Below are positions 1 to 64,000 of a stretch of DNA of 64,000 nt, one piece after another. The notes beneath the pieces were generated by a model that worked only from the letters and a program-made list of their open reading frames with translations, made no database searches and was not told the origin of the DNA. Origin of the DNA: Burkholderiales bacterium (GTDB lineage: Bacteria > Pseudomonadota > Gammaproteobacteria > Burkholderiales > Thiobacteraceae). A program made the translations under genes and the position numbers. Positions within the stretch are counted from its first letter, which is position 1; the number at the start of each line of letters is the position of its first letter. The stretch covers positions 1 through 64,000 of the forward strand of contig JAIMAL010000004.1 of the NCBI GenBank assembly GCA_023511995.1, written 5' to 3'.

Positions 1-333
1 CGCCTGAACTGGAAAACACCTCATCAGGTATTTATGCAATCATACAGCCGCGTTGCACTTCGAGATTGAATCCACCCCTCATTTTAGCGCGAAAGCGCGC
101 CGCCTTTCCCAAGCCGGCTGGCGATGCCCCTTGGCTTCCTTATAACGGGGCGGCGGCCAGGGCGCTGGGGCGAAGGGGTGCCGTGGGCCGGCGCCAAAGC
201 CCTGTTTTTCCGCCTTCCCCTTGACCGGAATGCAGCCAAACGTTAGTGTTCCAAGTTCTTTTTCCAAAATCCCCACACCCGGCGGGATGCGGGGCATCAC
301 CTCTGGCAATCACCTTTGGAGCTGACGGGCATC
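1..333. other. Non-coding region upstream of ilvB
   Basis: No convincing gene is seen. The only longer open frame is on the minus strand (79-309); it has no recognisable domain and no clear ribosome site. The stretch holds a GC hairpin (GCGCGAAAGCGCGC, from about 89) and a candidate promoter for ilvB at 221-249. The hairpin carries TAAAAT on its minus-strand side, like the motif found near 36.5 and 57.1 kb. No valine-, leucine- or isoleucine-rich leader peptide was found, so attenuation of ilvB is not supported. Confidence 0.5.
221..249 (+). promoter_or_regulatory. Candidate sigma-70 promoter of ilvBHC
   Basis: TTGACC (221-226) and TAGTGT (244-249) are separated by exactly 17 bases. Transcription would begin near 256 and leave a leader of about 78 bases before the ilvB ATG. 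The -35 is good and the -10 only fair, and no experiment supports it. Confidence 0.4.
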
Positions 334-2040
334 ATGGAGCTGACGGGCGCCGAGATCGTCGTGCGCTGCCTGCAGGAGGAGGGCGTGGAATACGTCTTCG
401 GTTATCCGGGCGGCGCGGTGCTGTACATCTACGACGAGATTTTCAAGCAGAACAAGATCAAGCACGTCCTCGTGCGCCATGAGCAGGCGGCGGTGCATGC
501 CGCCGACGGTTTCGCGCGGGCTTCCGGCAAGGTGGGCGTAGCCCTGGTCACCAGCGGGCCCGGCGCCACCAACGCGGTGACCGGTATCGCCACCGCCTAC
601 ATGGACTCCATCCCCCTGGTGGTCATCAGCGGCCAGGTGCCCACCGCCGCCATCGGCATGGATGCCTTCCAGGAGGTGGACATGGTGGGCATCACCCGTC
701 CCTGTGTGAAGCACAACTTCCTGGTGAAGGACGTCCGCGAGCTTGCCCTCACGCTGAAAAAGGCCTTCCACATCGCATCCACCGGGCGGCCGGGGCCGGT
801 GGTGGTGGACGTGCCCAAGGACGTCACCATCCAGAAAGCCGAATTCGACTACCCGAAAAAAATCAGCCTGCGTTCGTACAACCCGGTGCTGCGCGGCCAT
901 CCAATGCAGATCAAGAAGGCGGTGCAACTTCTTTTGTCCGCCAAACGGCCCTATGTCTATTTTGGCGGAGGCGTCATTCTCGCCAATGCGGCGGACCGTC
1001 TCACCCGTTTGGTGAAGACGCTGGGGGTGCCCTGCACCGGCACCCTCATGGGCTTGGGTGGCTTTCCCGCCACCGATCCCCAGTTTCTGGGCATGCTGGG
1101 CATGCATGGTACCTACGAGGCCAACATGGCCATGCAGCACTGCGATGTGTTGCTTGCCGTGGGCGCCCGCTTCGATGATCGGGTGATCGGCAATCCCGAG
1201 CACTTCTACCAGGAAAAGCGGCAGATCATCCACATCGACGTCGATCCCTCCTCGATTTCCAAACGCGTGCGGGTGGATGTGCCCATTGTCGGCGATGTGG
1301 GCAACGTCCTCGAGGAAATCCTCAAGCTGGTGCAAACCTCCAAGGAGCGCATCGATCCCGCCGCGCTGAAGACGTGGTGGGCCCAGATCGAGCTTTGGCG
1401 GGCGAAGAACTGCCTCAAGTACGATCGCACTTCCAAGATCATCAAGCCCCAGTTCGTCATCGAGAAACTGTGGGAGGTCACCAAGGGGGATGCCTACATC
1501 ACCTCGGATGTGGGGCAGCATCAGATGTGGGCGGCGCAATACTACAAATTCGACAAGCCGCGGCGCTGGATCAATTCTGGGGGGCTCGGCACCATGGGCT
1601 TCGGCCTGCCCGCGGCCATGGGGGTGAAGCTTGCCTTCCCGCGCGCCACCGTGGCCTGCATCACCGGGGAGGCGAGCATCCAGATGAATATCCAGGAACT
1701 GTCCACCTGCAAGCAGTACCATCTGCCGATCAAGATCATCAACCTCAACAACCGCTACATGGGCATGGTGCGCCAGTGGCAGGAGTTCTTCCACGGCAAC
1801 CGTTATTCCGAATCCTACATGGATGCCCTGCCCGATTTCGTCAAACTGGCCGAGGCATACGGGCACGTGGGGATGCGCATCGAAAAACCCGCCGACGTGG
1901 AAGGGGCGCTGCGGGAGGCCTTCAAGCTCAAGGACCAACTGGTGTTCCTGGATTTCGTGACCGATCAGACGGAGAACGTCTATCCCATGGTGCCGGGCGG
2001 CAAGGGACTGTCCGAGATGATCCTGGCCGAAGACTTGTGA
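334..2040 (+). CDS. ilvB: Acetolactate synthase large (catalytic) subunit
   Basis: Thiamine-diphosphate enzyme that condenses two pyruvates, or pyruvate and 2-oxobutyrate, in the first common step of valine/leucine/isoleucine synthesis; cytosolic, partner of IlvH. The protein (568 aa) has the usual order of PYR domain, central FAD-binding domain and PP domain. The catalytic Glu sits in [16 protein letters not shown] near the N-terminus. The TPP/Mg loop reads GEASIQMN, where most family members have GDGS. ATG 334 is preferred; TTG 316 lies in frame in a tandem copy of the first codons (14 identical bases), and that copy supplies the GGAG ribosome site. It is followed 9 bases later by ilvH. Confidence 0.96.
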
Positions 2041-2049
2041 AGAAAGAAC

Positions 2050-2541
2050 ATGCGCCACATCATTTCCATCCTCATCGAGAACGAAGCGGGTGCCCTGTCG
2101 CGGGTGGCGGGGCTTTTCTCCGCCCGGGGTTATAACATCGAGTCCCTCACCGTGGCGCCCACGGAGGACGCCTCGCTGTCGCGCATGACCATCGTCACCA
2201 GCGGCTCGGAGGAGGTGATCGAACAGATCATCAAGCAGCTCAACAAGCTCATCGACGTGATCAAGGTGCTCGACCTCAACGAGGGTGCCCACATCGAGCG
2301 CGAGCTGATGCTGGTCAAGGTGAAGGCCGAGGGCGAGGCGCGTGAGGAGATGAAACGCATGTCCGACATTTTCCGCGGCCGGATCATCGACGTTGCCGAC
2401 AACACCTACACCATCGAGCTGACCGGCAATGGCAGCAAGCTCGATGCTTTCCTGGAAGCGCTGGATCCGGCGCAGATCCTGGAAACCGTGCGCACCGGTG
2501 CCTGTGGCATCGGCCGCGGGGCGCGCGTGTTGAGGGTTTGA
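2050..2541 (+). CDS. ilvH: Acetolactate synthase small regulatory subunit
   Basis: Regulatory partner of IlvB that confers valine feedback inhibition and raises activity. The 163 aa match the usual length of IlvH. An N-terminal ACT domain (MRHIISILIENEAGALSRVAGLFSARGYNIESL begins it; residues about 1-75) is followed by the C-terminal ALS_ss domain. It lies 9 bases behind ilvB and about 100 bases before ilvC, so the three genes probably form one operon. Confidence 0.96.
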   Translation: MRHIISILIENEAGALSRVAGLFSARGYNIESLTVAPTEDASLSRMTIVTSGSEEVIEQIIKQLNKLIDVIKVLDLNEGAHIERELMLVKVKAEGEAREEMKRMSDIFRGRIIDVADNTYTIELTGNGSKLDAFLEALDPAQILETVRTGACGIGRGARVLRV

Positions 2542-2565
2542 GGGGTCCTGCCGCCGCGGGCATGA

Positions 2566-3660
<1,095 letters not shown>

Positions 3661-3698
3661 GGCCGGATGCAGGGCGCGCGCCCTGCACCGTTTGCGGC

Positions 3699-4346
3699 AT
3701 GCGTTACCCCCACCCCATCATCGCCCGCGAGGGCTGGCCGATTCTCGCCGCCTCCCTGCTCCTCGCCCTCCTCGTCCATGCGCTCGCCGGCCGCTGGGCG
3801 GCGTTCCCCTTCTGGTTGTGGGCGGTCTTCGTTTTGCAGTTCTTCCGCGATCCGCCGCGCATCCCCCTGGCAACCGGGCCCGACGTCGTGCTGTCGCCGG
3901 CGGATGGCCGGGTGATCGTGGTGGAAAAAACCCTGGACCCCTACCGCCAGTTGCCGGCCCTCAAGCTGAGTGTGTTCATGAACGTCTTCAATGCCCATTC
4001 CCAGCGCAGTCCGGTGAGCGGCCGGGTGGAGGCGGTGAACTACTTTCCCGGCGCTTTCGTCAATGCTGCGCTCAGCAAGGCATCCCGGGAAAACGAACGC
4101 AACGCCGTGCTGATCACCACCGATAGCGGGCAGCCGGTGACCGTGGTGCAGGTGGCTGGTCTCATCGCCCGCCGCATCCTCTGCTATGCCAAGGCTGGCG
4201 ATCACCTGCAAGCCGGGCAGCGTTACGGGTTCATCCGCTTCGGCTCCCGGCTGGATGTCTATCTGCCCCCAGACAGCACCCCCGAGGTCAGTCTGGGGGA
4301 GAAGGTCTATGCCGGGCGGACGGTGCTCGCCCGGCTGCCCGCCTGA
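3699..4346 (+). CDS. psd: Phosphatidylserine decarboxylase proenzyme (short type)
   Basis: Makes phosphatidylethanolamine from phosphatidylserine at the inner membrane. The 215-aa proenzyme is the short form. Two hydrophobic segments lie at residues about 10-45, and the self-cleavage site is Gly-Ser in [10 protein letters not shown] near residue 187; that Ser would become the pyruvoyl group of the alpha chain. ATG 3699 starts 38 bases after ilvC and gives the usual N-terminus [13 protein letters not shown]. It lies directly before pssA, which makes its substrate. Confidence 0.93.
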
Positions 4347-4402
4347 GGGAAAGCAGCGATGGGCCTGCCGAGGGCAAAATTGAGTTGAGTGGGCTTACCG
4401 TC

Positions 4403-5167
4403 ATGCCGGAACGCCGTCCCTGGATCGATCCCACGCTGCGCCGCAAGGGCATTTTCCTCCTGCCCAACTTGTTCACCACGTCGGCGCTCTTTGCCGGGTT
4501 CTATGCCATCGTGCAGGCCATGAATGGCCGGTTCGAACATGCGGCGGTGGCGATTTTCGTCGCCATGATCCTCGACGGCCTCGATGGCCGGGTGGCGCGT
4601 CTCACTAAGACCCAAAGCCCCTTTGGCGCCGAGTACGACAGCCTGTCCGACATGGTCTCCTTCGGTGTGGCGCCGGCGCTGGTGATCTATGTCTGGGCGC
4701 TCAAGGACCTGGGCAAGCTGGGGTGGATTGCCGCCTTCATTTTCTGTGTGGGCGCGGCGTTGCGTCTGGCCCGCTTCAACACCAAGCTGGACGTGGCCGA
4801 CAAACGCTGGTTCCAGGGCCTGCCCAGCCCTTCCGCGGCAGCCCTAGCGGCGGGGCTGGTGTGGGTGATGACGGATTACGGCATCCCCGGCCGCAGCGTC
4901 GCCTGGGGGGCCTGGGCGCTCACGGTCTTCGCCGGCCTCAGCATGGTCTCCAACCTGCGCTACTACAGCTTCAAGGAGATCAACATGCGCAAAAGCATCC
5001 CCTTCGTCGCCCTGCTCCTCATCGTGCTGGGGTTTGCGCTGCTGGTGTACAAGACGGCGCAGGTGCTGTTTCTCTTTTTCGTCGGCTATGCCCTGTCCGG
5101 CTACGTGCTGGCCGTGGCGGACCTGATCCGGCGCCGCGGGCGGCCCGGCATCCCCGGTGCCCGCTGA
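4403..5167 (+). CDS. pssA: CDP-diacylglycerol-serine O-phosphatidyltransferase
   Basis: Membrane enzyme that joins CDP-diacylglycerol and serine to form phosphatidylserine, the substrate of the neighbouring Psd. The CDP-alcohol phosphotransferase signature D-G-x2-A-R-x8-G-x3-D-x3-D is complete in DGLDGRVARLTKTQ...GAEYDSLSD, residues about 60-85. Six to eight hydrophobic segments follow through the 254-aa protein. ATG 4403 is chosen over an in-frame TTG at 4385. The psd-pssA-leuA neighbourhood is common in betaproteobacteria. Confidence 0.94.
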   Translation: MPERRPWIDPTLRRKGIFLLPNLFTTSALFAGFYAIVQAMNGRFEHAAVAIFVAMILDGLDGRVARLTKTQSPFGAEYDSLSDMVSFGVAPALVIYVWALKDLGKLGWIAAFIFCVGAALRLARFNTKLDVADKRWFQGLPSPSAAALAAGLVWVMTDYGIPGRSVAWGAWALTVFAGLSMVSNLRYYSFKEINMRKSIPFVALLLIVLGFALLVYKTAQVLFLFFVGYALSGYVLAVADLIRRRGRPGIPGAR

Positions 5168-5188
5168 AGGAGGGGCAACTTTCCGCCG

Positions 5189-5374
5189 TCAGCGGGCATG
5201 GAGGCGGCCAAGGCAGCCCGCCACCATCAGCCCCACCCCGGCGTTGAAGAGGGTCATCGCCTCGAAACCGCCCAAAGTGAAATGCCCGGTGAGGCGGGCA
5301 AGCCCCGCCACCAGGCACACCGCCACTCCGATTACGCCCACGACGCTGCCAAGCCACCCGACAAGATTTGCCAT
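5189..5374 (-). CDS. Small two-helix membrane protein
   Basis: A 61-aa hydrophobic protein of unknown function. It has two predicted membrane segments (LVGWLGSVVGVIGVAVCLVA and a second near residues 38-58) joined by a short loop with RLTGHF. The start ATG at 5374 is preceded by GGGGGAGAACGTC, a strong ribosome site, which is the main reason to accept it as real. It lies antiparallel between pssA and leuA and breaks the plus-strand run. No family is recognised. Confidence 0.6.
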   Translation of the reverse strand: MANLVGWLGSVVGVIGVAVCLVAGLARLTGHFTLGGFEAMTLFNAGVGLMVAGCLGRLHAR

Positions 5375-5457
5375 GACGTTCTCCCCCGACGTTTTGGCGT
5401 AGATTAACCCAAAAACCGCGGGAAGCGTTTCCACCCCCACCCGTGGAGCCGGCCATC

Positions 5458-5486
5458 TTGCAGGGGGCGGGGGAAGCCGTTATATT
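5458..5486 (+). promoter_or_regulatory. Promoter of the leuA leader
   Basis: TTGCAG (5458-5463), a 17-base spacer, and TATATT (5481-5486) make a clear sigma-70 promoter. The expected start of transcription (about 5491-5494) coincides with the ATG of the leader peptide at 5493, so the peptide may be read from a leaderless mRNA. Confidence 0.7.
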
Positions 5487-5492
5487 CCAAGC

Positions 5493-5576
5493 ATGTCCAA
5501 CGCTCATCGTCACCGGTTCGTCTCCTTCCTGGCCAACGTCCTCCTGGCCAGCCTGCTGCTGCGCCCCGGGCGCTGA
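5493..5576 (+). CDS. Candidate leucine-rich leader peptide of leuA
   Basis: A 27-codon open frame, MSNAHRHRFVSF then LANVLLASLLLRPGR, that carries six leucine codons, five of them within seven codons of one another near the end (ctc ctg ... ctg ctg ctg). It sits directly at the predicted transcript start, 106 bases ahead of leuA. Leucine-codon leaders control leu genes by attenuation in several proteobacteria, so ribosome stalling under leucine shortage is a reasonable inference. The control stretch is not unbroken leucine, and there is no ribosome site because translation would begin at the transcript's 5' end. Confidence 0.5.
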   Translation: MSNAHRHRFVSFLANVLLASLLLRPGR

Positions 5577-5612
5577 AAGCTTCTTTTCCACCCCCTTCGC
5601 GGTTTTCGGTCC

Positions 5613-5646
5613 AATCGGCTAAACTGCCGGTTTCATTGAGTTTTTT
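5613..5646 (+). terminator. Possible attenuator hairpin before leuA
   Basis: AATCGGC (5613-5619) can pair with GCCGGTT (5626-5632) around a six-base loop, giving a 7-bp stem with one T-G pair. A run of six T follows at 5641-5646. The eight bases between stem and T-run make it a weak terminator, but its place between the leader peptide and leuA is what an attenuator would need. Confidence 0.3.
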
Positions 5647-5682
5647 GGTATGCCTCGGCATGCCCTGTTGCGGGAGCCCACC

Positions 5683-7221
<1,539 letters not shown>

Positions 7222-7223
7222 GC

Positions 7224-9104
7224 TCAACCCGTCGCTTCGGCGCGGGGCTGGATGCTGGCCACCAGGGCGCGCAGCTTGGCCGGCGGCACCGGTTTGTGCA
7301 GAACCGGGTAGCCGTGTTCCCGTGCCTGTTTCAGGTGTTCGGCGGCAGCATCGCCGGTGATGAGCACCGCCGGTGTGTTCGTGCCCACCGCCTCCTGGAT
7401 GGTGCGGATGGCATCGATGCCGGTGCGGCCGCCGGCCAGCCGGTAGTCGGCGATGATGAGGTCCGGGGCGCGGCCCAGTTGGCTCAGCTGGCTCACCGCT
7501 TCCTCGGCGCTGGCGCTGGCGATGACCTTGCAGCCCCAGTCGGAAAGCAGCGTCTGCGTCGCTTCGCGGATGATGCGTTCATCCTCGATCAATACCACGG
7601 TGCGTTCGCCGGTAGCGCGCAGGGCATCGAAGACGGCCGCCGTTTCTTCCGGCGCGCTGCTTTGCCGCAGCACCCCCCGCGGCACGGTGACGGCGAAACA
7701 GGAACCCACGCCGGGCTCCGAGCGCACTTCGATGGGATGGTGGAGCAGCTCCGCCAGCCGTTTGACGATGGCCAGACCCAGCCCCAGCCCCTTGCTGCGG
7801 TCCCGCTCGGGATTGGCGATCTGATAGAACTCCTCGAACACCCGCTGCTGCTCTTCGCGGGGGATGCCGGGCCCACTGTCCCACACTTCGATGCGCACCA
7901 GCTTGCCCCTTCGCCGTGCGCCGATCACCACGCCCCCCTGTTGCGTGTAGTTCACCGCATTGGCCGCCAGGTTGCGCACGATGCGCTCCAGCAGCACCGG
8001 ATCGCTGCGCACCACCAGGCTGGTGTTGGCCACCTGGAAGCGGATGCCCTTGTGGTGGGCCTTGCCGGTGAAATCGCGGCGCACGTTGTCGAAGAGGTCC
8101 TGCAGCCTGAAGCTGACGATACGCGGCTGCACGGCCCCCGCGTCCAGCTTGGAGATGTCGAGGAGGGAGTCAAAGAGGCTGGTGAGAGCGATGATGGAAG
8201 CCTGCATCTGGTCGGCGATGTGGCGCACCTCTGGGTAGCGCAGGCGTTCGACGAGGGTGGCGGCGAAGAGGCTTAAGGCGTGCATGGGCTGGCGCAGGTC
8301 GTGGCTCGCCGCGGCGAGGAAACGGGACTTGGCGCGGCTCGCTGCTTCCGCCTGATCCCGTGCCCGTTCCGCGGCGATCTTTTCCACGGTGAGGGCGGTT
8401 TCCAGGCTTTCCCGGCGCGCGATTTCCGCCAGAAGCGTCTCATTGGCCAGGCGTTGCGCCTCCAGGGCGGCGAACTCCCGCCGCCGCAGTTGGCTGAACC
8501 GGTAGGCGGCCACGGCACCGAAGCTGTTGATGAGGAGCAGCACCCCGAGAAGCGACAGCGTGGTGGTGCGGTCGGGCTGGGCCCAGCCGTAGAGATAGAC
8601 GAGGAAGGAGAGCGTTCCCACCAGCGCCACGCCCAGGGCGGGCAGGAAACGGTTGGGGACAAACACGTACACCGCGACCAGGATCACGATCATGGCGCTG
8701 GCGTGGGCGGTGAGATCCGCCGGTCGGCTGAGGAGAATGACGAAATTGCCGGCGATGGCGAGCAGCTCGATGAAGCTGGGCACATAGCCGCTGCTCAGCC
8801 AAACGGGATGCCGCGCCGCCCAGAAGACCATCAGGATGGCCGTGGCGGTGATGGATGCCCGCAGAAGGAAAAGCCGCCAGAAGGTGGCCGTATCCCCCAA
8901 GGAGGTGTAATCGGCAAGGGCAAAGGCGAAGTAGAAAAAGGCGCCCACCGCCACGGTGGCGCGAAAGTCGGTCCACAGTTCGGGGTGGAAGGCCTCGCGG
9001 TAGCGCCGTTCCAGCTCAGGGTCGGCGAATTCGGCGGAAAGGGGGGACAGGCGCGCATCCAGCGACGCAGCCGCTGAAGGGGTGGTCGCGGCAGTCTGCC
9101 TCAC
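7224..9104 (-). CDS. Hybrid sensor histidine kinase/response regulator
   Basis: Membrane sensor kinase of 626 aa; signal unknown. After about 45 residues come six hydrophobic segments without a large periplasmic loop, then a coiled coil (RRREFAALEAQRLANETLL). The HisKA box is FLAAASHDLRQPMHALSLF. The HATPase has N box RNLAANAVNYT, G1 DSGPGIP and G2 GLGLGLAIVKRL. The C-terminal receiver has phospho-acceptor Asp in LIIADYRL and Lys in LHKPV. The start is GTG 9104, because the upstream extension would overlap the pilZ gene and GTG follows a GGGAGTGAGGA site. It is probably co-transcribed with the PilZ gene four bases upstream. Confidence 0.88.
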   Translation of the reverse strand: MRQTAATTPSAAASLDARLSPLSAEFADPELERRYREAFHPELWTDFRATVAVGAFFYFAFALADYTSLGDTATFWRLFLLRASITATAILMVFWAARHPVWLSSGYVPSFIELLAIAGNFVILLSRPADLTAHASAMIVILVAVYVFVPNRFLPALGVALVGTLSFLVYLYGWAQPDRTTTLSLLGVLLLINSFGAVAAYRFSQLRRREFAALEAQRLANETLLAEIARRESLETALTVEKIAAERARDQAEAASRAKSRFLAAASHDLRQPMHALSLFAATLVERLRYPEVRHIADQMQASIIALTSLFDSLLDISKLDAGAVQPRIVSFRLQDLFDNVRRDFTGKAHHKGIRFQVANTSLVVRSDPVLLERIVRNLAANAVNYTQQGGVVIGARRRGKLVRIEVWDSGPGIPREEQQRVFEEFYQIANPERDRSKGLGLGLAIVKRLAELLHHPIEVRSEPGVGSCFAVTVPRGVLRQSSAPEETAAVFDALRATGERTVVLIEDERIIREATQTLLSDWGCKVIASASAEEAVSQLSQLGRAPDLIIADYRLAGGRTGIDAIRTIQEAVGTNTPAVLITGDAAAEHLKQAREHGYPVLHKPVPPAKLRALVASIQPRAEATG

Positions 9105-9108
9105 GTCC

Positions 9109-9870
9109 TCACTCCCGCACCAGGGCGCGCCGGGTCTGTTCCACCTTGACCAGGAAACGTTGCAGGCGCGCCTGATCGGCCGCGGGAAGGTCGAGAAAAC
9201 GGAGTCCCACGTGGACTTCCACCCGGCCGCCGCGCAAATGCACCGGGGTGACATGCCTCACCTCCACCGCCACCCGCAGATCCCCGAGGGGTTCGCCGAG
9301 AGCAAGGATGCAGTCTTCGAAGCGGTCCAGGATTTGTGCCCGGGCGAGCTGCTCGTTGGCGATCACGCACACGCCGCCGACGCTGATGTCGTGGATGCGC
9401 AGACCCTCGCGGCCGCTTCCCACCGCCGGCAGATGCGCCCGCGCGCCCATGGAGAGGGGCACCACGGCGCGGAAGAAGTTCCGCCGCTGCAAGCGGAGGA
9501 CACTGCCGGGCAGCCAGGCGACGAAGGCGGGGCTGCCACCGAACTGGGTCCTGGCCGCCGGCCCCGTGCTCCATTGCACCCGGATACCGTCCTGACTGCC
9601 GACGAAGACGAGGCGGTCACTTTTGAGCAGGCGTTCGTTCATCTCCGCCTGGCTGCCCACATCGAAGACGAAGGTCTCCTGCGCCGGACGCACCTCAAGC
9701 AGGGCGGTGAGGATGAAATGGCGGCCCTGGTCGAAATAGACGGCCAGGGATTCGGCGCGGGTGTTGAGGCATTTCAGAATCTGCACCACCTCGGTGCGGG
9801 ATTCCAGATAGTACTGCCCCAGGTCTTCCTGACCATCGATGGGGGTCAGGCCATGCTCGGGCGCACTCAT
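9109..9870 (-). CDS. YcgR-like PilZ c-di-GMP effector (flagellar brake type)
   Basis: 253-aa protein with an N-terminal YcgR/PilZN domain (residues about 15-125) and a C-terminal PilZ domain. The c-di-GMP-binding pattern is visible as RLQRRNFFRA (RxxxR) and HDISVGGVCV (DxSxxG). In enterobacteria YcgR binds c-di-GMP and slows the flagellar motor; a similar role here is inferred from domain architecture. The ATG overlaps the stop of the lipoprotein gene upstream by four bases and its stop lies four bases before the histidine kinase start, so the three are likely translated together. Three GGDEF/EAL genes elsewhere in the window could supply or remove the ligand. Confidence 0.85.
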   Translation of the reverse strand: MSAPEHGLTPIDGQEDLGQYYLESRTEVVQILKCLNTRAESLAVYFDQGRHFILTALLEVRPAQETFVFDVGSQAEMNERLLKSDRLVFVGSQDGIRVQWSTGPAARTQFGGSPAFVAWLPGSVLRLQRRNFFRAVVPLSMGARAHLPAVGSGREGLRIHDISVGGVCVIANEQLARAQILDRFEDCILALGEPLGDLRVAVEVRHVTPVHLRGGRVEVHVGLRFLDLPAADQARLQRFLVKVEQTRRALVRE

Positions 9871-10268
9871 GAGGTCTCCCCCCCGGTGATGGTGCCGGCG
9901 GGGCGATGGCAGCGGATCACGCCTTCCGAGACTCGCTGGGCCACGCCGAGGGCATCATGGGCAAGGCCCTGGGTGTACTCCAGGATGGTGTAGCCGGCGC
10001 AACCCTGGGTGGCGACGATTTCCTCCGCCCGGCGGCGGAAGATGGGCTCCGCCTCCCCCTGTCCGCTGCGGGTGAGTTTGCCCTGACGCACGGTGATGCG
10101 ATAGAGGTCCGGCCCGATTCTGCGATCCTCCACCTCCCAGCGGAAGCCGTCGTGGGTGTAATACACCACCGCCGCCGCAGCCAGCACCTCCTTGTTGGAG
10201 AGCTTGGGCAAATCGAGGGTGGAACACCCTGCAACCAGAGGCAGCAACCACGGCAGGAGGCGCTTCAT
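9867..10268 (-). CDS. Small lipoprotein of unknown function
   Basis: 133 aa with a lipoprotein signal peptide (MKRLLPWLLPLVAGC; lipobox LVAGC, modified Cys 15). The mature part is soluble and has two further cysteines (TQGCAGYT and VIRCHRP) that could form a disulphide in the periplasm. The protein is unrecognised. It overlaps the start of the PilZ gene by four bases and the end of the phosphoribulokinase-like gene by four bases, so it sits in the middle of one tight minus-strand operon. Confidence 0.7.
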   Translation of the reverse strand: MKRLLPWLLPLVAGCSTLDLPKLSNKEVLAAAAVVYYTHDGFRWEVEDRRIGPDLYRITVRQGKLTRSGQGEAEPIFRRRAEEIVATQGCAGYTILEYTQGLAHDALGVAQRVSEGVIRCHRPAGTITGGETS

Positions 10269-11221
10269 GTCCGTCGGCGGGGCCGTTTCCGTCCCGCGAT
10301 GAGTTCCTCGATGAGGGGCGAGCAGATTACCTCCAGGGCAAGCCGCAACTTGCCCCCCGGCACCACCATGGTGTTGGGGCGCGACATGAAGGAACCGCTG
10401 ATGCGCCGCAAAAGGTCGGGGAAATCGAAAAGATGGGGATCGCGGAAATGGATGACGAGGATGCTCTCGTCCGCGGTGGGCACATCACGGGCGATGAAGG
10501 GGTTGGAGGTGTCCACCAGGGGCATGCGCTGGATGTTGATGTCGGTGATGCCGAACTGGGGGACGATGAAATGCACGTAGTCGCGCATGCGGCGCAGAAT
10601 GGTGGCGGTGACTTCCTCCACGGTGCAGCCGGCCTTGGAACAGTCGCGGTGGATTTTCTGGATCCATTCCAGATTCACCGCCGGCACGATGCCGATGAGC
10701 AGGTCCACGTACTGGGCGGCGTTGACGCCATTGCCTCCCTTGCCGCGTCGGTCGGGCATGCCGGTGGGGAGATGGGCGGGGCTTGCGCGGCGGCGTGTCC
10801 AGGTGTGGGCCGCCACTCCCCCGTGCATGCCTTCGTAGAAAAGCAGATCGGTGCCCTTGGGCAAAGGCTCCCAGGGGGTGAAGGTGCCCACCGGCTGGCC
10901 AAAGCGCCGGGCGTCGTCCTCGTCGCGGACGTAGTGGCGGATCATGCCGGTGCCCGAGCGGGAATAGGTGGCGAAAAGCTCCTCCAGCTTGTCGAAGAGA
11001 TTGCACTCCGGGCCGAACAGGCTCACCGGCTTGCCCGCCGCGGTGGATTCGGCGATGAAGCGGTCCATCTCCGGCTTTTCGAAACGGAAGAAGGCATCGC
11101 CTTTCACGAGGGCGGCGTTGATGCCCTGGCGGCGGAAAATGTCGGTGAAAGCATGGCGAACGGTAGTGGTCCCCGCCCCCGCCGAACCGGTGATGGCGAC
11201 GATGGGATGTTTGGCTGACAC
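10265..11221 (-). CDS. Phosphoribulokinase-like protein with altered substrate residues
   Basis: 318-aa P-loop kinase of the class I (proteobacterial) phosphoribulokinase family. Walker A is TGSAGAGTTTV; the family motifs GTFTPWEPLP, DLLFYEGMHGG, VNLEWIQKIHRD, VDTSNPFIARD, FMSRPNTMVVPGGK are present. The catalytic-base Asp42 is kept, but position 45 is Phe and 49 is Lys, where the Rhodobacter enzyme has His45 and Arg49 (ribulose-5-phosphate contacts), and the His near position 100 is Arg99. About 25 extra residues (139-163, Arg/Gly/Pro-rich) follow the MHGG motif. GTG 11221 follows a GGGAGGAG site. No cbb genes adjoin it; the operon carries a lipoprotein, PilZ and kinase genes. It may act on another substrate. 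Confidence 0.8.
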   Translation of the reverse strand: MSAKHPIVAITGSAGAGTTTVRHAFTDIFRRQGINAALVKGDAFFRFEKPEMDRFIAESTAAGKPVSLFGPECNLFDKLEELFATYSRSGTGMIRHYVRDEDDARRFGQPVGTFTPWEPLPKGTDLLFYEGMHGGVAAHTWTRRRASPAHLPTGMPDRRGKGGNGVNAAQYVDLLIGIVPAVNLEWIQKIHRDCSKAGCTVEEVTATILRRMRDYVHFIVPQFGITDINIQRMPLVDTSNPFIARDVPTADESILVIHFRDPHLFDFPDLLRRISGSFMSRPNTMVVPGGKLRLALEVICSPLIEELIAGRKRPRRRT

Positions 11222-11493
11222 GGCGGCTCCTCCCGGTGGCGCTTGCTTCATGCTTTGCGCATGGGCGAGAGCATAGGCCAAGGGCGCGGGGATTAGCAAG
11301 GCAGGGCAGTGGTCAGTGGTCAGGGAGCAGGGAGCGGGGGCGGTTCCGTGGTTTCAGTTTCCGCGCCAGGATGGGCGCTGTTGGGGCGGTGTTTCTGCGT
11401 TAAGATGCGGCCATGCGGTGTGGTTTTTCCCTGAATGGGGCGGGTGTGCGCCGTGGGTGGGCTTGCGCGCGGGGGTGGCGATGCGCCGGCCGC

Positions 11494-12018
11494 ATGGGAT
11501 GGATAGCGCTCGGTTTGGCCCTGCTTGCCACGGCGGGCGCGCAGGCGGAGCGGGTGGAGGGGGCGGGCCTCAACTTTTCCGTCTCGGTGCGCACGCCGGA
11601 GCAGCTTGCCGCTTTCTATTCCGCCCGGGGGTTTGCGCCGGAGACGGTGGCGCTCATCAGCCGCGCCTGTTTCCTCACCGTGGGCCTCACCAACACGCGG
11701 CAGGAGGTGGTCTGGCTTGTGCCCGCCCGCTGGCGGTTCGAGACCATGGACGGCCACCCCGTCCGGCGCATTGCCCGCGCCGACTGGGAGGCCGCCTTTG
11801 CCGCGGCGGGGGTGCCGCTTGCCCATCGCGCCACCTTCGGCTGGACCCAGTTGCCGGAAAGCCGGGACCTTCAGCCGGGGGAGCCGGTGGGCGGCAACGT
11901 GACCGTGGAACCCCCCGCAAAGCCGCTTCGCCTGATCGCCGTTTTTCCCACCGGCGAGGATGGCAAGGGATCGCCCATCGAGCTGCGGGTAGAGAACCTG
12001 AGCTGTCCTGCGCCATGA
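11494..12018 (+). CDS. Exported hypothetical protein
   Basis: A 174-aa protein with a signal peptide (MGWIALGLALLATAGAQA, cleavage after AQA) and a mature domain of mixed charge containing one Cys in SRACFLTV and one at the C-terminus (LSCPAP). An in-frame ATG at 11413 would add 27 Arg/Gly-rich residues in front of the signal peptide and is less likely. The family is unrecognised. Its stop overlaps the next start as ATGA, so it is coupled to the TlpA-like gene, which suggests a periplasmic partner or client of that thiol protein. Confidence 0.6.
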   Translation: MGWIALGLALLATAGAQAERVEGAGLNFSVSVRTPEQLAAFYSARGFAPETVALISRACFLTVGLTNTRQEVVWLVPARWRFETMDGHPVRRIARADWEAAFAAAGVPLAHRATFGWTQLPESRDLQPGEPVGGNVTVEPPAKPLRLIAVFPTGEDGKGSPIELRVENLSCPAP

Positions 12019-12524
12019 GGGTTTTCCTTCTCCTCGTCCTCTTCCTCTGTGAGGTCGCGCTGGCCGCAGAGCCCCCCGGCCTGATGCGGCTCACCCCCCG
12101 CCCCGCGCCGCCCCTGGTGCTTGCCGACATGGATGGGCGCGTGACCGATCTTGCGAGCCTGCGCGGCCGCTGGGTGATGGTGCATTTCTGGGCCAGTTGG
12201 TGCGGCCCCTGCCGGCGGGAAATGCCCACCCTGGTTTCCGTGATGCGCACCTTGCCGCGGCAGCAGCTGACGGTGCTCCTCGTCAACACGGCGGAAGGGG
12301 ACGACGAGGTGTTCGCCTTTCTTGCCAGCGTGGCACCGGAACTGGATACCCTCATGGACCGCGACGGGCAGACCACCGCGCGTTGGGCACCGCGGGGTTT
12401 GCCTTCCACCTTCCTCGTCGATCCCGAAGGACGCCTGCGTTACATTGCCTTAGGGGGCCGCGACTGGTCGGCACCGCTCTATCTCGATTTCCTACGGGCG
12501 CTCACCGAGGCCAGGGGGCCCTGA
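12015..12524 (+). CDS. TlpA-like periplasmic thioredoxin
   Basis: 169 aa with a signal peptide (MRVFLLLVLFLCEVALAAEP) and a TlpA/ResA-type thioredoxin fold. The redox centre is WASWCGPCRREMP, and the cis-proline loop is RGLPSTFLVDPEG. Such proteins reduce disulphides in the periplasm, for example in cytochrome c or copper-site assembly; the client here is unknown. Translationally coupled to the exported protein upstream. The CCAEP radical SAM gene starts 98 bases downstream. Confidence 0.85.
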   Translation: MRVFLLLVLFLCEVALAAEPPGLMRLTPRPAPPLVLADMDGRVTDLASLRGRWVMVHFWASWCGPCRREMPTLVSVMRTLPRQQLTVLLVNTAEGDDEVFAFLASVAPELDTLMDRDGQTTARWAPRGLPSTFLVDPEGRLRYIALGGRDWSAPLYLDFLRALTEARGP

Positions 12525-12563
12525 CCGCAGCAGCCTTCTCCCTGGTGGCGGAAGGGCTGTTAA

Positions 12564-12592
12564 TTGCAGGGCGACGCGACGCCCGGTAGGCT
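12564..12592 (+). promoter_or_regulatory. Candidate promoter for the radical SAM/ATP-grasp pair
   Basis: TTGCAG (12564-12569), a 17-base spacer and TAGGCT (12587-12592) lie 30 bases before the radical SAM ATG. The spacer contains the inverted repeat GGGCG/CGCCC. The -35 equals that of the leuA promoter; the -10 is only moderate. Confidence 0.35.
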
Positions 12593-12622
12593 AGATGCCT
12601 TTCCCCATCCGTTCCGCGTCCC

Positions 12623-14071
12623 ATGCATCGCGATCTGCCTGCCCCTGCCTGCTGTACAGCCTCTGCCCCCCCCGCCGGCGGGGGATTCCGTGTCGTACTC
12701 ATCAACCCTTACGAGCTGGGTCGGCAGTCTTTCGCCATCGCCGAGGCTTCCGCCTGGTTCAAGCGGGCGGGCATGGAGGTGATCTGCCTCGACCTTGCCC
12801 TTGAGAAGCTTTCCCCCGAGGCGCTCGCGGGCGCCGGCGCCGTGGCCATCCATCTGGGCATGCACACCGCCACCCGGCTTGCGCTCGAGATTCTGCCCCG
12901 CCTGCGGGCCTGGGCGCCCGCTGCGGCGCTGGCCGCCTTCGGTCTTTATGCGCCGGTGAACGAGGCACTGCTTCGCGAGTTGGGGGTGGAGGCGGTGTTT
13001 GGTGGTGAGTCGGAGCCGGACCTCGTGCGTTGGGCGCAGGCGGTGCGCGGCGGCAGCAGGGGGGCGGTGGGGCGCGTACACACGGGAAGGATCGAATTTC
13101 TCCCCCCCGACCGCTCGGGGCTGCCCCCCCTTTCCCGCTACGCCCAGCTCGTTCTCCCCGATGGCAGCCGGCGGGTCGCGGGCTTCGTGGAAACCACCCG
13201 CGGTTGCAAACACCTCTGCCGCCATTGCCCGGTGGTGCCTGTGTACGAGGGACGCTTCCGGGCGGTGCCCCTGCCGGTGGTGATGGCCGACATCGAACAG
13301 CAGGTGGCCATGGGGGCGCAGCATATCTCCTTCACCGACCATGATTTCCTCAATGGTCCCGGCCATGCCCTGAAGGTGGTGCGGGCGATGAAGGCGCGCT
13401 TTCCGGGTTTAAGCTTCGATGCCACCATCAAGGTGGAACACCTGGTGCGCCATGCCGCGCTGCTGCCGGAGCTTGCGGCCGCCGGCTGCACTTTCGTCAT
13501 CAGCGCGGTGGAATCCCTTGACGATGCCGTGCTGGGTTATCTGGCGAAGAACCACACCCGCGCCGACTTCCTCCGGGCGGTGGCCCTCATGCGCGAGGCC
13601 GGATTGCCCCTTGCCCCAACTTGGGTGGCCTTTCATCCCTGGACCACGCTGGAAGGCTATCTCGATCTGCTTGCCACCCTGGTGGCGCTGCGGCTGGTGG
13701 AGGCGGTGGCGCCAGTGCAGCTTTCCATTCGCCTGCTGGTGCCGGCGGGCTCGCGCCTTTTGGAACTGCCGGGCTTCCGGAGGCGGCTTAAGGCCTTCGA
13801 TCCCCGCCTGCTGGGTTACCCCTGGGTGCATGAGGATCCGCGTGTGGATCACCTCCAGCAGGAGGTCTCGGCCCTGGTCGCGGCAGGGGAGCGGGCCGGC
13901 CAGCCGCGCCGCGCCATTTTCGAAGCCGTCTGGCAGGCTGCCCATCGTGCCCTCGGGCGGGAGCCGGAAAGCCTGGCAGGTCGGGATCTGGGCGAGCCTG
14001 TGGCCCATCTTTCCGAGCCCTGGTATTGCTGTGCCGAGCCCACCGAACAGCAGCTCAAGGCCCTGTTCTGA
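12623..14071 (+). CDS. CCAEP-tail radical SAM protein
   Basis: 482-aa radical SAM enzyme. Residues about 22-140 form a Rossmann-like B12-binding-type domain, but the cobalamin ligand motif DxHxxG is not seen. The 4Fe-4S/SAM cysteines are C195, C199 and C202 (RGCKHLCRHC), with FTDHDFLNG and FVISAVESL following in the barrel. The C-terminus ends in WYCCAEP (CC at 469-470), nine residues before the stop. As I recall, this tail defines a radical SAM family in which one Cys may be selenocysteine (CUAEP/CCAEP); both codons here are Cys (TGC TGT). Its product is unknown. The ATP-grasp gene starts three bases after its stop. Confidence 0.82.
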   Translation: MHRDLPAPACCTASAPPAGGGFRVVLINPYELGRQSFAIAEASAWFKRAGMEVICLDLALEKLSPEALAGAGAVAIHLGMHTATRLALEILPRLRAWAPAAALAAFGLYAPVNEALLRELGVEAVFGGESEPDLVRWAQAVRGGSRGAVGRVHTGRIEFLPPDRSGLPPLSRYAQLVLPDGSRRVAGFVETTRGCKHLCRHCPVVPVYEGRFRAVPLPVVMADIEQQVAMGAQHISFTDHDFLNGPGHALKVVRAMKARFPGLSFDATIKVEHLVRHAALLPELAAAGCTFVISAVESLDDAVLGYLAKNHTRADFLRAVALMREAGLPLAPTWVAFHPWTTLEGYLDLLATLVALRLVEAVAPVQLSIRLLVPAGSRLLELPGFRRRLKAFDPRLLGYPWVHEDPRVDHLQQEVSALVAAGERAGQPRRAIFEAVWQAAHRALGREPESLAGRDLGEPVAHLSEPWYCCAEPTEQQLKALF

Positions 14072-14074
14072 CCC

Positions 14075-15322
14075 ATGAAACGCGTGCTGCTCCTGTTGCC
14101 GGTGGCAAGCTACCGCAATGAGGATTTCCTCGCCGCCGCCCGCCGTCTGGAGGTGGAGGTGATCCCCGTGGCGGACTATTGTCCCCGGCTTGCGCCCCGC
14201 TGGGGGCTTACGCCGCTCTTGGCCGTGCCCTTCGACCGGCCGAAGGTGGCGGTGGAAATTGTGTTGGCGCATCTTCGCCAGCGCATCGATGCCGTGCTGG
14301 CGGTGGACGATCACGGGGTGGAGCTTGCCGCCCTCCTGCGGGAGAGGCTTGGGCTGCCGGGCAACCCCCCGGCGGCGGTGGCGCGGCTGCGGGACAAGCT
14401 GGCCTTCCGCGAGCTCCTGGCGCGGGAGGGTTTCCTCCATCCGGCGTTTGCGTGGTTGCCAGAGACGGTGGACCCGCAAACCTGGCCGGCACGCCCCCCC
14501 TTCCCTCTGGTGGTGAAGGCGCGCCGGCTGTCGGGCAGCCGCGCTGTGATCCGGGCCGATGACGGGCCTGCCTTCGTCGCCGCCGTGGAGCGGGCACGGC
14601 GCATCCAGCGCCGCGCCGACCGCGAGGCGGCAAGCCTGGGTCTTGTGGTGGAGTCCTTCATCCCGGGCGCGGAGTTCGCCCTGGAAGGCCTTCTCGATGG
14701 GGGGCGGCTCACCGTGCTGGCCCTCTTCGACAAGCCCGATCCCCTCGATGGCCCCTATTTCGAGGAAACCCTCTATGTGACGCCCTCCCGGCTGCCGCCA
14801 GCAAGGCAGACGGAAATTGCGCAGACGGTGGAGCACGCCTGCCGGGCGGCGGGGCTTGTCAGCGGCCCGGTGCACGCGGAAACGCGCGTCAATGACGAGG
14901 GCATCTTCCTGCTGGAGATCGCCCCCCGTTCCATTGGCGGCTTGTGTGGGCGGGTGTTGCGCCATTGTCTGGGGATGAGCCTGGAGGAGCTCATCCTCCG
15001 CCACGCCCTGGGGGAAAGCCTGCCGCGCGCCCGGATGGAGGGCGGCGCCGGGGTGATGATGATTCCCATCCCCCGCCGCGGCATCTACGAAGGCGTGAGC
15101 GGCGTGGCGCAGGCTCGCGCGGTGCCGGGGGTGACCGGGATCGACATCGCCGTGACTCCCGGCACGCTGCTCCTGCCGGTGCCGGAGGGGGCGGCCTATC
15201 TCGGCTTCCTCTTCGCCCGCGCCTCCTCCCCGGCGGCCGCGGAAGAGGCCCTGCGCCAAGCCCACGGCCAGCTGCGCTTCCACATCCGGCCGGAAGTGGA
15301 GATCGCTCCCGCCGGACGGTAG
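14075..15322 (+). CDS. ATP-grasp ligase partnered with the CCAEP radical SAM protein
   Basis: 415-aa ATP-grasp protein. An N-terminal Rossmann-like region (residues 1-100, VLLLLPVASYRNEDFLAAAR) precedes the ATP-grasp core: FPLVVKARRLSGSRAVI (ATP-binding lysine), VVESFIPGAEFALEGLLDGG, and the metal-binding HAETRVNDEGIFLLEIAPR with Glu and the following Arg. Such enzymes form amide or ester bonds by acyl-phosphate activation (carnosine synthase/PurK-like). The substrate is unknown. The spacing of three bases shows it is translated with the radical SAM gene, so the two probably act in one pathway that ligates and then radically modifies a small molecule. Confidence 0.82.
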   Translation: MKRVLLLLPVASYRNEDFLAAARRLEVEVIPVADYCPRLAPRWGLTPLLAVPFDRPKVAVEIVLAHLRQRIDAVLAVDDHGVELAALLRERLGLPGNPPAAVARLRDKLAFRELLAREGFLHPAFAWLPETVDPQTWPARPPFPLVVKARRLSGSRAVIRADDGPAFVAAVERARRIQRRADREAASLGLVVESFIPGAEFALEGLLDGGRLTVLALFDKPDPLDGPYFEETLYVTPSRLPPARQTEIAQTVEHACRAAGLVSGPVHAETRVNDEGIFLLEIAPRSIGGLCGRVLRHCLGMSLEELILRHALGESLPRARMEGGAGVMMIPIPRRGIYEGVSGVAQARAVPGVTGIDIAVTPGTLLLPVPEGAAYLGFLFARASSPAAAEEALRQAHGQLRFHIRPEVEIAPAGR

Positions 15323-15378
15323 ACTAGCGCCTTCGCGATCATCACGCCCATGGTCTGGGCGAAAGGAAGGTAACCCGC

Positions 15379-15921
15379 GTGAAGGTGGAGGCGACGATCC
15401 TGCCCGAAGTGTTGCTGCTCACGCCGACGGTGTTCAGCGATGAGCGCGGGTTTTTTTTCGAAAGCTACAACCGGCGGGCGTTTGCCAGCGCCACCGGGCT
15501 CGATGTGGAATTCGTGCAGGACAACCATTCCCGTTCCGTCCGCAACGTCCTGCGCGGTCTCCATTACCAGATCCGGCGGCCCCAGGGCAAACTCATCCGG
15601 GTGGTGGCGGGGGAGGTGTTCGACGTGGCGGTGGATCTGCGCCGTTCCTCGCCGCGCTTTGGCCGCTGGGTGGGCGTGCATCTTTCGGCGGAGAACAAGC
15701 GCATGCTGTGGGTGCCGCCGGGCTTCGCCCATGGTTTCCTCGCCCTGACCGACGCCGAAGTGCTCTACAAGACCACCGATTACTACGCGCCGGAACACGA
15801 GCGTTGTCTGCGCTGGGACGATCCGGACCTTGCCATCGCCTGGCCCCTGGCTTCCGCGCCGCTCCTGTCGGCCAAAGACCGGCAGGGGGTGGCGCTTTCT
15901 CAGGCCGAGGTGTATCCGTGA
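15379..15921 (+). CDS. rfbC: dTDP-4-dehydrorhamnose 3,5-epimerase
   Basis: 180-aa cupin-fold epimerase of dTDP-L-rhamnose synthesis. Family motifs are FSDERGFFFESYN, VQDNHSRSVRNVLRGLHYQ (catalytic His in RGLHYQ), FDVAVDLRR, WVPPGFAHGFLAL and the Tyr pair in KTTDYYAPE. GTG 15379 follows GGAAGG. rfbC and rfbD overlap as GTGA, but the rfbA/rfbB genes needed for the first two steps are not in the window. Confidence 0.95.
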   Translation: MKVEATILPEVLLLTPTVFSDERGFFFESYNRRAFASATGLDVEFVQDNHSRSVRNVLRGLHYQIRRPQGKLIRVVAGEVFDVAVDLRRSSPRFGRWVGVHLSAENKRMLWVPPGFAHGFLALTDAEVLYKTTDYYAPEHERCLRWDDPDLAIAWPLASAPLLSAKDRQGVALSQAEVYP

Positions 15922-16841
15922 ACATTCTCCTCATCGGCCGCAACGGCCAGGTGGGCTGGGAGCTGGCCCGCGCCCTGGCCCCGCTGGGACACATCACCGC
16001 CCTAGGCAGCCGGGAACTCGATCTTGCCGACGGCGAGGCGATCCGCCGGACGGTGCGCCATCTGGGGCCGGACCTCATCGTCAACGCCGCCGCCTACACC
16101 GCCGTGGACCGGGCGCAGCAGGAGCGGGAGCGGGCCTATGCCATCAACGCCGAGGCGCCCCGGGTGCTGGCCGAGGAGGCGCGCCATTGTGGGGCCGCCC
16201 TCATCCACTACTCCACCGATTACGTCTTCGACGGGGCGAAGGGTGCGCCCTATCAGGAAATCGATCTGCCGCGGCCCCTCAATGTCTATGGCGAATCGAA
16301 GCTCGCCGGCGAGCGGGCCATCGAGGCGGCGCAGGTGCCCCATCTGATTCTGCGCACGAGCTGGGTGTACGGCCTTAGGGGCCACAACTTTCTCCTCACC
16401 ATCCTGAGGCTTGCGCGGGAGAAGGACCGGCTGCGGGTGGTGGAGGACCAGATCGGTTCACCCACCTGGAGCCGGGCGGTGGCCTCCGCCACCGCCGCCA
16501 TCATCGCCCAGGCCCATGCCCACGGTGGCATCCGCGCCCTGCTAGAGGACAAGGGCGGCCTTTATCACCTCACCGCCGGCGGCCAGACGAGCTGGTGGGG
16601 GTTTGCCCGAGCCATTGTGGAGGCCGCGCCAGGCCTTGCCCGCCGGCCACCGGTGGAGCCCATCCCCAGCGCGCAGTATCCGCTGCCGGCCCCCCGCCCG
16701 GCCTATTCGGTGCTGGACAACGGGCGCCTTACGCGCAGCTTCGGGATCGCGCTGCCGGACTGGCGGGCGCTGCTTGCCCTGTGTCTGATGGATCTCGAAG
16801 CCTGTGCCGCGGTCACCCCCATTGTTAGTGTCAGCCGGTAG
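15918..16841 (+). CDS. rfbD: dTDP-4-dehydrorhamnose reductase
   Basis: 307-aa extended SDR that performs the last step of dTDP-L-rhamnose synthesis, feeding O-antigen or exopolysaccharide. Visible are the nucleotide site IGRNGQVGWELARAL, INAEAPRVLAEEA, STDYVFDG and the catalytic YGESKLAGE (YxxxK). The GTG start overlaps the rfbC stop (GTGA). It ends 24 bases before sucD; polysaccharide genes next to a TCA-cycle gene is not a functional pairing I recognise. Confidence 0.95.
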   Translation: MNILLIGRNGQVGWELARALAPLGHITALGSRELDLADGEAIRRTVRHLGPDLIVNAAAYTAVDRAQQERERAYAINAEAPRVLAEEARHCGAALIHYSTDYVFDGAKGAPYQEIDLPRPLNVYGESKLAGERAIEAAQVPHLILRTSWVYGLRGHNFLLTILRLAREKDRLRVVEDQIGSPTWSRAVASATAAIIAQAHAHGGIRALLEDKGGLYHLTAGGQTSWWGFARAIVEAAPGLARRPPVEPIPSAQYPLPAPRPAYSVLDNGRLTRSFGIALPDWRALLALCLMDLEACAAVTPIVSVSR

Positions 16842-16865
16842 AATGATGCTTTTTACGCCAGTCCC

Positions 16866-17744
16866 ATGAGCATCCTCGTTGACAAGCACACCAAGGTCCT
16901 CTGTCAGGGTTTCACCGGCAAGCAGGGGACCTTCCATTCCGAACAGGCGATTGCCTACGGCACGCGCATGGTGGGTGGAGTCACCCCCGGCAAGGGGGGC
17001 CAGACCCACCTGGGGCTGCCGGTGTTCAACACCATGCGGGAAGCGGTCGAGGCCACCGGCGCCGATGCCAGCGTGATCTATGTGCCTTCCCCCTTCGCCG
17101 CCGATTCCATCATGGAGGCGGCCGACGCGGGGGTGCGACTCATCGTCTGCATCACCGAGGGGATCCCCGTGCTGGACATGCTCAACGTCAAGGCAGCGCT
17201 GCGGGCCAATGGTGCCCAGCTTATCGGTCCCAATTGCCCGGGCATCATCACCGCCGGCGAATGCAAGATCGGCATCATGCCCGGCTTCATCCACAAACCC
17301 GGCAAAATCGGCATCGTCTCCCGGTCCGGCACCCTCACCTACGAGGCCGTCTACCAGACCACCCAGCTCAACTTGGGACAGACCACCTGCGTGGGCATCG
17401 GTGGCGATCCCATCAAGGGGCTGGACTTCATCGACTGCCTCGCCCTCTTCGAGGCGGACCCGGCCACGGAAGGCATCATCCTGGTGGGGGAGATCGGTGG
17501 CACGCGGGAGGAGGAAGCCGCGGAGTACATCAAGGCCCACGTGAGCAAACCCGTGGCCGCCTACATCGCCGGGGTGGGGGCACCCGCGGGCAAGCGCATG
17601 GGCCATGCCGGGGCCATCATCAGTCAGGGCAGGGGAACGGCGGCGGACAAAATCCGGGCTTTGGAAGCGGCCGGGGTGATGGTGGCGCGCTCGCCGGCGG
17701 AGATTGGGCTCGCCATGCAGCGGGCGCTGGGAGGGGCGGCGTGA
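16866..17744 (+). CDS. sucD: Succinyl-CoA ligase alpha subunit, without sucC
   Basis: Forms succinate and nucleoside triphosphate from succinyl-CoA, together with the beta subunit SucC. The 292-aa protein has the CoA-binding Rossmann domain ([17 protein letters not shown]), [20 protein letters not shown] and the phosphorylated His in RMGHAGAI. Normally sucC lies immediately upstream; here rfbD is there instead and no sucC occurs in the window. ATG 16866 has no good ribosome site (GCCAGTCCC). The stop overlaps the GTG of nadE, so those two are coupled. Confidence 0.95.
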
Positions 17745-19342
17745 AAATCGCCTTGGCCCAGATCAATGTGGTGGTGGGCGATCTCGAGGCCAACGCCGCC
17801 CGCATCCTCGATAGCGCGCAACAGGCCAAGGCCGCGGGGGCAAGCCTCCTCGTCACGCCGGAGCTTGCGCTGTCGGGCTATCCCCCCGAGGACCTGCTCC
17901 TGCGCAAGGGTTTCAACGAGGCTTGTCTTGCCACGCTTGAGCGCCTGAGCGCGCAGGTGGCGGGAATCACGGTGGTGGTGGGGCATCCCGATGTCCGCGG
18001 TGAGCAGCGCTACAACGCCGCCTCGGTGCTGCAGGATGGCCGGATCGTGGCCACTTACCACAAACACAAGCTCCCCAACCACACGGTGTTCGACGAGGTG
18101 CGTTATTTCACGCCGGGCAACGCGCCTTGTGTGTTCGAGCTGGAAGGGGTGAAGATCGGCATCAACATCTGCGCCGACATCTGGGAGCCGGAGCCGGCGC
18201 AGCAGGCGCGGGAGGCGGGCGCGCAGCTGCTCCTCGTGCTCAATGCCTCGCCCTATCACATGCACAAGCAGGCGAGCCGGGAGGAGGTGGTCTCCCGCCG
18301 CGCCCGGGAAACCGGCATGGCCATGGTCTATTGCAACCTGGTGGGGGGTCAGGACGAGCTGGTCTTCGACGGCGCTTCCTTCGCCGTGGACGCCGCCGGC
18401 AATCTCACCCACCGCCTGGGCTTCTTCGAGGAAACCCTGGGTTTCATCGAGCTTGCCGGCGCGACCCCCAGGCCCGGCGAGATCGTGCCGGAGCCGGCCC
18501 TGGAGGAACTGGTCTATCGCGCGCTGCGCCTGGGGGTGCGGGACTATGTGGAAAAGAACGGCTTTCCCGGCATCGAATTGGGGCTATCCGGGGGCATCGA
18601 CTCCGCCCTCACCCTGGCCATCGCCGTCGATGCCCTGGGCGCCAAGCGGGTACATGCGGTGATGATGCCCTCCCAGTTCACCGCCAACATGAGCCTGGAG
18701 GATGCGCGGGAGATGGCGCGCGCCCTGGGGGTGCGCTATTCGGAAATCCCCATCAAGCCCATCTACGATGCTTTCCTCAACAGCCTGGCTGACGAGTTCG
18801 ACGACCTGCCCTTCGACACCACCGAGGAGAACATCCAGGCGCGCATTCGCGGCACGCTGCTCATGGCGCTGTCCAACAAATACGGCACCATCGTGCTCAC
18901 CACCGGCAACAAGAGCGAGCTCGCGGTGGGGTATGCCACCCTCTATGGCGACATGGCGGGCGGTTTCGCCGTGCTCAAGGACATTCCCAAGACTTTCGTC
19001 TATCGTCTGGCGCGCTGGCGCAACAGTGTCGCGCCGGTGATTCCCGAGCGGGTCTTCACCCGCCCCCCCTCGGCGGAGCTGCGCGCCAATCAGACCGACC
19101 AGGACAGCCTGCCGCCCTATGACATCCTCGATGCCATCATGGAGCGCTACGTGGAGCGCGACCGCTGCCCGGAGGAAATCATCGCCGAAGGCTTTGACCC
19201 GCAGGTGGTGCGGCGGGTGGTCACCCTCATCGACCGCAATGAATACAAGCGCCGTCAGGCACCGGTGGGCGTGCGTGTTACGCCGCGCGGTTTCGGCAAG
19301 GACCGCCGCTACCCCATCACCAACCGCTACCGACCCGAGTGA
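17741..19342 (+). CDS. nadE: Glutamine-dependent NAD+ synthetase
   Basis: 533-aa two-domain enzyme that amidates deamido-NAD with ammonia released from glutamine. The N-terminal nitrilase-type glutaminase has its Glu-Lys-Cys triad in [22 protein letters not shown] and [10 protein letters not shown]. The C-terminal synthetase has the P-loop [16 protein letters not shown] (residues about 278-293) and [14 protein letters not shown] 17741 overlaps the sucD stop. PII follows nine bases later, placing NAD synthesis beside nitrogen signalling, as is common in betaproteobacteria. Confidence 0.96.
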
Positions 19343-19690
<348 letters not shown>

Positions 19691-19698
19691 GGGGCCCG

Positions 19699-20487
19699 CT
19701 ACCAGAACTGGTACCAGGGGCGGGGATTGCCGGGCTGTTTCCCCCTGAGATAGGCGCTTTGGGGGAAATTGCGCTCCAGGATGCGCCGCGCATCGTCGCG
19801 CAACTCGGTGAGGCCCAGTTTGTCGTAGCTCGCCCAGAGGATGGCCAGCGCATCCTCATTGGCCGGAGCCTGGGGATACTGTTTGAGCAGGTTCTGGGCG
19901 CGGTTCACCGCGGCCACATAGGCGCCGCGGCGAAAGTAGTAGTGGGCCACGGCCGCCTCGTGTTTGGCCAGCGCATCCAGAAGGTAATTCATGCGCGCCA
20001 GGGCATCCGGGGTGTACCTGCTTTCCGGGAAACGGGTCACCAGCTCCTTGAAGGCCTCGAAGGCATCCCGCGCCGCCTGGGGATCGCGGTCGGACAAATC
20101 CTGCGTCACCAGATAGCCGAGGAAACCCAGATCGTCGTTGAAGTTGATCAGCCCCTTGAGATAGTAGGCGTAGTCCACATGGGGATGATTGGGATGCAGC
20201 TTGATGAAGCGGTCCGCCGCGGCCAGCGCGGAAGCGGTTTCGCGGGATTTGTAGTAGGCGTAGGCGATTTCCAGTTGCGCCTGCTGGGCGTAGCGGCCGT
20301 AGGGAAAGCGGGCTTCCAGGGTTTCGTAATATTTGATGGCCTTGTCGTAATCGCCCTCGGAGAGGGCGGCCTTGGCCTCTGTGTAGAGCTTCTGCGCCGA
20401 CCAGCCGCGGGTTTCATCCTGCAGGTCGGGAAGCAGGCTGCAGCCGCCAAGCCAGAGGAGCAAAGCCAAAGCCAGAGCGTGGCGCAT
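19699..20487 (-). CDS. bamD: Outer membrane assembly lipoprotein BamD
   Basis: Essential lipoprotein of the BAM complex that folds beta-barrels into the outer membrane. The 262-aa protein has a lipobox (LWLGGC, Cys16) and five TPR-like repeats, such as YTEAKAALSEGDYDKAIKYYE and FPYGRYAQQAQLEIAYAYYK. ATG 20487 is used; GTG 20499 in frame is less likely. It diverges from rluD with 16 bases between start codons, the usual bamD/rluD arrangement. Confidence 0.95.
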   Translation of the reverse strand: MRHALALALLLWLGGCSLLPDLQDETRGWSAQKLYTEAKAALSEGDYDKAIKYYETLEARFPYGRYAQQAQLEIAYAYYKSRETASALAAADRFIKLHPNHPHVDYAYYLKGLINFNDDLGFLGYLVTQDLSDRDPQAARDAFEAFKELVTRFPESRYTPDALARMNYLLDALAKHEAAVAHYYFRRGAYVAAVNRAQNLLKQYPQAPANEDALAILWASYDKLGLTELRDDARRILERNFPQSAYLRGKQPGNPRPWYQFW

Positions 20488-20503
20488 GGTGGAATCCACA
20501 ACG

Positions 20504-21439
20504 ATGAACAGCCGGGATTATAACGCAGCCGCTGCCACCCCCCCGCGGGAGTTCGTGGTGCCGCTGGAGCTCGCCGGCCGCCGGCTGGACCAGGTGCTGG
20601 CCCTGCTCATGCCGGAATACTCCCGCTCCCGCATTCAGTCCTGGATCGAGGCCGACGCCGTGAGGCTCAACGGCGCCAGCGCGCGCGCCCGGCAGAAAGT
20701 GTGGCCGGGTGCCGTAATCCGGGTGGTGCCGCGTCCCCATCCGGGGGAGCTGCCGGCGCAGCCCGAGGCCATGGTGCTCCCCATCGTTTACGAGGACGAG
20801 GCCATCCTGGTGCTCAACAAGCCGGCGGGGCTGGTGGTGCACCCCGGCAGCGGCAACTGGAGCGGCACCCTGATGAATGCGCTCCTCCACCATGCACCGG
20901 GGCTTGCGGCGGTGCCCCGCGCCGGCATCGTGCACCGCCTGGACAAGGACACCAGCGGCCTCATGGTGGTGGCGAAAACCATCGAGGCCCAGACGGACCT
21001 GCAACGGCAGCTTGCCGCCCGCAGTGTGCGCCGCGTCTATCTCGCCGTGGTGGAGGGACGGCTGTCCGGCGAAGGGCGCATCGAGGCGCCCATCGGCCGC
21101 CACCCGAAGGAACGTACCCGCATGGCGGTGGTGGAAAGGGGGAAGCCGGCGCTCACCCATTACCGGGTGCTGGAAACCTTCGCCACCGCGAGTCTGGTCG
21201 AATGCCGCCTTGAGACCGGCCGCACACACCAGATTCGCGTCCACATGCAGGCGTTGGGCCATCCCTTGCTGGGCGATCCGGTCTATGGCTCCCGCGAGGG
21301 CCGCCGGCGCCATTTCCGTCAGGCCCTGCACGCTACCGCCCTTTCCCTCACCCATCCCCTCAGCCGGGCCAGCTTGAGCTGGCAGGCGCCGCTGCCCGCC
21401 GACCTCGCCGCCCTCCTCGCGGGACTTGCCGCCCCATGA
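20504..21439 (+). CDS. rluD: 23S rRNA pseudouridine synthase RluD
   Basis: 311-aa enzyme that makes pseudouridines in helix 69 of 23S rRNA (positions 1911, 1915 and 1917 in E. coli). The N-terminal S4 RNA-binding domain is LAGRRLDQVLALLMPEYSRS; the catalytic Asp is in HRLDKDTSGLMVVAK, and GRTHQIRVHMQALGHPLLGD is the conserved C-terminal motif. The stop overlaps the pgeF start as ATGA, a common gene pair. Confidence 0.95.
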   Translation: MNSRDYNAAAATPPREFVVPLELAGRRLDQVLALLMPEYSRSRIQSWIEADAVRLNGASARARQKVWPGAVIRVVPRPHPGELPAQPEAMVLPIVYEDEAILVLNKPAGLVVHPGSGNWSGTLMNALLHHAPGLAAVPRAGIVHRLDKDTSGLMVVAKTIEAQTDLQRQLAARSVRRVYLAVVEGRLSGEGRIEAPIGRHPKERTRMAVVERGKPALTHYRVLETFATASLVECRLETGRTHQIRVHMQALGHPLLGDPVYGSREGRRRHFRQALHATALSLTHPLSRASLSWQAPLPADLAALLAGLAAP

Positions 21440-22182
21440 GGCCCTCCTCCTGGCTCGTTCCCGACTGGCCGGCGCCGGCTTCGGTGAGGGCTTTCGTCAC
21501 CACCCGCGCCGGGGGGGTGAGCCGGGGCGCCTACGCCAGCATGAACCTTGCCGACCACGTGGGGGACGATCCCCGCAATGTCGCGGAAAACCGGGCGCGG
21601 CTGCGGGCGTTTTTGCCCGCCGAGCCCCATTGGCTGCGCCAGGTGCACGGGACGGGGGTCTATCGGGTGGAGGGGGGCGGCCCCCGGGAAGCCGATGCCT
21701 GCGTGTGCCGCACCCCGGCTGAGGTCTGCGTCGTTCTCACCGCCGATTGCCTGCCGGTGCTGCTGTGCGACCGGGCCGGGCAGGTGGTGGCCGCCGCCCA
21801 CGCCGGCTGGCGGGGTCTTTGTCAGGGGGTACTGGAACGCACGGTGATGGCCATGGAAACCGACCCCGCGGCGCTGCTCGCCTGGCTGGGGCCGGCCATC
21901 GGCCCGCAGGCTTTCCAGGTGGGTGAGGAGGTGCGCGCCGCCTTCCTCGCCCATGACCCGGCGGCCGCCGCCGCTTTCGTCCCCGACGAGGCGGCCGGGC
22001 AGAGGGGCCGCTGGCGCGCCGATCTCTACCAGCTCGCCCGTCAGCGCCTCGCCCGCGCCGGCGTGCAGGCCGTGTATGGCGGCGGCCGCTGCACCTTTTC
22101 CGAGCCCGCGCATTTCTTCTCCTACCGCCGCGACGGCGCCACCGGCCGCATGGCGAGCCTCATCTGGCTTGAGCGGCGATGA
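21436..22182 (+). CDS. pgeF: Peptidoglycan editing factor PgeF (YfiH/laccase-domain)
   Basis: 248-aa protein of the DUF152 family, earlier called polyphenol oxidase. In E. coli it removes wrong amino acids from peptidoglycan precursors. Metal or active-site residues are LRQVHGTGV, VLTADCLPVLLCD and AAHAGWRGL, followed by GPAIGPQAFQVGEEV and RCTFSEPAHFFSYRRDG. Coupled to rluD by a four-base overlap. Confidence 0.93.
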   Translation: MRPSSWLVPDWPAPASVRAFVTTRAGGVSRGAYASMNLADHVGDDPRNVAENRARLRAFLPAEPHWLRQVHGTGVYRVEGGGPREADACVCRTPAEVCVVLTADCLPVLLCDRAGQVVAAAHAGWRGLCQGVLERTVMAMETDPAALLAWLGPAIGPQAFQVGEEVRAAFLAHDPAAAAAFVPDEAAGQRGRWRADLYQLARQRLARAGVQAVYGGGRCTFSEPAHFFSYRRDGATGRMASLIWLERR

Positions 22183-22376
22183 GGGGGTGGCAGGGGACAG
22201 GTCCAGGGATCAGAGGGCAGGGATCAGGGCTCGGAAACTCTCCCGAAATTCTGCGGAGCTCCCTTTTATTCCTCGGGTGCCTTTGCCTCCCCGGGGTTTG
22301 AACCGCGGTCTGGTTTGCGAAAACGCCGCCATCGCCCTGGCTCAAGTTCCGACTTTGGCTGCCGTTGAAAGCCGGG
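22183..22376. repeat. Intergenic GGGATCAGGG-type repeats
   Basis: From 22188 to 22232 runs a degenerate series of short units (GGGACAGG, CAGGGATCAGAGGGCAGGGATCAGGG). It is followed at 22234-22246 by GAAACTCTCCCGA, which recurs identically at 31959-31971 behind a similar series. No gene is seen here. Confidence 0.5.
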
Positions 22377-25126
22377 ATGATCCGGTTTCCTCTCTTTGCC
22401 AGCCTGCGCGGCCGTTTACTGCTTTTGCTTGCCCTGGTGGTTTTGCCCTGGGCGGCGGGCATGGCCTGGGATTTCTATGAGCAGTGGCGCGCGGAGCGGG
22501 CGCGGGCGGTGGAGGCCTTGCAGGCGCACGCCCGCGCTGCGGCACGGGAACAGCGCCTTTTCGTCGATCAGACGCGTACCCTGCTTTCGGTCCTGGCGGC
22601 CCTGCCCGAGGTGGCCCGGGGCGATGGGCCGGCCTGCCAGGCAAGGCTTGCCGGCCTGGAGTTGGCGGCTTCCGGCTATGGAAACATCGGTGTCATCGGT
22701 CCGGACGGGCGGGTGCTGTGCGACCTCGCTAAAGGCGCGGGCACTTACCTGGGTGACCGCGACTACTACCAGGCGGCGCAAAGCCGCCGTGACTTCGTCG
22801 CCGGCCATTACATCCTGGGGCGCATCACCGCGCGGCCGGTCCTGCCCGTGGCCTGGCCCGTGGTGGATCAGGAGGGCCGGGTGGGGCGGGTGGTTTATGC
22901 CGCCTTGGACGTGCTGTGGTTGCAGCGCCTTTTGGAGACGACGGGCCTCAGGCCGGGGGCGGCAGCAAGCCTCCTGGACCGGGAAGGCATCGTCCTGGCT
23001 CGGGTGCCCGCGGATGAGGGGCGGGTGGGCCGGCCCCATTCCGACCCCGCCCTGGTGGAGGCGATCCGTCGCGGTGGGGAGGGGCTTTTGGAGGCGACAG
23101 GCGAGGGGCGGCTCATCGCCCATGTCCCCCTGCGGGTGGGGCAGGAGGAGGTGGCACATCTGGCGGTGAGCGTGCCGCTGGCGGCGATCGAAAAGCCCCT
23201 GCGGGCCCGCTTCATCCGCCAGACCCTCTTCCTCGTCCTGGCCACGCTAATCCTTTTCGGCTTCGCCTGGCTCATCAGCGAACGCCTCCTCATCCGGCAG
23301 CTCACGGCCCTGCGTGGTCTGGTGCATCGCCTGGCGGCGGGGGAGTGGAGTGCCCGCTCCGGCATCGAGGCGAGCGGCGAGCTGGGGGAACTTGCGCGCA
23401 GTCTCGATGCCCTGGGCGCAGTCCTCAAGCAATCCCAGCTCCGTTTCGAGCGGGTGCTGGAGGTGGCGCCAGAAGGCATCCTGCTCACCGATGCTGCGGG
23501 ACGCATCGTCATCGCCAATGGGCGCTGCGAAACCCTTTTCGGCTATGCCCGGGAGGAACTTCTGGGACAGCCCATCGAGCTACTGCTACTGGAGGAGCGG
23601 CGGGCGCCCCACCGGGAGATGCGCGCAGCCTACATGCAAAAGCCGCGGCTGAGGGAAATGGGTAGCCCAGGCCTTGACTTGGTGGCGCGGCGCAAGGATG
23701 GCACGGTCTTCCCGGTGGATGTGAGCCTCGGGCCCCTGGAAACGGAGCAGGGCACCTGGGTGGTGGCGGTGGTGCGCGATATGAGCGAGCGCAAACGCTT
23801 CGAGGAGGAGATTTTGCGCCAGGCCACCCACGATGCCCTCACCGGCCTGCCGAACCGGACGTTATTCCGCCAGCTGCTGGAACAGGCCATGAGCCAGGCG
23901 CAGCGGGATGAAACCCTGCTGGCGGTGATTTTCCTCGATCTCGATGGTTTCAAGACCATCAACGACACCCTGGGGCACAGCGCGGGAGATGGGCTGCTCA
24001 CCCAGGTGGCGGCACGGCTTCGCGCCGCTCTGCGGGCTTCCGACGTGGTGGCGCGACAGGGTGGAGACGAGTTCACCATCCTGGTATCCGGTGTCCGCCA
24101 CATCCAGGACGTGACCCGGGTGGCGGAAAAGCTCCTTGCCGTGATCGCGAAGCCCTACGAGGTGGAGGGACGGGAGGTGGACGTCACGGCGAGTCTGGGC
24201 ATCACCCTCTATCCCATCGACGATGCCGATGCCGACAATCTCCTGCGCAACGCCGACACCGCTATGTACCGTGCCAAACACGAGGGGCGCAACCGGTACA
24301 GCTTCTATACGGCGGAAATGAACGCCGAGGTGCGTCACCGCCTGGAAATGGAAACCGGCCTACGCCGCGCGCTGCGGGAGGGGCAATTCGAGGTCTTCTA
24401 CCAGGCCCAGGTGCGGGTGAAAGATGGGGCCTGGGTGGGGCTGGAGGCGCTGATCCGCTGGCGCCATCCCGAACGGGGCCTGGTGCTCCCCGGCGAATTC
24501 ATTGCCATCGCGGAGGAGTCCGGGCTCATCGAGCCCATTGGCGAGTGGGTGCTTGCCACCGTCTGTCGCCAGATCGCGGAGTGGAAGCGGCGCGGGCTGC
24601 CGCCCCTGCGGGTGGCGGTGAATCTCTCCGCCCGCCAGTTCGGCAAGGCAAGCCTCCTCGACGACGTGGCGGCCATCCTCACTGGGCCGGGCATGGGGCA
24701 GTGTGGCAGCCTGCTGGAGCTGGAGGTGACGGAAAGCATCCTCATGGGCGATTCCCAGCGCAGCGCCGCCCTCCTGGAAGGGCTGCGGGCGCTGGGGTTG
24801 GGGCTTGCCATCGACGACTTCGGCACCGGTTATTCCAGCCTGAGCTACCTCAAGCGTTTTCCCCTACGGCGCTCAAAATCGACCGCAGCTTCATCGACGG
24901 CGTGGTGGAGGATGCCAACGACGCCGCCATCGCCCGCGCCATCATCGAGCTTGCCCATAGTCTGCATCTTGCCGTGGTGGCCGAGGGGGTGGAAACCCCC
25001 GCCCAGTGGCAATGGCTCAAGGAGCACGGCTGCGACCTCGCCCAAGGCTATCTCTTCGGCCGGCCCATGCCGGCGGCCGAGGTGGAGGCCCAGATGCGGG
25101 AGCGCTGCGCCCCCATTGAGGCCTGA
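22377..25126 (+). pseudogene. Cache-HAMP-PAS-GGDEF-EAL protein, frameshifted in EAL
   Basis: Membrane c-di-GMP enzyme. Order: signal/TM1 (LRGRLLLLLALVVLPWAAGM), periplasmic double-Cache-like region to about residue 280, TM2 (TLFLVLATLILFGFAWLI), HAMP, PAS (RFERVLEVAPEGILLTDAAG), GGDEF with intact active site [10 protein letters not shown], and EAL with LEALIRWRH and [10 protein letters not shown]. At 24861-24864 a CCCC run throws the frame off. With one extra C the reading would continue [16 protein letters not shown] and end at 25126. As written, translation runs on to 25193 with about 110 wrong residues, losing the last third of EAL. It is either a true mutation or a homopolymer sequencing error. 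ATG 22377 is preferred over TTG 22365. Confidence 0.85.
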
Positions 25127-25248
25127 GGGGCCAAAACCGGCAAGGGCGCCAGGGATCCCGGCCGTCACCCATGGGCCCCGAAAGGCCCCCTGATCGCCGA
25201 CAAATGCGATAATCACGCTTTTTGCCGGCCCATTTTGCCGGGGTGAAT

Positions 25249-26025
25249 GTGAGCAGCCTGAGTCTGATCGTGCTGGCAAGCCTTGCCGGCGGGGTGCTGA
25301 GTCTTGCCGTGGCGGCCGGGGTGGCCTTTTCCGCCAGCGCGGCGCTGGTGCCGGTGCTGGTGAGCTACGCCATTGGCGCCCTGCTGGGCGCGGCGTTTCT
25401 GGAAATCCTGCCCCATGCGGTGGAGCAGGCGGGCAGTGTGGAGCGGGTGAGCGCCACGCTGCTTTTGGGTATCCTCGCCTTTTTCCTTCTGGAAAAACTC
25501 GTGTTGTGGCGGCACTGCCACACCGATGCCTGCGAAGCCCACGCGCCGGACCAGGACCACCACGATCATGGTCGCAGCGGCCTCATGATCACCATCGGCG
25601 ATACCTTCCACAACTTCGTCGATGGGGTGATCATCGCCGCGGCCTTTCTCACCAGTGTGCCCCTCGGCATCATCACAGCGCTGGCCATCATCGCCCATGA
25701 AATCCCCCAGGAGGTGGGCGATTTTCTCATCCTGCTCCATTCCGGTTACAGCAAGGCGCAGGCCTTCGCCCTCAACCTGGCATCTAGCCTGGCCACCCTG
25801 GTGGGCGGGGTGCTTGCCTGGTACACCCTGGAATCGATGCAGCAATGGGTGCCCATTGCCCTGGGGCTCGCCGCGGCGAGCATGATTTACGTGGCGGTGG
25901 CCGACCTCATCCCCGGCCTGCACAGGCGGGTGGAGTTGCGCGCCACCCTGCAGCAGGTGTCATTGATTGCCCTCGGGGTGGCCACCATCCTGGGCGTGGA
26001 GGGATTGACGGGCCACCTTGCGTAG
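25249..26025 (+). CDS. ZIP-family divalent metal transporter
   Basis: 258-aa membrane protein with about eight helices. The His-rich loop HCHTDACEAHAPDQDHHDHGRS lies after TM3, and the metal-binding pairs are TIGDTFHNFVDG in TM4 and AIIAHEIPQEVGDF in TM5, both ZIP signatures. It probably takes up Zn2+, Fe2+ or a similar ion across the inner membrane. GTG 25249 is preferred (GGGG six to seven bases upstream); GTG 25243 is possible. Its 3' end overlaps the antiparallel small membrane gene by 66 bases. Confidence 0.88.
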   Translation: MSSLSLIVLASLAGGVLSLAVAAGVAFSASAALVPVLVSYAIGALLGAAFLEILPHAVEQAGSVERVSATLLLGILAFFLLEKLVLWRHCHTDACEAHAPDQDHHDHGRSGLMITIGDTFHNFVDGVIIAAAFLTSVPLGIITALAIIAHEIPQEVGDFLILLHSGYSKAQAFALNLASSLATLVGGVLAWYTLESMQQWVPIALGLAAASMIYVAVADLIPGLHRRVELRATLQQVSLIALGVATILGVEGLTGHLA

Positions 26026-26166
26026 CCTGCGACCCATGAGCCAGAGCAGGCTCGCTACCGGCAGCACGCCCCAGGCGAGGAAAAGGATGAGCCCTTGGCT
26101 GAAACTTTTTGCCGTGAGCGCCATCAGCAGGACCACATAAAGCCAGCCGATGACAACGATATACAT
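25960..26166 (-). CDS. Small conserved two-helix membrane protein
   Basis: 68 aa: MYIVVIGWLYVVLLMALTAK begins a first membrane helix, a second follows (LILFLAWGVLPVASLLWLMG), and the tail is basic (RRLRKVARQ). Similar tiny proteins are, as I recall, frequent in betaproteobacteria; function unknown. The start ATG 26166 follows GGGGGATGGATCCC. It diverges from rimO, and its end lies inside the ZIP gene on the other strand. Confidence 0.65.
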   Translation of the reverse strand: MYIVVIGWLYVVLLMALTAKSFSQGLILFLAWGVLPVASLLWLMGRRLRKVARQSLHAQDGGHPEGNQ

Positions 26167-26292
26167 GGGATCCATCCCCCGCGAGCCATGGTTCCGCTGC
26201 CATTGTAGAGGATCAGAGGGGCAAGGCAGAAAGCCCCCTTGGAGCCGGGCCTGGCCGGCTTTTGACGTTTCCCCAGCCACACAGGTTTTGCC

Positions 26293-27609
26293 ATGAAAAC
26301 GGCCCCCAGAATCGGTTTTGTCTCCCTTGGCTGTCCCAAGGCGACGGTGGATGCCGAACACATCCTCACCCGCCTGCGCGCCGAGGGTTATGAAGTGGTG
26401 GGCAGCTATGCGGAGGCGGATGTGGTCGTGGTCAACACCTGCGGCTTCATCGACGCCGCGGTGGAGGAATCCCTGGATGCCATCGGCGAGGCGCTGCAGG
26501 AAAACGGCAGGGTGATCGTCACCGGCTGCCTCGGGGCGCGGCGGGAGGTGATCATGGCGCGCCATCCCGAGGTGCTGGCGGTGACCGGTCCCCATGCCCT
26601 GGAGGCGGTGATGGAGGCGGTGCACACCGTCCTGCCCCGGCCCCACGATCCCTTCCTGGACCTGGTGCCGCCCCAGGGGGTGCGGCTGACGCCGCGGCAT
26701 TACGCCTACCTCAAGATCTCCGAGGGCTGCAATCACCGCTGCGCCTTCTGCATCATCCCCAGCCTGCGCGGCGATCTCGTCAGTCGGCCGGTGCACGAGG
26801 TGATGCGGGAGGCGGAAAGCCTGGTTGAGGCCGGCGTGAAGGAGATTCTGGTAGTCTCCCAGGACACCAGCGCCTACGGGGTGGACGTCAGATACCGCAC
26901 GGGCTTCCACAACGGCCGGCCCCTGCGCACGCGTCTTACGGAACTGGCCACTGCCCTGGGGGAATTGGGGGTGTGGGTCCGTCTGCACTACGTCTATCCC
27001 TATCCCCATGTGGACGAGCTGATTCCCCTCATGGCGGAGGGCCGCATCCTGCCCTATCTCGATGTTCCCTTTCAGCACGCCAGCCCGCGCATCCTCAAGG
27101 CCATGAAACGCCCCGCCGCTACGGAGGACGTGCTGGCGCGCATCCGCCGCTGGCGGGAAATCTGCCCGGAGCTCGTCATCCGCAGCACCTTCATCGTCGG
27201 CTTCCCTGGTGAGACGGAAGAGGACTTCCAGGCGCTGCTCGCCTTTCTGGAGGAAGCCCGGTTGGACCGCGTCGGCTGTTTCACCTATTCGCCGGTGGCG
27301 GGTGCAGCGGCCAACGCACTGCCTGACCCGGTGCCGGAGGCGGTGAAGGAGGAACGCCGCCAGCGGCTCATGCTGGTGCAGGAGGACATCAGCCGCGAGC
27401 GTCTGCAGGGGCGCGTGGGGCGGCGGCTTAAGGTGCTGGTGGACGAAGTGGACGAAGAAGGGGCGATCGCCCGCTCGGTGGCCGATGCGCCGGAAATCGA
27501 CGGTCTGGTCTATGTCACCGACGGTCAGGATCTCCACCCTGGCGAATTCGTCGAGGTCACGGTGACCGACGCCGACACCCACGATCTCTGGGCGCATCTT
27601 GCCCCTTGA
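26293..27609 (+). CDS. rimO: Ribosomal protein S12 methylthiotransferase RimO
   Basis: 438-aa radical SAM enzyme that adds a methylthio group to Asp89 of ribosomal protein S12. Order: N-terminal UPF0004 domain with auxiliary-cluster cysteines ([33 protein letters not shown]), radical SAM domain with [18 protein letters not shown] (CxxxCxxC), and C-terminal TRAM domain (residues about 375-438). FIDAAVEES and GVDVRY fit RimO rather than MiaB. Diverges from the small membrane protein. Confidence 0.95.
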
Positions 27610-27683
27610 CCCCGAGCCCCATGGGGATGTTGCCCGCAGCCGGCAGGCGGGATGCTAGGATTAGGTCAGCGAGGAGTGCCGCC

Positions 27684-28724
27684 ATGCAGAATTTCCACCA
27701 CATCATCGAGGCCGTCCAGACCAACTGCTACATCAACGATGCGCGGCATGCCCAGGACATGACCATGTGCACCTATCTCCTGGAAATGCGCCAGTTCTAC
27801 CGCTGGGAGCACAGCCTGCCCCACTTTGCCCGTTTGCCCAAGGAAGAGCTGGGGGCGTGGCTGTCGGAGCGGGAGGCGCTCTGGCAGGACCTGGAGGATC
27901 AGGACTACCGCCCGGTGCCGGTGCCCTCCGGCCCACGCGATCCCTTCGATACCGAGGCCATCAACGCCGATCTCGTGCCGGAGGGTTATGTCTATGGCGG
28001 CGGCATCGGCCGCTTCCAGCGCCCCCATTTCTTTCTTGCGCGCCTTCACCGGCATGAAGTGCGCCAGGGTTTCACCGTGCTCGTTGCCGATTGCGAGTAT
28101 GCCCGCGATCTCATCGCGCCGCCCGCGGCCCTGCAAAACCGCACCATCTATCTGCGGCGGGAGGCGGTGCAGGATTTCCTCTGGAGTAAGGTGGAGGAGT
28201 GGAGCTGGAAGCGGCAGGACAATGCCCTGGGGCGGGCGCTCGCCTGCTACGACTTCGACGCCCATCCCGATGCCGCCCTGGAACGCATGACCGAGGTGGA
28301 AGGGGAGGCGATGATCCTCCACGAACTGGGCGAGGGGCTGGCGGGGGAATGCCTCGGTGAAGCGCGCTGGCAGACGGTGCTGGCCGGCTGCACCCGGCAC
28401 AAGCCGGAAATCGTCGCCCGCGCGGTGCGCGACCATCTCGCCGACTGCCTGGTGACGCTGCCCACGCTCTTGGAACGGGGCGTGGACAGTTCCATCCACT
28501 TCTACTTCGGCAATTTCACCGGCATGCGGCGCAAGCTCTTCCCCGCCGCCTATGCCGCCTACCGGGAGAGTCTCGAGGCGGGCAACTGGTCACGGCTTGC
28601 CGAAACCGTGGCAAGGGGACGGGAGCACTGGGAGGCCGTGGCGCGCCGCATCCTGGCGGTGGACCCCGCCGACCCCGAGCGGGAGCGCAGGCTCGCCGAG
28701 CTTGCCGACTCGGCGGTGCTTTAG
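27684..28724 (+). CDS. Sfum_1244-type conserved protein, function unknown
   Basis: 346-aa soluble protein. The N-terminus (NFHHIIEAVQTNCYINDARH, then MCTYLLEMRQFYRWE) matches what I recall of the Sfum_1244 family found across environmental proteobacteria; no function is known. Notable are FYFGNFTGMRRKLFPA near the C-terminus, a Cys-rich start, and many conserved Arg/Trp/Glu that suggest an enzyme. ATG 27684 follows GAGGAG; the upstream in-frame start at 27606 would be poor. It stands alone behind rimO. Confidence 0.75.
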   Translation: MQNFHHIIEAVQTNCYINDARHAQDMTMCTYLLEMRQFYRWEHSLPHFARLPKEELGAWLSEREALWQDLEDQDYRPVPVPSGPRDPFDTEAINADLVPEGYVYGGGIGRFQRPHFFLARLHRHEVRQGFTVLVADCEYARDLIAPPAALQNRTIYLRREAVQDFLWSKVEEWSWKRQDNALGRALACYDFDAHPDAALERMTEVEGEAMILHELGEGLAGECLGEARWQTVLAGCTRHKPEIVARAVRDHLADCLVTLPTLLERGVDSSIHFYFGNFTGMRRKLFPAAYAAYRESLEAGNWSRLAETVARGREHWEAVARRILAVDPADPERERRLAELADSAVL

Positions 28725-28758
28725 CCCGGCACTCCAGCGTATCCCTGGTCGCGGAGGC

Positions 28759-29055
28759 TTACTCGCCGTCGTTTTTTGCCGGGCGGACGAGTTTCACCAC
28801 CTTGGCCGACTTGGGCGCCTCGTCGGGATAGTAGGGCCGCATGGGGGCCAGTCCCAGTTGTTCGGCCAGTTCCCTTTCCCGTGCGGCGATGAGGCCGAAA
28901 CACTCGCGGATGTCGCGGATGGTGCTCTCCCGCAGGGGATTGGGGCGGCCGCCGACAGGGGTGACGTCCTTGACCACGGCGGCCAGCACCTTGCGCATCA
29001 CGCGCAGGATTTGCTGTTCCTTGGTCAATTCCTGATGGGAAGTGGGGTCGTTCAT
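28759..29055 (-). CDS. Conserved small hydrophilic protein
   Basis: 98 aa, mostly helical and charged, with the core KEQQILRVMRKVLAAVVKDV, then TPVGGRPNPLRESTIRDIRECFGLI and a C-terminal Lys/Val tail (SAKVVKLVRPAKND). I recall close relatives annotated as hypothetical in betaproteobacteria; function unknown. ATG 29055 follows GAGGTGAAGCC. It stands behind copZ on the same strand with a 180-base gap, so co-transcription is uncertain. Confidence 0.65.
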   Translation of the reverse strand: MNDPTSHQELTKEQQILRVMRKVLAAVVKDVTPVGGRPNPLRESTIRDIRECFGLIAARERELAEQLGLAPMRPYYPDEAPKSAKVVKLVRPAKNDGE

Positions 29056-29235
29056 GGCTTCACCTCGGATCACGGCTTTCACGCCGAGGGGCACACTGTA
29101 CGCCCTTGCGCGCGCCCCGTCCATTCCCCGCCCAGGGAGGGGCTTGGCAGGCGTGCCCTTTTTGTCCCGCGGCCGCCGGTGCGCCGCATGTTCCGGGCCA
29201 CCCCCGGGGTCTGATGCTTTTGCGCGGGATGATGG

Positions 29236-29445
29236 TCAGCTCACCTCGTAGCCGGCTTCGCGGATTGCGGTCTTCAACTGCTCCGGCCGGGCGCGGGCCG
29301 GGTCGTAGTTGACATCCACCCTGCCGGTATTGAGGTCCACCTCCACCAGCGACACGCCATCGATGGCGGTGAGCACCCGCTTGACGCTGTTGGCACAGCC
29401 GCCGCAGGTCATGCCTTTGACATCGAGGGTGATGTTTTCCAACAT
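29236..29445 (-). CDS. copZ: CopZ-type copper chaperone
   Basis: 69-aa single heavy-metal-associated domain with the metal-binding loop KGMTCGGCANSVKR near residue 10 and the ferredoxin-like pattern DLNTGRVDVNYDPAR...AIREAGYEV. It probably carries Cu(I) to the CopA ATPase encoded 22 bases upstream. ATG 29445 follows GGAAGGAGAAGCC, a strong ribosome site. Confidence 0.88.
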   Translation of the reverse strand: MLENITLDVKGMTCGGCANSVKRVLTAIDGVSLVEVDLNTGRVDVNYDPARARPEQLKTAIREAGYEVS

Positions 29446-29467
29446 GGCTTCTCCTTCCGTTGCGAAA

Positions 29468-31849
29468 TCAAAGTCCGGGCCGCCAACGCTTGAGGAGCAG
29501 GGCATTGCTCACCACCGAGACCGAACTCATGGCCATGGCGGCGCCGGCGATGACCGGATTGAGCAGCCCCAGGGCGGCCAGGGGAATGCCCAGCACGTTG
29601 TAGACGAAGGCGAAAAAGAGATTTTGCCGGATCTTGGCCAGGGTGGCGCGGGAAAGGGAGATGGCATCGGCCACACTCATCAGGCTGTTGCCCATGAGGG
29701 TGATGTCCGCCGCCTCGATGGCCACGTCGGCGCCACTGCCGATGGCAAAGCCCACATCGGCGGCGGCAAGCGCAGGGGCATCGTTGATGCCATCCCCCAC
29801 CATGCCCACGCGCCGGCCTTCCCGGCGCCGTTGCTCCACTGCCGCCGCCTTGTCCGCCGGCAGCACTTCCGCCAGGTACTCCTCGATACCTGCAGCCTGG
29901 GCGATGGCGCGCGCGGTATGGGCGTGATCTCCGGTGAGCATGATAAGACGCAGACCCATGCCCTTGAGCCGCCTCACCGCCGCCGGCGTGTCCGGCCGCA
30001 GGCGGTCGGCAAGCGTAAGCCAGCCAAGGAAGCGGCTGCGGCTGCCCACCCCCACCACCGTCTTGCCCTGGGCAAGCAGGGCCTCCACCCCGCCTGCGGT
30101 GGGGACGCCCATTTCCTTGAGCCAGGCCGGCGAGCCGGCGTACCAGGTTTCGTCTTCCCCGTTCATCAGCCGGGCCGAAACCCCCTTGCCGGCCACGTTT
30201 ACGAAATCGCTCACCGGCCGGGGGACGAGGCCCCGCCGCGCGGCCTCGTCGAGAATGGCCACGGCCAGGGGATGACGCGACCCCTGTTCAAGGCTTGCGG
30301 CGTGGCCCAGCAAGGTGGCTTCCTCCACGCCCGCCGCCGGCAGGATGTCGGTGAGCCCCGGCCGGCCTTCGGTGAGGGTGCCGGTCTTGTCCACGATGAG
30401 GGTGTCGATGCGCCCGGCAAGCTCGAGGGCGCGCGCATCCCGCACCAGGATGCCGGCCTGGGCGCCGCGGCCCATGCCCACCATGATGGCCGTGGGGGTG
30501 GCGAGCCCCAGGGCACAGGGGCAGGCGATCACGAGCACGGCGACGGCATTGATGAGGGCCTGGGTGAAATCCCCCGCGAGCGTCCACCAGAGGGCGAAGG
30601 TGAGTAGCGCCACCGTCATGACCGCCGGCACGAAGATGCCGGAGACTTTGTCCGCCAGCCGCGCGATGGGGGCCTTGGATCCCTGCGCCTCCTCCACCAG
30701 ACGCACGATGTGGGCAAGTTGCGTGTCCGCCCCCACGCTGATGGCGCGGATCATGAGCCGCCCTTCCAGGTTCTGTGTGCCGGCATAGACCCTGCTGCCG
30801 GCGGTCTTGCGCCGTAGCCGGCTCTCCCCGGTGAGCATGGCTTCGTCCACGCTGGAATCCCCCTCCACCACCTCACCGTCCACCGGTACCCGCTCCCCGG
30901 CTCCCACTTCGCAGAGGTCGCCGACGCGGACCTCGTCGAGGGGGATCTCACGCACGGTCTCTCCGCGCCGCACGCGCACCGTGCGCGGGGTGAGTCGCAG
31001 TAAGGCTTCCACCGCCGCGGAGGTGCGGCTCTTGGCTCGCGCCTCGAGCAGCTTGCCCAGCAGTACGAGGGTGATCACCGCCGCGGAAGCCTCGAAATAG
31101 ACGTGCTGATCGAGGCGGAAGAGGGTGACTACGGCAGAATGGAGCCAGGCCATGCTGGTGCCCAGCGCCACCAGCACGTCCATGTTGGCGCTGCCGCCGC
31201 GCAGGGCATGCCAGGCCCCCACATAGAAGCGGCGACCCGCCCAGAATTGCACCGGCGTGGCGAGGATCAGCTGCAACCAGCGGGGCAGGAGCTCATGGGG
31301 CAGTCCGAAAAGGGGCGCCACCATCTGCAGGAGGAGGGGCAGGGTGAGGAGCAGAGCAAGCGAGAAGAGCGCGAGCTCCCGCCGCCAGGCCGCCTCCCGT
31401 TCCCGCCGCAGGGCTTCCCGGTCACGCGCCAGGATGGGCCGCGCCTCGTAGCCGGCGCGCCGCACCGCCTGGATGAGGTCTGCCGTGGAGACACGGCCCG
31501 GATCGAAACGGACCTGCGCCCGTTCGGCGGCGAAATTCACCTGCGCCTCCACCCCGGGCAGCGCATTGAGCACCTTCTCGATGCGGGTGGCGCAGGCGGC
31601 GCAGGTCATGCCGTCAAGGGCGAGATCGACGCGTTGGGGAGGCACCTCGAAGCCGCTTTTGCGAATGAGGGCGATGAGGTCGGTGGGCGCTACCTGGCGC
31701 GGGTCGTAGACGATACGCGCTTTTTCCGCGGCGAGATTGACCTCTGCCTTCACCCCCGGCTGGCGGTTCAGGGCCTTCTCGATCCGCGCCGCACAGGCGG
31801 CACAGGTCATCCCCTCAATGGGTAGCTCAATGCGGGTTTCGTCGTTCAT
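29468..31849 (-). CDS. copA: Copper-exporting P1B-type ATPase
   Basis: 793-aa ATPase that exports Cu(I) across the inner membrane. Two N-terminal HMA domains each carry GMTCAAC (residues about 14 and 80). Eight membrane helices follow; the transmembrane metal site is IACPCALGLATPTAIMVG, the actuator loop MLTGESRL, the phosphorylation site VDKTGTLTEGRP and the hinge MVGDGINDAPALAAADVG. copZ follows on the same transcript. I did not find a clear CueR-type operator in the 355 bases upstream. Confidence 0.95.
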   Translation of the reverse strand: MNDETRIELPIEGMTCAACAARIEKALNRQPGVKAEVNLAAEKARIVYDPRQVAPTDLIALIRKSGFEVPPQRVDLALDGMTCAACATRIEKVLNALPGVEAQVNFAAERAQVRFDPGRVSTADLIQAVRRAGYEARPILARDREALRREREAAWRRELALFSLALLLTLPLLLQMVAPLFGLPHELLPRWLQLILATPVQFWAGRRFYVGAWHALRGGSANMDVLVALGTSMAWLHSAVVTLFRLDQHVYFEASAAVITLVLLGKLLEARAKSRTSAAVEALLRLTPRTVRVRRGETVREIPLDEVRVGDLCEVGAGERVPVDGEVVEGDSSVDEAMLTGESRLRRKTAGSRVYAGTQNLEGRLMIRAISVGADTQLAHIVRLVEEAQGSKAPIARLADKVSGIFVPAVMTVALLTFALWWTLAGDFTQALINAVAVLVIACPCALGLATPTAIMVGMGRGAQAGILVRDARALELAGRIDTLIVDKTGTLTEGRPGLTDILPAAGVEEATLLGHAASLEQGSRHPLAVAILDEAARRGLVPRPVSDFVNVAGKGVSARLMNGEDETWYAGSPAWLKEMGVPTAGGVEALLAQGKTVVGVGSRSRFLGWLTLADRLRPDTPAAVRRLKGMGLRLIMLTGDHAHTARAIAQAAGIEEYLAEVLPADKAAAVEQRRREGRRVGMVGDGINDAPALAAADVGFAIGSGADVAIEAADITLMGNSLMSVADAISLSRATLAKIRQNLFFAFVYNVLGIPLAALGLLNPVIAGAAMAMSSVSVVSNALLLKRWRPGL

Positions 31850-32204
31850 ACAGGGGTCAGGGGTCAGGGATCAGGGATCAGGCATCAGAAATCAGGGATC
31901 AGGAATTGTTCCGGGGCCTTCTGCGTCCTCCACACCAGCAATTAGACCTCGGGTATCAGAAACTCTCCCGAGCCCCTCCACGTCTTCCGTGATTCAACGC
32001 CCCCTTCGGGGGTCGTCGCGTCCGTTTTGGTTTGGCTTTCCCAGGGCTTCAAGACTGCCTCCCCATGGACGTTATTGTAGCCAAGGGGGCATGCGGGTTG
32101 CCCCCGGCGCGCGGATGTTTGACAATGGCATCGGTGCGTAGCGGACTACGGTGTCGGAATGCGCCGGGTGCGCCGCAAGCCGTCGTCCTCAGGAAGGGGG
32201 AACC
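31850..32204. repeat. Repeat-rich spacer between copA and the ACP gene
   Basis: 31851-31904 is a near-tandem series of seven- to eight-base units (GGGGTCA, GGGATCA, GGCATCA, AAATCA), related to the series at 11301-11337 and 22188-22232. The 13-mer GAAACTCTCCCGA recurs at 31959-31971. A short hairpin CCCCCTTCGGGGG lies near 32003. The rest shows no gene; the promoters of copA (minus) and the ACP/KS pair (plus) should be here but no convincing boxes were found. Confidence 0.5.
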
Positions 32205-32462
32205 ATGGAAACCTACGAACGGATTCGCAGCCTGATCGCCAAGGAATTCAACATCAACGAAGCCGATCTCAAGCCCGACAGCAGGCTCGAGGATTTTGGT
32301 CTCGATTCGCTGTCGGTCATCGAGTTCATGTTCACGCTGGAAAGCGAGTTCGACATCGTCCTCTCCGAAGAGCGGGAGAAAATCGAGACGCTGCAGGACA
32401 TCGTGAACATGGTGGACCGTCTGCTGGCGGCCAAACAGGCCGGCGGGAGTGCCCCTGCATGA
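32205..32462 (+). CDS. Acyl carrier protein (stand-alone)
   Basis: 85-aa acyl carrier protein with the phosphopantetheine serine in FGLDSLSVIEFM (residue about 37) and the acidic helix II typical of fatty-acid ACPs (EFMFTLESEFD). ATG 32205 follows AGGAAGGGGGAACC. It overlaps the ketosynthase start by four bases. The pair is not inside a fab cluster, so it is probably a second, special-purpose ACP rather than the housekeeping AcpP; that is inference. Confidence 0.9.
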   Translation: METYERIRSLIAKEFNINEADLKPDSRLEDFGLDSLSVIEFMFTLESEFDIVLSEEREKIETLQDIVNMVDRLLAAKQAGGSAPA

Positions 32463-33691
32463 CACGGCGTGTGGTGGTCACGGGGCTGGGCGTGGCCTCG
32501 GCCTGCGGCATCGGCTGCGAGCCCTTTCTTGCCAATCTCATGGCGGGGCGGTCCGGCATCAGCCGGCTGCCGGTGGAGATGGGGCCGCATCCCATGCACT
32601 GCGTGGCGGCCCGCATCACTGAGGACCTCGCCCCCCATTGCCCGAAGGAGGCGACGGGGACGGACCGCGTCACCCAGCTCGCCATGATCGCCGCGCAGCA
32701 AGCCCTGCGCGATGCCGGGATCGAACCCGGCAGCGTCGATCCGCTGCGGGTGGCGGTCTATCTTGGCACCGGCATGGGTGGGGCCACGACGCTCGATGAG
32801 TCCTACAAGGAAGTCTACGAGAAAAAGGCGGCGCGCCTCAAACCCACCACCGTGTTGCGGGTGATGAACAATGCGCCGACGGCGCACATCTCCCTCGCCT
32901 GGGGTTTCAAGGGGCCCACCCTCACCTACAGTGTGGCCTGTGCCTCTTCCGCCGTGGCCATCGGTGAGGGAATGCGCCTCATCCAGCACGGCCAGGCGGA
33001 CGTGGTGGTGGCGGGGGGCAGTGAGGCGCTCCTCGCCTACGGCATCGTCAAGGCGTGGCAGGCCCTGCACACCCTCGCCCTGGAGCCGCCGGAAGGGCCG
33101 CAGGCGGCTTCGCGGCCCTTTGCCAAGGATCGCACCGGCCTGGTGCTGGGCGAGGGGGCGGGCATCCTCATTCTCGAATCCCTGGAACATGCGCGGGGGC
33201 GGGGCGCGAAAATCTACGGGGAAATGGTGGGCTATGGATTGTCCAGCGATGCCGCCCACATCACCAAGCCTTCGGCCGAGGGCCAGGTGCGCGCCATCCG
33301 CGGCGCGCTGGAGGATGCGGGACTGGCGCCGGAGGCCATCGGCTACATCAATGCCCACGGCACGGCCACCCAGGTGGGTGATGAGGCGGAAACCGCCGCC
33401 ATCAAGGAAGTGTTCGGCGCGCACGCCTACCGGCTTGCCGTGAGTTCCACCAAGTCCATGCACGGCCATACCCTGGGGGCGGCGGGGGCGCTGGAGATGG
33501 TGGTGACCCTGCTTGCGCTGGCCAGACAGGCGGTGCCGCCCACGGCCCATCTTTTCCTGCCGGACCCGGCCTGTGATCTCGATTACGTTCCCCACGTGGG
33601 GCGCAGCAACGTGCCCCTCGAGGCGGTCATGTCCAATTCCTTTGCCTTTGGCGGCACTAACGCCGTGCTGGTGGCCAGACGCCTCGACTGA
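32459..33691 (+). CDS. Beta-ketoacyl-ACP synthase II-like (FabF family)
   Basis: 410-aa condensing enzyme with the complete Cys-His-His triad: YSVACASSAVAIGEG (Cys near residue 162), INAHGTATQVGDE and SMHGHTLGAAGALE. It elongates or starts an acyl chain on the coupled ACP. The late part FAFGGTNAVLVARR is standard for FabF. Translationally coupled (ATGA) to the ACP; converges on lysS. No ketoreductase, dehydratase or acyltransferase adjoins. Confidence 0.9.
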   Translation: MTRRVVVTGLGVASACGIGCEPFLANLMAGRSGISRLPVEMGPHPMHCVAARITEDLAPHCPKEATGTDRVTQLAMIAAQQALRDAGIEPGSVDPLRVAVYLGTGMGGATTLDESYKEVYEKKAARLKPTTVLRVMNNAPTAHISLAWGFKGPTLTYSVACASSAVAIGEGMRLIQHGQADVVVAGGSEALLAYGIVKAWQALHTLALEPPEGPQAASRPFAKDRTGLVLGEGAGILILESLEHARGRGAKIYGEMVGYGLSSDAAHITKPSAEGQVRAIRGALEDAGLAPEAIGYINAHGTATQVGDEAETAAIKEVFGAHAYRLAVSSTKSMHGHTLGAAGALEMVVTLLALARQAVPPTAHLFLPDPACDLDYVPHVGRSNVPLEAVMSNSFAFGGTNAVLVARRLD

Positions 33692-33706
33692 GGCGGCTTT
33701 CGCCAC

Positions 33707-35221
<1,515 letters not shown>

Positions 35222-35261
35222 GGAATCACTCGGCTCTGTGGGGCGTGAACAATGGTGCTCC

Positions 35262-35290
35262 AGTATATGCCGCCGGCAAAAGGCCTGCCA
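35262..35290 (-). promoter_or_regulatory. Candidate lysS promoter
   Basis: On the minus strand TGGCAG (35290-35285), 17 bases, and TATACT (35267-35262) resemble a sigma-70 promoter, with transcription expected about 35 bases before the lysS ATG. It would allow lysS expression apart from prfB. Confidence 0.4.
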
Positions 35291-35352
35291 CGCGGGCATG
35301 GGATGCCGATGCCCGGCAGTATCCCTTGCGACAAGGGGGGCGGGCCATCGAA

Positions 35353-36457
35353 TCAGACGCCCTGCTTGAGACTCGCCTCGATGAAGACATCGAGATCCCC
35401 ATCGAGCACCTTCTGCGTGTTGGCCACCTCCACATTGGTGCGCAGGTCCTTGATGCGCGACTGGTCCAGCACATAGGAGCGGATTTGATGGCCCCAGCCC
35501 ACATCGGATTTGGCGGCCTCCAGTTTCTGCTGTTCCGCCTGACGCTTGCGCAGCTCCAGCTCGTAGAGGCGTGCCTTGAGCATGGCCATGGCTTCCGCCT
35601 TGTTGCGGTGTTGTGAGCGGTCGTTCTGGCATTGGACAACGATGCCAGTGGGCAGATGCGTGATGCGCACTGCGGAATCGGTCTTGTTGATGTGCTGGCC
35701 GCCCGCTCCAGAGGCGCGGAAGGTGTCGATCTTGAGGTCCGCCGGGTTGATGTCGATCTCGATGGACTCATCCACCTCCGGATAGACGAAGACACTGGCG
35801 AAGGAGGTGTGGCGGCCGCCGGCGGAATCGAAGGGGCTCTTGCGCACCAGCCGGTGCACGCCGGTTTCCGTGCGCAAGTAGCCGTAGGCGTAATCGCCTT
35901 CCACCTTGATGGTGGCGGAACGGATGCCGGCCACATCGCCTTCGGTCTGCTCCAGAATCTCCGTTTTGAAGCCCTTGCGCTCGCAATACTTGAGATACTG
36001 CCGCAGCAGCATGGCGGCCCAGTCGCAGGCCTCCGTGCCGCCGGCGCCGGCCTGGATGTCGATGAAGCAGTTGTTGGGGTCCATGGGGTTGGAGAACATG
36101 CGCCGGAATTCCAGCTCGGCGACGGTGTTCTCCAGCCGGCGCGTGTCGGCTTCCAGGGCCTCGAGGGTGGCGTCGTCGTTTTCCGCGCGCGCCATCTCGA
36201 AGAGCTCGCGCGCATCGCGCAGCTCCGCGTCAAGGGTGCTCAGGGTGTGGACCACTGCCTCCAGGGCGCGCCGTTCCTTGCCCAGGGCCTCGGCCTGCTT
36301 GGGGTCATTCCAGACTGCGGGGTCCTCCAGTTGCTGGACGACCTCGGCAAGACGGGTTTGCCGGCCTTCGAAGTCAAAGATACCTCCGTAACTCGGCGCT
36401 GCGCTGGGCGAGATCGTCGAGACGGTGGGCGAGGGCATTGAGACGTTCTGCTTCCAT
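35353..36457 (-). CDS. prfB: Peptide chain release factor 2, with programmed +1 frameshift
   Basis: RF2 ends translation at UGA and UAA. The reading starts at ATG 36457 with [20 protein letters not shown], reaches CTT TGA C at 36379-36373, and must shift +1 to continue as [12 protein letters not shown]. The recognition motif SPF ([10 protein letters not shown]) and the peptidyl-hydrolase motif [14 protein letters not shown] are intact, and the total is about 367 aa. The frame running from 36471 without the shift gives a false N-terminus. The shift is autoregulatory: low RF2 lets the ribosome slip, restoring RF2. Confidence 0.95.
36373..36388 (-). promoter_or_regulatory. prfB +1 frameshift site
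   Basis: Reading on the minus strand: CGGAGG (internal Shine-Dalgarno-like, 36388-36383), TAT, CTT, TGA, C. The spacing of the SD to the CTT-TGA slippery codons is the one that drives the +1 shift in E. coli prfB. Confidence 0.93.
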
Positions 36458-36479
36458 GGGGATTTCCGCAAAAACGCTT

Positions 36480-36494
36480 ATTTTAACGTGAAAC
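36480..36494 (-). promoter_or_regulatory. GTTTCACGTTAAAAT motif upstream of prfB
   Basis: Minus-strand GTTTCACGTTAAAAT with TAAAAT placed as a -10 box 23 bases before the prfB ATG. The same motif precedes tRNA-Arg (57116-57130) and, with TAAACT, gcvR (49874-49888). No matching -35 was found. Confidence 0.45.
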
Positions 36495-36574
36495 GCCGCG
36501 CTCCACATTGCCGAAGGTGAGGCACCGGGATCATTGGCGCATCCCCGGCAGGCCTCTCCCAGGGCATGGCGCCT

Positions 36575-37840
36575 TCAGCGGGCGGTGAAAAGCAGCATGG
36601 CGGCGGCCCCCACCCCCGTTGCCAGCATGGGAGGCAGCGTCCGCCGGCCGAGGGCCTGCCCGCCGAGGACGAAGGCAAGCCCCAGCTTCACCACCAGGTT
36701 GGCGAGAAAGGCCGCGAGGATGAGCCGCGTCACCTCCAGGGCGCCCAGGTTGCCCAGGCTGAAGAGGCGCAGGCTGGATAGCGTGATGGCATCCACATCG
36801 GCTATGCCCGCCACCGCAGCCACGCCATAGAGACTGATGGCATCGCCGCGGGCGGAAACCCAACTGGCGATGAACAGGATGAGAGCATAAAGGAGCGCGA
36901 AGCCGATGGCGGTTTTGAGTTCCGTGGGGTTGGCCGTCTCCGGCACCGGCAGCTCGCCTGTGGGTGTGTGCTGCCAGAGGAGGCCGGTGATGACGAGCCC
37001 CACGACGAAACCGCCGCCCAGCACCGGCAGGAGAGTCGGCAGCACGCCGGGCGCCACGGCCGCCGCTAGCACGGCCAGGCGCGCGAGGACGACGAGATTG
37101 GCCAGCGCAATCACGGTGGCGGCCACCGGCATGAGCTCGGCATGGGTGCGCCCGTGCCGGGCATAGACCAGCGTGGTGGCGGTGCTCGACACCAGGCCGC
37201 CGAGGAAGCCCAGCACCAGGGTGCCATAACGCTGGCCGAAAAGACGCAGCGCCACGTAGCCGGCAAGCCCGATGCCGGAGATGAGTACCACCATGAGCCA
37301 GGTCTGGTGGGGATTGAAGGCGTGGAAGGGGCCGAAGTCCCGATCCGGCAGGATGGGCAGGATGACGAAACTCAACACCGCAAACTGGAGCATGGAAACC
37401 AGATCGCGTCGGGTGAGGCGGCGGGCCATGCCCTGCATTTCGGGCTTGAAATAGAGGAGCACGGTGATGACGATGGCGAGCATGATGGCGAGTTCCCGCT
37501 CCCCATGCCACACCAGCGCCCCGAGGAGGTAGCTTGCGAGGAGCGCCGCTTCGGTAGTGGTGCCCGGCTCCGTCTCCGGCAAAGCCTCGCCCAGATAGGC
37601 GGTGACGATATAGGCCGCCACCGCGGCAAAGCCCGCCACCAGAAGCCAGGGCGAAGCCGTGGTTTGCGCCAGCATGGCGCACAGCGTGCCCAAGAGGGCG
37701 GTGAGGGCGAAAGTGCGCAAGCCCGCCTTGGCGCGGGGATTGCGTTCCCGCTCCAGGCCGATGAGGAGTCCCAGACCCAGGCTGACCAGGAAAGGGAACA
37801 ATTGGCCGAAGGGCGAATCGGGCGGGAAAAAGTCTTCCAT
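36575..37840 (-). CDS. MgtC/SapB-DUF4010 family membrane protein
   Basis: 421-aa polytopic membrane protein with about twelve hydrophobic segments. The N-terminal third (FLVSLGLGLLIGLERERNPRAKAGLRTFALTALLG) is the MgtC/SapB signature; the rest is the DUF4010 region. Relatives are linked to Mg2+ or ion homeostasis, but the substrate is not proven. ATG 37840 shares one base with the recJ stop (TGATG), so it is coupled to recJ. Confidence 0.82.
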   Translation of the reverse strand: MEDFFPPDSPFGQLFPFLVSLGLGLLIGLERERNPRAKAGLRTFALTALLGTLCAMLAQTTASPWLLVAGFAAVAAYIVTAYLGEALPETEPGTTTEAALLASYLLGALVWHGERELAIMLAIVITVLLYFKPEMQGMARRLTRRDLVSMLQFAVLSFVILPILPDRDFGPFHAFNPHQTWLMVVLISGIGLAGYVALRLFGQRYGTLVLGFLGGLVSSTATTLVYARHGRTHAELMPVAATVIALANLVVLARLAVLAAAVAPGVLPTLLPVLGGGFVVGLVITGLLWQHTPTGELPVPETANPTELKTAIGFALLYALILFIASWVSARGDAISLYGVAAVAGIADVDAITLSSLRLFSLGNLGALEVTRLILAAFLANLVVKLGLAFVLGGQALGRRTLPPMLATGVGAAAMLLFTAR

Positions 37841-39531
37841 CACGCAGCCTGCCAGTGCTCCACCACGAACTGCAATGTTTCATTGCCATTGTAGTGGTTG
37901 ATGTCCAGTCGATAGACGGCCGCGATCCTCTCCGGCAGCTCATCGGTGCGGAAAAAGCATATGGCATCGAAACGCCGGTCCTCGCGTTCCAGCACGAGGC
38001 GCAGATGGCGCTCCCCCACCACCCGCTGGGAAAGCACCCGGAATTCGTCAAAAAAGCGCGGCTCGGGAAAGCCCTGGCCCCAGACTTCATGGGCGAGGTG
38101 GCGCGCAAGCTGGAGGTGGGCCTCTTCCACGGGCAGGCTGCCGTCGGTTTCCAGGGTGCGGGTGAGAACGTGTTGCGGGATGAGTTCCCGTGCCACGGCT
38201 TCGAAGGCCTGGGCGAAGCGGGGGAAATCTTCCTCTCCGATGGACAGACCCGCCGCCATGGCATGACCGCCGAATCTGCGCAAAAGGTCGGGCGCGCGTT
38301 TGGCGACCAGGTCCAGGGCATCGCGCAGATGGAAGCCGGGAATGGAACGGCCCGAGCCTTTCAGTTCGCCGGGGCCGCCGGGGGCGAAGGCGATGGCGGG
38401 ACGGTGGAATTTGTCCTTGAGACGCGAGGCGAGGATGCCGATCACGCCCTGATGCCAGCCGGGGTCGAACAGCACGACACTGTGGCTGTGGGTGTTGCGG
38501 ATGTTCTCCACTGCGGCAAGCGCCGCCTGCTGCATGTCCGCTTCGATTTCCCGCCGTTCCCGGTTCAGGCTGTCCAGTTGTCCGGCCAGCAGAAGCGCCG
38601 CTTCGGCGTCGTCGGTGGTGAGGAGTTCAATGCCGAGCGACATGTCGTCGAGTCGTCCGGCGGCATTGAGACGGGGGCCAAGGGCGAAACCCAGATCCCA
38701 GGGCGAGGCCCGCGCCGGGTCACGCCCGGCGACCTCAAACAGCGCCTGAATGCCGGTGCAAGCCGCCCCGCGGCGGATGCGCGCGAGCCCCTGCGCCACC
38801 AGGCGCCGGTTGTTGTCATCCAGGCGCACCACGTCGGCCACGGTGCCCAGGGCCACCAGGTCGAGGAGACGGGCGAGATTGGGTTCCTCGCGTTTTTCAT
38901 AAAAACCCCGCGTGCGCAGCTCCGCCCGCAGCGCCAGCATGACATAGAAGATCACGCCCACTCCCGCCAGGTGCTTGCTGGGAAAGGGACAGCCCGGCTG
39001 ATTGGGATTGACGATCACCGCCGCCGCTGGCAGCGACTCCGCCGGCAGGTGGTGGTCGGTGACGAAGACCTCCAGCCCCAGGCGGCGGGCCTCCTCGATG
39101 CCGGCATGACTGGCGATGCCGTTGTCCACCGTGATGAGGATGTCCGGGGATTTGCCGGCGGCAAGCTGCACGATTTCCGGCGTCAGGCCGTAACCGTACT
39201 CGAAGCGGTTGGGCACCAGATAATCGACATCGGCGCCGAAACTCTGCAGGGCACGCAGGGCGACGGCGCAGGCGGTGGCACCATCGGCATCATAGTCGGC
39301 GATGATGAGTAGGCGCCTGCCCAGCGCAATGGCATCAGCGAGCCGGCGCGCCATCTCCCGCGCGTTGAGCAGGGTGTCGGGCGAGGCCAGGTGCTGGGCG
39401 CGGCAATCGAGCTGGGCGGCATCGCCAATACCCCGTGCCGCGTAGAGGCGCGCAAGAAGGGGTGGCACACCGTGGCGGATGAGGGAATCCAGTTTATCGC
39501 GCGGCACCTCGCGCACGGTGATGCGGGTCAT
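37840..39531 (-). CDS. recJ: Single-stranded-DNA-specific exonuclease RecJ
   Basis: 563-aa 5'-3' exonuclease of recombination and mismatch repair. DHH-family motifs are in order: IIADYDADGATACA, ITVDNGIASHAG, VTDHHLPAESLP (DHH), ALGTVADVVRL, and the DHHA1 motif GRSIPGFHLRDALD with FGGHAMAAGLSI. A C-terminal OB region follows. The start lies 27 bases from the end of the RpfE-like gene. Confidence 0.95.
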   Translation of the reverse strand: MTRITVREVPRDKLDSLIRHGVPPLLARLYAARGIGDAAQLDCRAQHLASPDTLLNAREMARRLADAIALGRRLLIIADYDADGATACAVALRALQSFGADVDYLVPNRFEYGYGLTPEIVQLAAGKSPDILITVDNGIASHAGIEEARRLGLEVFVTDHHLPAESLPAAAVIVNPNQPGCPFPSKHLAGVGVIFYVMLALRAELRTRGFYEKREEPNLARLLDLVALGTVADVVRLDDNNRRLVAQGLARIRRGAACTGIQALFEVAGRDPARASPWDLGFALGPRLNAAGRLDDMSLGIELLTTDDAEAALLLAGQLDSLNRERREIEADMQQAALAAVENIRNTHSHSVVLFDPGWHQGVIGILASRLKDKFHRPAIAFAPGGPGELKGSGRSIPGFHLRDALDLVAKRAPDLLRRFGGHAMAAGLSIGEEDFPRFAQAFEAVARELIPQHVLTRTLETDGSLPVEEAHLQLARHLAHEVWGQGFPEPRFFDEFRVLSQRVVGERHLRLVLEREDRRFDAICFFRTDELPERIAAVYRLDINHYNGNETLQFVVEHWQAA

Positions 39532-39558
39532 GGTGACATTATGCAGTCTGGCCGGTGC

Positions 39559-40596
39559 TCAGAAAATGTCGGCGTAGTGACCCAGGGGGCGCGGCCGGCG
39601 CCAGAACCGCCAACGGGCGCGGCGTCTGAGGGTGAACACCATGTTGTGCCGCGCGCCCAATGCAAGCAGGGTGAGGCTGGCAAGCCGCCCTTTGCGGAAT
39701 GCCTCGGCCAGGGGCGCGAACCATTTCTCCTCCAGCTGGCGCAGGCGGCGCTGCCAGGCTTCGGCATCACCCCGGGCGGCGGCGCCACGCAGTGCATCCA
39801 GCACCACGAGGAAGGCGCCTTCACCCCGGTTCGTGGGGAGGATGTCGGCCGCACCCTGCGGCAGGGCCGCAAAGGGTATGCCGGCGGCCCGGGCAAGCCC
39901 CTGTGCCATAAGATCGTCGGCCCAGAGGTGGGCATAGGGTCGCGCCTCCACGAGGGGCAGCCGTCCGCCGCCCCAGGGCCAGAGGCTGTTTATTGTCGGC
40001 CTGCCGGCGGCTTCCCGGGCCTGGTTTACCGGGTGCGCAAAAAGCAGCATCTGCGCTTCGGTGAGGAGCCGCAACAGCCGGGGCGCATCCTCACCGCTGG
40101 GCAGCAGGGCATTGACGGTGCGACCCTCCACCTCGGGAAGGGCATGGGTGGTAAGCCGCAAGGGCTGGGGAAAACGCAGGTACCAGCGGTCGGGGCGCAG
40201 GGCATGGAAACTCGCCGCGCCCGCCGTGAAATGGGCCTGCAGGGCGGCGATGAGCTGTTCCGCCTCGGCGCGGGACAGACCGAGCGCTTCCGGCCCCATC
40301 AGCCTCACCTCCCCCTGCTGGGGCGCCAAGTGCACGGGATCGGCACACAGCCACCAGGCTTCGCCGGGATTTCCATGCTCGGCGAGCAGGCTTAAGGCGG
40401 CGACGGGCACTTCCTCTCCCGCGAGCTGAAAGGCCCTTCCAAGCCAGGTTTCCAGCGACGTGCCCGGCAGGCTCCGTTTGCTGGCGCGGGCAAGGAGAAA
40501 GGCAAGCCGGGGCAGACGCAGGTCGCGGTAGACATCCACCAATGCCGCCGCCGGACGCGGGGGAATGAGGTCGGGAATGACGACGGTGCACTCCAT
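39559..40596 (-). CDS. RpfE-type regulatory protein (phosphoglycerate-mutase-like)
   Basis: 345-aa soluble protein. Conserved parts include AWWLCADPVHLAPQQGEVRL, RPTINSLWPWGGGRLP and AFLVVLDALRGAA, recalling the cofactor-independent phosphoglycerate mutase (ApgM) fold. In Xanthomonas rpfE also neighbours recJ. The biochemical role is unknown. It is probably the first gene of the minus-strand run into recJ and the MgtC-like gene, starting 54 bases from the divergent sixA. Confidence 0.8.
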   Translation of the reverse strand: MECTVVIPDLIPPRPAAALVDVYRDLRLPRLAFLLARASKRSLPGTSLETWLGRAFQLAGEEVPVAALSLLAEHGNPGEAWWLCADPVHLAPQQGEVRLMGPEALGLSRAEAEQLIAALQAHFTAGAASFHALRPDRWYLRFPQPLRLTTHALPEVEGRTVNALLPSGEDAPRLLRLLTEAQMLLFAHPVNQAREAAGRPTINSLWPWGGGRLPLVEARPYAHLWADDLMAQGLARAAGIPFAALPQGAADILPTNRGEGAFLVVLDALRGAAARGDAEAWQRRLRQLEEKWFAPLAEAFRKGRLASLTLLALGARHNMVFTLRRRARWRFWRRPRPLGHYADIF

Positions 40597-40650
40597 GGCG
40601 GCAAATGTAACATCGTCCGGTTACACTGGTGTTTTTTATCGGAGGTTCAA

Positions 40651-41100
40651 GTGGATTTGATCCTTTGGCGACACGCCGAGGCGGAAGATGGGGTGCCGGA
40701 CAAAGCCCGCGATCTCACGGCAAAAGGGGAAAAACAGGCCAGCCGCATGGCGGCGTGGTTGAAGTCCCGGCTGCCCCAGGAAACGAAAGTGCTCACCAGC
40801 CCCGCCACGCGGGCGATCCGCACCGCAAGCTACTTGGTGGATGAGCCGGAAGTGGTGCGTGCGCTGGACGTGGGAGCCACGCCCGCGGCGGTGCTTGCGG
40901 CGGCGGGCTGGCCGGAGAATGGCAGTGTGGTGGTGGTCGGCCACCAGCCGACCCTGGGCCGCGTGGCGGCACTCCTCCTTTCCGGCGAGGAGGCGGACTG
41001 GGTGATCAAGAAGGGTGCCATCTGGTGGTTCACCAACCGCGTGCGGGGTGGCGAGGCGCAGACCGTGCTGCGCGCAGTGATGGCACCGGACCTGCTGTAG
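40651..41100 (+). CDS. sixA: Phosphohistidine phosphatase SixA
   Basis: 149-aa histidine phosphatase with the catalytic motif LILWRHAEAEDG at the very N-terminus, TSPATRAIRTA and VVGHQPTLGRVAALLL, which match SixA in length and order. In E. coli SixA dephosphorylates phosphotransfer proteins (ArcB HPt, PTS-Ntr NPr). GTG 40651 follows CGGAGG. Confidence 0.92.
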   Translation: MDLILWRHAEAEDGVPDKARDLTAKGEKQASRMAAWLKSRLPQETKVLTSPATRAIRTASYLVDEPEVVRALDVGATPAAVLAAAGWPENGSVVVVGHQPTLGRVAALLLSGEEADWVIKKGAIWWFTNRVRGGEAQTVLRAVMAPDLL

Positions 41101-41133
41101 GCGGTGGCGATGCGCCGCGGGGCGCGTCGGCCT

Positions 41134-41916
41134 TCAGGCGGGGATGCGGTAGATCTCCGGCCCCATGAGGTCGATGCCGCAGGGCAGGTTCTCGAACCAG
41201 TCGAGGAAGCGGTTCACCATGGCCCGGCCACGGAAGGGCGGGCCATGCTGGGGCACCAGCCATTCCACCTCCAGCTTGCGCACCATCTGCACCCAGCCGC
41301 GGGCGGCGCGGTTGGAGACCATGATGCGCCGGTGGAAGGGCTCCATATAGGGCAGATGGGCATCGAAGTCCTCCACGGGACTGCCTGCTTTGGCCACCTC
41401 CACCATGGAGGCGCCCACATCTCCGGAAAAGAGGATTTTGCTCACCGGATCGTAGAAGTGGAAATTGCCCTCGGCGTGGAGAAAATGCGCGGGCAGGGCG
41501 ATGATCTCGCTTCTGCCCAGTGGAATGCGCATGCCCTCGTCGGGAATGGCAACAATGCGACCGGCGGTGTTGCCCACGGTGCAGAAATGGGGCACGAAGC
41601 GGGCCCAGAGTTTCGAGATGTAGATCCTGCAATCGGTGTGCACCATCCACTTGTTGGCGGAGGCGACGATGTCCGGGTCGGCGTGGGAGGCCAGCACGTA
41701 GGCGAGCCTGCGCGGCGGGAAATGGGCGTGCATGGCCATGAACAGCGCGTTGTAGGTCATGTTGCCACCGGGGTCGATGAGCGCCCCCACGTGGTCATCC
41801 ACGACCAGGAACTGGTTACTCTGCACCGCGCAATGGTCGATGGTGCACTCGTCGGTGACCAGATCGGTGAACGCGAGGCAGACGTGCCGGCCATCGTCGT
41901 ACAGGGTGAGGGGCAT
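41134..41916 (-). CDS. ODP-like di-iron metallo-beta-lactamase-fold protein
   Basis: 260-aa protein with the metallo-beta-lactamase fold of flavodiiron proteins but no flavodoxin domain. Putative metal ligands in order: ASHADPDIVAS (HxDxD, where flavodiiron proteins have HxExDH), HFLHAEGNFHFYD, LFSGDVGAS and VPQHGPPF. It resembles the oxygen-binding di-iron protein (ODP) that serves as a chemotaxis oxygen sensor in Treponema denticola. It lies 12 bases behind the chemoreceptor gene on the same strand, which supports a sensory rather than reductase role. The changed ligands need metal analysis. Confidence 0.8.
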   Translation of the reverse strand: MPLTLYDDGRHVCLAFTDLVTDECTIDHCAVQSNQFLVVDDHVGALIDPGGNMTYNALFMAMHAHFPPRRLAYVLASHADPDIVASANKWMVHTDCRIYISKLWARFVPHFCTVGNTAGRIVAIPDEGMRIPLGRSEIIALPAHFLHAEGNFHFYDPVSKILFSGDVGASMVEVAKAGSPVEDFDAHLPYMEPFHRRIMVSNRAARGWVQMVRKLEVEWLVPQHGPPFRGRAMVNRFLDWFENLPCGIDLMGPEIYRIPA

Positions 41917-41928
41917 GGGCGAGCTCCT

Positions 41929-43167
41929 TCAGGTGAGATGGAAACGATCGATGCTTCGCTTGAGCGCGTCTGCCGCATTGGCGAGCGCTGCCGCGGTGGC
42001 CGTGGTGTGCTGGCTGCTTTGCGCGAGTCGGGTGGAGTGGGTGCGCATCGCGTCCAACTGCGTGTCGATGGTCCGGGTGGCGGCGAGCTGTAGCATGAGG
42101 GCGTGGGCGATGGCCTCCACGGCCGCCACCACGTCTGCTTGGGCGCGACCGATGTCGTGCATGGCCTGAGCAGCCTGAGCCGAGCGGGCGGCACCGGCCT
42201 GCACGCCGGCTACCGTCTGTTCCATGATTTCGACGGCCTTTTGCGCTGCGTGGGCGACGTTCTCCACCAGCGCAGTGATGTGGTCGCTGGAGGCGGTGGT
42301 CCGTTCGGCAAGCTTGCGCACTTCGTCAGCAACGACGGCAAAACCGCGCCCCTGTTCCCCCGCGCGGGCGGCCTCGATGGCCGCGTTGAGGGCGAGCAGA
42401 TTCGTCTGGTCGGCCAGTTCCCGGATGACCTGGACGATGCCGCGGATGTCGCGGGTGTGCGCATCCAGGCCGCGCAGGGAGTCGGCGGTGGCGCCCACCA
42501 GGCTGGCGATGCTGCGCGTCTCTTCCGCTCCCTGGGTGACCAGGGCAGCAGCTTGAGTGGCGGTTTCACTGGTGCGTTCCGTGAGCTCCCGCGCCCGGGC
42601 CGTGCGTTCGGCCACTTCGCCCAGGGTGTGTTGTAATTGCCCCACCAGCGCGCCCACGTCGTGAATTTCCCGGACCAGCGTGGTGATCACGCGTGCATTG
42701 TCGTCAGCTGCCGCCTGCAATGCGGGCGAAGTCTCCGTCAACAATCCCATCTGGCTTTTGATCTCCTGCACCAAGCGACGCAGATGGTCCCGCATGGAGG
42801 CGATGTGGCTCGCCAGTTGGGCCATTTCATCCGTGCCGCGACAATCCACCTCATGGTCGAGGCGTCCTTCGGAAATGGCGTCTGCGGCGTACATGGCCTG
42901 TTTCAGTCCGGAATGCAGGCGACGCAGGGCGGCCAGCCCCATGCCCGTGCCCACGATGGCGGCGACCACGGCGAGCACTACGAACAAGAGGCGGGCCTGG
43001 TCGCGCACGGCCAGCATGGATGCGATGCTGTCCGTGGTGGGCGATTGTGCCAGGTCAATCACCTGGTCCAGAGCCAGCCAGCCCACGCCGATAGCGGCAT
43101 AAAAGACCGCGGTGGCAAAGGCGGCCCACAGCCAGATGCGGTTTTGCAGCGTCAGTCTAGGTAACAT
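41929..43167 (-). CDS. Methyl-accepting chemotaxis protein with minimal sensor part
   Basis: 412-aa chemoreceptor. TM1 ([23 protein letters not shown]) and TM2 ([22 protein letters not shown]) enclose only about 30 periplasmic residues, too few for a ligand domain. A HAMP segment and a long coiled coil follow, with the conserved tip [37 protein letters not shown]. The signal is therefore probably sensed in the cytoplasm or by a partner; the ODP-like protein encoded next is the obvious candidate. ATG 43167 follows GGAGGA with the right spacing. Confidence 0.9.
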
Positions 43168-43199
43168 GATCATTTCCTCCAACTCACCAAGCATCGTCC

Positions 43200-43280
43200 G
43201 CTAGCAGTCTGTTGCGCATCCCCCGCCCTCAACGCGGGGAGAGGCAAGCGGCCCAAGGCGTTTTTCGACAGACGGCTAGC
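43200..43280. repeat. 81-bp inverted-repeat element (MITE/REP-like)
   Basis: The ends GCTAGCAGTCTGTTG (43200-43214) and CGACAGACGGCTAGC (43266-43280) are inverted repeats with two mismatches in 15. Inside is a hairpin CCCCGC/GCGGGG (43221-43239). The right end contains the stop codon of the GGDEF/EAL gene (43276-43278), and the element fills nearly all of the gap before the MCP gene. It has no coding capacity. Confidence 0.65.
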
Positions 43281-45366
43281 GGGCCCCCAAAAAGTGCATG
43301 AACTCGGCCATCACCATCGGCCGTGCGAAGAGATATCCCTGGGCCTTGCGGCAGCCCATCTGCAGCAGCATCTGCCGTTGCGTTTCGCTCTCCACGCCCT
43401 CGGCGATCACCTCTATCTCCAGACTTTCGGCCATGCGGATGATGGCCTCCACCAGCTTGCGGTTGTGGACGTTGTGCTCCATTCCGCTCACGAAGCCCAT
43501 GTCGATCTTCAGCCGGTCCACGCTGAAACGCAGCAGATAAGCCAGATTGGAATAGCCGGTGCCGAAATCGTCCACTGCCAGCTGTACGCCCAGTTCATGC
43601 AGGCGCTGCAGGGTCCTGACCTGGACACTATCCTCTCCCATGAGGCTGGATTCGGTGATCTCCACTTCCACCCTGCCGGGGGGAAGGGCGATGCGTCCCA
43701 GTTGTTCACCCAAGATGTCTGGCAGTAGGGGTTCGTGCAGGCTGCGCGCGGAGAAATTGAGCGCGAATTGCAGGGAGTCCTGGGGTTGTGTCAGCAGCAG
43801 GGTCTTCAGGTCGCCACAGAACGCTTCGATCAGCCAGGCGGTGAACTTGGGGGCGAGCCCCGTCTCCTCCACCACCGGAATGAAGCGGGCGGGGCTGATG
43901 GGTCCCAGCCGGGGATGCACCCAGCGGGCCAGGGCCTCGACGCCTACAACCCTGCCATCGCCAAGATGCACCTGCGGCTGCCAGGCAAGGTGCAGCCCCT
44001 CCCCCGAGTCCAGCGCGGCGCGCAGCGCGTTGGCGAGTTCCAGTCGTTCGCTGGCGCGGCGCCCCATGCCGGGTTCAAAAACGCACCAGCGGCTACCTGC
44101 GCCCTGTTTGGCCGCATACAGGGCGGTGTCCGCGTGGCGCATCAAGGTTTCGGCATTGTCGCCGTGATCGGGGAAACAGGCGATGCCTATGCTGGCGCTT
44201 ACCCGCAGTTCGCGGTCTGCCAGCTGGAACGGCCGATCGAAGGCAGCGAGCACCTTGCGCGCCACGGTGCGGGAATCGCCTTCGTGTTCCATCCCACACA
44301 GAATCAGGGTGAATTCGTCTCCGCCCATGCGCGCCACGGTGTCCGACTCCCGCAGCGTACTCCGCAGGCGCTGACCCACCTCCTGCAGCAGGGCATCCCC
44401 GGCCGAGTGGCCCAAGGCGTCGTTGATCTCCTTGAACCGGTCCAGGTCGAGGAACATCACGGCGAAGCGCTCTTTCGTCCGCTGGGCGTGCCCGATGGCG
44501 GCCGTCAGGCGTTCGCGGAAGAGGGCACGGTTGGGCAAGCCGGTGAGGGGATCGTGGAAGGCCAGATCGTAGAGTTGTCGCTGGACTTCCTGATCGCGGC
44601 TCATGTCCGAAAACACACCCACGTACCGATGGGGTTGACCGTGCTTGTCGCGGATGACATCGATGTGCAGATATTCCGGATACACCTCGCCGTTCTTGCG
44701 CCGGTTCCAGATTTCGCCGCTCCAGCGGCCTTCGCTCAGCAACTTCCCCCACATGGCGCGGTAAAAACCCTCATCATGCCGGCCGGAGGAGAGAACGTGG
44801 GGTGTTTTGCCCGCGACTTCTTCCAGGGTGTAGCCGGTGGTTTCCACGAAGGCGCGGTTGACGTAAAGGATGCGCGCCTGGGCGTCCGTCACCAGGATGC
44901 CCTCGCTGGTCGCTTCGAACACCGCCGCCGCCATGCGGTGATGGGTGAGCTCCTCTTCCAGCAGGCGGATTGTCGAGGCCAGCCGTTCGCGGCTGGCCTG
45001 TTCGCGCTGAAGCAGGCAGCGGAAGACCGACAGCCTCGTGACCACACCGATGAAGGTGCCCTCATCGTTGGTCACCGGCAGGCTGTCCCAGGGTCCCTCT
45101 TCCAGCCTGGCCAGGGTCTGCTCCAGGCTGGTGGTGGCAGCCACTGTCGGCGGCTGGCGTAGCAGCAAAAGATCGGCGAAGATGCGGTCGGGAAAGAGCG
45201 CCGCCTGACGCTCGCTGACGATGCCGAGCAACTGGCCGTTTTCCATGACGGCGAAGATGCGGTCGCTGGGGGCGGGGGGAAGGTCCCGGTAGCGGGCTTC
45301 CGTCTCGACTGCAACACAGGCATCCACCAGGCAGTCGGCGGCGCGGGGGTCGTAGCTGGCGTTCAT
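43276..45366 (-). CDS. CBS-PAS-GGDEF-EAL c-di-GMP protein
   Basis: 696-aa soluble protein without membrane helices. Two N-terminal CBS motifs (residues about 30-125, such as GQLLGIVSERQAAL and TFIGVVTRLSVF) may bind an adenine nucleotide. Next is a PAS domain (VFEATSEGILVTDAQARILYVN, RHDEGFYRAMW), then GGDEF with intact RMGGDEFTLIL and EAL with VEALARWVHP, ITESSLMGED and [10 protein letters not shown]. Both catalytic signatures look intact. Its ATG overlaps the preceding small gene (ATGA). Likely sigma-28 controlled, which ties it to motility. Confidence 0.92.
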   Translation of the reverse strand: MNASYDPRAADCLVDACVAVETEARYRDLPPAPSDRIFAVMENGQLLGIVSERQAALFPDRIFADLLLLRQPPTVAATTSLEQTLARLEEGPWDSLPVTNDEGTFIGVVTRLSVFRCLLQREQASRERLASTIRLLEEELTHHRMAAAVFEATSEGILVTDAQARILYVNRAFVETTGYTLEEVAGKTPHVLSSGRHDEGFYRAMWGKLLSEGRWSGEIWNRRKNGEVYPEYLHIDVIRDKHGQPHRYVGVFSDMSRDQEVQRQLYDLAFHDPLTGLPNRALFRERLTAAIGHAQRTKERFAVMFLDLDRFKEINDALGHSAGDALLQEVGQRLRSTLRESDTVARMGGDEFTLILCGMEHEGDSRTVARKVLAAFDRPFQLADRELRVSASIGIACFPDHGDNAETLMRHADTALYAAKQGAGSRWCVFEPGMGRRASERLELANALRAALDSGEGLHLAWQPQVHLGDGRVVGVEALARWVHPRLGPISPARFIPVVEETGLAPKFTAWLIEAFCGDLKTLLLTQPQDSLQFALNFSARSLHEPLLPDILGEQLGRIALPPGRVEVEITESSLMGEDSVQVRTLQRLHELGVQLAVDDFGTGYSNLAYLLRFSVDRLKIDMGFVSGMEHNVHNRKLVEAIIRMAESLEIEVIAEGVESETQRQMLLQMGCRKAQGYLFARPMVMAEFMHFLGAR

Positions 45367-45695
45367 AATGCTTGGATGTCCAGATGCGTGGTGACTTCGA
45401 GCTTGAGGTGGAGGATTTCGTCCGCCGCCATGAAGGGTTTCACATGGCGCAGGACCAGGCTTACCAGTTCCTGCTCATCCAGTTTGCGCAGAATGGCCTC
45501 CCGCACCAGGATGTCGCTCACCACATCGTCCTCCACTGGCACGCGGCGGTAGGGCGTGGTGCTGAGCAGGGACAGGGCGCGACTCATGGCGACATGGCCG
45601 ATGGGGGAGCGGGCGCCCATCACCAGGCCGTCCTCGATGGGGGGCAGCAGGAATTCGGAGAGGCTCAGGCGGACACTATGGCTATGAGAGATCAC
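45363..45695 (-). CDS. Small protein leading the sigma-28 operon, function unknown
   Basis: 110-aa soluble, acidic protein with no recognised domain. It includes MSRALSLLSTTPYRRVPVED, then VVSDILVREAILRKLDEQEL and ADEILHLKLEVTTHLDIQAL. GTG 45695 follows GGAGAAAAACC. It is translationally coupled to the CBS-PAS-GGDEF-EAL gene by a four-base overlap and lies first behind a near-consensus flagellar promoter, so a modulator or partner of that enzyme is the simplest guess. Confidence 0.6.
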   Translation of the reverse strand: MISHSHSVRLSLSEFLLPPIEDGLVMGARSPIGHVAMSRALSLLSTTPYRRVPVEDDVVSDILVREAILRKLDEQELVSLVLRHVKPFMAADEILHLKLEVTTHLDIQAL

Positions 45696-45755
45696 GGTTT
45701 TTCTCCAAGGCGGTGAGGTATCGTCGAAAAAAGGGATATTATTGTCTTAAAGTCT

Positions 45756-45782
45756 TTATCGTCCGTCAAAAACAAAACTTAA
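45756..45782 (-). promoter_or_regulatory. Sigma-28 (FliA) type promoter
   Basis: On the minus strand TTAAGTTT (45782-45775), 11 bases, and GACGATAA (45763-45756). This fits the flagellar consensus TAAAGTTT-N11-GCCGATAA at seven of eight positions in each box, with exact spacing, in an AT-rich island. Start of transcription is expected near 45748, about 53 bases before GTG 45695. Confidence 0.75.
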
Positions 45783-45886
45783 GGGGGTTCAGGGGCCCGG
45801 TTGCTCGTAGCGGGAGGCGGCCGGCTGGCCAAGGGTGCCGGGGCTGTGGCACACTGCCGCTCCGTGTTTTTGCCCGGTGTTGCTCC

Positions 45887-47131
45887 GTGACGCCCTACGA
45901 GCTTTTCGTCGGCCTGCGCTATACCCGCGCCAAGCGGCGCAACCACTTCATTTCCTTCATCTCCCTCATCTCCATGCTGGGCATCGCCCTGGGCATCATC
46001 GTCCTCATCACGGTGCTTTCGGTGATGAACGGCTTCCAGCAGGAGTTGCGGGCCCGCATCCTGGGGGTGGCTTCGCACGTGGAGATATCGAGCTTCGGTG
46101 GCCTGCTTGCCGACTGGCGCCAGGTCATGGAGGCGGCCCGGGCGCACCCGCAGGTTAAGGGCGCGGCCCCCTACATCCTGGGGCAGGGCATGCTGGCCTT
46201 CGACCAGGCGGTGCAGGGGGCGCTGATCCGCGGCATCCTGCCGGAGCGAGAGGACGAGGTGGCAGACATCGGCCGGCACATGAAGCAGGGCCGGCTTGCC
46301 GATCTCAAGCCAGGCGAATTCGGCATCATCCTCGGCGTGGAGCTTGCCCATGCCCTGGGCGTGCGGCTTGGCGACAAGGTGACGGTAATCGCGCCGCAGG
46401 GCAATGTCACGCCCGCGGGCATTCTGCCGCGGCTCAAGCAGTTCACCGTGGTGGGCATTTTCGAGGTGGACATGAATCTCTACGATGCCGGGCTTGCCTT
46501 CGTGCACATGGAGGATGCCGCCCGGCTCTACCGCATGGGCGATGCGGTGTCGGGGGTGCGGCTCAAGCTCGCCGATCTTTTCGCCGCTCCTGAGGTGAGC
46601 CGGCAACTGGCGGTGGCTCTGCCGGGCAACCTCCTCATCCGCGACTGGACGCAGCAGAACGCCAACTTCTTCCGCGCCGTGCAGATGGAGAAGCGGGTGA
46701 TGTTCGTGATCATGTTCTTCATCGTCGCCGTGGCCGCCTTCAACATCGTCTCCACCCTGGTGATGGTGGTCACCGACAAACAGGCGGACATCGCCATCCT
46801 GCGCACCCTGGGGGCCACTCCGGCCAGCATCATGAAAATCTTCATCGTCCAGGGCACGCTCATCGGTCTGGTGGGCACCGTGGCCGGCGTGGTGGGCGGG
46901 GTGCTGCTTGCCGCCAACATCGACGTGGTGGTGCCGGCCATCGAGCGGCTGTTCGGCGTGCATTTCCTGGCCAAGGATGTCTATTACATCTCCGAATTGC
47001 CCTCGCAGGTGCAGACCTGGGATGTGGTCGCCATCGCGACGGTTTCCTTCGTGCTGTCGCTGCTGGCGACCCTCTATCCCTCCTGGCGGGCGTCGCGCAC
47101 CAATCCCGCGGAGGCATTGCGTTATGAATGA
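45887..47131 (+). CDS. lolC: Lipoprotein-releasing ABC transporter permease LolC/LolE
   Basis: 414-aa inner-membrane protein that hands lipoproteins to the carrier LolA. TM1 ([30 protein letters not shown]) is followed by a periplasmic domain of about 220 residues and three C-terminal helices with the FtsX signature ([31 protein letters not shown]). Only one LolC/E gene occurs, typical of genomes with a single LolCE-type permease. GTG 45887; the stop overlaps lolD by eight bases. Confidence 0.94.
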
Positions 47132-47825
47132 CTCCGCGAAAGATGCCGGGCTGGTGCTGAGCTGCCGCGGGCTGGCCAAATCCTATTGGCAGGGCAGGGT
47201 GGAGGTGCCGGTGCTGGTGGATGTGAATCTGGAAGTGCGGCGGGGTGAGCGGGTGGCCATCGTCGGTGCTTCCGGTTCCGGCAAAAGCACGCTCCTACAC
47301 CTGCTGGGCGGCCTGGATGCGGCGGACCGGGGTGAGGTGCGCATCCTCGGCCGCGACATGCAGGCCTTGAACGATGCCGACCGGGGACGACTGCGCAACG
47401 AGGCCCTGGGCTTCGTCTATCAGTTCCACCATCTGCTGCCGGAATTCACCGCGCTCGAGAATGTGATGATGCCGCTACTCATCCGCCGCACCCCGCTCGC
47501 GGTGGCGCGGCAGAAGGCGGCGGAGATGCTGGCGCAGGTCGGGCTTGCCCATCGCTTGAGCCACAAACCGGGAGAGCTCTCAGGTGGGGAGCGTCAGCGG
47601 GCGGCGGTGGCGCGCGCCCTGGTGACACAGCCGGCCTGTGTGTTGGCGGACGAGCCCACCGGCAATCTGGACCGGAAAACAGCGGCGGGCGTACTGGATT
47701 TGATGCTGGGGCTTAACGACCGGCTGGGCTTGAGCCTCGTCATCGTCACCCATGATGGGGAGCTCGCCTCGCGCATGCAGCGGGTGCTCGCCCTGGAGGA
47801 TGGGGTGCTCAGACCCTTAAGCTGA
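47124..47825 (+). CDS. lolD: Lipoprotein-releasing ABC transporter ATPase LolD
   Basis: 233-aa ATPase of the LolCDE system. Walker A is [17 protein letters not shown]-loop [16 protein letters not shown], the signature [15 protein letters not shown], Walker [12 protein letters not shown] and the H-loop IVTHD. The start overlaps the end of lolC, so both are coupled. It converges with a small hypothetical 11 bases away. Confidence 0.95.
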
Positions 47826-47836
47826 GGGTGGAGGCC

Positions 47837-48148
47837 TCAGGCCCGCCCCACGTTGGCGTCGGTGGGGCTGTGGTAGTAATCGCTTTCCTCGGCGAATTCC
47901 TTGGTTTCTTCCAGGAGCAGCTTCATGCGCTGCTCCGCCGTCGCCACCTCGGCGCAGGATTCGCAATAGGGATCGGTGCACGGCTGGTGCGCGTACAGCC
48001 AGTACTGGATGGCGCCGGCGAGCAGGCCGGAGGCGACGTCCCACGGGTCGGCGTCCTTGTTCCGGTCCATCATCCGGTTGCCGAGGTCCACCACCGCCGC
48101 GGCCGCTTCGTCGAAGAGGGAGGATTCGTTCTCAGGAATGTCCATCAT
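47837..48148 (-). CDS. Conserved small acidic protein with cysteine motif
   Basis: 103-aa acidic soluble protein of unknown function. A central stretch WLYAHQPCTDPYCESCAEV contains three cysteines spaced C-x4-C-x2-C that could bind a metal or cluster. ATG 48148 or 48145 (adjacent codons) are possible starts. It lies alone between convergent lolD and the divergent SDR gene. Confidence 0.6.
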   Translation of the reverse strand: MMDIPENESSLFDEAAAAVVDLGNRMMDRNKDADPWDVASGLLAGAIQYWLYAHQPCTDPYCESCAEVATAEQRMKLLLEETKEFAEESDYYHSPTDANVGRA

Positions 48149-48294
48149 GGGCCTGTCTGTCCCCGGGCAGGTGACAAATGCTGTGAAAACCCGGCATTTT
48201 ACTGCAACAGGCCGGGCAGTCCATAGCTGCCGCCGCCGGACGTGTGCCTTTATTCTTTGCCACTCGCCTTGAGCGGGGGAATCGGGGGTCAGGG

Positions 48295-48987
48295 ATGGAG
48301 GCGTTTTCCGGCAGGGGTGTGGTGGTGACGGGCGGGGCGCGGGGCATCGGTCTTGCTACCGTCGAGGCTTTCGTTGCGCGGGGGGCGCGGGTGGCCTTCT
48401 GCGCGCAGCATCAGGCGAGCGTGGAGCGGGCGCTCATGCACTTCGACGCCGCGCAGGTGTGGGGCATGGCGGCGGATGTGGCGGACGCTGCCAGCGTGCG
48501 CCAGTTCGTGGAGCAGGCCGCCCGTTTCCTCAACCGTTTCGATGTGCTGGTCAACAATGCCGGCATCCTGCGCCACGGCCCGTTCCAGGAAGCCCGTTAC
48601 GAAGACATCGCGCGGGTGGTGGCGGTCAACCTGACGGGACTTTGTTTCGTCACCCGCGCCATCCTGCCCTTCATGCTGCGCGCCGGGCAGGGCACCATCG
48701 TCAACGTCGCTTCCGGTGTGGGGCTCTACGCGGCGGGGGGACTCGCCGTCTACAGCGCCACCAAGTTCGGTGTGGTGGGCTTCACCCAGGCCCTGGATCA
48801 GGAGGTGGCGGCGGCCGGCGTGCGGGTCTTTGCCGTCTGCCCCGGCCGAGTGGCCACCGACATGCAGGTGCAGTATGCCGGTGCCCGCATCGGCATGCCG
48901 GCGAGCAAGGTGGCGGCGCGCATCGTGGCGCTTTGCGGCCCGCATCCCCGGGCGCGTACCGGCACCTGTGTCGAGCTATACGAATGA
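48295..48987 (+). CDS. Short-chain dehydrogenase/reductase (SDR)
   Basis: 230-aa classical SDR, NAD(P)-dependent. TGGARGIGLATVEAF is the cofactor site, NNAGILRHGP and the catalytic Ser-Tyr-Lys (VNVASGVGLYAAGGLAVYSATKFG) are complete; VCPGRVATDM follows. The substrate cannot be read from sequence. ATG 48295 lies just behind the short repeat GGGGGTCAGGGA, which supplies its ribosome site; an upstream frame extension is doubtful. Confidence 0.88.
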   Translation: MEAFSGRGVVVTGGARGIGLATVEAFVARGARVAFCAQHQASVERALMHFDAAQVWGMAADVADAASVRQFVEQAARFLNRFDVLVNNAGILRHGPFQEARYEDIARVVAVNLTGLCFVTRAILPFMLRAGQGTIVNVASGVGLYAAGGLAVYSATKFGVVGFTQALDQEVAAAGVRVFAVCPGRVATDMQVQYAGARIGMPASKVAARIVALCGPHPRARTGTCVELYE

Positions 48988-48990
48988 GGC

Positions 48991-49302
48991 CTACAGCGCC
49001 TCGCGGTAGAAGAAAACGAAGCGCCCGTCGTTGAAGTCGATGGCCAGGACCGCGCCCCGCGACAGGGCGTAATCCACGTAGCCGGGCACCGCGGCCTGTC
49101 CATGGCATTCGGAGACGTGTTGCGGCGCTTCGAAATTCCGGTCCCGGTCATACCAGGAGAGGAGCATGGGCGAGGCAAAACGCCGCGCCGCCTCCTCGTT
49201 GGCGCGGGCAAGGGCTGCGCGGTAGTCGGGAGGAGACTCCTTGAGGCGCACGACCTCCACCCCACTGAGGTCGGGCTGGCGTGGTGTGCAGGCGGAGGCC
49301 AT
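48991..49302 (-). CDS. AF1514-type conserved small protein
   Basis: 103 aa. The core MLLSWYDRDRNFEAPQHVSE, then CHGQAAVPGYVDYALSRGA and FNDGRFVFFYREAL matches what I recall of the AF1514 family, found in archaea and anaerobic or environmental bacteria; function unknown. One conserved Cys next to His (ECHG) could bind a metal. It starts two bases after the gcvR stop, so both are one transcript. Confidence 0.72.
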   Translation of the reverse strand: MASACTPRQPDLSGVEVVRLKESPPDYRAALARANEEAARRFASPMLLSWYDRDRNFEAPQHVSECHGQAAVPGYVDYALSRGAVLAIDFNDGRFVFFYREAL

Positions 49303-49304
49303 GG

Positions 49305-49844
49305 TCAGCTCCGGACGGGCTCGAAGGTGGCGTCCAGGTTCAGATCGTCGCAATAGTCGAAGAAATCCGCGCGCAGGGCGGGGATGTGGGTGCTGGCCGG
49401 CACTCCCACGTCCATGTGCACGGAGAACATGCGCGTGCCGGTGTGGGGGGCGGGGTAGGTGTCGGTGGAAAGTTCCTCGATGTTGATGCCGCGGCTGGCA
49501 AAGAAACGGGAAAGTTTGTGCACGATGCCCGGATGGTCGAGGGCCACCACTTCCACGTGATAGGGCAGAGTAGGCTCCCGTTGCTCCCGCTGCCGTGTGC
49601 GTTTGTAGGTGATAGCAAGGCCAAGCTGGCGGCCGAGGGATTCGAGCTGGCCCTCCAGTTTCGACAGGGCATTCCACGGCCCCGACACCAGCATGAGGAT
49701 GGCGAACTGTCCCCCCAGCACGGTCATGCGGCTTTGCTCGATGTTGCAGCCGGTTTCGGTGATCCTGGCGGTGAAGGCTTCCACCAGTCCCACCCTGTCA
49801 TCGCCGCTCGCCGTGAGCACGAGGTAGTCGTTGTGCGCTTGCAT
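49305..49844 (-). CDS. gcvR: GcvR-type double-ACT regulator
   Basis: 179-aa protein of two ACT domains (residues about 1-80, YLVLTASGDDRVGLVEAFTARI, and 90-175, VVALDHPGIVHKLSRFFASRGINIEEL). In E. coli GcvR represses the glycine cleavage genes by binding the activator GcvA when glycine is low. No gcv genes adjoin here, so the exact target is uncertain. A GTTTCACGTTAAACT promoter-like motif lies 30 bases upstream. Confidence 0.85.
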   Translation of the reverse strand: MQAHNDYLVLTASGDDRVGLVEAFTARITETGCNIEQSRMTVLGGQFAILMLVSGPWNALSKLEGQLESLGRQLGLAITYKRTRQREQREPTLPYHVEVVALDHPGIVHKLSRFFASRGINIEELSTDTYPAPHTGTRMFSVHMDVGVPASTHIPALRADFFDYCDDLNLDATFEPVRS

Positions 49845-49988
49845 GGGGATTCCTGCTGGCCCGAAGAGACGTTAGTTTAACGTGAAACCACGCCAAGCGT
49901 TTCATCCCCTCCCCTTGGGGCGGGGCAGCGCGGCTCATGGAAGCGATCAGGATGATTCGCCCTCTTATCGCCGCGGGCCCCCGCGCCG

Positions 49989-51332
49989 CTATGCGCCGTT
50001 TAAGCTCCGCATCCAGTGCTTCACCACTTCGGCGAGGGTCGGCTCGCCGCGATCAGCATATTCGTAGCGGACCCGGCATACCGGGTGCGGGATGTCCATC
50101 AGGCGCGACAGGTCAACCGGTGTCGCAATCACCACGGCGTCGCACTCGGCGGCGCCAAGGGTCTGCGCCAGTTCCTGAATCTGCCGCGGGCTGTACCCCA
50201 GCGCCGGCAGCACCGGACCGAGGTGGGGATACTGGGCGAAGGCGTGACGCAGACTGCCCACGGCGAAGGGACGCGGGTCCACCAGCGCGGCGCCCAGTTG
50301 GCGGGCGGCGAGGACGCCGGCACCATAGGCCATGCCGCCGTGGGTGAGGGTGGGGCCGTCTTCCACCACCAGCGCCCGTTTGCCCCGGACATGCTGCGGC
50401 GCATCGACGGTGAGGGGCATGGCGGATTCGATGACCACGGCGTGGGGGTTTTCCCGCCGGATGCTGGCGCGCACGGTGTCAAGCTGGGCGGGGCTTGCGC
50501 TGTCGGCCTTGGTGATGATCACCACCTGCGCCCGCAGCAGGTTGGCCTCGCCGGGAAAATAACCGGTTTCGTGGCCGGCGCGATGGGGATCCACCAGGCA
50601 GAGGTCGAGGTCGGGGACGATGAGGGGCAGGTCGTTGTTCCCCCCATCCCAGAGGATGACATCGGCCTCCGCTTCCGCTAGGGCGAGCACGCGTCCATAA
50701 TCGACGCCGGCATAGACCCGGTGTCCGGCCAAAAGGTGCGGCTCGTATTCCTCCATCTCCTCGATGGTGCAGTGTTGCGCGGTGAGGTCGGCGAGGCTGG
50801 CGAAGCGCTGCACCGCCTGGGCGGCAAGATCGCCATAGGCCATGGGATGGCGGATGATGCCGGGGACAAGTCCCGCTGCATCAAGGAGGGCGGCGAGGTG
50901 GCGGGCCACGGGGCTTTTGCCGCAGCCGGTGCGCACGGCGGTGACGCTGATGACGGGCTTGCGGCTTTTGAGCATGGTGAGGTGCGGGGGCAGGAGGCGA
51001 AAACCCGCCCCCAGCGCCTGCACCCGCGAGGCCACGTGCATGACGTGCTCATGGGAGACGTCGCTGTAGGAGAAGACCACCTCGTCGATGGCTTCCTCGC
51101 GGATCAGTCGCGGCAGGTCCCACTCCTCCACGATGGGAATGCCGTCCGGATAAAGGGGTCCGGCCAGGGGCGCGGGATAGAGGCGGCCGGCGATGTCCGG
51201 AATCTGGGTGGCGGTGAAGGCCACGACCTCGTATTCGGGCCGGTCGCGGAAGACGGTGTTGAAGTTGTGGAAATCGCGCCCCGCCGCCCCCATGATGAGG
51301 ACGCGGGTGCGCGCCGGGACCGTTGGACGCAT
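49989..51332 (-). CDS. Cyclic 2,3-diphosphoglycerate synthetase homologue
   Basis: 447-aa P-loop protein. The N-terminus VLIMGAAGRDFHNFNTVFRD and the P-loop VTAVRTGCGKSPVARHLA (residues about 130-147) are diagnostic, with ILWDGGNNDLPLIVPDLDL and KRALVVEDGPTLTHGGMAYG further on. In Methanothermus this enzyme closes 2,3-diphosphoglycerate to the cyclic thermoprotectant; bacterial copies are less studied and may have another role. ATG 51332 is chosen; the frame is open a little farther. No archaeal-like base shift is visible. Confidence 0.82.
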   Translation of the reverse strand: MRPTVPARTRVLIMGAAGRDFHNFNTVFRDRPEYEVVAFTATQIPDIAGRLYPAPLAGPLYPDGIPIVEEWDLPRLIREEAIDEVVFSYSDVSHEHVMHVASRVQALGAGFRLLPPHLTMLKSRKPVISVTAVRTGCGKSPVARHLAALLDAAGLVPGIIRHPMAYGDLAAQAVQRFASLADLTAQHCTIEEMEEYEPHLLAGHRVYAGVDYGRVLALAEAEADVILWDGGNNDLPLIVPDLDLCLVDPHRAGHETGYFPGEANLLRAQVVIITKADSASPAQLDTVRASIRRENPHAVVIESAMPLTVDAPQHVRGKRALVVEDGPTLTHGGMAYGAGVLAARQLGAALVDPRPFAVGSLRHAFAQYPHLGPVLPALGYSPRQIQELAQTLGAAECDAVVIATPVDLSRLMDIPHPVCRVRYEYADRGEPTLAEVVKHWMRSLNGA

Positions 51333-51570
51333 GGGCCCATTGTGGACCAGACCGGCGCGGCCCGCCAGAGGGTGAGAAGACATGGCCAACCACGCCATCC
51401 CCAACCGACAAAAGCCCCATTACCGTCTGCTGCGGCGCACACCACCGGGGCGGGGTGGTGCAGGGCGCACCCTGCCGCCGGGGAAGACGCCGCCACTCCC
51501 GCAACGGCCAAAAGACAGCCGCGCGAGGGTGGGCCGGCCCCGTCCGGCAGCCGGCCTGCCATCCGGCGCA

Positions 51571-52224
51571 TCAAGGGCGGGCGAGAAACCAGCCGGTGAG
51601 GGATAGTCGGGCGCGGCGCGCCGGCAGCACCTCGTGCCAGAAACGGCCGCTCAAGAAGAGCACCAGCGTCCCCCCCGCCGGCAGCACCTCGATGGATTCC
51701 TCCCTGCCGGCCTCGTCCAGCCACAGGCGCAGGGCGCCGCCATCCTCCGGGCGCCAGTCTTCGTTGAGATAGAGGATGGCGGTCACGACGCGGCGGGCAT
51801 TGTCCCGGAAGCGGTCCAGATGGCGCGCATAACGGGCCCCCGGCTCGTAGATGGCGAAATGGGCTTCCAGCTCCATGAGGCCGAGAAAAGCGACGCGGTT
51901 GAGGGTTCTGCGCAGCCGCTCGAGCCGCAAAAACCAGGCGCGCGTGGCCTCGCCTGCCTCATCCTCCTCGATCCAGTGGATGAGATCGCTGCGGATGGTG
52001 GGCGCCAGCCGCTGCTGCCGGGAGACCGTGGCCGGGCGGAAAGCGCCCGCGGCGCGCAGGGCGAGGAGTTCCCGCCGCAGGGCGGCCACCTCCGCGGCGG
52101 GCAGAAACTCGGGTAGGACGATGAAGCCCCGCTCGGCAAGCCGGATCGCCAGGGTTTCATCCGCACACTCCTGCAACTCCGCGATTTTCGTCCCGGTGAT
52201 TTCGTTGCCAATGTTTCGGGTCAT
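51571..52224 (-). CDS. 2-oxoglutarate/Fe(II)-dependent dioxygenase
   Basis: 217-aa cupin-type oxygenase of the prolyl-4-hydroxylase-like group. Iron ligands: RHLDRFRDNARRVVTAILYLN (HxD) and the distal His in LSGRFWHEVLPA, with the 2-oxoglutarate Arg in RRARLSLTGWF. It probably hydroxylates a protein or small molecule; substrate unknown. ATG 52224 follows GGAAAC; upstream in-frame ATG 52239 or 52299 are possible. Confidence 0.85.
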   Translation of the reverse strand: MTRNIGNEITGTKIAELQECADETLAIRLAERGFIVLPEFLPAAEVAALRRELLALRAAGAFRPATVSRQQRLAPTIRSDLIHWIEEDEAGEATRAWFLRLERLRRTLNRVAFLGLMELEAHFAIYEPGARYARHLDRFRDNARRVVTAILYLNEDWRPEDGGALRLWLDEAGREESIEVLPAGGTLVLFLSGRFWHEVLPARRARLSLTGWFLARP

Positions 52225-52378
52225 TGTTTCCTGCAGCATCCCGTGGCAGCATGAGGTGCTATCGTCAAATCTGCCAGGCCATGGCCATGAGCACAACACG
52301 GCTTGCCCTTCCCCCCGCGCGAAGACGTCCTGAGCGCCTCATCCGGCGGGGCCGAAACGCGTATCCGAGGCACAAGCT

Positions 52379-52936
52379 GTGATCGAAATCCGCATTCACG
52401 GCCGGGGCGGCCAGGGTAACGTGGTGGCGGCCTATCTCCTCGCCACTGCCGCCATCGACGAGGGCTGGCATGCCCAGGCCTTCCCCGCTTTTGGTGCCGA
52501 GCGACGGGGGGCGCCGGTGACGGCCTTCGTGCGCCTGGCCCGTTTCCCCTTCCGTCGCCGCAATCAGATTTTGCACCCGGATTTTCTCATCATTCAGGAC
52601 CCGGCCCTCCTCCACGTGCCGGGCGTGCTCGACGGCCTCAAGGAAGGGGGCGCGGTGCTGATGGATGGCGCAAAGCCACCCGCGGGCGTGGAGGCGGTGG
52701 CGCTGCCCGCGACAAGGCTTGCCCAGGAATACCTGGGCCGGCCGGTGCCCAACACGGCGCTTGCCGCCGCCTTTTTCACACTCACCGGTCTTCTGCCCCT
52801 GACGGCCCTGGCGGGCGCCCTTAAAGCGCGTTTCCGCGGGCCGGTGCTTGAGGCGAATCTCCGCCTCATCGAAGCCGCCGCCGCGGCGGTGGAGGCGGGA
52901 CGCTGGCGGGAGCGCATCCATGCGACAGCCCCTTGA
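52379..52936 (+). CDS. 2-oxoacid:acceptor oxidoreductase, gamma subunit
   Basis: 185-aa gamma subunit of the pyruvate/2-oxoacid:ferredoxin oxidoreductase family: IEIRIHGRGGQGNVVAAYLLATAAI is the signature, followed by FPAFGAERRGAPVTAFVRL. It starts at GTG 52379 and overlaps the alpha-subunit start by 17 bases. First gene of a four-gene operon that decarboxylates a 2-oxoacid with CoA; pyruvate is the likely substrate but cannot be told from sequence. Confidence 0.9.
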   Translation: MIEIRIHGRGGQGNVVAAYLLATAAIDEGWHAQAFPAFGAERRGAPVTAFVRLARFPFRRRNQILHPDFLIIQDPALLHVPGVLDGLKEGGAVLMDGAKPPAGVEAVALPATRLAQEYLGRPVPNTALAAAFFTLTGLLPLTALAGALKARFRGPVLEANLRLIEAAAAAVEAGRWRERIHATAP

Positions 52937-54089
52937 AGGTTCCCAGGCCATCGCGCGGGCGGTGGTGGCGGCGCGCGCCCAGGTGGTGGCGGCCTATCCC
53001 ATCACGCCGCAGACACACATCGTGGAGCACATCGCCAGAATGGTGGCCGACGGCGCCGCCAGCTGCGAGCTGGTGAGTGTGGAAAGCGAGTTCTCCGCCG
53101 CTTCGGTGGTGCTCGGCGCGGCCATGGCGGGTTCCCGCGCCTACACCGCCACGGCCTCCCAGGGTTTGCTCCTCATGGGCGAGGTGCTCTACAACATCGC
53201 CGGCCTGCGCGTGCCGCTGGTGATGACGGTGGCCAACCGTGCCCTGTCGGCCCCCCTTTCCATCTGGAACGACCAGCAGGATTCCATGGCCATGCGGGAT
53301 GCGGGCTGGGTGCAGCTCTACTGCAGCGACAACCAGGAGGCGGTGGATACCACCATCCAGGCCTTCCGCATCGCCGAGACCCTGGAAGTGCCGGTGATGG
53401 TGTGCGTGGATGGCTTCACCCTCACCCACACCCTGGAGGCCATTGAACTCCCGGAGCAGGAGGTGGTGGACCGTTTCCTGCCCCCCTACCGCTTTGCCCG
53501 CGCCCTCGATCCCCTCCATCCGAAAACCTTCGGCACCCTGGTGGGGCCCGAGTACTATGCGGAAATGCGCGAGCTGCATCACCGGGCGCTGCTTGCTGCG
53601 CTGGAGGTGATTCCCCGCGTGGATGAGGAATGGGCGGCGGCGACCGGTCGCGCCAGCGGCGGCCTTCTGCGGATGGAAGGGGACAGCGAAGCGCGTACCG
53701 GCGTGCTCACCCTCGGCTCCATTTTCGGCACCCTCGCCGATGCGCGGGAGGTCTATGCCGATTGCCGTCCCTTGCGCCTTGTGCATCTGCGCTGCTTCCG
53801 GCCTTTCCCCGCCGCGGCGCTGCGCGCGGCCGCAGCAGGGCTCGAGCGTCTGGTGGTGCTGGAGCGGGCGATTTCCCCCGGCGCGGGGGGGATTGTCACC
53901 GCCGAGGTGCGCGCCGCCCTGGCCGAGCTGGATCGGCCGCCGCAGGTGCATGGCTTTGCCGTGGGCCTGGGGGGACGCGACGTGCCCCTCGATCTGCTGC
54001 CGCGGCTGCTCGCCAGTCTGCCGCCGCGGCCGGGGCCTTTCCGCATTTTCGATCTCGATGTGCAAAAACTGCCGGAGGGCGGGTCATGA
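52920..54089 (+). CDS. 2-oxoacid:acceptor oxidoreductase, alpha subunit
   Basis: 389-aa alpha subunit: GSQAIARAVVAARAQVVAAYPITPQTHIVEH and VSVESEFSAASVVLGAAMAGSRAYTATASQGLLLM are the PYR-domain signatures; Arg/Glu contacts to TPP come from here. A transketolase-C-like domain follows (residues about 255-385). ATG 52920 lies within the end of the gamma-subunit gene. The stop overlaps the beta-subunit start by four bases. Confidence 0.92.
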   Translation: MRQPLEGSQAIARAVVAARAQVVAAYPITPQTHIVEHIARMVADGAASCELVSVESEFSAASVVLGAAMAGSRAYTATASQGLLLMGEVLYNIAGLRVPLVMTVANRALSAPLSIWNDQQDSMAMRDAGWVQLYCSDNQEAVDTTIQAFRIAETLEVPVMVCVDGFTLTHTLEAIELPEQEVVDRFLPPYRFARALDPLHPKTFGTLVGPEYYAEMRELHHRALLAALEVIPRVDEEWAAATGRASGGLLRMEGDSEARTGVLTLGSIFGTLADAREVYADCRPLRLVHLRCFRPFPAAALRAAAAGLERLVVLERAISPGAGGIVTAEVRAALAELDRPPQVHGFAVGLGGRDVPLDLLPRLLASLPPRPGPFRIFDLDVQKLPEGGS

Positions 54090-55072
54090 CAAATGAGACC
54101 GTAAGCCTCGACACCCTGCGCGCCAACCAGCCGCGCTTTTCCGGACTGACCAGCGGTCACCGCGCCTGTCTGGGCTGCGGCCAGGCACTGGCGGCGCGGC
54201 TGGTGCTCGAAGCGGCAGGACCCGATGTGATGATTGCCAACGCCACGGGTTGCCTGGAAATCTTCACCACACCCTGGCCGGAATCCGCCTGGCGTGTGCC
54301 CTGGCTGCATTCCCTGTTCGAAAACACCGGCGCCGTGGCCGCCGGCATGGAGGCGGCCCTGAAGGCCCAGGGCAAATCCACCCGGGTGCTGGCCTTCGGC
54401 GGTGATGGTGGCACCTTCGATATCGGCTTCCAGGCTCTGTCCGGCATGCTGGAGCGGGGCCATGAGGTGCTCTATGTCTGTTTCGACAACGAAGCCTACA
54501 TGAACACCGGCATCCAGCGCTCCAGCTCCACGCCCCATGCCGCCGCCACCACCACTTCCCCCGCGGGCCGTGCGCGCATGGGCAAGCGCCACCTGAAGAA
54601 GGACATCCTCAGCATCATCGCCGCCCATCACATCCCCTATGCCGCCACCGCCTCCGTGGCCTATCCGGCGGATGTGCGCAAAAAGGTCCGTCGTGCCCTC
54701 GCCCTGCCGGGACCCAGTTTCCTCCTTGTGCATTCCCCCTGTCCCCTGGGCTGGGGGCACGAGGGAGCGCTGTCCATCGAAGTGGCGCGGCTGGCGGTGG
54801 AAACAGGGCTCTTTCCCCTGGTGGAGCTGGAGAGGGGTTCCGTGGTGGGCGTGCTGCCTTTGAGAGAGCCCAAGCCGGTGACCGAGTATCTGAAACTGCA
54901 GGGCCGCTTTGCCCATCTCTTCGCCGACGACCCGCGGGCACGGGAGGAGCTCGCCCATCTGCAGGCACTGGCCGATGCCAATATCGAGCGCTATGGGCTG
55001 CGCGCCACGGCCGGGGGGCTTGATACGGAAAGCGCCGATACCGTGCGGCGGGGAGGGGGCCAATGGGCGTGA
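54086..55072 (+). CDS. 2-oxoacid:acceptor oxidoreductase, beta subunit (TPP)
   Basis: 328-aa beta subunit that binds thiamine diphosphate: FGGDGGTFDIGFQALSGML, FDNEAYMNTGIQRS with Mg2+ ligands, and the cluster cysteines begin with HRACLGCGQALAAR plus later Cys in ATGCLEIF and HSPCPLGWGH, as in pyruvate:ferredoxin oxidoreductase. It overlaps the alpha-subunit end by four bases and the following flavoprotein by ten. Confidence 0.92.
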   Translation: MTNETVSLDTLRANQPRFSGLTSGHRACLGCGQALAARLVLEAAGPDVMIANATGCLEIFTTPWPESAWRVPWLHSLFENTGAVAAGMEAALKAQGKSTRVLAFGGDGGTFDIGFQALSGMLERGHEVLYVCFDNEAYMNTGIQRSSSTPHAAATTTSPAGRARMGKRHLKKDILSIIAAHHIPYAATASVAYPADVRKKVRRALALPGPSFLLVHSPCPLGWGHEGALSIEVARLAVETGLFPLVELERGSVVGVLPLREPKPVTEYLKLQGRFAHLFADDPRAREELAHLQALADANIERYGLRATAGGLDTESADTVRRGGGQWA

Positions 55073-56748
55073 TCGTCACCCCCGGCGGCTTTGCCCTGCC
55101 GGGCACGGCCACAGCGTTCAAAACCGGTACCTGGCGCATCGAGCGCCCCACTCACGTGCACGGGGTGGCGCCCTGTCATGGGGCTTGTCTTGCCGGCGAG
55201 GATCCCCAGGCCTGGATCGACCGTCTTGCGCGGGGGGATCCGGAAGAAGCCTGGCGGCTCCTCGTTGCCGCCAACCCCCTGCCCGCCAGCACCGGCCGCG
55301 TCTGCCCCCATCCCTGTGAATCCGCGTGCAATCGCGGCGGCTACGACCAGGCGCTCAACATCCACGGACTGGAGCGTTTTCTCGGTGATGCCGCCCTTGC
55401 CCACGACTGGGCCTATCCGGTGACTTCGCCGCCCCCCGATGCGCCACGCGTGGCCATCGTCGGCGCCGGCCCCGCGGGGCTTTCCTGTGCCTGGCAGCTT
55501 CTGCGGCGCGGCATCCAGCCGGTGCTGCTGGAAGCCCTCAACCAGGCGGGCGGCATTCCCCGCACCGCCATTCCGCCCTACCGCCTGCCGCGCGCGGTGC
55601 TCGACGGTGAAATCACGCGGCTCTTGGCCACGGGCATCGAATGCCGCTTCCACGAGCGGCTGGGGCGGGATTTTTCCCTCGAGGAGCTGGAGGCGGAATA
55701 TGCCGCCGTCTTCCTTGCCGTGGGCACGCAGAAAAGCCGCCCCTTCAGCGTCGAAGGCGCGGTGCCCCGCGATCTCCATTACGGCCTCGATCTGCTGCGC
55801 CATTGGCTCGCGGAAGGCGCGGTGCCCGCGTGGGACGAGGTGGCCATCATCGGTGGTGGCAACACGGCGGTGGACGTGGCGCGCATTCTCCGGCGCGCGG
55901 GCGTGCGGGCGGTGCACCTCATCACCCATGAACGCATCCCGGCTCGTGATGTGCCGGAGCACGAGCGGATGCGCGCAGCCCCCGATGAAATCGCCCAGGC
56001 CGTCGAAGAGGGCGTCATCATCCACGAAAACCGCATGGTGCGCCGGCTCATCCTGCGCGGGGAGCGGGTGGTGGGGGTGGAGCTCGTCCACGCGCGGAAA
56101 CTCAGGGAAGGCGAACGGCTGCGCCTGCACGCCTTCGAAGGCACGGAATCCGTGCTGAAAGTGGAACACGTGATCCCCGCCATCGGCCAGGTGGTGGACG
56201 AGGCGGGCCTGGAAAAATTGCTGGGACAGCGCGAATTCCTGCGCATCGATGAGGAGGGCCGCCTCGCCGCGGGTAGCCGCCTCTTCGCCGGTGGCGACTG
56301 CCGGCCGGGTCTCGGCACCGTGGCGGGCGCCATCGCCGACGGCGCACGCGCGGCGGCGGCCATCGCCCGCCTGCTGGGGCGAGCCGAAGCCGCTTCGGCG
56401 CGGGGTCCCGTGGTGGGGCCATCCCGCCTCAATCTCCACTATTTCGATCATGCCCCGCGCCAGGAAGCCAGCGTGGTGCCGGTGGCGCAGCGCCACGGGG
56501 ATCGGGAAGTGCAGGGGGGTCTCGAGGCGGCAGCCGCCGCGGCCGAGGCGGCGCGCTGTTTTTCCTGTGGCAACTGCATGGCCTGCGACAACTGCTTCAC
56601 CCTCTGCCCCGACAACGCCGTGCTCAAGACAGTGACCCCCGCGGCCGACGGCAGCCACTATGTCTTCGACTACGACTACTGCAAGGGTTGCGGCCTCTGC
56701 GCGCATGAGTGCCCGGTGGGCTACATCGCCATGGTGGCGGAGGAATGA
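55063..56748 (+). CDS. FAD/NAD(P)-binding and ferredoxin fusion subunit
   Basis: 561-aa electron-transfer subunit. Residues about 35-110 carry the GltD-type cysteine set (VAPCHGACLAGED, VCPHPCESACNRGGY). FAD-binding VAIVGAGPAGLSCAWQL (near 130) and NAD(P)-binding VAIIGGGNTAVDVARIL (near 265) follow, then GDCRPGLGTVAGAIADG. The C-terminus is a 2[4Fe-4S] ferredoxin (CGNCMACDNCFTLCPDNAV and CKGCGLCAHECPVGYIA). It resembles glutamate synthase small subunit fused to PorD. The enzyme could thus exchange electrons with NAD(P)H directly instead of free ferredoxin. Confidence 0.88.
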   Translation: MGVIVTPGGFALPGTATAFKTGTWRIERPTHVHGVAPCHGACLAGEDPQAWIDRLARGDPEEAWRLLVAANPLPASTGRVCPHPCESACNRGGYDQALNIHGLERFLGDAALAHDWAYPVTSPPPDAPRVAIVGAGPAGLSCAWQLLRRGIQPVLLEALNQAGGIPRTAIPPYRLPRAVLDGEITRLLATGIECRFHERLGRDFSLEELEAEYAAVFLAVGTQKSRPFSVEGAVPRDLHYGLDLLRHWLAEGAVPAWDEVAIIGGGNTAVDVARILRRAGVRAVHLITHERIPARDVPEHERMRAAPDEIAQAVEEGVIIHENRMVRRLILRGERVVGVELVHARKLREGERLRLHAFEGTESVLKVEHVIPAIGQVVDEAGLEKLLGQREFLRIDEEGRLAAGSRLFAGGDCRPGLGTVAGAIADGARAAAAIARLLGRAEAASARGPVVGPSRLNLHYFDHAPRQEASVVPVAQRHGDREVQGGLEAAAAAAEAARCFSCGNCMACDNCFTLCPDNAVLKTVTPAADGSHYVFDYDYCKGCGLCAHECPVGYIAMVAEE

Positions 56749-57031
56749 GTCGCCCCGATGCTTAGGCGTGAGGCTCGGGATGAGGCCCGGCCACCGTTTC
56801 CCCCGCGGGACGCTGCAAATGCCCAAAGGTCGCACGCGGTTGACCCAGCGCATCGGCCCCTACGCCTCACCCGTCCATGGTGTAAGCCGAAAGGCGGCTC
56901 AGGTCAAAGGCCGGGCACAGGAGGGACACGAGGTGGGCAAATGACGGAGGATTTTCCGGGACGCGCAAGCGAAAAATCCTTGAGGAGCGGGACTTCTGCA
57001 CCGGCGTGATTGCCGGGAGGCGGAATCCAAG
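56749..57031. other. Spacer behind the oxidoreductase operon, possibly structured
   Basis: No credible gene. Pairing is possible between CCGATGC (56756-56762) and GCATCGG (about 56849-56855), between GTGAGGC (about 56770) and GCCTCAC (about 56865), and in GCCGAAAGGC (GAAA loop, about 56888). A further stem joins AGGATTTT (about 56947) and AAAAATCCT (about 56972). The tRNA-Arg trailer on the minus strand also runs into it. No known riboswitch was matched and no T-run follows. Confidence 0.35.
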
Positions 57032-57104
57032 CGCCCCGAACACGAATCGAACGTGTGACCTACCCCTTAGGAGGGGGTTGCTCTATCCACTGAGCTACCG
57101 GGGC
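57032..57104 (-). tRNA. tRNA-Arg (anticodon CCT)
   Basis: 73 bases: acceptor GCCCCGG pairs with TCGGGGC (one G-T), the D arm AGCTCAGTGGATAGAGC is standard, the anticodon loop CTCCTAA reads CCT in a five-pair stem ACCCC/GGGGT, and the T arm is CACACGTTCGATTCGTGT. It reads AGG codons. The CCA end is not encoded. The promoter-like motif GTTTCACGTTAAAAT ends 12 bases upstream. Confidence 0.95.
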
Positions 57105-57115
57105 AAAGAAGTCGT

Positions 57116-57130
57116 ATTTTAACGTGAAAC
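57116..57130 (-). promoter_or_regulatory. Promoter-like motif of tRNA-Arg
   Basis: Minus-strand GTTTCACGTTAAAAT. TAAAAT (57121-57116) lies 12 bases from the tRNA 5' end, as a -10 box should. The same 15-mer stands before prfB and, with one change, before gcvR. Confidence 0.5.
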
Positions 57131-57182
57131 AACGCAAGGCGTTTTCCTGTCTGCCTTACCCCTGCCGCAGAGGGGAGGGAAT

Positions 57183-57205
57183 GGATCACGGCGAATCGCA
57201 GTGAT
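57183..57205. promoter_or_regulatory. 11-bp inverted repeat between tRNA-Arg and the DksA-type gene
   Basis: GATCACGGCGA, one base, TCGCAGTGATC: inverted copies that differ at one position. The place between two divergent transcripts and the symmetry suggest an operator, though a transcript hairpin is also possible. Confidence 0.35.
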
Positions 57206-57285
57206 CATCATCCGGGGCGGCGAGGCGCCATGATCGTTGGCGTCAAGGCGCCGGCTGGGCTTTGGGGCAGTGGCGCGGAAGACGG

Positions 57286-57314
57286 TTGAATTTTCCGGCG
57301 CGCCGGTCGAGAAT
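57286..57314 (+). promoter_or_regulatory. Candidate promoter of the DksA-type gene
   Basis: TTGAAT (57286-57291), 17 bases and GAGAAT (57309-57314). The spacer contains the perfect 12-base palindrome CCGGCGCGCCGG, a possible repressor site. Start expected about 30 bases before the ATG at 57350. Confidence 0.4.
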
Positions 57315-57349
57315 GGGGCGGTTTTTGTCGAACAACGGGAAGAGTCGCC

Positions 57350-57745
57350 ATGTCCGTGCTGACCAAGAAAGAACTGCAAACCCTGGAAAAACGTCTGCAG
57401 GAGGAATACCAGCGCCTGCTCGAGGAGGTGCGCGATGAACTGGAGCGCTCCGGCGAGCAGCATTACATCGAGCTTGCCGGTCAGGTGACCGACGTCGGGG
57501 AGGAATCGGTGGCCGACATGCTGGCCGATCTGGGGGCGGCGATGATCGACCGCCACATCCGCGAGCTGCGCGAGCTGGAGGCGGCGCGGGCGCGGCTGGC
57601 CCAGGGTACCTATGGGGTGTGTGTGGACTGTGGCGCGCCCATTGGTTACGATCGTCTCCTGGCCAACCCCGCGGCGGCCCGCTGTCTCGTCTGTCAAAAC
57701 AAGCGTGATCAGCTCTATGCCCACGAGGGACGGCCCAAGCTGTAA
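57350..57745 (+). CDS. TraR/DksA-family zinc-finger transcription factor
   Basis: 131-aa protein with a helical coiled-coil N-terminus (LTKKELQTLEKRLQEEYQRL, residues 5-80) and a C-terminal C4 zinc finger (CVDCGAPIGYDRL...CLVCQNKRDQ). Such proteins insert into the secondary channel of RNA polymerase. At the coiled-coil tip canonical DksA has Asp-Asp residues; here the tip (VADMLADLGAAMI) differs from E. coli DksA, so a DksA-like (YbiI/DksA2-type) factor is safer than DksA itself. ATG 57350 follows GGAAGAG. Confidence 0.85.
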   Translation: MSVLTKKELQTLEKRLQEEYQRLLEEVRDELERSGEQHYIELAGQVTDVGEESVADMLADLGAAMIDRHIRELRELEAARARLAQGTYGVCVDCGAPIGYDRLLANPAAARCLVCQNKRDQLYAHEGRPKL

Positions 57746-57833
57746 TCCGGCAGGGGGCGCAGCTACACGAGAATGACAAGCCGCCGTCCGCATCCGGTGG
57801 ACAAGCAAGCGGCAACGCCTTGAGGAGGCGTTT

Positions 57834-59654
57834 GTGTTGCCAAACGAAGTGCTGGCACTGAAGGGGCTCAAGGTGGCGGTGGTGCTGGCCATTGCCCTGG
57901 CGCTTCTCTGGATGAGCCGGCGTGAGCCCGATCTGTCCCGTCATCCGGGCTGGGGCATGCTGCTCACCGGACTTTTCATCGTCCTCTTTGGCGACGTTCT
58001 CAACCTGGGGTTTGGTGACGGCAGGGACTCGCTGTGGGTGGCGCCCTTTCCCGAATTCACCGAGGTGACGCGTTATGGCGCCTGGGTGTTGGGCAACCTG
58101 TTGCTCGCCCTGGGGTTCTGGCGCTGGCTGCCCCTGGTGCGTCAGCTGAAGCAGGCCCAGGCGGCCTTGAGCGACGCCAATGAGGCGCTGGAAAGGGAGG
58201 TGGCGCAGCGCACCCAGGAGCTCAAGCGGGCGAACGAGCAACTGCGTCACGATCTCGAAGAACGCAAACGCACCGAGCGGGCGATGCGCCACATGGCGCA
58301 TCACGACGCCCTCACTGACCTGCCCAACCGCGCCCTCTTCCGCGACCGGCTGAGCCACGCCATGGCGCAGGCGGACCGTTATCACCAGCGGCTCGCGGTG
58401 CTCTTTCTCGATCTGGATCGCTTCAAGGCGATCAACGATACCCTGGGCCACAACGCAGGCGATCAATTGCTGCGCATTGCGGCGGAAAGGCTCAAGGGCT
58501 GTGTGCGGGAGTGCGATACCGTGGCGCGCCTGGGGGGCGATGAATTCACTGTGATCGTGGAGGATGTGGAGGACCGTCAGGCGGCGGCGGTGGTGGCGCA
58601 GAAAATCATCGACAGTTTCAGCCAGCCCTTCACCCTGCACGGGCACGAGGTGTTCGTCACCACCAGCGTCGGCATCACCCTCTATCCGGACGACGGCGAG
58701 CATCTGGATACGCTGCTGCGCAATGCGGATGCCGCGATGTACCGGGCCAAGGATTGCGGGCGCAACAATTACCAGTTCTACGTTCCGGAAATGAATACCC
58801 GCGCGCGGGAGCGGCTGCTATTGGAAAACGCCCTGCGTCGCGCCCTGGTGAAGGAGGAGTTCATCCTCCACTACCAGCCGCGGGTGGATCTGCGAAGCGG
58901 CAACGTGATCGGCGCCGAGGCGCTGTTGCGCTGGCGTCACCCCGAGCGGGGCCTCATCGCGCCGGATGAATTCGTGCCTCTTCTCGAGGAAACGGGGCTC
59001 ATCCTCCCGGTGGGGGAGTGGGTCCTGCGGGAGGCCTGTCGTCAGAACCGCGCCTGGCAGGACAAGGGATTGCCGCCGGTGCGGGTGGCGGTGAATCTCT
59101 CCGTCCGCCAGTTCCTGCAACGGGATCTGGCGGCGCTGGTTGCCAGCGTGCTCGAGGAAACCGGCCTTCCGTCATCCTTTTTGGAGCTGGAAATCACCGA
59201 GGAGCTGCTTCTCGAGCACAGCGCAGCCAACGCCGCGGCCCTCAACCGCCTGCGGGAGCTGGGCGTGCACATTTCCATCGACGATTTCGGGACAGGCTAT
59301 TCCTCGCTTTCCTACCTCAAGCGATTGCCCATCCACACCCTGAAAATCGACCAAAGCTTCGTCCGCGACATCACCCTCGATTCCGATGGCGCGGCCATCG
59401 TCAGCGCCATCATCGCCATGGCGTGCAATCTTCGCCTGAACGTGCTGGCGGAGGGGGTGGAGACCGAGGCCCAGCTCGCTTTCCTGCGTGCCCAGGGGTG
59501 CAATGAAATCCAGGGCTATTCCTTCAGCCGGCCCCTCGACGCCGAAGCGTTCGAGCGTCTGCTGCGGGAAGGGCGTCGCATGCACCTTCTGCAGGGGTTG
59601 GCGGGCTATTACGTGAACCTCATGCCCTTCGCCAATCCCACCTCCCGTCACTGA
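57834..59654 (+). CDS. Membrane GGDEF-EAL c-di-GMP protein
   Basis: 606 aa. Three hydrophobic segments (residues about 10-25, 40-60, 80-100) are followed by a coiled coil (QAQAALSDANEALEREVAQR) and a GGDEF domain with active site RLGGDEFTVIVE. The EAL domain has [39 protein letters not shown] and AEGVETEAQ, all intact. No sensor domain is visible beyond the membrane part. GTG 57834 follows GAGGAGG. It is the intact counterpart to the frameshifted gene at 22.4 kb; the [16 protein letters not shown] stretch is identical in both. Confidence 0.92.
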   Translation: MLPNEVLALKGLKVAVVLAIALALLWMSRREPDLSRHPGWGMLLTGLFIVLFGDVLNLGFGDGRDSLWVAPFPEFTEVTRYGAWVLGNLLLALGFWRWLPLVRQLKQAQAALSDANEALEREVAQRTQELKRANEQLRHDLEERKRTERAMRHMAHHDALTDLPNRALFRDRLSHAMAQADRYHQRLAVLFLDLDRFKAINDTLGHNAGDQLLRIAAERLKGCVRECDTVARLGGDEFTVIVEDVEDRQAAAVVAQKIIDSFSQPFTLHGHEVFVTTSVGITLYPDDGEHLDTLLRNADAAMYRAKDCGRNNYQFYVPEMNTRARERLLLENALRRALVKEEFILHYQPRVDLRSGNVIGAEALLRWRHPERGLIAPDEFVPLLEETGLILPVGEWVLREACRQNRAWQDKGLPPVRVAVNLSVRQFLQRDLAALVASVLEETGLPSSFLELEITEELLLEHSAANAAALNRLRELGVHISIDDFGTGYSSLSYLKRLPIHTLKIDQSFVRDITLDSDGAAIVSAIIAMACNLRLNVLAEGVETEAQLAFLRAQGCNEIQGYSFSRPLDAEAFERLLREGRRMHLLQGLAGYYVNLMPFANPTSRH

Positions 59655-59657
59655 TCG

Positions 59658-59674
59658 TGTGACTGGGCGTCACA
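59658..59674. promoter_or_regulatory. TGTGAC-N5-GTCACA palindrome
   Basis: A perfect six-plus-six inverted repeat right behind the GGDEF-EAL stop. It looks like a CRP/FNR-family half-site pair, but the spacing is one base longer than the CRP consensus. With TATACC (59693-59698) as -10, its centre would lie near -40, a class II activator position. Confidence 0.4.
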
Positions 59675-59689
59675 GAGCTATAACTTTCG

Positions 59690-59941
59690 GCATATACCCT
59701 TGGTCGGATTCCGCCGCGGCGGCGTTTTGGGGATGATTTCGCCATCCGGCAACGAACGCCCGTTCGGGGTCGGGACGAACGGGTTTGGGTGACCCGTTCG
59801 GGTGGCAGAGCCTCTGCCGCTCCCGTTTCCTGCCCGGCTTCCGTGGCCAGCCGGCTGCGGCAGCCCGGGCGTCAAACGGACTCATCCTCTGCGCCTCCTG
59901 GCCCACGTCTCGTCCTGCGGACGACGCGTGGGTTTTTTTTT
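59690..59941 (+). ncRNA. Candidate structured RNA ended by a strong terminator
   Basis: About 250 bases without a gene, dense in stems: CCGCCGCGGCGG (about 59711); CGAACG/CGTTCG (about 59755); CGAACGGGT-N7-ACCCGTTCG (about 59777-59801) inside a CGGGA/TCCCG outer pair that also encloses GGCAGA/TCTGCC; GCCCGG/CCGGGC (about 59831-59869) with CAGCCGGCTG inside. The terminator at 59902-59941 closes it. No known riboswitch or 6S/SRP/RNase P signature was recognised. It is either a small RNA with its own promoter or the long structured 3' end of the GGDEF-EAL mRNA. Confidence 0.4.
59902..59941 (+). terminator. Strong intrinsic terminator
   Basis: CCCACG/CGTGGG plus TCGTCC/GGACGA around loop TGC, with one C-C mismatch, followed by nine T (59933-59941). 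It ends plus-strand transcription before the convergent radical SAM gene. Confidence 0.9.
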
Positions 59942-59979
59942 GCGTCACCCTCTGCGTCGGGCGGCGACTTGCGCAGGGA

Positions 59980-61503
59980 TCAGTTCTTGCCCACCTGCTG
60001 CGCCTGCTGATGGCGGAGCTGGCGGGCGCGGCGTGTATCCCAGTCGGCAGCCGGCAGCCGACAGCCGCGCAGGAAGGCTGGCGTGCCATGGGCGCGGCTT
60101 GTGCGGTAGTCCAAAGCAAGCGCGGCCTCCACCTCAGCGGCGTTGAGGTGCAGGACCGCGGGAAGTCCCCGGTGCAGGAGGTCGAAGAGACGTTCCAGGG
60201 CGAAGCCATGGGTTTGCCGGGTGGCTTGCCAAAGCCAGTCAGTGAAGGCGAGGAAACGGGCAAAAGGGGACTCGCCGAGCAGAAGGGGCAGGGTGTGGGG
60301 AAAGCGGCCCGAGTTGCCAATCAAATCCCAATAGCGGGCGAAACGGGCGAGCCGCCGCATGTCGGCGAAGGGGATGCGGTCGGTCGCCAGGATCTCGTAG
60401 GGCGGATGCGGAGAAAAGCGCAGGCCGAAGGCTTCCGTATGCCGGCAGATGGGGGCACCCCGCAGGCGTTTGAGCATCCCCACCTGGATTTCGTGGGGAC
60501 GGAGCGTCACCAGACGGTCGAATCCGGCGGCGAAACTGGCCATGTCCTCCCCCGGCAGACCCACGATCAGGTCCACGTGCAGATGGGCCTGGGTGTGCTG
60601 GCGCAGCCAGCGCAGATTGGTCTCTGTCCTGGCATTGTCCTGCCGGCGGGAAATGAGCGCCTGCACCTGCGGATTGAAGCTCTGCACGCCGATCTCCAGT
60701 TGCAGGCTGCCAGCGGGGAAACGGGCAAGGGCCGCCCGGAGGGCATCCGGCAGGTGATCCGGGATCACTTCGAAATGGAGGAAAAGCCTCTCATCCAGCC
60801 GCTCGAGGAAGAACTCCAGAATGCGGAGGCTCGTGCGTGGGTTGAGATTGAAGGTGCGATCGACGAAGCGGAAATGCCGGGCGCCGCGCCGATGCAGCAT
60901 GTCGAGCTCACCGAGCAGGGCATCGAGCGGAAAGGGCCAGGCCGTTTTGTCCAGGGCCGACAGACAGAATTCACAGCGGTAGGGACAGCCGCGGGAAGCC
61001 TCCACATACACAAAACGATGGGCGATGTCCTCATCGGTGTAGAAGGCATAGGGAAAGCGCAACGCGCCAAGCGGTGGTTCCTCGCCGGCGATGATTTTCC
61101 CTGCCGGCGCCCTGCCCTGGATCAGGTCCTCACACAACCGGCGGAAACTCAGCTCGCCCCAGCCGGTGATCACGTAATCGGCGAGCCCCACGATGTCCTG
61201 CTCTTCCGTCTCATGGCTTACCTCTGGGCCGCCCAGCACGATGGTGACCTCGGGTGCGACGCGCTTCAACATTGCCACGACACGGGTCGTCTCCTCGACG
61301 TTCCAGATGTAGACGCCGAAACCCACGATCTGCGGCGTGTGTTCCAGGATGGCCTCCACCACCTCCGCTGCGGGCCGCTGGATGGTGAATTCCAGCAGCG
61401 CGGCCCTATCCTTCAGGGAGCCTAGATTGGCCAGCAGGTAGCGCAAGCCCAGGGACGCATGGGCATGCCGGGCGTTGAGGGTGCAGAGGAGGATCGTTGC
61501 CAT
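59980..61503 (-). CDS. B12-binding-domain radical SAM protein (DUF4080 type)
   Basis: 507-aa radical SAM protein. The N-terminal Rossmann domain is of the B12-binding type (NARHAHASLGLRYLLANLG; IVLGGPEVSHETE); the radical SAM motif is EASRGCPYRCEFCLSALDK (C-x3-C-x2-C, residues about 175); LEIGVQSFNPQVQALISRR and DLIVGLPGEDM follow. The last third has the DUF4080-like region. Substrate unknown. No clear ribosome site precedes ATG 61503. It does not resemble the CCAEP protein outside the SAM domain. Confidence 0.85.
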   Translation of the reverse strand: MATILLCTLNARHAHASLGLRYLLANLGSLKDRAALLEFTIQRPAAEVVEAILEHTPQIVGFGVYIWNVEETTRVVAMLKRVAPEVTIVLGGPEVSHETEEQDIVGLADYVITGWGELSFRRLCEDLIQGRAPAGKIIAGEEPPLGALRFPYAFYTDEDIAHRFVYVEASRGCPYRCEFCLSALDKTAWPFPLDALLGELDMLHRRGARHFRFVDRTFNLNPRTSLRILEFFLERLDERLFLHFEVIPDHLPDALRAALARFPAGSLQLEIGVQSFNPQVQALISRRQDNARTETNLRWLRQHTQAHLHVDLIVGLPGEDMASFAAGFDRLVTLRPHEIQVGMLKRLRGAPICRHTEAFGLRFSPHPPYEILATDRIPFADMRRLARFARYWDLIGNSGRFPHTLPLLLGESPFARFLAFTDWLWQATRQTHGFALERLFDLLHRGLPAVLHLNAAEVEAALALDYRTSRAHGTPAFLRGCRLPAADWDTRRARQLRHQQAQQVGKN

Positions 61504-61634
61504 AAGGAGGTGGCGGGTATTCTACTCCGTCACCAACTCTTCATTGCCCTGTCACGGGCTGCCTTTACCCTGAGCCACGCGGTTGGGGGAACCCGCCGCA
61601 GGAGAGTCCATCTGTTCACGAAAGGGGAAAAATC

Positions 61635-63200
61635 ATGCATGCGTTTACAAAGAAAGCTGTCGCAGTCGCCGTTGCGGCCGCCATGCTGGGGGGTTCCATG
61701 CTGCCCGCCATGGCTGCCACCCCGGCCGTCCAGGGGCCGGAGTCGGTGCAGCAGTGGTACGAAGCGGGGAATCAGTTCATCCGGGAATCCAAGCGGCTGC
61801 ATGCCAACGAGCGCAAGGCGAAAAACGTCATCCTGTTCGTGGGTGACGGCATGGGGGTGTCCACTGTCACTGCCGCCCGTATTCTTGAAGGGCAGATGAG
61901 GGGGCAGCCGGGCGAAGAGAATCGTCTGTTCTTCGAGACCTTCCCCTATGTTGCTCTGTCCAAGACTTATTCCTGGGACCAGCAGACCTCTGACTCGGCG
62001 CCGACCATGACCGCCATGGTGACCGGGTACAAAGCCCGCGAAGGCATGTTGTCCGTCAACCACCTGACGGCGCGCTATGAGTGCAACGCTGACGTGGTGG
62101 CGGCGAACAGCCTGCCCACCATCCTGGAGCTTGCGGCGAAAGTGGGCAAGTCCACTGGTGTGGTGACGACGACTCGGATCACCCACGCCACGCCCGCGGC
62201 GACGTATGCCCACACACCTGTGCGTGACTGGGAGGCGGATTCCAACCAGCCTGCCGGCTGTGGCGTGAAGGACATTGCCCGCCAGTTAATCGAACTGCCG
62301 AACGAGGTGAAGAAGAGCCTCAAGGTGGCCCTGGGGGGTGGCCGCACCTACTTCCTGCCCAAGACCGTGACCGAGCCGGAATACGGCAAGAAAGGTCTGC
62401 GCAATGACGGCCGCGACCTCACTGCGGAATGGGTGAGCACCCGCGGCGCCGGGGCGAAATACGTGTGGAACCGTGCCGGCTTTGACATGGCCGATCCGTC
62501 CAACACCGAGTACCTGCTCGGCCTGTTCGAACCCAGCCACATGCAGTATGAGGCGGATCGTCCCAACGACAGGGCCGGTGAACCCTCCCTCACGGAGATG
62601 ACGGAAAAGGCCATCAAAATGCTGCAGAAGAATCCGAAAGGGTTCTTCCTGATGGTGGAAGGGGGGCGTATTGACCATGCCCACCACGCCGGCAATGCCA
62701 AGCGCGCCCTTCTCGACACCATCGAAATGGCACGCGCGGTGAAGAAAGCCTATGAGATGACCGATCCGGAGGACACCCTCATCATCGTCACCGCCGACCA
62801 CAGCCACACCTTCACCATTGCCGGCTACCCGCACCGTGGCAACAACATTCTCGGCCTCGTGGCGGGCGTTCCGGAGATTGATGGCGATCCGGTCACCCTG
62901 GATAAAGACAGGCTGGGGCTGCCCTATACCACGCTGGGCTATGCGAACGGTCCGGGCTGGCGTGACGCCATTGCCACCGGTCAGAAACGGCCCGACCTGA
63001 CGGGTGTGGACACCACGGCACTCAATTTCCTGCAGGAAGCCACAGTGCCGCTGTCCTCGGAAACCCACGCGGGTGAGGACGTGCCTGTTTTTGCCTCGGG
63101 GCCGATGGCGCACCTGGTGCGCGGCAGCATGGAGCAGAACTGGATCTTCCACGTCATGCGTGAGGCGTTCAATCTGAAGGAAGAGCGGGGCCGCCGCTGA
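61635..63200 (+). CDS. phoA: Periplasmic alkaline phosphatase
   Basis: 521-aa secreted phosphatase. Signal peptide MHAFTKKAVAVAVAAAMLGG to AMA/ATP. FVGDGMGVSTVTAARI gives the first metal Asp; the nucleophile Ser is in QTSDSAPTMTAMVTG; VEGGRIDHAHHAGN, VTADHSHTF and ETHAGEDVP supply the Zn/Mg ligands. It liberates phosphate from monoesters outside the inner membrane. Only one CTGTCAC half-site (61549-61555) of a PhoB box is seen upstream. ATG 61635 follows GAAAGGGGAAAAATC. A terminator follows its stop. Confidence 0.94.
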   Translation: MHAFTKKAVAVAVAAAMLGGSMLPAMAATPAVQGPESVQQWYEAGNQFIRESKRLHANERKAKNVILFVGDGMGVSTVTAARILEGQMRGQPGEENRLFFETFPYVALSKTYSWDQQTSDSAPTMTAMVTGYKAREGMLSVNHLTARYECNADVVAANSLPTILELAAKVGKSTGVVTTTRITHATPAATYAHTPVRDWEADSNQPAGCGVKDIARQLIELPNEVKKSLKVALGGGRTYFLPKTVTEPEYGKKGLRNDGRDLTAEWVSTRGAGAKYVWNRAGFDMADPSNTEYLLGLFEPSHMQYEADRPNDRAGEPSLTEMTEKAIKMLQKNPKGFFLMVEGGRIDHAHHAGNAKRALLDTIEMARAVKKAYEMTDPEDTLIIVTADHSHTFTIAGYPHRGNNILGLVAGVPEIDGDPVTLDKDRLGLPYTTLGYANGPGWRDAIATGQKRPDLTGVDTTALNFLQEATVPLSSETHAGEDVPVFASGPMAHLVRGSMEQNWIFHVMREAFNLKEERGRR

Positions 63201-63217
63201 GGCGACGGGCAGTGGAA

Positions 63218-63250
63218 ACCGGCACGGTCACGACCGTGCCGGTCTTTTTT
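63218..63250 (+). terminator. Intrinsic terminator behind phoA
   Basis: ACCGGCACGGTC (63218-63229) pairs perfectly with GACCGTGCCGGT (63232-63243) around AC, followed by CTTTTTTC. Twelve base pairs and the T-run make it near ideal; it separates phoA from the next gene. Confidence 0.95.
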
Positions 63251-63270
63251 CATTGGGGTGAGGTATTCGC

Positions 63271-63984
63271 ATGATGAAACGCAGAGCTTTCATGGGGTTG
63301 TTGCTGGGTTCTGTGCTAGGGCTTGCTGCCTTGGCCGTGCACGGTGCCGAAGGGGAAGCCGCGCCTGCCTTCGTGCCCCTGGCCGCCAAGTACGAGGAGA
63401 GCCGTGGTTCAGGGCACGGAAGCGGGCGGGTGAGCCGCTGGTATTTCGTGCGTGGGGTAAGACAGGTGGAACTGGGCCGGGGGGCCTATGTGGAACTCTG
63501 GGAGCGCGATGACGGGGGAGAGGTCAGTTGGCAGCGAATCTTTCATGACGAGCGCAAGCTGATTGCATATACCCCGGGTGAGCTGCGCACTCAAAGACGG
63601 GCGCCAGCCTGGGAGGTTTTGAACACCATCATCGATGAGCGTCTCCTCACCTCCCTGCGGCGGGTGGGGTCGGCCTCGTTCAACGGGAGGCAGGCAACGC
63701 GTTACCGCGGGCAGGTGGGCGAAGAGCGCATCGAGGTGATCTGGCTGGAAAAGGAGAAACTGCCTGTGGAGGTTTCCCGCCGCGACCGTCACCACGCCTA
63801 CCGTCTGCGACTTCTCGAGCTGCGTGCCCTGCCCGGCAGGGACTGGCCCCGCGCAGATCTGGCACGGGCGGCAGATTATGAGTACATCGATGGCGCCGAT
63901 CTCGGCGATCGGGAATACGACCCCTTTGTACGAAAAGTCCTCGCCGTGGATGAGGCGCACGGCGCCGGAGGACATGCGCACTGA
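63271..63984 (+). CDS. Exported hypothetical protein, possible Tat signal
   Basis: 237 aa. The signal peptide MMKRRAFMGLLLGSVLGLAA carries KRRAFMG, close to the twin-arginine pattern RRxFLK, with cleavage after VHG or nearby. The mature domain is a beta-rich 190 residues (RVSRWYFVRG, YVELWERDDGG, ATRYRGQVGEERIEVIWLEKE), compatible with an outer-membrane-lipoprotein-sorting (LolA/LppX-like) fold, but that is inference. The C-terminus is His-rich (HGAGGHAH). Function unknown; it lies 20 bases behind the phoA terminator and probably has its own promoter or read-through. Confidence 0.7.
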   Translation: MMKRRAFMGLLLGSVLGLAALAVHGAEGEAAPAFVPLAAKYEESRGSGHGSGRVSRWYFVRGVRQVELGRGAYVELWERDDGGEVSWQRIFHDERKLIAYTPGELRTQRRAPAWEVLNTIIDERLLTSLRRVGSASFNGRQATRYRGQVGEERIEVIWLEKEKLPVEVSRRDRHHAYRLRLLELRALPGRDWPRADLARAADYEYIDGADLGDREYDPFVRKVLAVDEAHGAGGHAH

Positions 63985-63986
63985 AC

Positions 63987-64000
63987 ATGAGCGCGCGTCT
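63987..64000 (+). CDS. Possible start of the next gene (partial)
   Basis: ATGAGCGCGCGT (MSAR) begins three bases after the previous stop and runs off the window. Spacing fits an operon partner of the exported protein; nothing more can be said. Confidence 0.3.

Follow-up and report, generated by a model that had tools for sequence, protein, structure and literature searches.

What might be made by a radical SAM enzyme that ends in Cys-Cys-Ala-Glu-Pro and whose gene is followed directly by that of an ATP-grasp ligase? The question is raised by a 64,000-nucleotide stretch of DNA from a Burkholderiales bacterium (GCA_023511995.1, JAIMAL010000004.1:1-64000), here called the window. The two genes are a real, conserved two-enzyme unit whose radical enzyme belongs to a named family, NF040546, and the unit is a variant of the ArsL kind, not something without precedent. 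Its features, all on the plus strand, are as follows.

12623-14071, + strand: CUAEP/CCAEP-tail radical SAM protein (NF040546), 482 aa, ATG start (NCBIfam, Pfam)
12689-13060, + strand: N-terminal Rossmann-like (cobalamin-domain-like) part (alignment with ArsL, model elements E23-28 to H131-142, fold matches)
13205-13228, + strand: SAM-binding [4Fe-4S] cluster motif C195-x3-C199-x2-C202 (alignment)
14015-14041, + strand: C-terminal tail EPWYCCAEP, with C469-C470 at the C-U position of Sec-type members (alignment)
14075-15322, + strand: ATP-grasp L-amino-acid-ligase-type protein, 415 aa (PF13535, 5e-26; PF18603 LAL_C2, 2.3e-16)
14498-14950, + strand: ATP-grasp catalytic domain with invariant GP-x-F-EE, H267-A-E269, E281 and R285 (Pfam, alignment)
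15059-15286, + strand: LAL_C2 domain, PF18603 (Pfam)

The radical SAM protein is a full member of NF040546 (589.9 bits against a curated cut-off of 500); it carries the C-terminal C-(C/U)-A-E-P of that family as WYCCAEP, and we found nothing that sets it apart from the other members. Pfam recognises the Radical_SAM domain at 1.4e-14. The original prediction began the cassette at 12564, a position upstream of the gene, non-coding and out of frame; its numbering of C195/C199/C202 and C469/C470 was correct.

The second-best family of this protein is ArsL (NF040542), at 223.7 bits; no other family exceeds 41 bits. In the opposite direction, the CUAEP model gives three ArsL proteins 336-364 bits, compared with 57-79 bits for the family that comes next for them. 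The cluster cysteines C195/C199/C202 are invariant across 19 orthologues and the three ArsL proteins; E31-x-G33-x-Q35 and D57 in the N-terminal part, E131 and one tail Cys are likewise invariant and common to both families, which fall in the same length class and align with tandem cysteines in their tails near the C-terminus. Judged by these scores and residues, the CUAEP/CCAEP family is a clear sister of ArsL. The window protein is nevertheless not an ArsL: its 223.7 bits stay below the ArsL cut-off of 450, its tail is WYCCAEP and follows an extra helical stretch of about 60 residues whereas ArsL ends in RCCLKC, and the arsenic operon context of ArsL (ArsM, ArsQ, ArsR) is absent. It may well work like ArsL, whose tail reportedly binds arsenite. 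ArsL adds the 3-amino-3-carboxypropyl (ACP) group of SAM to arsenite, as its product obtained by heterologous expression of the arsinothricin genes has shown, and was described in 2021 as one of only two aminocarboxypropyl-transferring radical SAM enzymes, the other being Dph2 (PMC8552651). The product of 12623-14071 is accordingly worded here as a predicted ACP transferase, a mode of SAM cleavage that we infer from the sister family and not from a residue proven to be diagnostic.

The tail itself (EPWYCCAEPTEQQ) encodes C469-C470 as TGC TGT at 14027-14032. When the tail was compared among orthologues for variation, the stretch from W to P proved invariant in 19 diverse proteins, save one Y/F change. 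CC is kept in 93 of the 93 readable tails (94 homologues); AEP comes next in 91 of them, SEP in L051, and the remaining one is cut at the contig end after CC. The suggestion that members of the tail's family can have selenocysteine in place of one Cys is supported by Thermomicrobium roseum, whose gene (L115:7935-9420) is annotated as ending in WFC. Its codons read TGG TTC TGT TGA GCG GAG CCG, with an in-frame TGA at the C470 position. Because the codon that ends the annotated gene is TGA and the reading frame continues beyond it as A-E-P-L-E-D-P, this TGA is very probably a selenocysteine codon. In a check for a SECIS-like fold after it, hairpins were seen, with stability no greater than that of shuffled sequences (z -0.77), and a search for SelB confined to the T. 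roseum megaplasmid found none there. The window's own genome does encode SelB above the curated cut-off (480 bits; G000:C1:256722-258590, L202). For this reason its organism probably decodes selenocysteine, but has Cys in its CCAEP protein where Sec-type members have Sec. Literature searches for CUAEP or CCAEP found no mention, and those for a radical SAM selenoprotein with an ATP-grasp partner returned nothing relevant.

The AlphaFold model of the radical SAM protein has a mean pLDDT of 91.9 (about 76-87 in the tail), and its best PDB fold matches are AprD4, TsrM, MgmA and OxsB. As modelled, the fold is a cobalamin-domain-like Rossmann part followed by a radical SAM barrel. These matches lend indirect support to the B12-type N-terminal domain without DxHxxG that had been proposed; by eye the motif, a mark of cobalamin-dependent enzymes, is absent, and Pfam gives no match to the B12-binding domain PF02310. 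AprD4 makes a 5'-deoxyadenosyl radical and is not known to bind cobalamin. It is the best fold match (PDB 6FD2) and has a cobalamin-domain-like N-terminus like that of the window protein; it differs in that the two are 18% identical, and in that AprD4 lacks the CC tail and acts on a sugar substrate.

The nearness of AprD4, the closest solved fold, raises the alternative that the enzyme performs canonical 5'-deoxyadenosyl chemistry on the ligase product or a cofactor, with the CC/CU tail as an extra cluster ligand or redox relay. The tandem cysteines of Dph1-Dph2, which have been proposed as cluster ligands (PMC11048331), would be in keeping with it. In sequence, however, the protein is far closer to ArsL than to AprD4 (224 against 27.5 bits), and exchange of Cys for Sec is easier to reconcile with a nucleophile or a ligand to a metal(loid) than with a structural ligand of a cluster. 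We consider canonical chemistry unlikely, if by no means far-fetched.

The ATP-grasp partner was where it had been placed, three bases beyond the radical SAM stop and on the same strand. Its nearest solved relative is the L-amino acid ligase (dipeptide ligase) BL00235 (PDB 3VOT, 1.3e-32), with which it has in common the domain order, the HAE, E-x3-R and GPxFEE motifs and the LAL_C2 domain. Both the ATP-grasp domain and LAL_C2 score above cut-off, E269, E281 and R285 are conserved, and the catalytic-domain motif residues, aligned with BL00235, are at least 95% conserved over 92 orthologues. From this likeness we infer that the enzyme joins amino acids, as L-amino acid ligases do. The relation to the BL00235 group is distant, though (116 bits), and the window ligase is linked to radical SAM and iron-sulfur genes, not to a peptide antibiotic cluster. 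Phosphonoalamide pathways (PMC11867202) offer a parallel, in which a small unusual amino acid is joined to other amino acids by ATP-grasp ligases. They differ in their phosphonate chemistry, and are not known to include a radical SAM enzyme of the window's family. One ATP-grasp orthologue (L137; G223:C251:8801-10027) contains a single in-frame TGA, from decay, sequencing error or recoding.

Are the two genes together by more than accident? A scan of species genomes for radical SAM homologues gave at least 572 confirmed stretches. The best 80 of these belong to Betaproteobacteria and Gammaproteobacteria, for instance Thiobacillus, Sulfuriferula and Sideroxydans, and the two-gene unit occurs across many sulfur- and iron-cycling bacteria. 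In a phylum-wide sample, which probably draws mostly on the same order, the window genome alone was positive. Locus statistics come from 81 loci, including the best 80 of at least 572, those nearest the window; as the DNA is GC-rich, genes were called with a codon-model caller and not as longest ORFs. In this set the gene straight after that of the radical SAM protein is the ATP-grasp gene at 40 of 81 loci; an orthologue lies within three genes at 50 and in the fetched stretch at 52. The recurrent neighbour that the original prediction called for is thus present at 50 of 81 loci (best 80 of at least 572 included), where chance would put an ATP-grasp gene within three genes at about 0.2% (one gene in about 3000). 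Because the loci are related and the 80 retrieved are the closest to the window, they are not independent trials. Neither of the two outcomes named beforehand as fatal to the cassette idea, a tail that varies among orthologues or one that never neighbours an ATP-grasp gene, was observed. The search was extended to 12 further genomes in which the fetched stretch showed no ligase or showed it 8-10 genes off: 11 carry the gene, and in the twelfth, L045, the radical SAM gene sits close to the end of a contig.

Among 274 genomes sampled evenly from the class, 17 have the radical SAM gene and 51 have the ligase. The ligase is present in 14 of the 17 genomes with the radical enzyme and in 37 of the 257 others, an odds ratio of 28 that is similar when counted roughly by family. 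Of the three exceptions, G156 has probably lost its ligase to a gap, since the linked carrier gene (described below) sits at a contig edge. Chance does not account for the pairing. Dependence runs in one direction: presence of the radical enzyme all but implies the ligase (14/17), whereas presence of the ligase does not imply the radical enzyme (14/51). Since 37 sampled genomes have the ligase without the radical enzyme, the ligase has a role of its own, and this counts against the explanation that we favour. So does the T. roseum member, with no ligase nearby nor in the 15 best-ranked of the 92 plasmid records with a match.

The ligase tree (ARRANGEMENTS) has two clades. One, of 46 rows, has every member next to the radical SAM gene; the members of the other, 49 rows, mostly stand next to an A-type iron-sulfur carrier gene, and at about four distinct points within this second clade the radical SAM gene again lies close by. 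The arrangements found are these.

Radical SAM, then ligase: window type
Carrier, then ligase, then radical SAM: L085
Ligase and carrier, divergent from YggX and radical SAM: L055, L076, L100
Radical SAM, then YggX, convergent with ligase and carrier: L094, L113, L161, L162

Such reshuffling speaks for function and not for inherited order. That the two genes are often far apart in Gammaproteobacteria might be taken to mean that their order is due to chance or inheritance, with no functional link between the enzymes. Separate lineages nevertheless join them in different ways, and co-occurrence is strong even where they stand apart; we regard the absence of a link as highly improbable.

At some loci a different neighbour was seen: at L166, L167, L168, L175 and L190, from genomes that lack the CUAEP gene, the ATP-grasp gene is immediately followed by a radical SAM gene of the AmmeMemoRadiSam type, possibly an alternative radical partner of the ligase. 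At L041, L089 and about 30 other loci, a GBBH-like_N gene (PF06155, formerly DUF971) comes directly before the radical SAM gene (33 of the 81 loci with the best 80 of at least 572, mainly Betaproteobacteria).

Of 47 loci outside the betaproteobacterial clade, 36 have an A-type carrier gene ahead of the ligase and on its strand, and in most Gammaproteobacteria the carrier gene comes immediately before the ligase gene. YggX, an iron-related protein, is encoded near the ligase at 33 of the 47, and it adjoins the radical SAM gene in several arrangements too. The carrier scores 67-84 bits against ErpA (cut-off 117), has a glycine-rich C-terminus and mostly ends in CxxC (CGGC, CGAC, CSAC, CAGC) instead of the CGC (CxC) of ErpA. 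It is a paralogue additional to the ordinary A-type carriers, with examples at:

L179:9833-10225, A-type carrier paralogue
L085:8315-8635, A-type carrier paralogue
L055:4056-4424, A-type carrier paralogue
L094:13025-13426, A-type carrier paralogue

In the set tested, strong matches to this paralogue occur only in ligase-bearing genomes, save G156. One might suppose that the ligase serves iron or iron-sulfur metabolism, its product being a small ligand for iron or an A-type carrier in modified form, and that the radical enzyme tailors this product in some lineages; the distinct CxxC-tail paralogue that tracks the ligase and the recurrent YggX fit this. The paralogue is, however, absent from the betaproteobacterial clade, the window included, YggX and the carrier may adjoin through gene order near erpA and argC and not through function, and the ligase has an amino-acid-ligase fold. 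We consider this reading improbable. The association may reflect the purpose of the pathway, or simply an insertion site next to erpA.

ArsL is also of help in judging the pair, as an ATP-grasp gene lies one to four genes from it in plasmid loci of Pantoea, Klebsiella, Priestia and Alicyclobacillus; the Pseudomonas amygdali ArsL locus has none. The genes in question are:

L204:6581-7783, ATP-grasp gene at an ArsL plasmid locus
L205:6718-7782, ATP-grasp gene at an ArsL plasmid locus
L117:656-1879, ATP-grasp gene at an ArsL plasmid locus
L206:2750-3973, ATP-grasp gene at an ArsL plasmid locus
L118:433-1665, ATP-grasp gene at an ArsL plasmid locus

They hint at peptide forms of arsinothricin; a literature search for an arsinothricin dipeptide returned nothing relevant. 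With ArsL as a clear sister and an ATP-grasp gene at some of its loci, the statement that nothing comparable is known cannot be upheld. These ArsL-locus ATP-grasps are only 22-26% identical to the window ligase and form another subfamily, which counts against the favoured explanation.

The same likeness could mean that the product of the pair is an arsenic compound, with ACP placed onto arsenite by the radical enzyme as by ArsL, and the resulting glutamate mimic coupled to an amino acid by the ligase to yield an arsinothricin-type peptide. Sisterhood with ArsL, the Cys-Cys tail in both families and the several plasmid arsinothricin loci with an ATP-grasp gene would agree with it. Against it, and against the reading that we favour as well, queries for arsenic resistance, transport and resistance acetyltransferases (ArsR, ArsB, ArsQ, aquaporin, ArsN1) gave no match within about 10 kb at the 81 loci, including the best 80 of at least 572; ArsM queries gave weak matches at L059 and L109 only. 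The window family, unlike ArsL, stands outside any arsenic-resistance operon, and it keeps the pair in 8 of 10 genomes over cut-off, more as a housekeeping function would than an antibiotic locus. We think an arsenic product quite unlikely; arsenic is a possible acceptor without support from the gene context.

Our preferred reading, to which we assign a probability of about 0.4, is that the pair forms a short pathway combining ArsL-like ACP transfer to a soft acceptor with amino-acid ligation. By homology, the ATP-grasp enzyme would use ATP to link the carboxyl of an amino acid to a second amino acid or amine. By comparison with ArsL, the [4Fe-4S] cluster of the radical SAM enzyme would reduce SAM, the C-gamma-to-sulfur bond would be cleaved to give a 3-amino-3-carboxypropyl radical, and this would pass to a soft acceptor (a thiol, a selenol, or a metal or metalloid atom) that the Cys-Cys or Cys-Sec tail holds. 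An ACP-bearing molecule of amino-acid or peptide-like nature would result. The substrate of the pair is probably thiophilic, and the product is probably a peptide-like small molecule, because the radical enzyme is paired with an enzyme of a type that joins amino acids. It had been proposed that a small molecule is first ligated and then radically modified. This order is not supported: the one-way dependence is compatible with it, suggesting that the ligase product is the substrate of the radical enzyme, and the ArsL precedent points the opposite way, suggesting that the radical step comes before ligation. More tentatively, and with a good deal of doubt, we propose a widespread pathway in which a Cys-Cys or Cys-Sec ArsL-like enzyme puts the aminocarboxypropyl group on an acceptor other than arsenic, such as sulfur, selenium or a ligand bound to a metal, and the ligase incorporates it into a new peptide-like metabolite or cofactor connected with iron-sulfur metabolism.

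The sister family of ArsL thus occurs in hundreds of genomes (at least 572 stretches), has a tail that can carry selenocysteine and is without a known product. Its conserved ligase partner is the first concrete handle on that product, and the function is testable with two proteins.

Upstream of the pair, the window holds two further genes on the same strand.

11494-12018, + strand: small exported protein, a neighbour in the window's lineage only
12015-12524, + strand: TlpA/ResA-like exported thiol oxidoreductase (profile/Pfam matches), at position -1 in the window and close relatives only

Both exported genes had been noted, one as TlpA-like, and both are there, the latter as described; they are limited to the window's lineage, at 6-8 of the 81 loci that include the best 80 of at least 572. 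As candidate pathway members they were ruled out on account of this lineage-specific occurrence and are probably not part of the system. Farther upstream, at 10265-11251 on the minus strand, lies a gene that by eye is phosphoribulokinase-like; it keeps its place upstream of the cassette throughout the lineage of the window and suggests an autotroph.

Follow-up and report, generated by a model that had tools for sequence, protein, structure and literature searches.

A candidate two-protein oxygen receptor encoded with a c-di-GMP module in a probable flagellar operon of the Thiobacteraceae

The window analysed here (the whole 64,000-nucleotide stretch, from a Burkholderiales bacterium of the Thiobacteraceae) carries on its minus strand, read from 45782 to 41134, a FliA-type promoter followed in order by genes for a small protein (SP), a GGDEF-EAL enzyme (GE), a chemoreceptor (MCP) and a protein of the oxygen-binding di-iron family (ODP). 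On balance we lean towards the reading that MCP and ODP form a two-protein receptor resembling CetA/CetB, in which ODP is the sensor, and that this receptor is co-expressed with a separate c-di-GMP enzyme. The features are as follows:

Promoter, 45756..45782, minus strand: FliA (sigma-28)-type, TTAAGTTT-N11-GACGATAA
SP, 45363..45695, minus strand: small protein, 110 aa, GTG start, uncharacterised
GE, 43276..45366, minus strand: CBS-PAS-GGDEF-EAL protein, 696 aa
GE-MCP gap, 43168..43275, minus strand: contains an imperfect inverted repeat
MCP, 41929..43167, minus strand: TM helix, about 30 residues, TM helix, HAMP, signalling domain; the reading frame as listed extends to 43194 (421 aa)
ODP, 41134..41916, minus strand: 260 aa, MBL-fold oxygen-binding di-iron protein family

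The initial annotation had described these four reading frames as a single operon; all four were found where it placed them, and the single-operon claim is borne out by a sister species that conserves the entire gene order. This sister (G001) is the sole other genome of the window's genus in the sample; the four genes stand there in identical order, spaced by -4, 30 and 13 nt, and the sequence evidence for one operon is therefore good. In the window the SP stop and GE start overlap by 4 nt (ATGA), the GE-MCP gap is 108 nt when counted to the likely MCP start, and MCP and ODP are separated by 12 nt, with the ODP Shine-Dalgarno sequence (AAGGAG) overlapping the MCP stop. ODP appears to be the last gene of the operon, as the one beyond it (40651-41100) is encoded on the plus strand. 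Identity between the two genomes is 74.5% for SP, 62.4% for GE, 51.2% for MCP and 85.4% for ODP, and the four-gene arrangement was found in these two species only. A 12-bp imperfect inverted repeat (GCTAGCcGTCTG / CAGACtGCTAGC, window 43195-43280) lies across the GE-MCP gap; it is absent from the sister and has no second copy anywhere in the window's genome. It was rejected as a terminator, given that it folds no better than shuffled sequences (z 0.03), lacks a U-tract and occurs once in the genome, and that the corresponding gap of the sister is 30 nt.

The promoter is present exactly as it was first read. The FliA consensus is TAAAGTTT-N11-GCCGATAA; the window promoter lies two mismatches from this consensus, and its -10 box ends 60 nt upstream of the SP start. 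A scan of the whole genome (2.5 Mb) returned seven sites with two or fewer mismatches, the window promoter among them, and 20 with three or fewer. The reversed pattern, used as a control on the same genome, still gave 10 sites at three or fewer mismatches, and single matches at three mismatches are therefore weak. When 19.48 million positions were simulated with a first-order Markov model, no site was seen at two or fewer mismatches and nine were seen at three or fewer, corresponding to 2.3 expected per genome. The genome encodes FliA (profile match of 285 bits), alongside two cheA genes, cheW and cheB, and FliA-type sites precede genes for a Tar-like MCP, a PAS-MCP, an MCP that opens a che cluster and flagellin. 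Further sites lie before one GGDEF-EAL gene and two HDOD genes, and the remainder stand before a PP2C gene, a gene without a Pfam match or no clear gene. The genome count set against the simulation makes the window promoter credible, and the proposal that it is of FliA type is upheld by the presence of fliA and by like sites ahead of the flagellin gene and further MCP genes; expression of the operon would be FliA-dependent. In the sister, a weaker site (TCTAGTCC-N11-GCCGCTAA, five mismatches, not significant alone) is found 59 nt before SP; among ODP genes, a best upstream site with five mismatches is nothing unusual.

ODP matches PF19583 over the full profile (1-194 of 194), scoring 242.5 bits where the curated cut-off is 27.2. 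Its best solved relative is 6qrq ('Oxygen-binding diiron protein', E 7.7e-62), followed by 6qnm (E 4e-53), and a more distant one is the A-type flavoprotein 2q9u (E 8e-4). All seven ligand positions are present (H78, D80, D82, H147, D166, Q223 and H224, giving HxDxD, H, D and QH); the six other than Q223 are invariant in 119 of 119 rows, and Q223 is found in 118. At the site of the lost third motif-2 His the window protein has I83, and in the ODP of T. maritima a Gln ligand has been described as replacing this His (PMC7785958; this and the other papers are cited from excerpts). The 260-aa protein gave MBL/ODP matches only in Pfam and thus lacks a flavodoxin domain, and none of the genes adjoining it at the locus encodes a redox partner. 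The PF19583 match and the full ligand set thus agree with its earlier identification as an ODP-like di-iron protein, and predict that it binds iron and O2. True ODPs (>200 bits) occur in both genomes of the window's genus (2/2) and in none of the eight genomes of the family's other genus (best match 59.6), and ODPs at E<=1e-30 are found in 67 of the 369 sampled genomes of the class.

The likely start of MCP is M10 at 43167, behind GGAGG. The protein is predicted to contain TM helices at 20-38 and 69-87, a HAMP domain at 91-139 and an MCPsignal domain at 205-384. Its layout, two TM helices joined by a periplasmic loop of some 30 residues (26 in the sister) and no ligand-binding domain, confirms the earlier description of a sensor-less receptor. 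Comparison of the window and sister proteins region by region gave identities of 27/34 in TM1, 3/23 in the loop, 17/24 in TM2 and 30/50 in HAMP, and, in the cytoplasmic part, 36/105 in the first arm, 48/60 in the tip and 50/116 in the second arm. The loop and tip values thus show that the periplasmic part lacks a conserved ligand site and that the kinase-binding tip is intact. When the other 368 genomes sampled from the class were searched, none had a relative of the MCP N-terminus.

The first two genes of the operon have a distribution of their own. GE contains the Pfam domains CBS (70-118), PAS (147-255), GGDEF (269-422) and EAL (446-683), and its GGDEF, I-site RxxD, EALARW, DDFGTG and AEGVE motifs are intact, as would be expected of a bifunctional GGDEF-EAL enzyme with cyclase and phosphodiesterase activity. 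SP has no match in Pfam or NCBIfam, and the 17 members of its family that were scanned gave no confident Pfam match and no CBS domain in Pfam; searches of the PDB reached CBS proteins only weakly (E 0.05-0.2), hhalign against GE N-termini gave a 3.7% probability, so that a CBS domain in SP is a lead at most. A structure predicted from the single sequence had a mean pLDDT of 51.8 and was set aside. SP was also considered as a frameshifted piece of GE, an idea that was rejected as relatives too carry SP and GE as separate neighbouring genes. Indeed SP lies directly before a GGDEF-EAL gene at 17 of 17 loci (the window, 45363-45695, and L112, L168, L169 and L292-L304), often with a 4-nt overlap, a run of Ns lying between the two genes at L302; the partner has a CBS-like N-terminus and mostly also a PAS domain. 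A single-sequence search found SP in five of the 369 class genomes, of which two gave weak matches that fall within large reading frames unrelated to SP; with a profile it was found in 15 of the 399 genomes sampled from the order. Among the 17 loci, MCP and ODP follow SP-GE in the window's genus only, two MBL-type matches at L296 not being counted as ODP; nine of the 15 other SP genomes are without ODP (E<=1e-30) and the remaining six have it on a different contig from SP. SP-GE is an independent module, mostly without ODP or MCP, and GE therefore has a conserved partner of its own and does not need ODP. SP is likely to be an uncharacterised regulatory partner of the GGDEF-EAL enzyme.

The neighbourhood of ODP genes was surveyed at 103 loci, comprising that of the sister, 16 other strong matches from a family-inclusive search and the listed matches of the class search, less the partial G142, the window's own locus, second copies on the same contig and two from G024 that were already included. 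Some loci are cut by contig ends, among them L240, which is labelled as standing alone, stops at the end of its contig and sits in the GGDEF clade. A short MCP (171-299 aa, without clear TM helices, some showing weak hydrophobic peaks of 1.6-1.8) was found directly upstream of ODP at 34/103 loci, and ODP genes are therefore regularly coupled to receptors. A GGDEF-EAL gene lies directly downstream at 5/103, the sister operon accounts for 1/103 and neither arrangement is seen at 63/103; in a set of 80 named loci no MCP or GGDEF/EAL match adjoined ODP. In an ODP tree of 119 rows, 12 of them picked from these 80 loci, the window and sister proteins group together (support 100) among stand-alone betaproteobacterial ODPs (supports 88, 93, 98 and 99), their exact sister group being uncertain in this quick tree with many open forks. 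They fall outside both the short-MCP clade (support 99) and the GGDEF clade (support 92). AU tests, run on a 60-row subset minus four long-branch rows, rejected trees in which they join the short-MCP rows (p 0.000238) or the GGDEF rows (p 1e-50). Since joining the window ODP to the short-MCP clade is rejected, the link between ODP and MCP seems to have arisen separately in the window's genus.

Elsewhere in the clade of the window ODP there is no adjacent MCP or GGDEF/EAL gene. Membership of stand-alone ODPs in the FliA regulon was considered and discarded, one of 80 having a site at three or fewer mismatches, and no constant neighbour was found for them, the biggest same-strand neighbour groups comprising four loci (one of the two consisting at least partly of ODP fragments). 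With neither receptors nor FliA sites in the clade, the ancestor of ODP may have done another job.

Several further arrangements were seen in the survey. The five loci of the separate ODP clade in which GGDEF-EAL follows ODP (L116, L118, L124, L242 and L248) are candidates for O2-to-c-di-GMP control, independent of the window operon. In five short MCP-ODP loci a third gene follows (for example 8165-8971 of L115, 268 aa), the product of which, at L115 and the four others, looks CheR-like. At L275 and L276 ODP has a short MCP on its upstream side and, on its downstream side, an MCP of 420-424 aa without TM helices, which in L276 has a C-terminal CZB zinc-binding domain. At L123, the locus of the nearest ODP relative, an HDOD gene (6268-7155) stands directly upstream of ODP, and the window's genome contains a comparable HDOD gene (G000:C9, near 56081) that has a FliA-type site with two mismatches. 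In Comamonadaceae loci (L036, L041 and others) the ODP gene is convergent with its neighbours, presumably msrPQ, for methionine sulfoxide repair.

The ODP-MCP pair of Treponema denticola is reportedly TDE2498-TDE2496, from work by Muok and co-workers in 2019. By sensor this pair is the nearest relative of the one proposed here, an ODP-family protein being encoded beside a chemoreceptor without a sensing module; its MCP is described as soluble and without TM helices (PMC7666581, excerpt), whereas the window MCP has two TM helices and HAMP, and the window adds SP-GE and a FliA-type promoter. Binding of ODP to its cognate receptors has been described as conformation-dependent (excerpt of PMC6978683), and ODP genes are reported to share operons with MCP genes, the two occurring in either order, or with other signalling genes, and also to be fused to signalling domains (excerpt of PMC7319448). 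These reports are precedents for the initial suggestion that ODP is the missing sensor of MCP, the contact itself being proposed here by analogy; and as operons that pair ODP with MCP have been published before, the core idea is less novel than the initial annotation suggested. Compared with the short-MCP-linked ODPs of the survey, the window ODP belongs to a different clade and its MCP is neither short nor TM-less. The operons of ODP with signalling genes (PMC7319448, excerpt) have their counterpart in the five surveyed loci with c-di-GMP enzymes, but there ODP directly precedes GGDEF-EAL, whereas the window GE lies two genes upstream of ODP with its own partner SP. The nearest working analogue is CetA/CetB of Campylobacter jejuni and Magnetospirillum gryphiswaldense, which in the excerpt of PMC12442639 pairs a sensor-less membrane transducer with a separate cytoplasmic redox or O2 sensor encoded next door, in aerotaxis; CetB is a PAS-FAD protein, whereas the candidate sensor of the window is a di-iron MBL-fold ODP. 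No description of an ODP, a membrane MCP and a c-di-GMP enzyme together was found in open-licence PMC titles and abstract openings, and one may exist elsewhere. The hemerythrin fold is unrelated to that of ODP. Hemerythrin-domain receptors of the DcrH type (PMC13401364, excerpt) share with the proposed system non-haem di-iron O2 sensing for taxis, but in these sensor and receptor are fused in one protein.

In the mechanism that we favour, FliA would drive a four-gene operon built of two modules. SP and the CBS-PAS-GGDEF-EAL enzyme would set c-di-GMP, whilst in the second module the soluble di-iron ODP would take up O2, or lose or gain Fe(II), dock on the cytoplasmic part of the membrane-anchored MCP and alter its control of CheA, working as CetA/CetB do, except that ODP would stand in for the FAD-PAS sensor. 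Contact between ODP and MCP and an effect on CheA are thus expected by analogy. Flagellated cells would express both modules together; ODP might also control GE directly, but the scheme does not require it. The absence of a sensor domain from MCP in both species and the tight MCP-ODP gap (12-13 nt) argue for ODP as the sensor. Against this, MCP is unlike the short soluble kind that ODP is known to serve, and TM1 and TM2 are, in the two species, roughly as conserved as the tip, so that the membrane part itself may matter.

This last point keeps alive a different reading, which we judge unlikely, in which MCP serves energy taxis, its own TM helices and HAMP sensing the state of the membrane or of respiration, and ODP is merely co-expressed, for instance for O2 or iron handling. 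The unusual conservation of the TM helices, set against 51% identity overall and a divergent loop, fits such a receptor, as does the occurrence of close ODP relatives without a receptor gene; the TM comparison rests on two sequences, however, the tight MCP-ODP coupling is kept in both species, and coupling of ODP to receptors is common in the family and published (PMC7319448, excerpt). Less probable again is that ODP acts as an enzyme or scavenger of O2, peroxide or NO that is made with the flagellar regulon and has no signalling role. Its kinship to flavodiiron proteins (2q9u) and the lack of a constant signalling neighbour beside stand-alone relatives would suit this role, which is countered by the missing flavodoxin domain and redox partner gene and by a ligand set, with Gln for the third His, that is that of the described sensor (PMC7785958, excerpt).

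It is also rather doubtful, though a little less so than scavenging, that ODP feeds GE, perhaps through SP, besides or instead of MCP, which would make one circuit from O2 to both c-di-GMP and chemotaxis. The sharing of the operon by two species and the separate clade with GGDEF-EAL right after ODP speak for it, but of the 15 other SP genomes most (9/15) have no ODP and the rest (6/15) carry it on a different contig, ODP is of the operon's genes the furthest from GE, and the AU test places the window ODP outside the GGDEF-linked clade. The initial annotation had linked O2 sensing, chemotaxis and c-di-GMP in one transcript; the operon's presence in two species supports co-expression of O2 sensing with c-di-GMP, whereas a single signalling unit is not supported, SP-GE being independent and the ODP clade standing elsewhere without MCP or GGDEF/EAL. 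The boldest version, to which we give a similarly small chance, is an undescribed bipartite transmembrane O2 receptor, made of ODP and a two-TM MCP without a ligand-binding domain, independent of the known ODP-MCP pairs and wired to the c-di-GMP enzyme of the same flagellar operon, such that one di-iron protein would set both turning bias and c-di-GMP.

The SP-GE pair is in its own right an undescribed c-di-GMP module of two genes. Should ODP be the sensor of MCP, taxis would have recruited di-iron MBL proteins on at least two occasions, for soluble and for membrane-anchored receptors, and the pair of MCP and ODP, which could be transferred to a laboratory strain, would offer a ready test case for how a detached sensor signals to a chemoreceptor without a ligand-binding domain.
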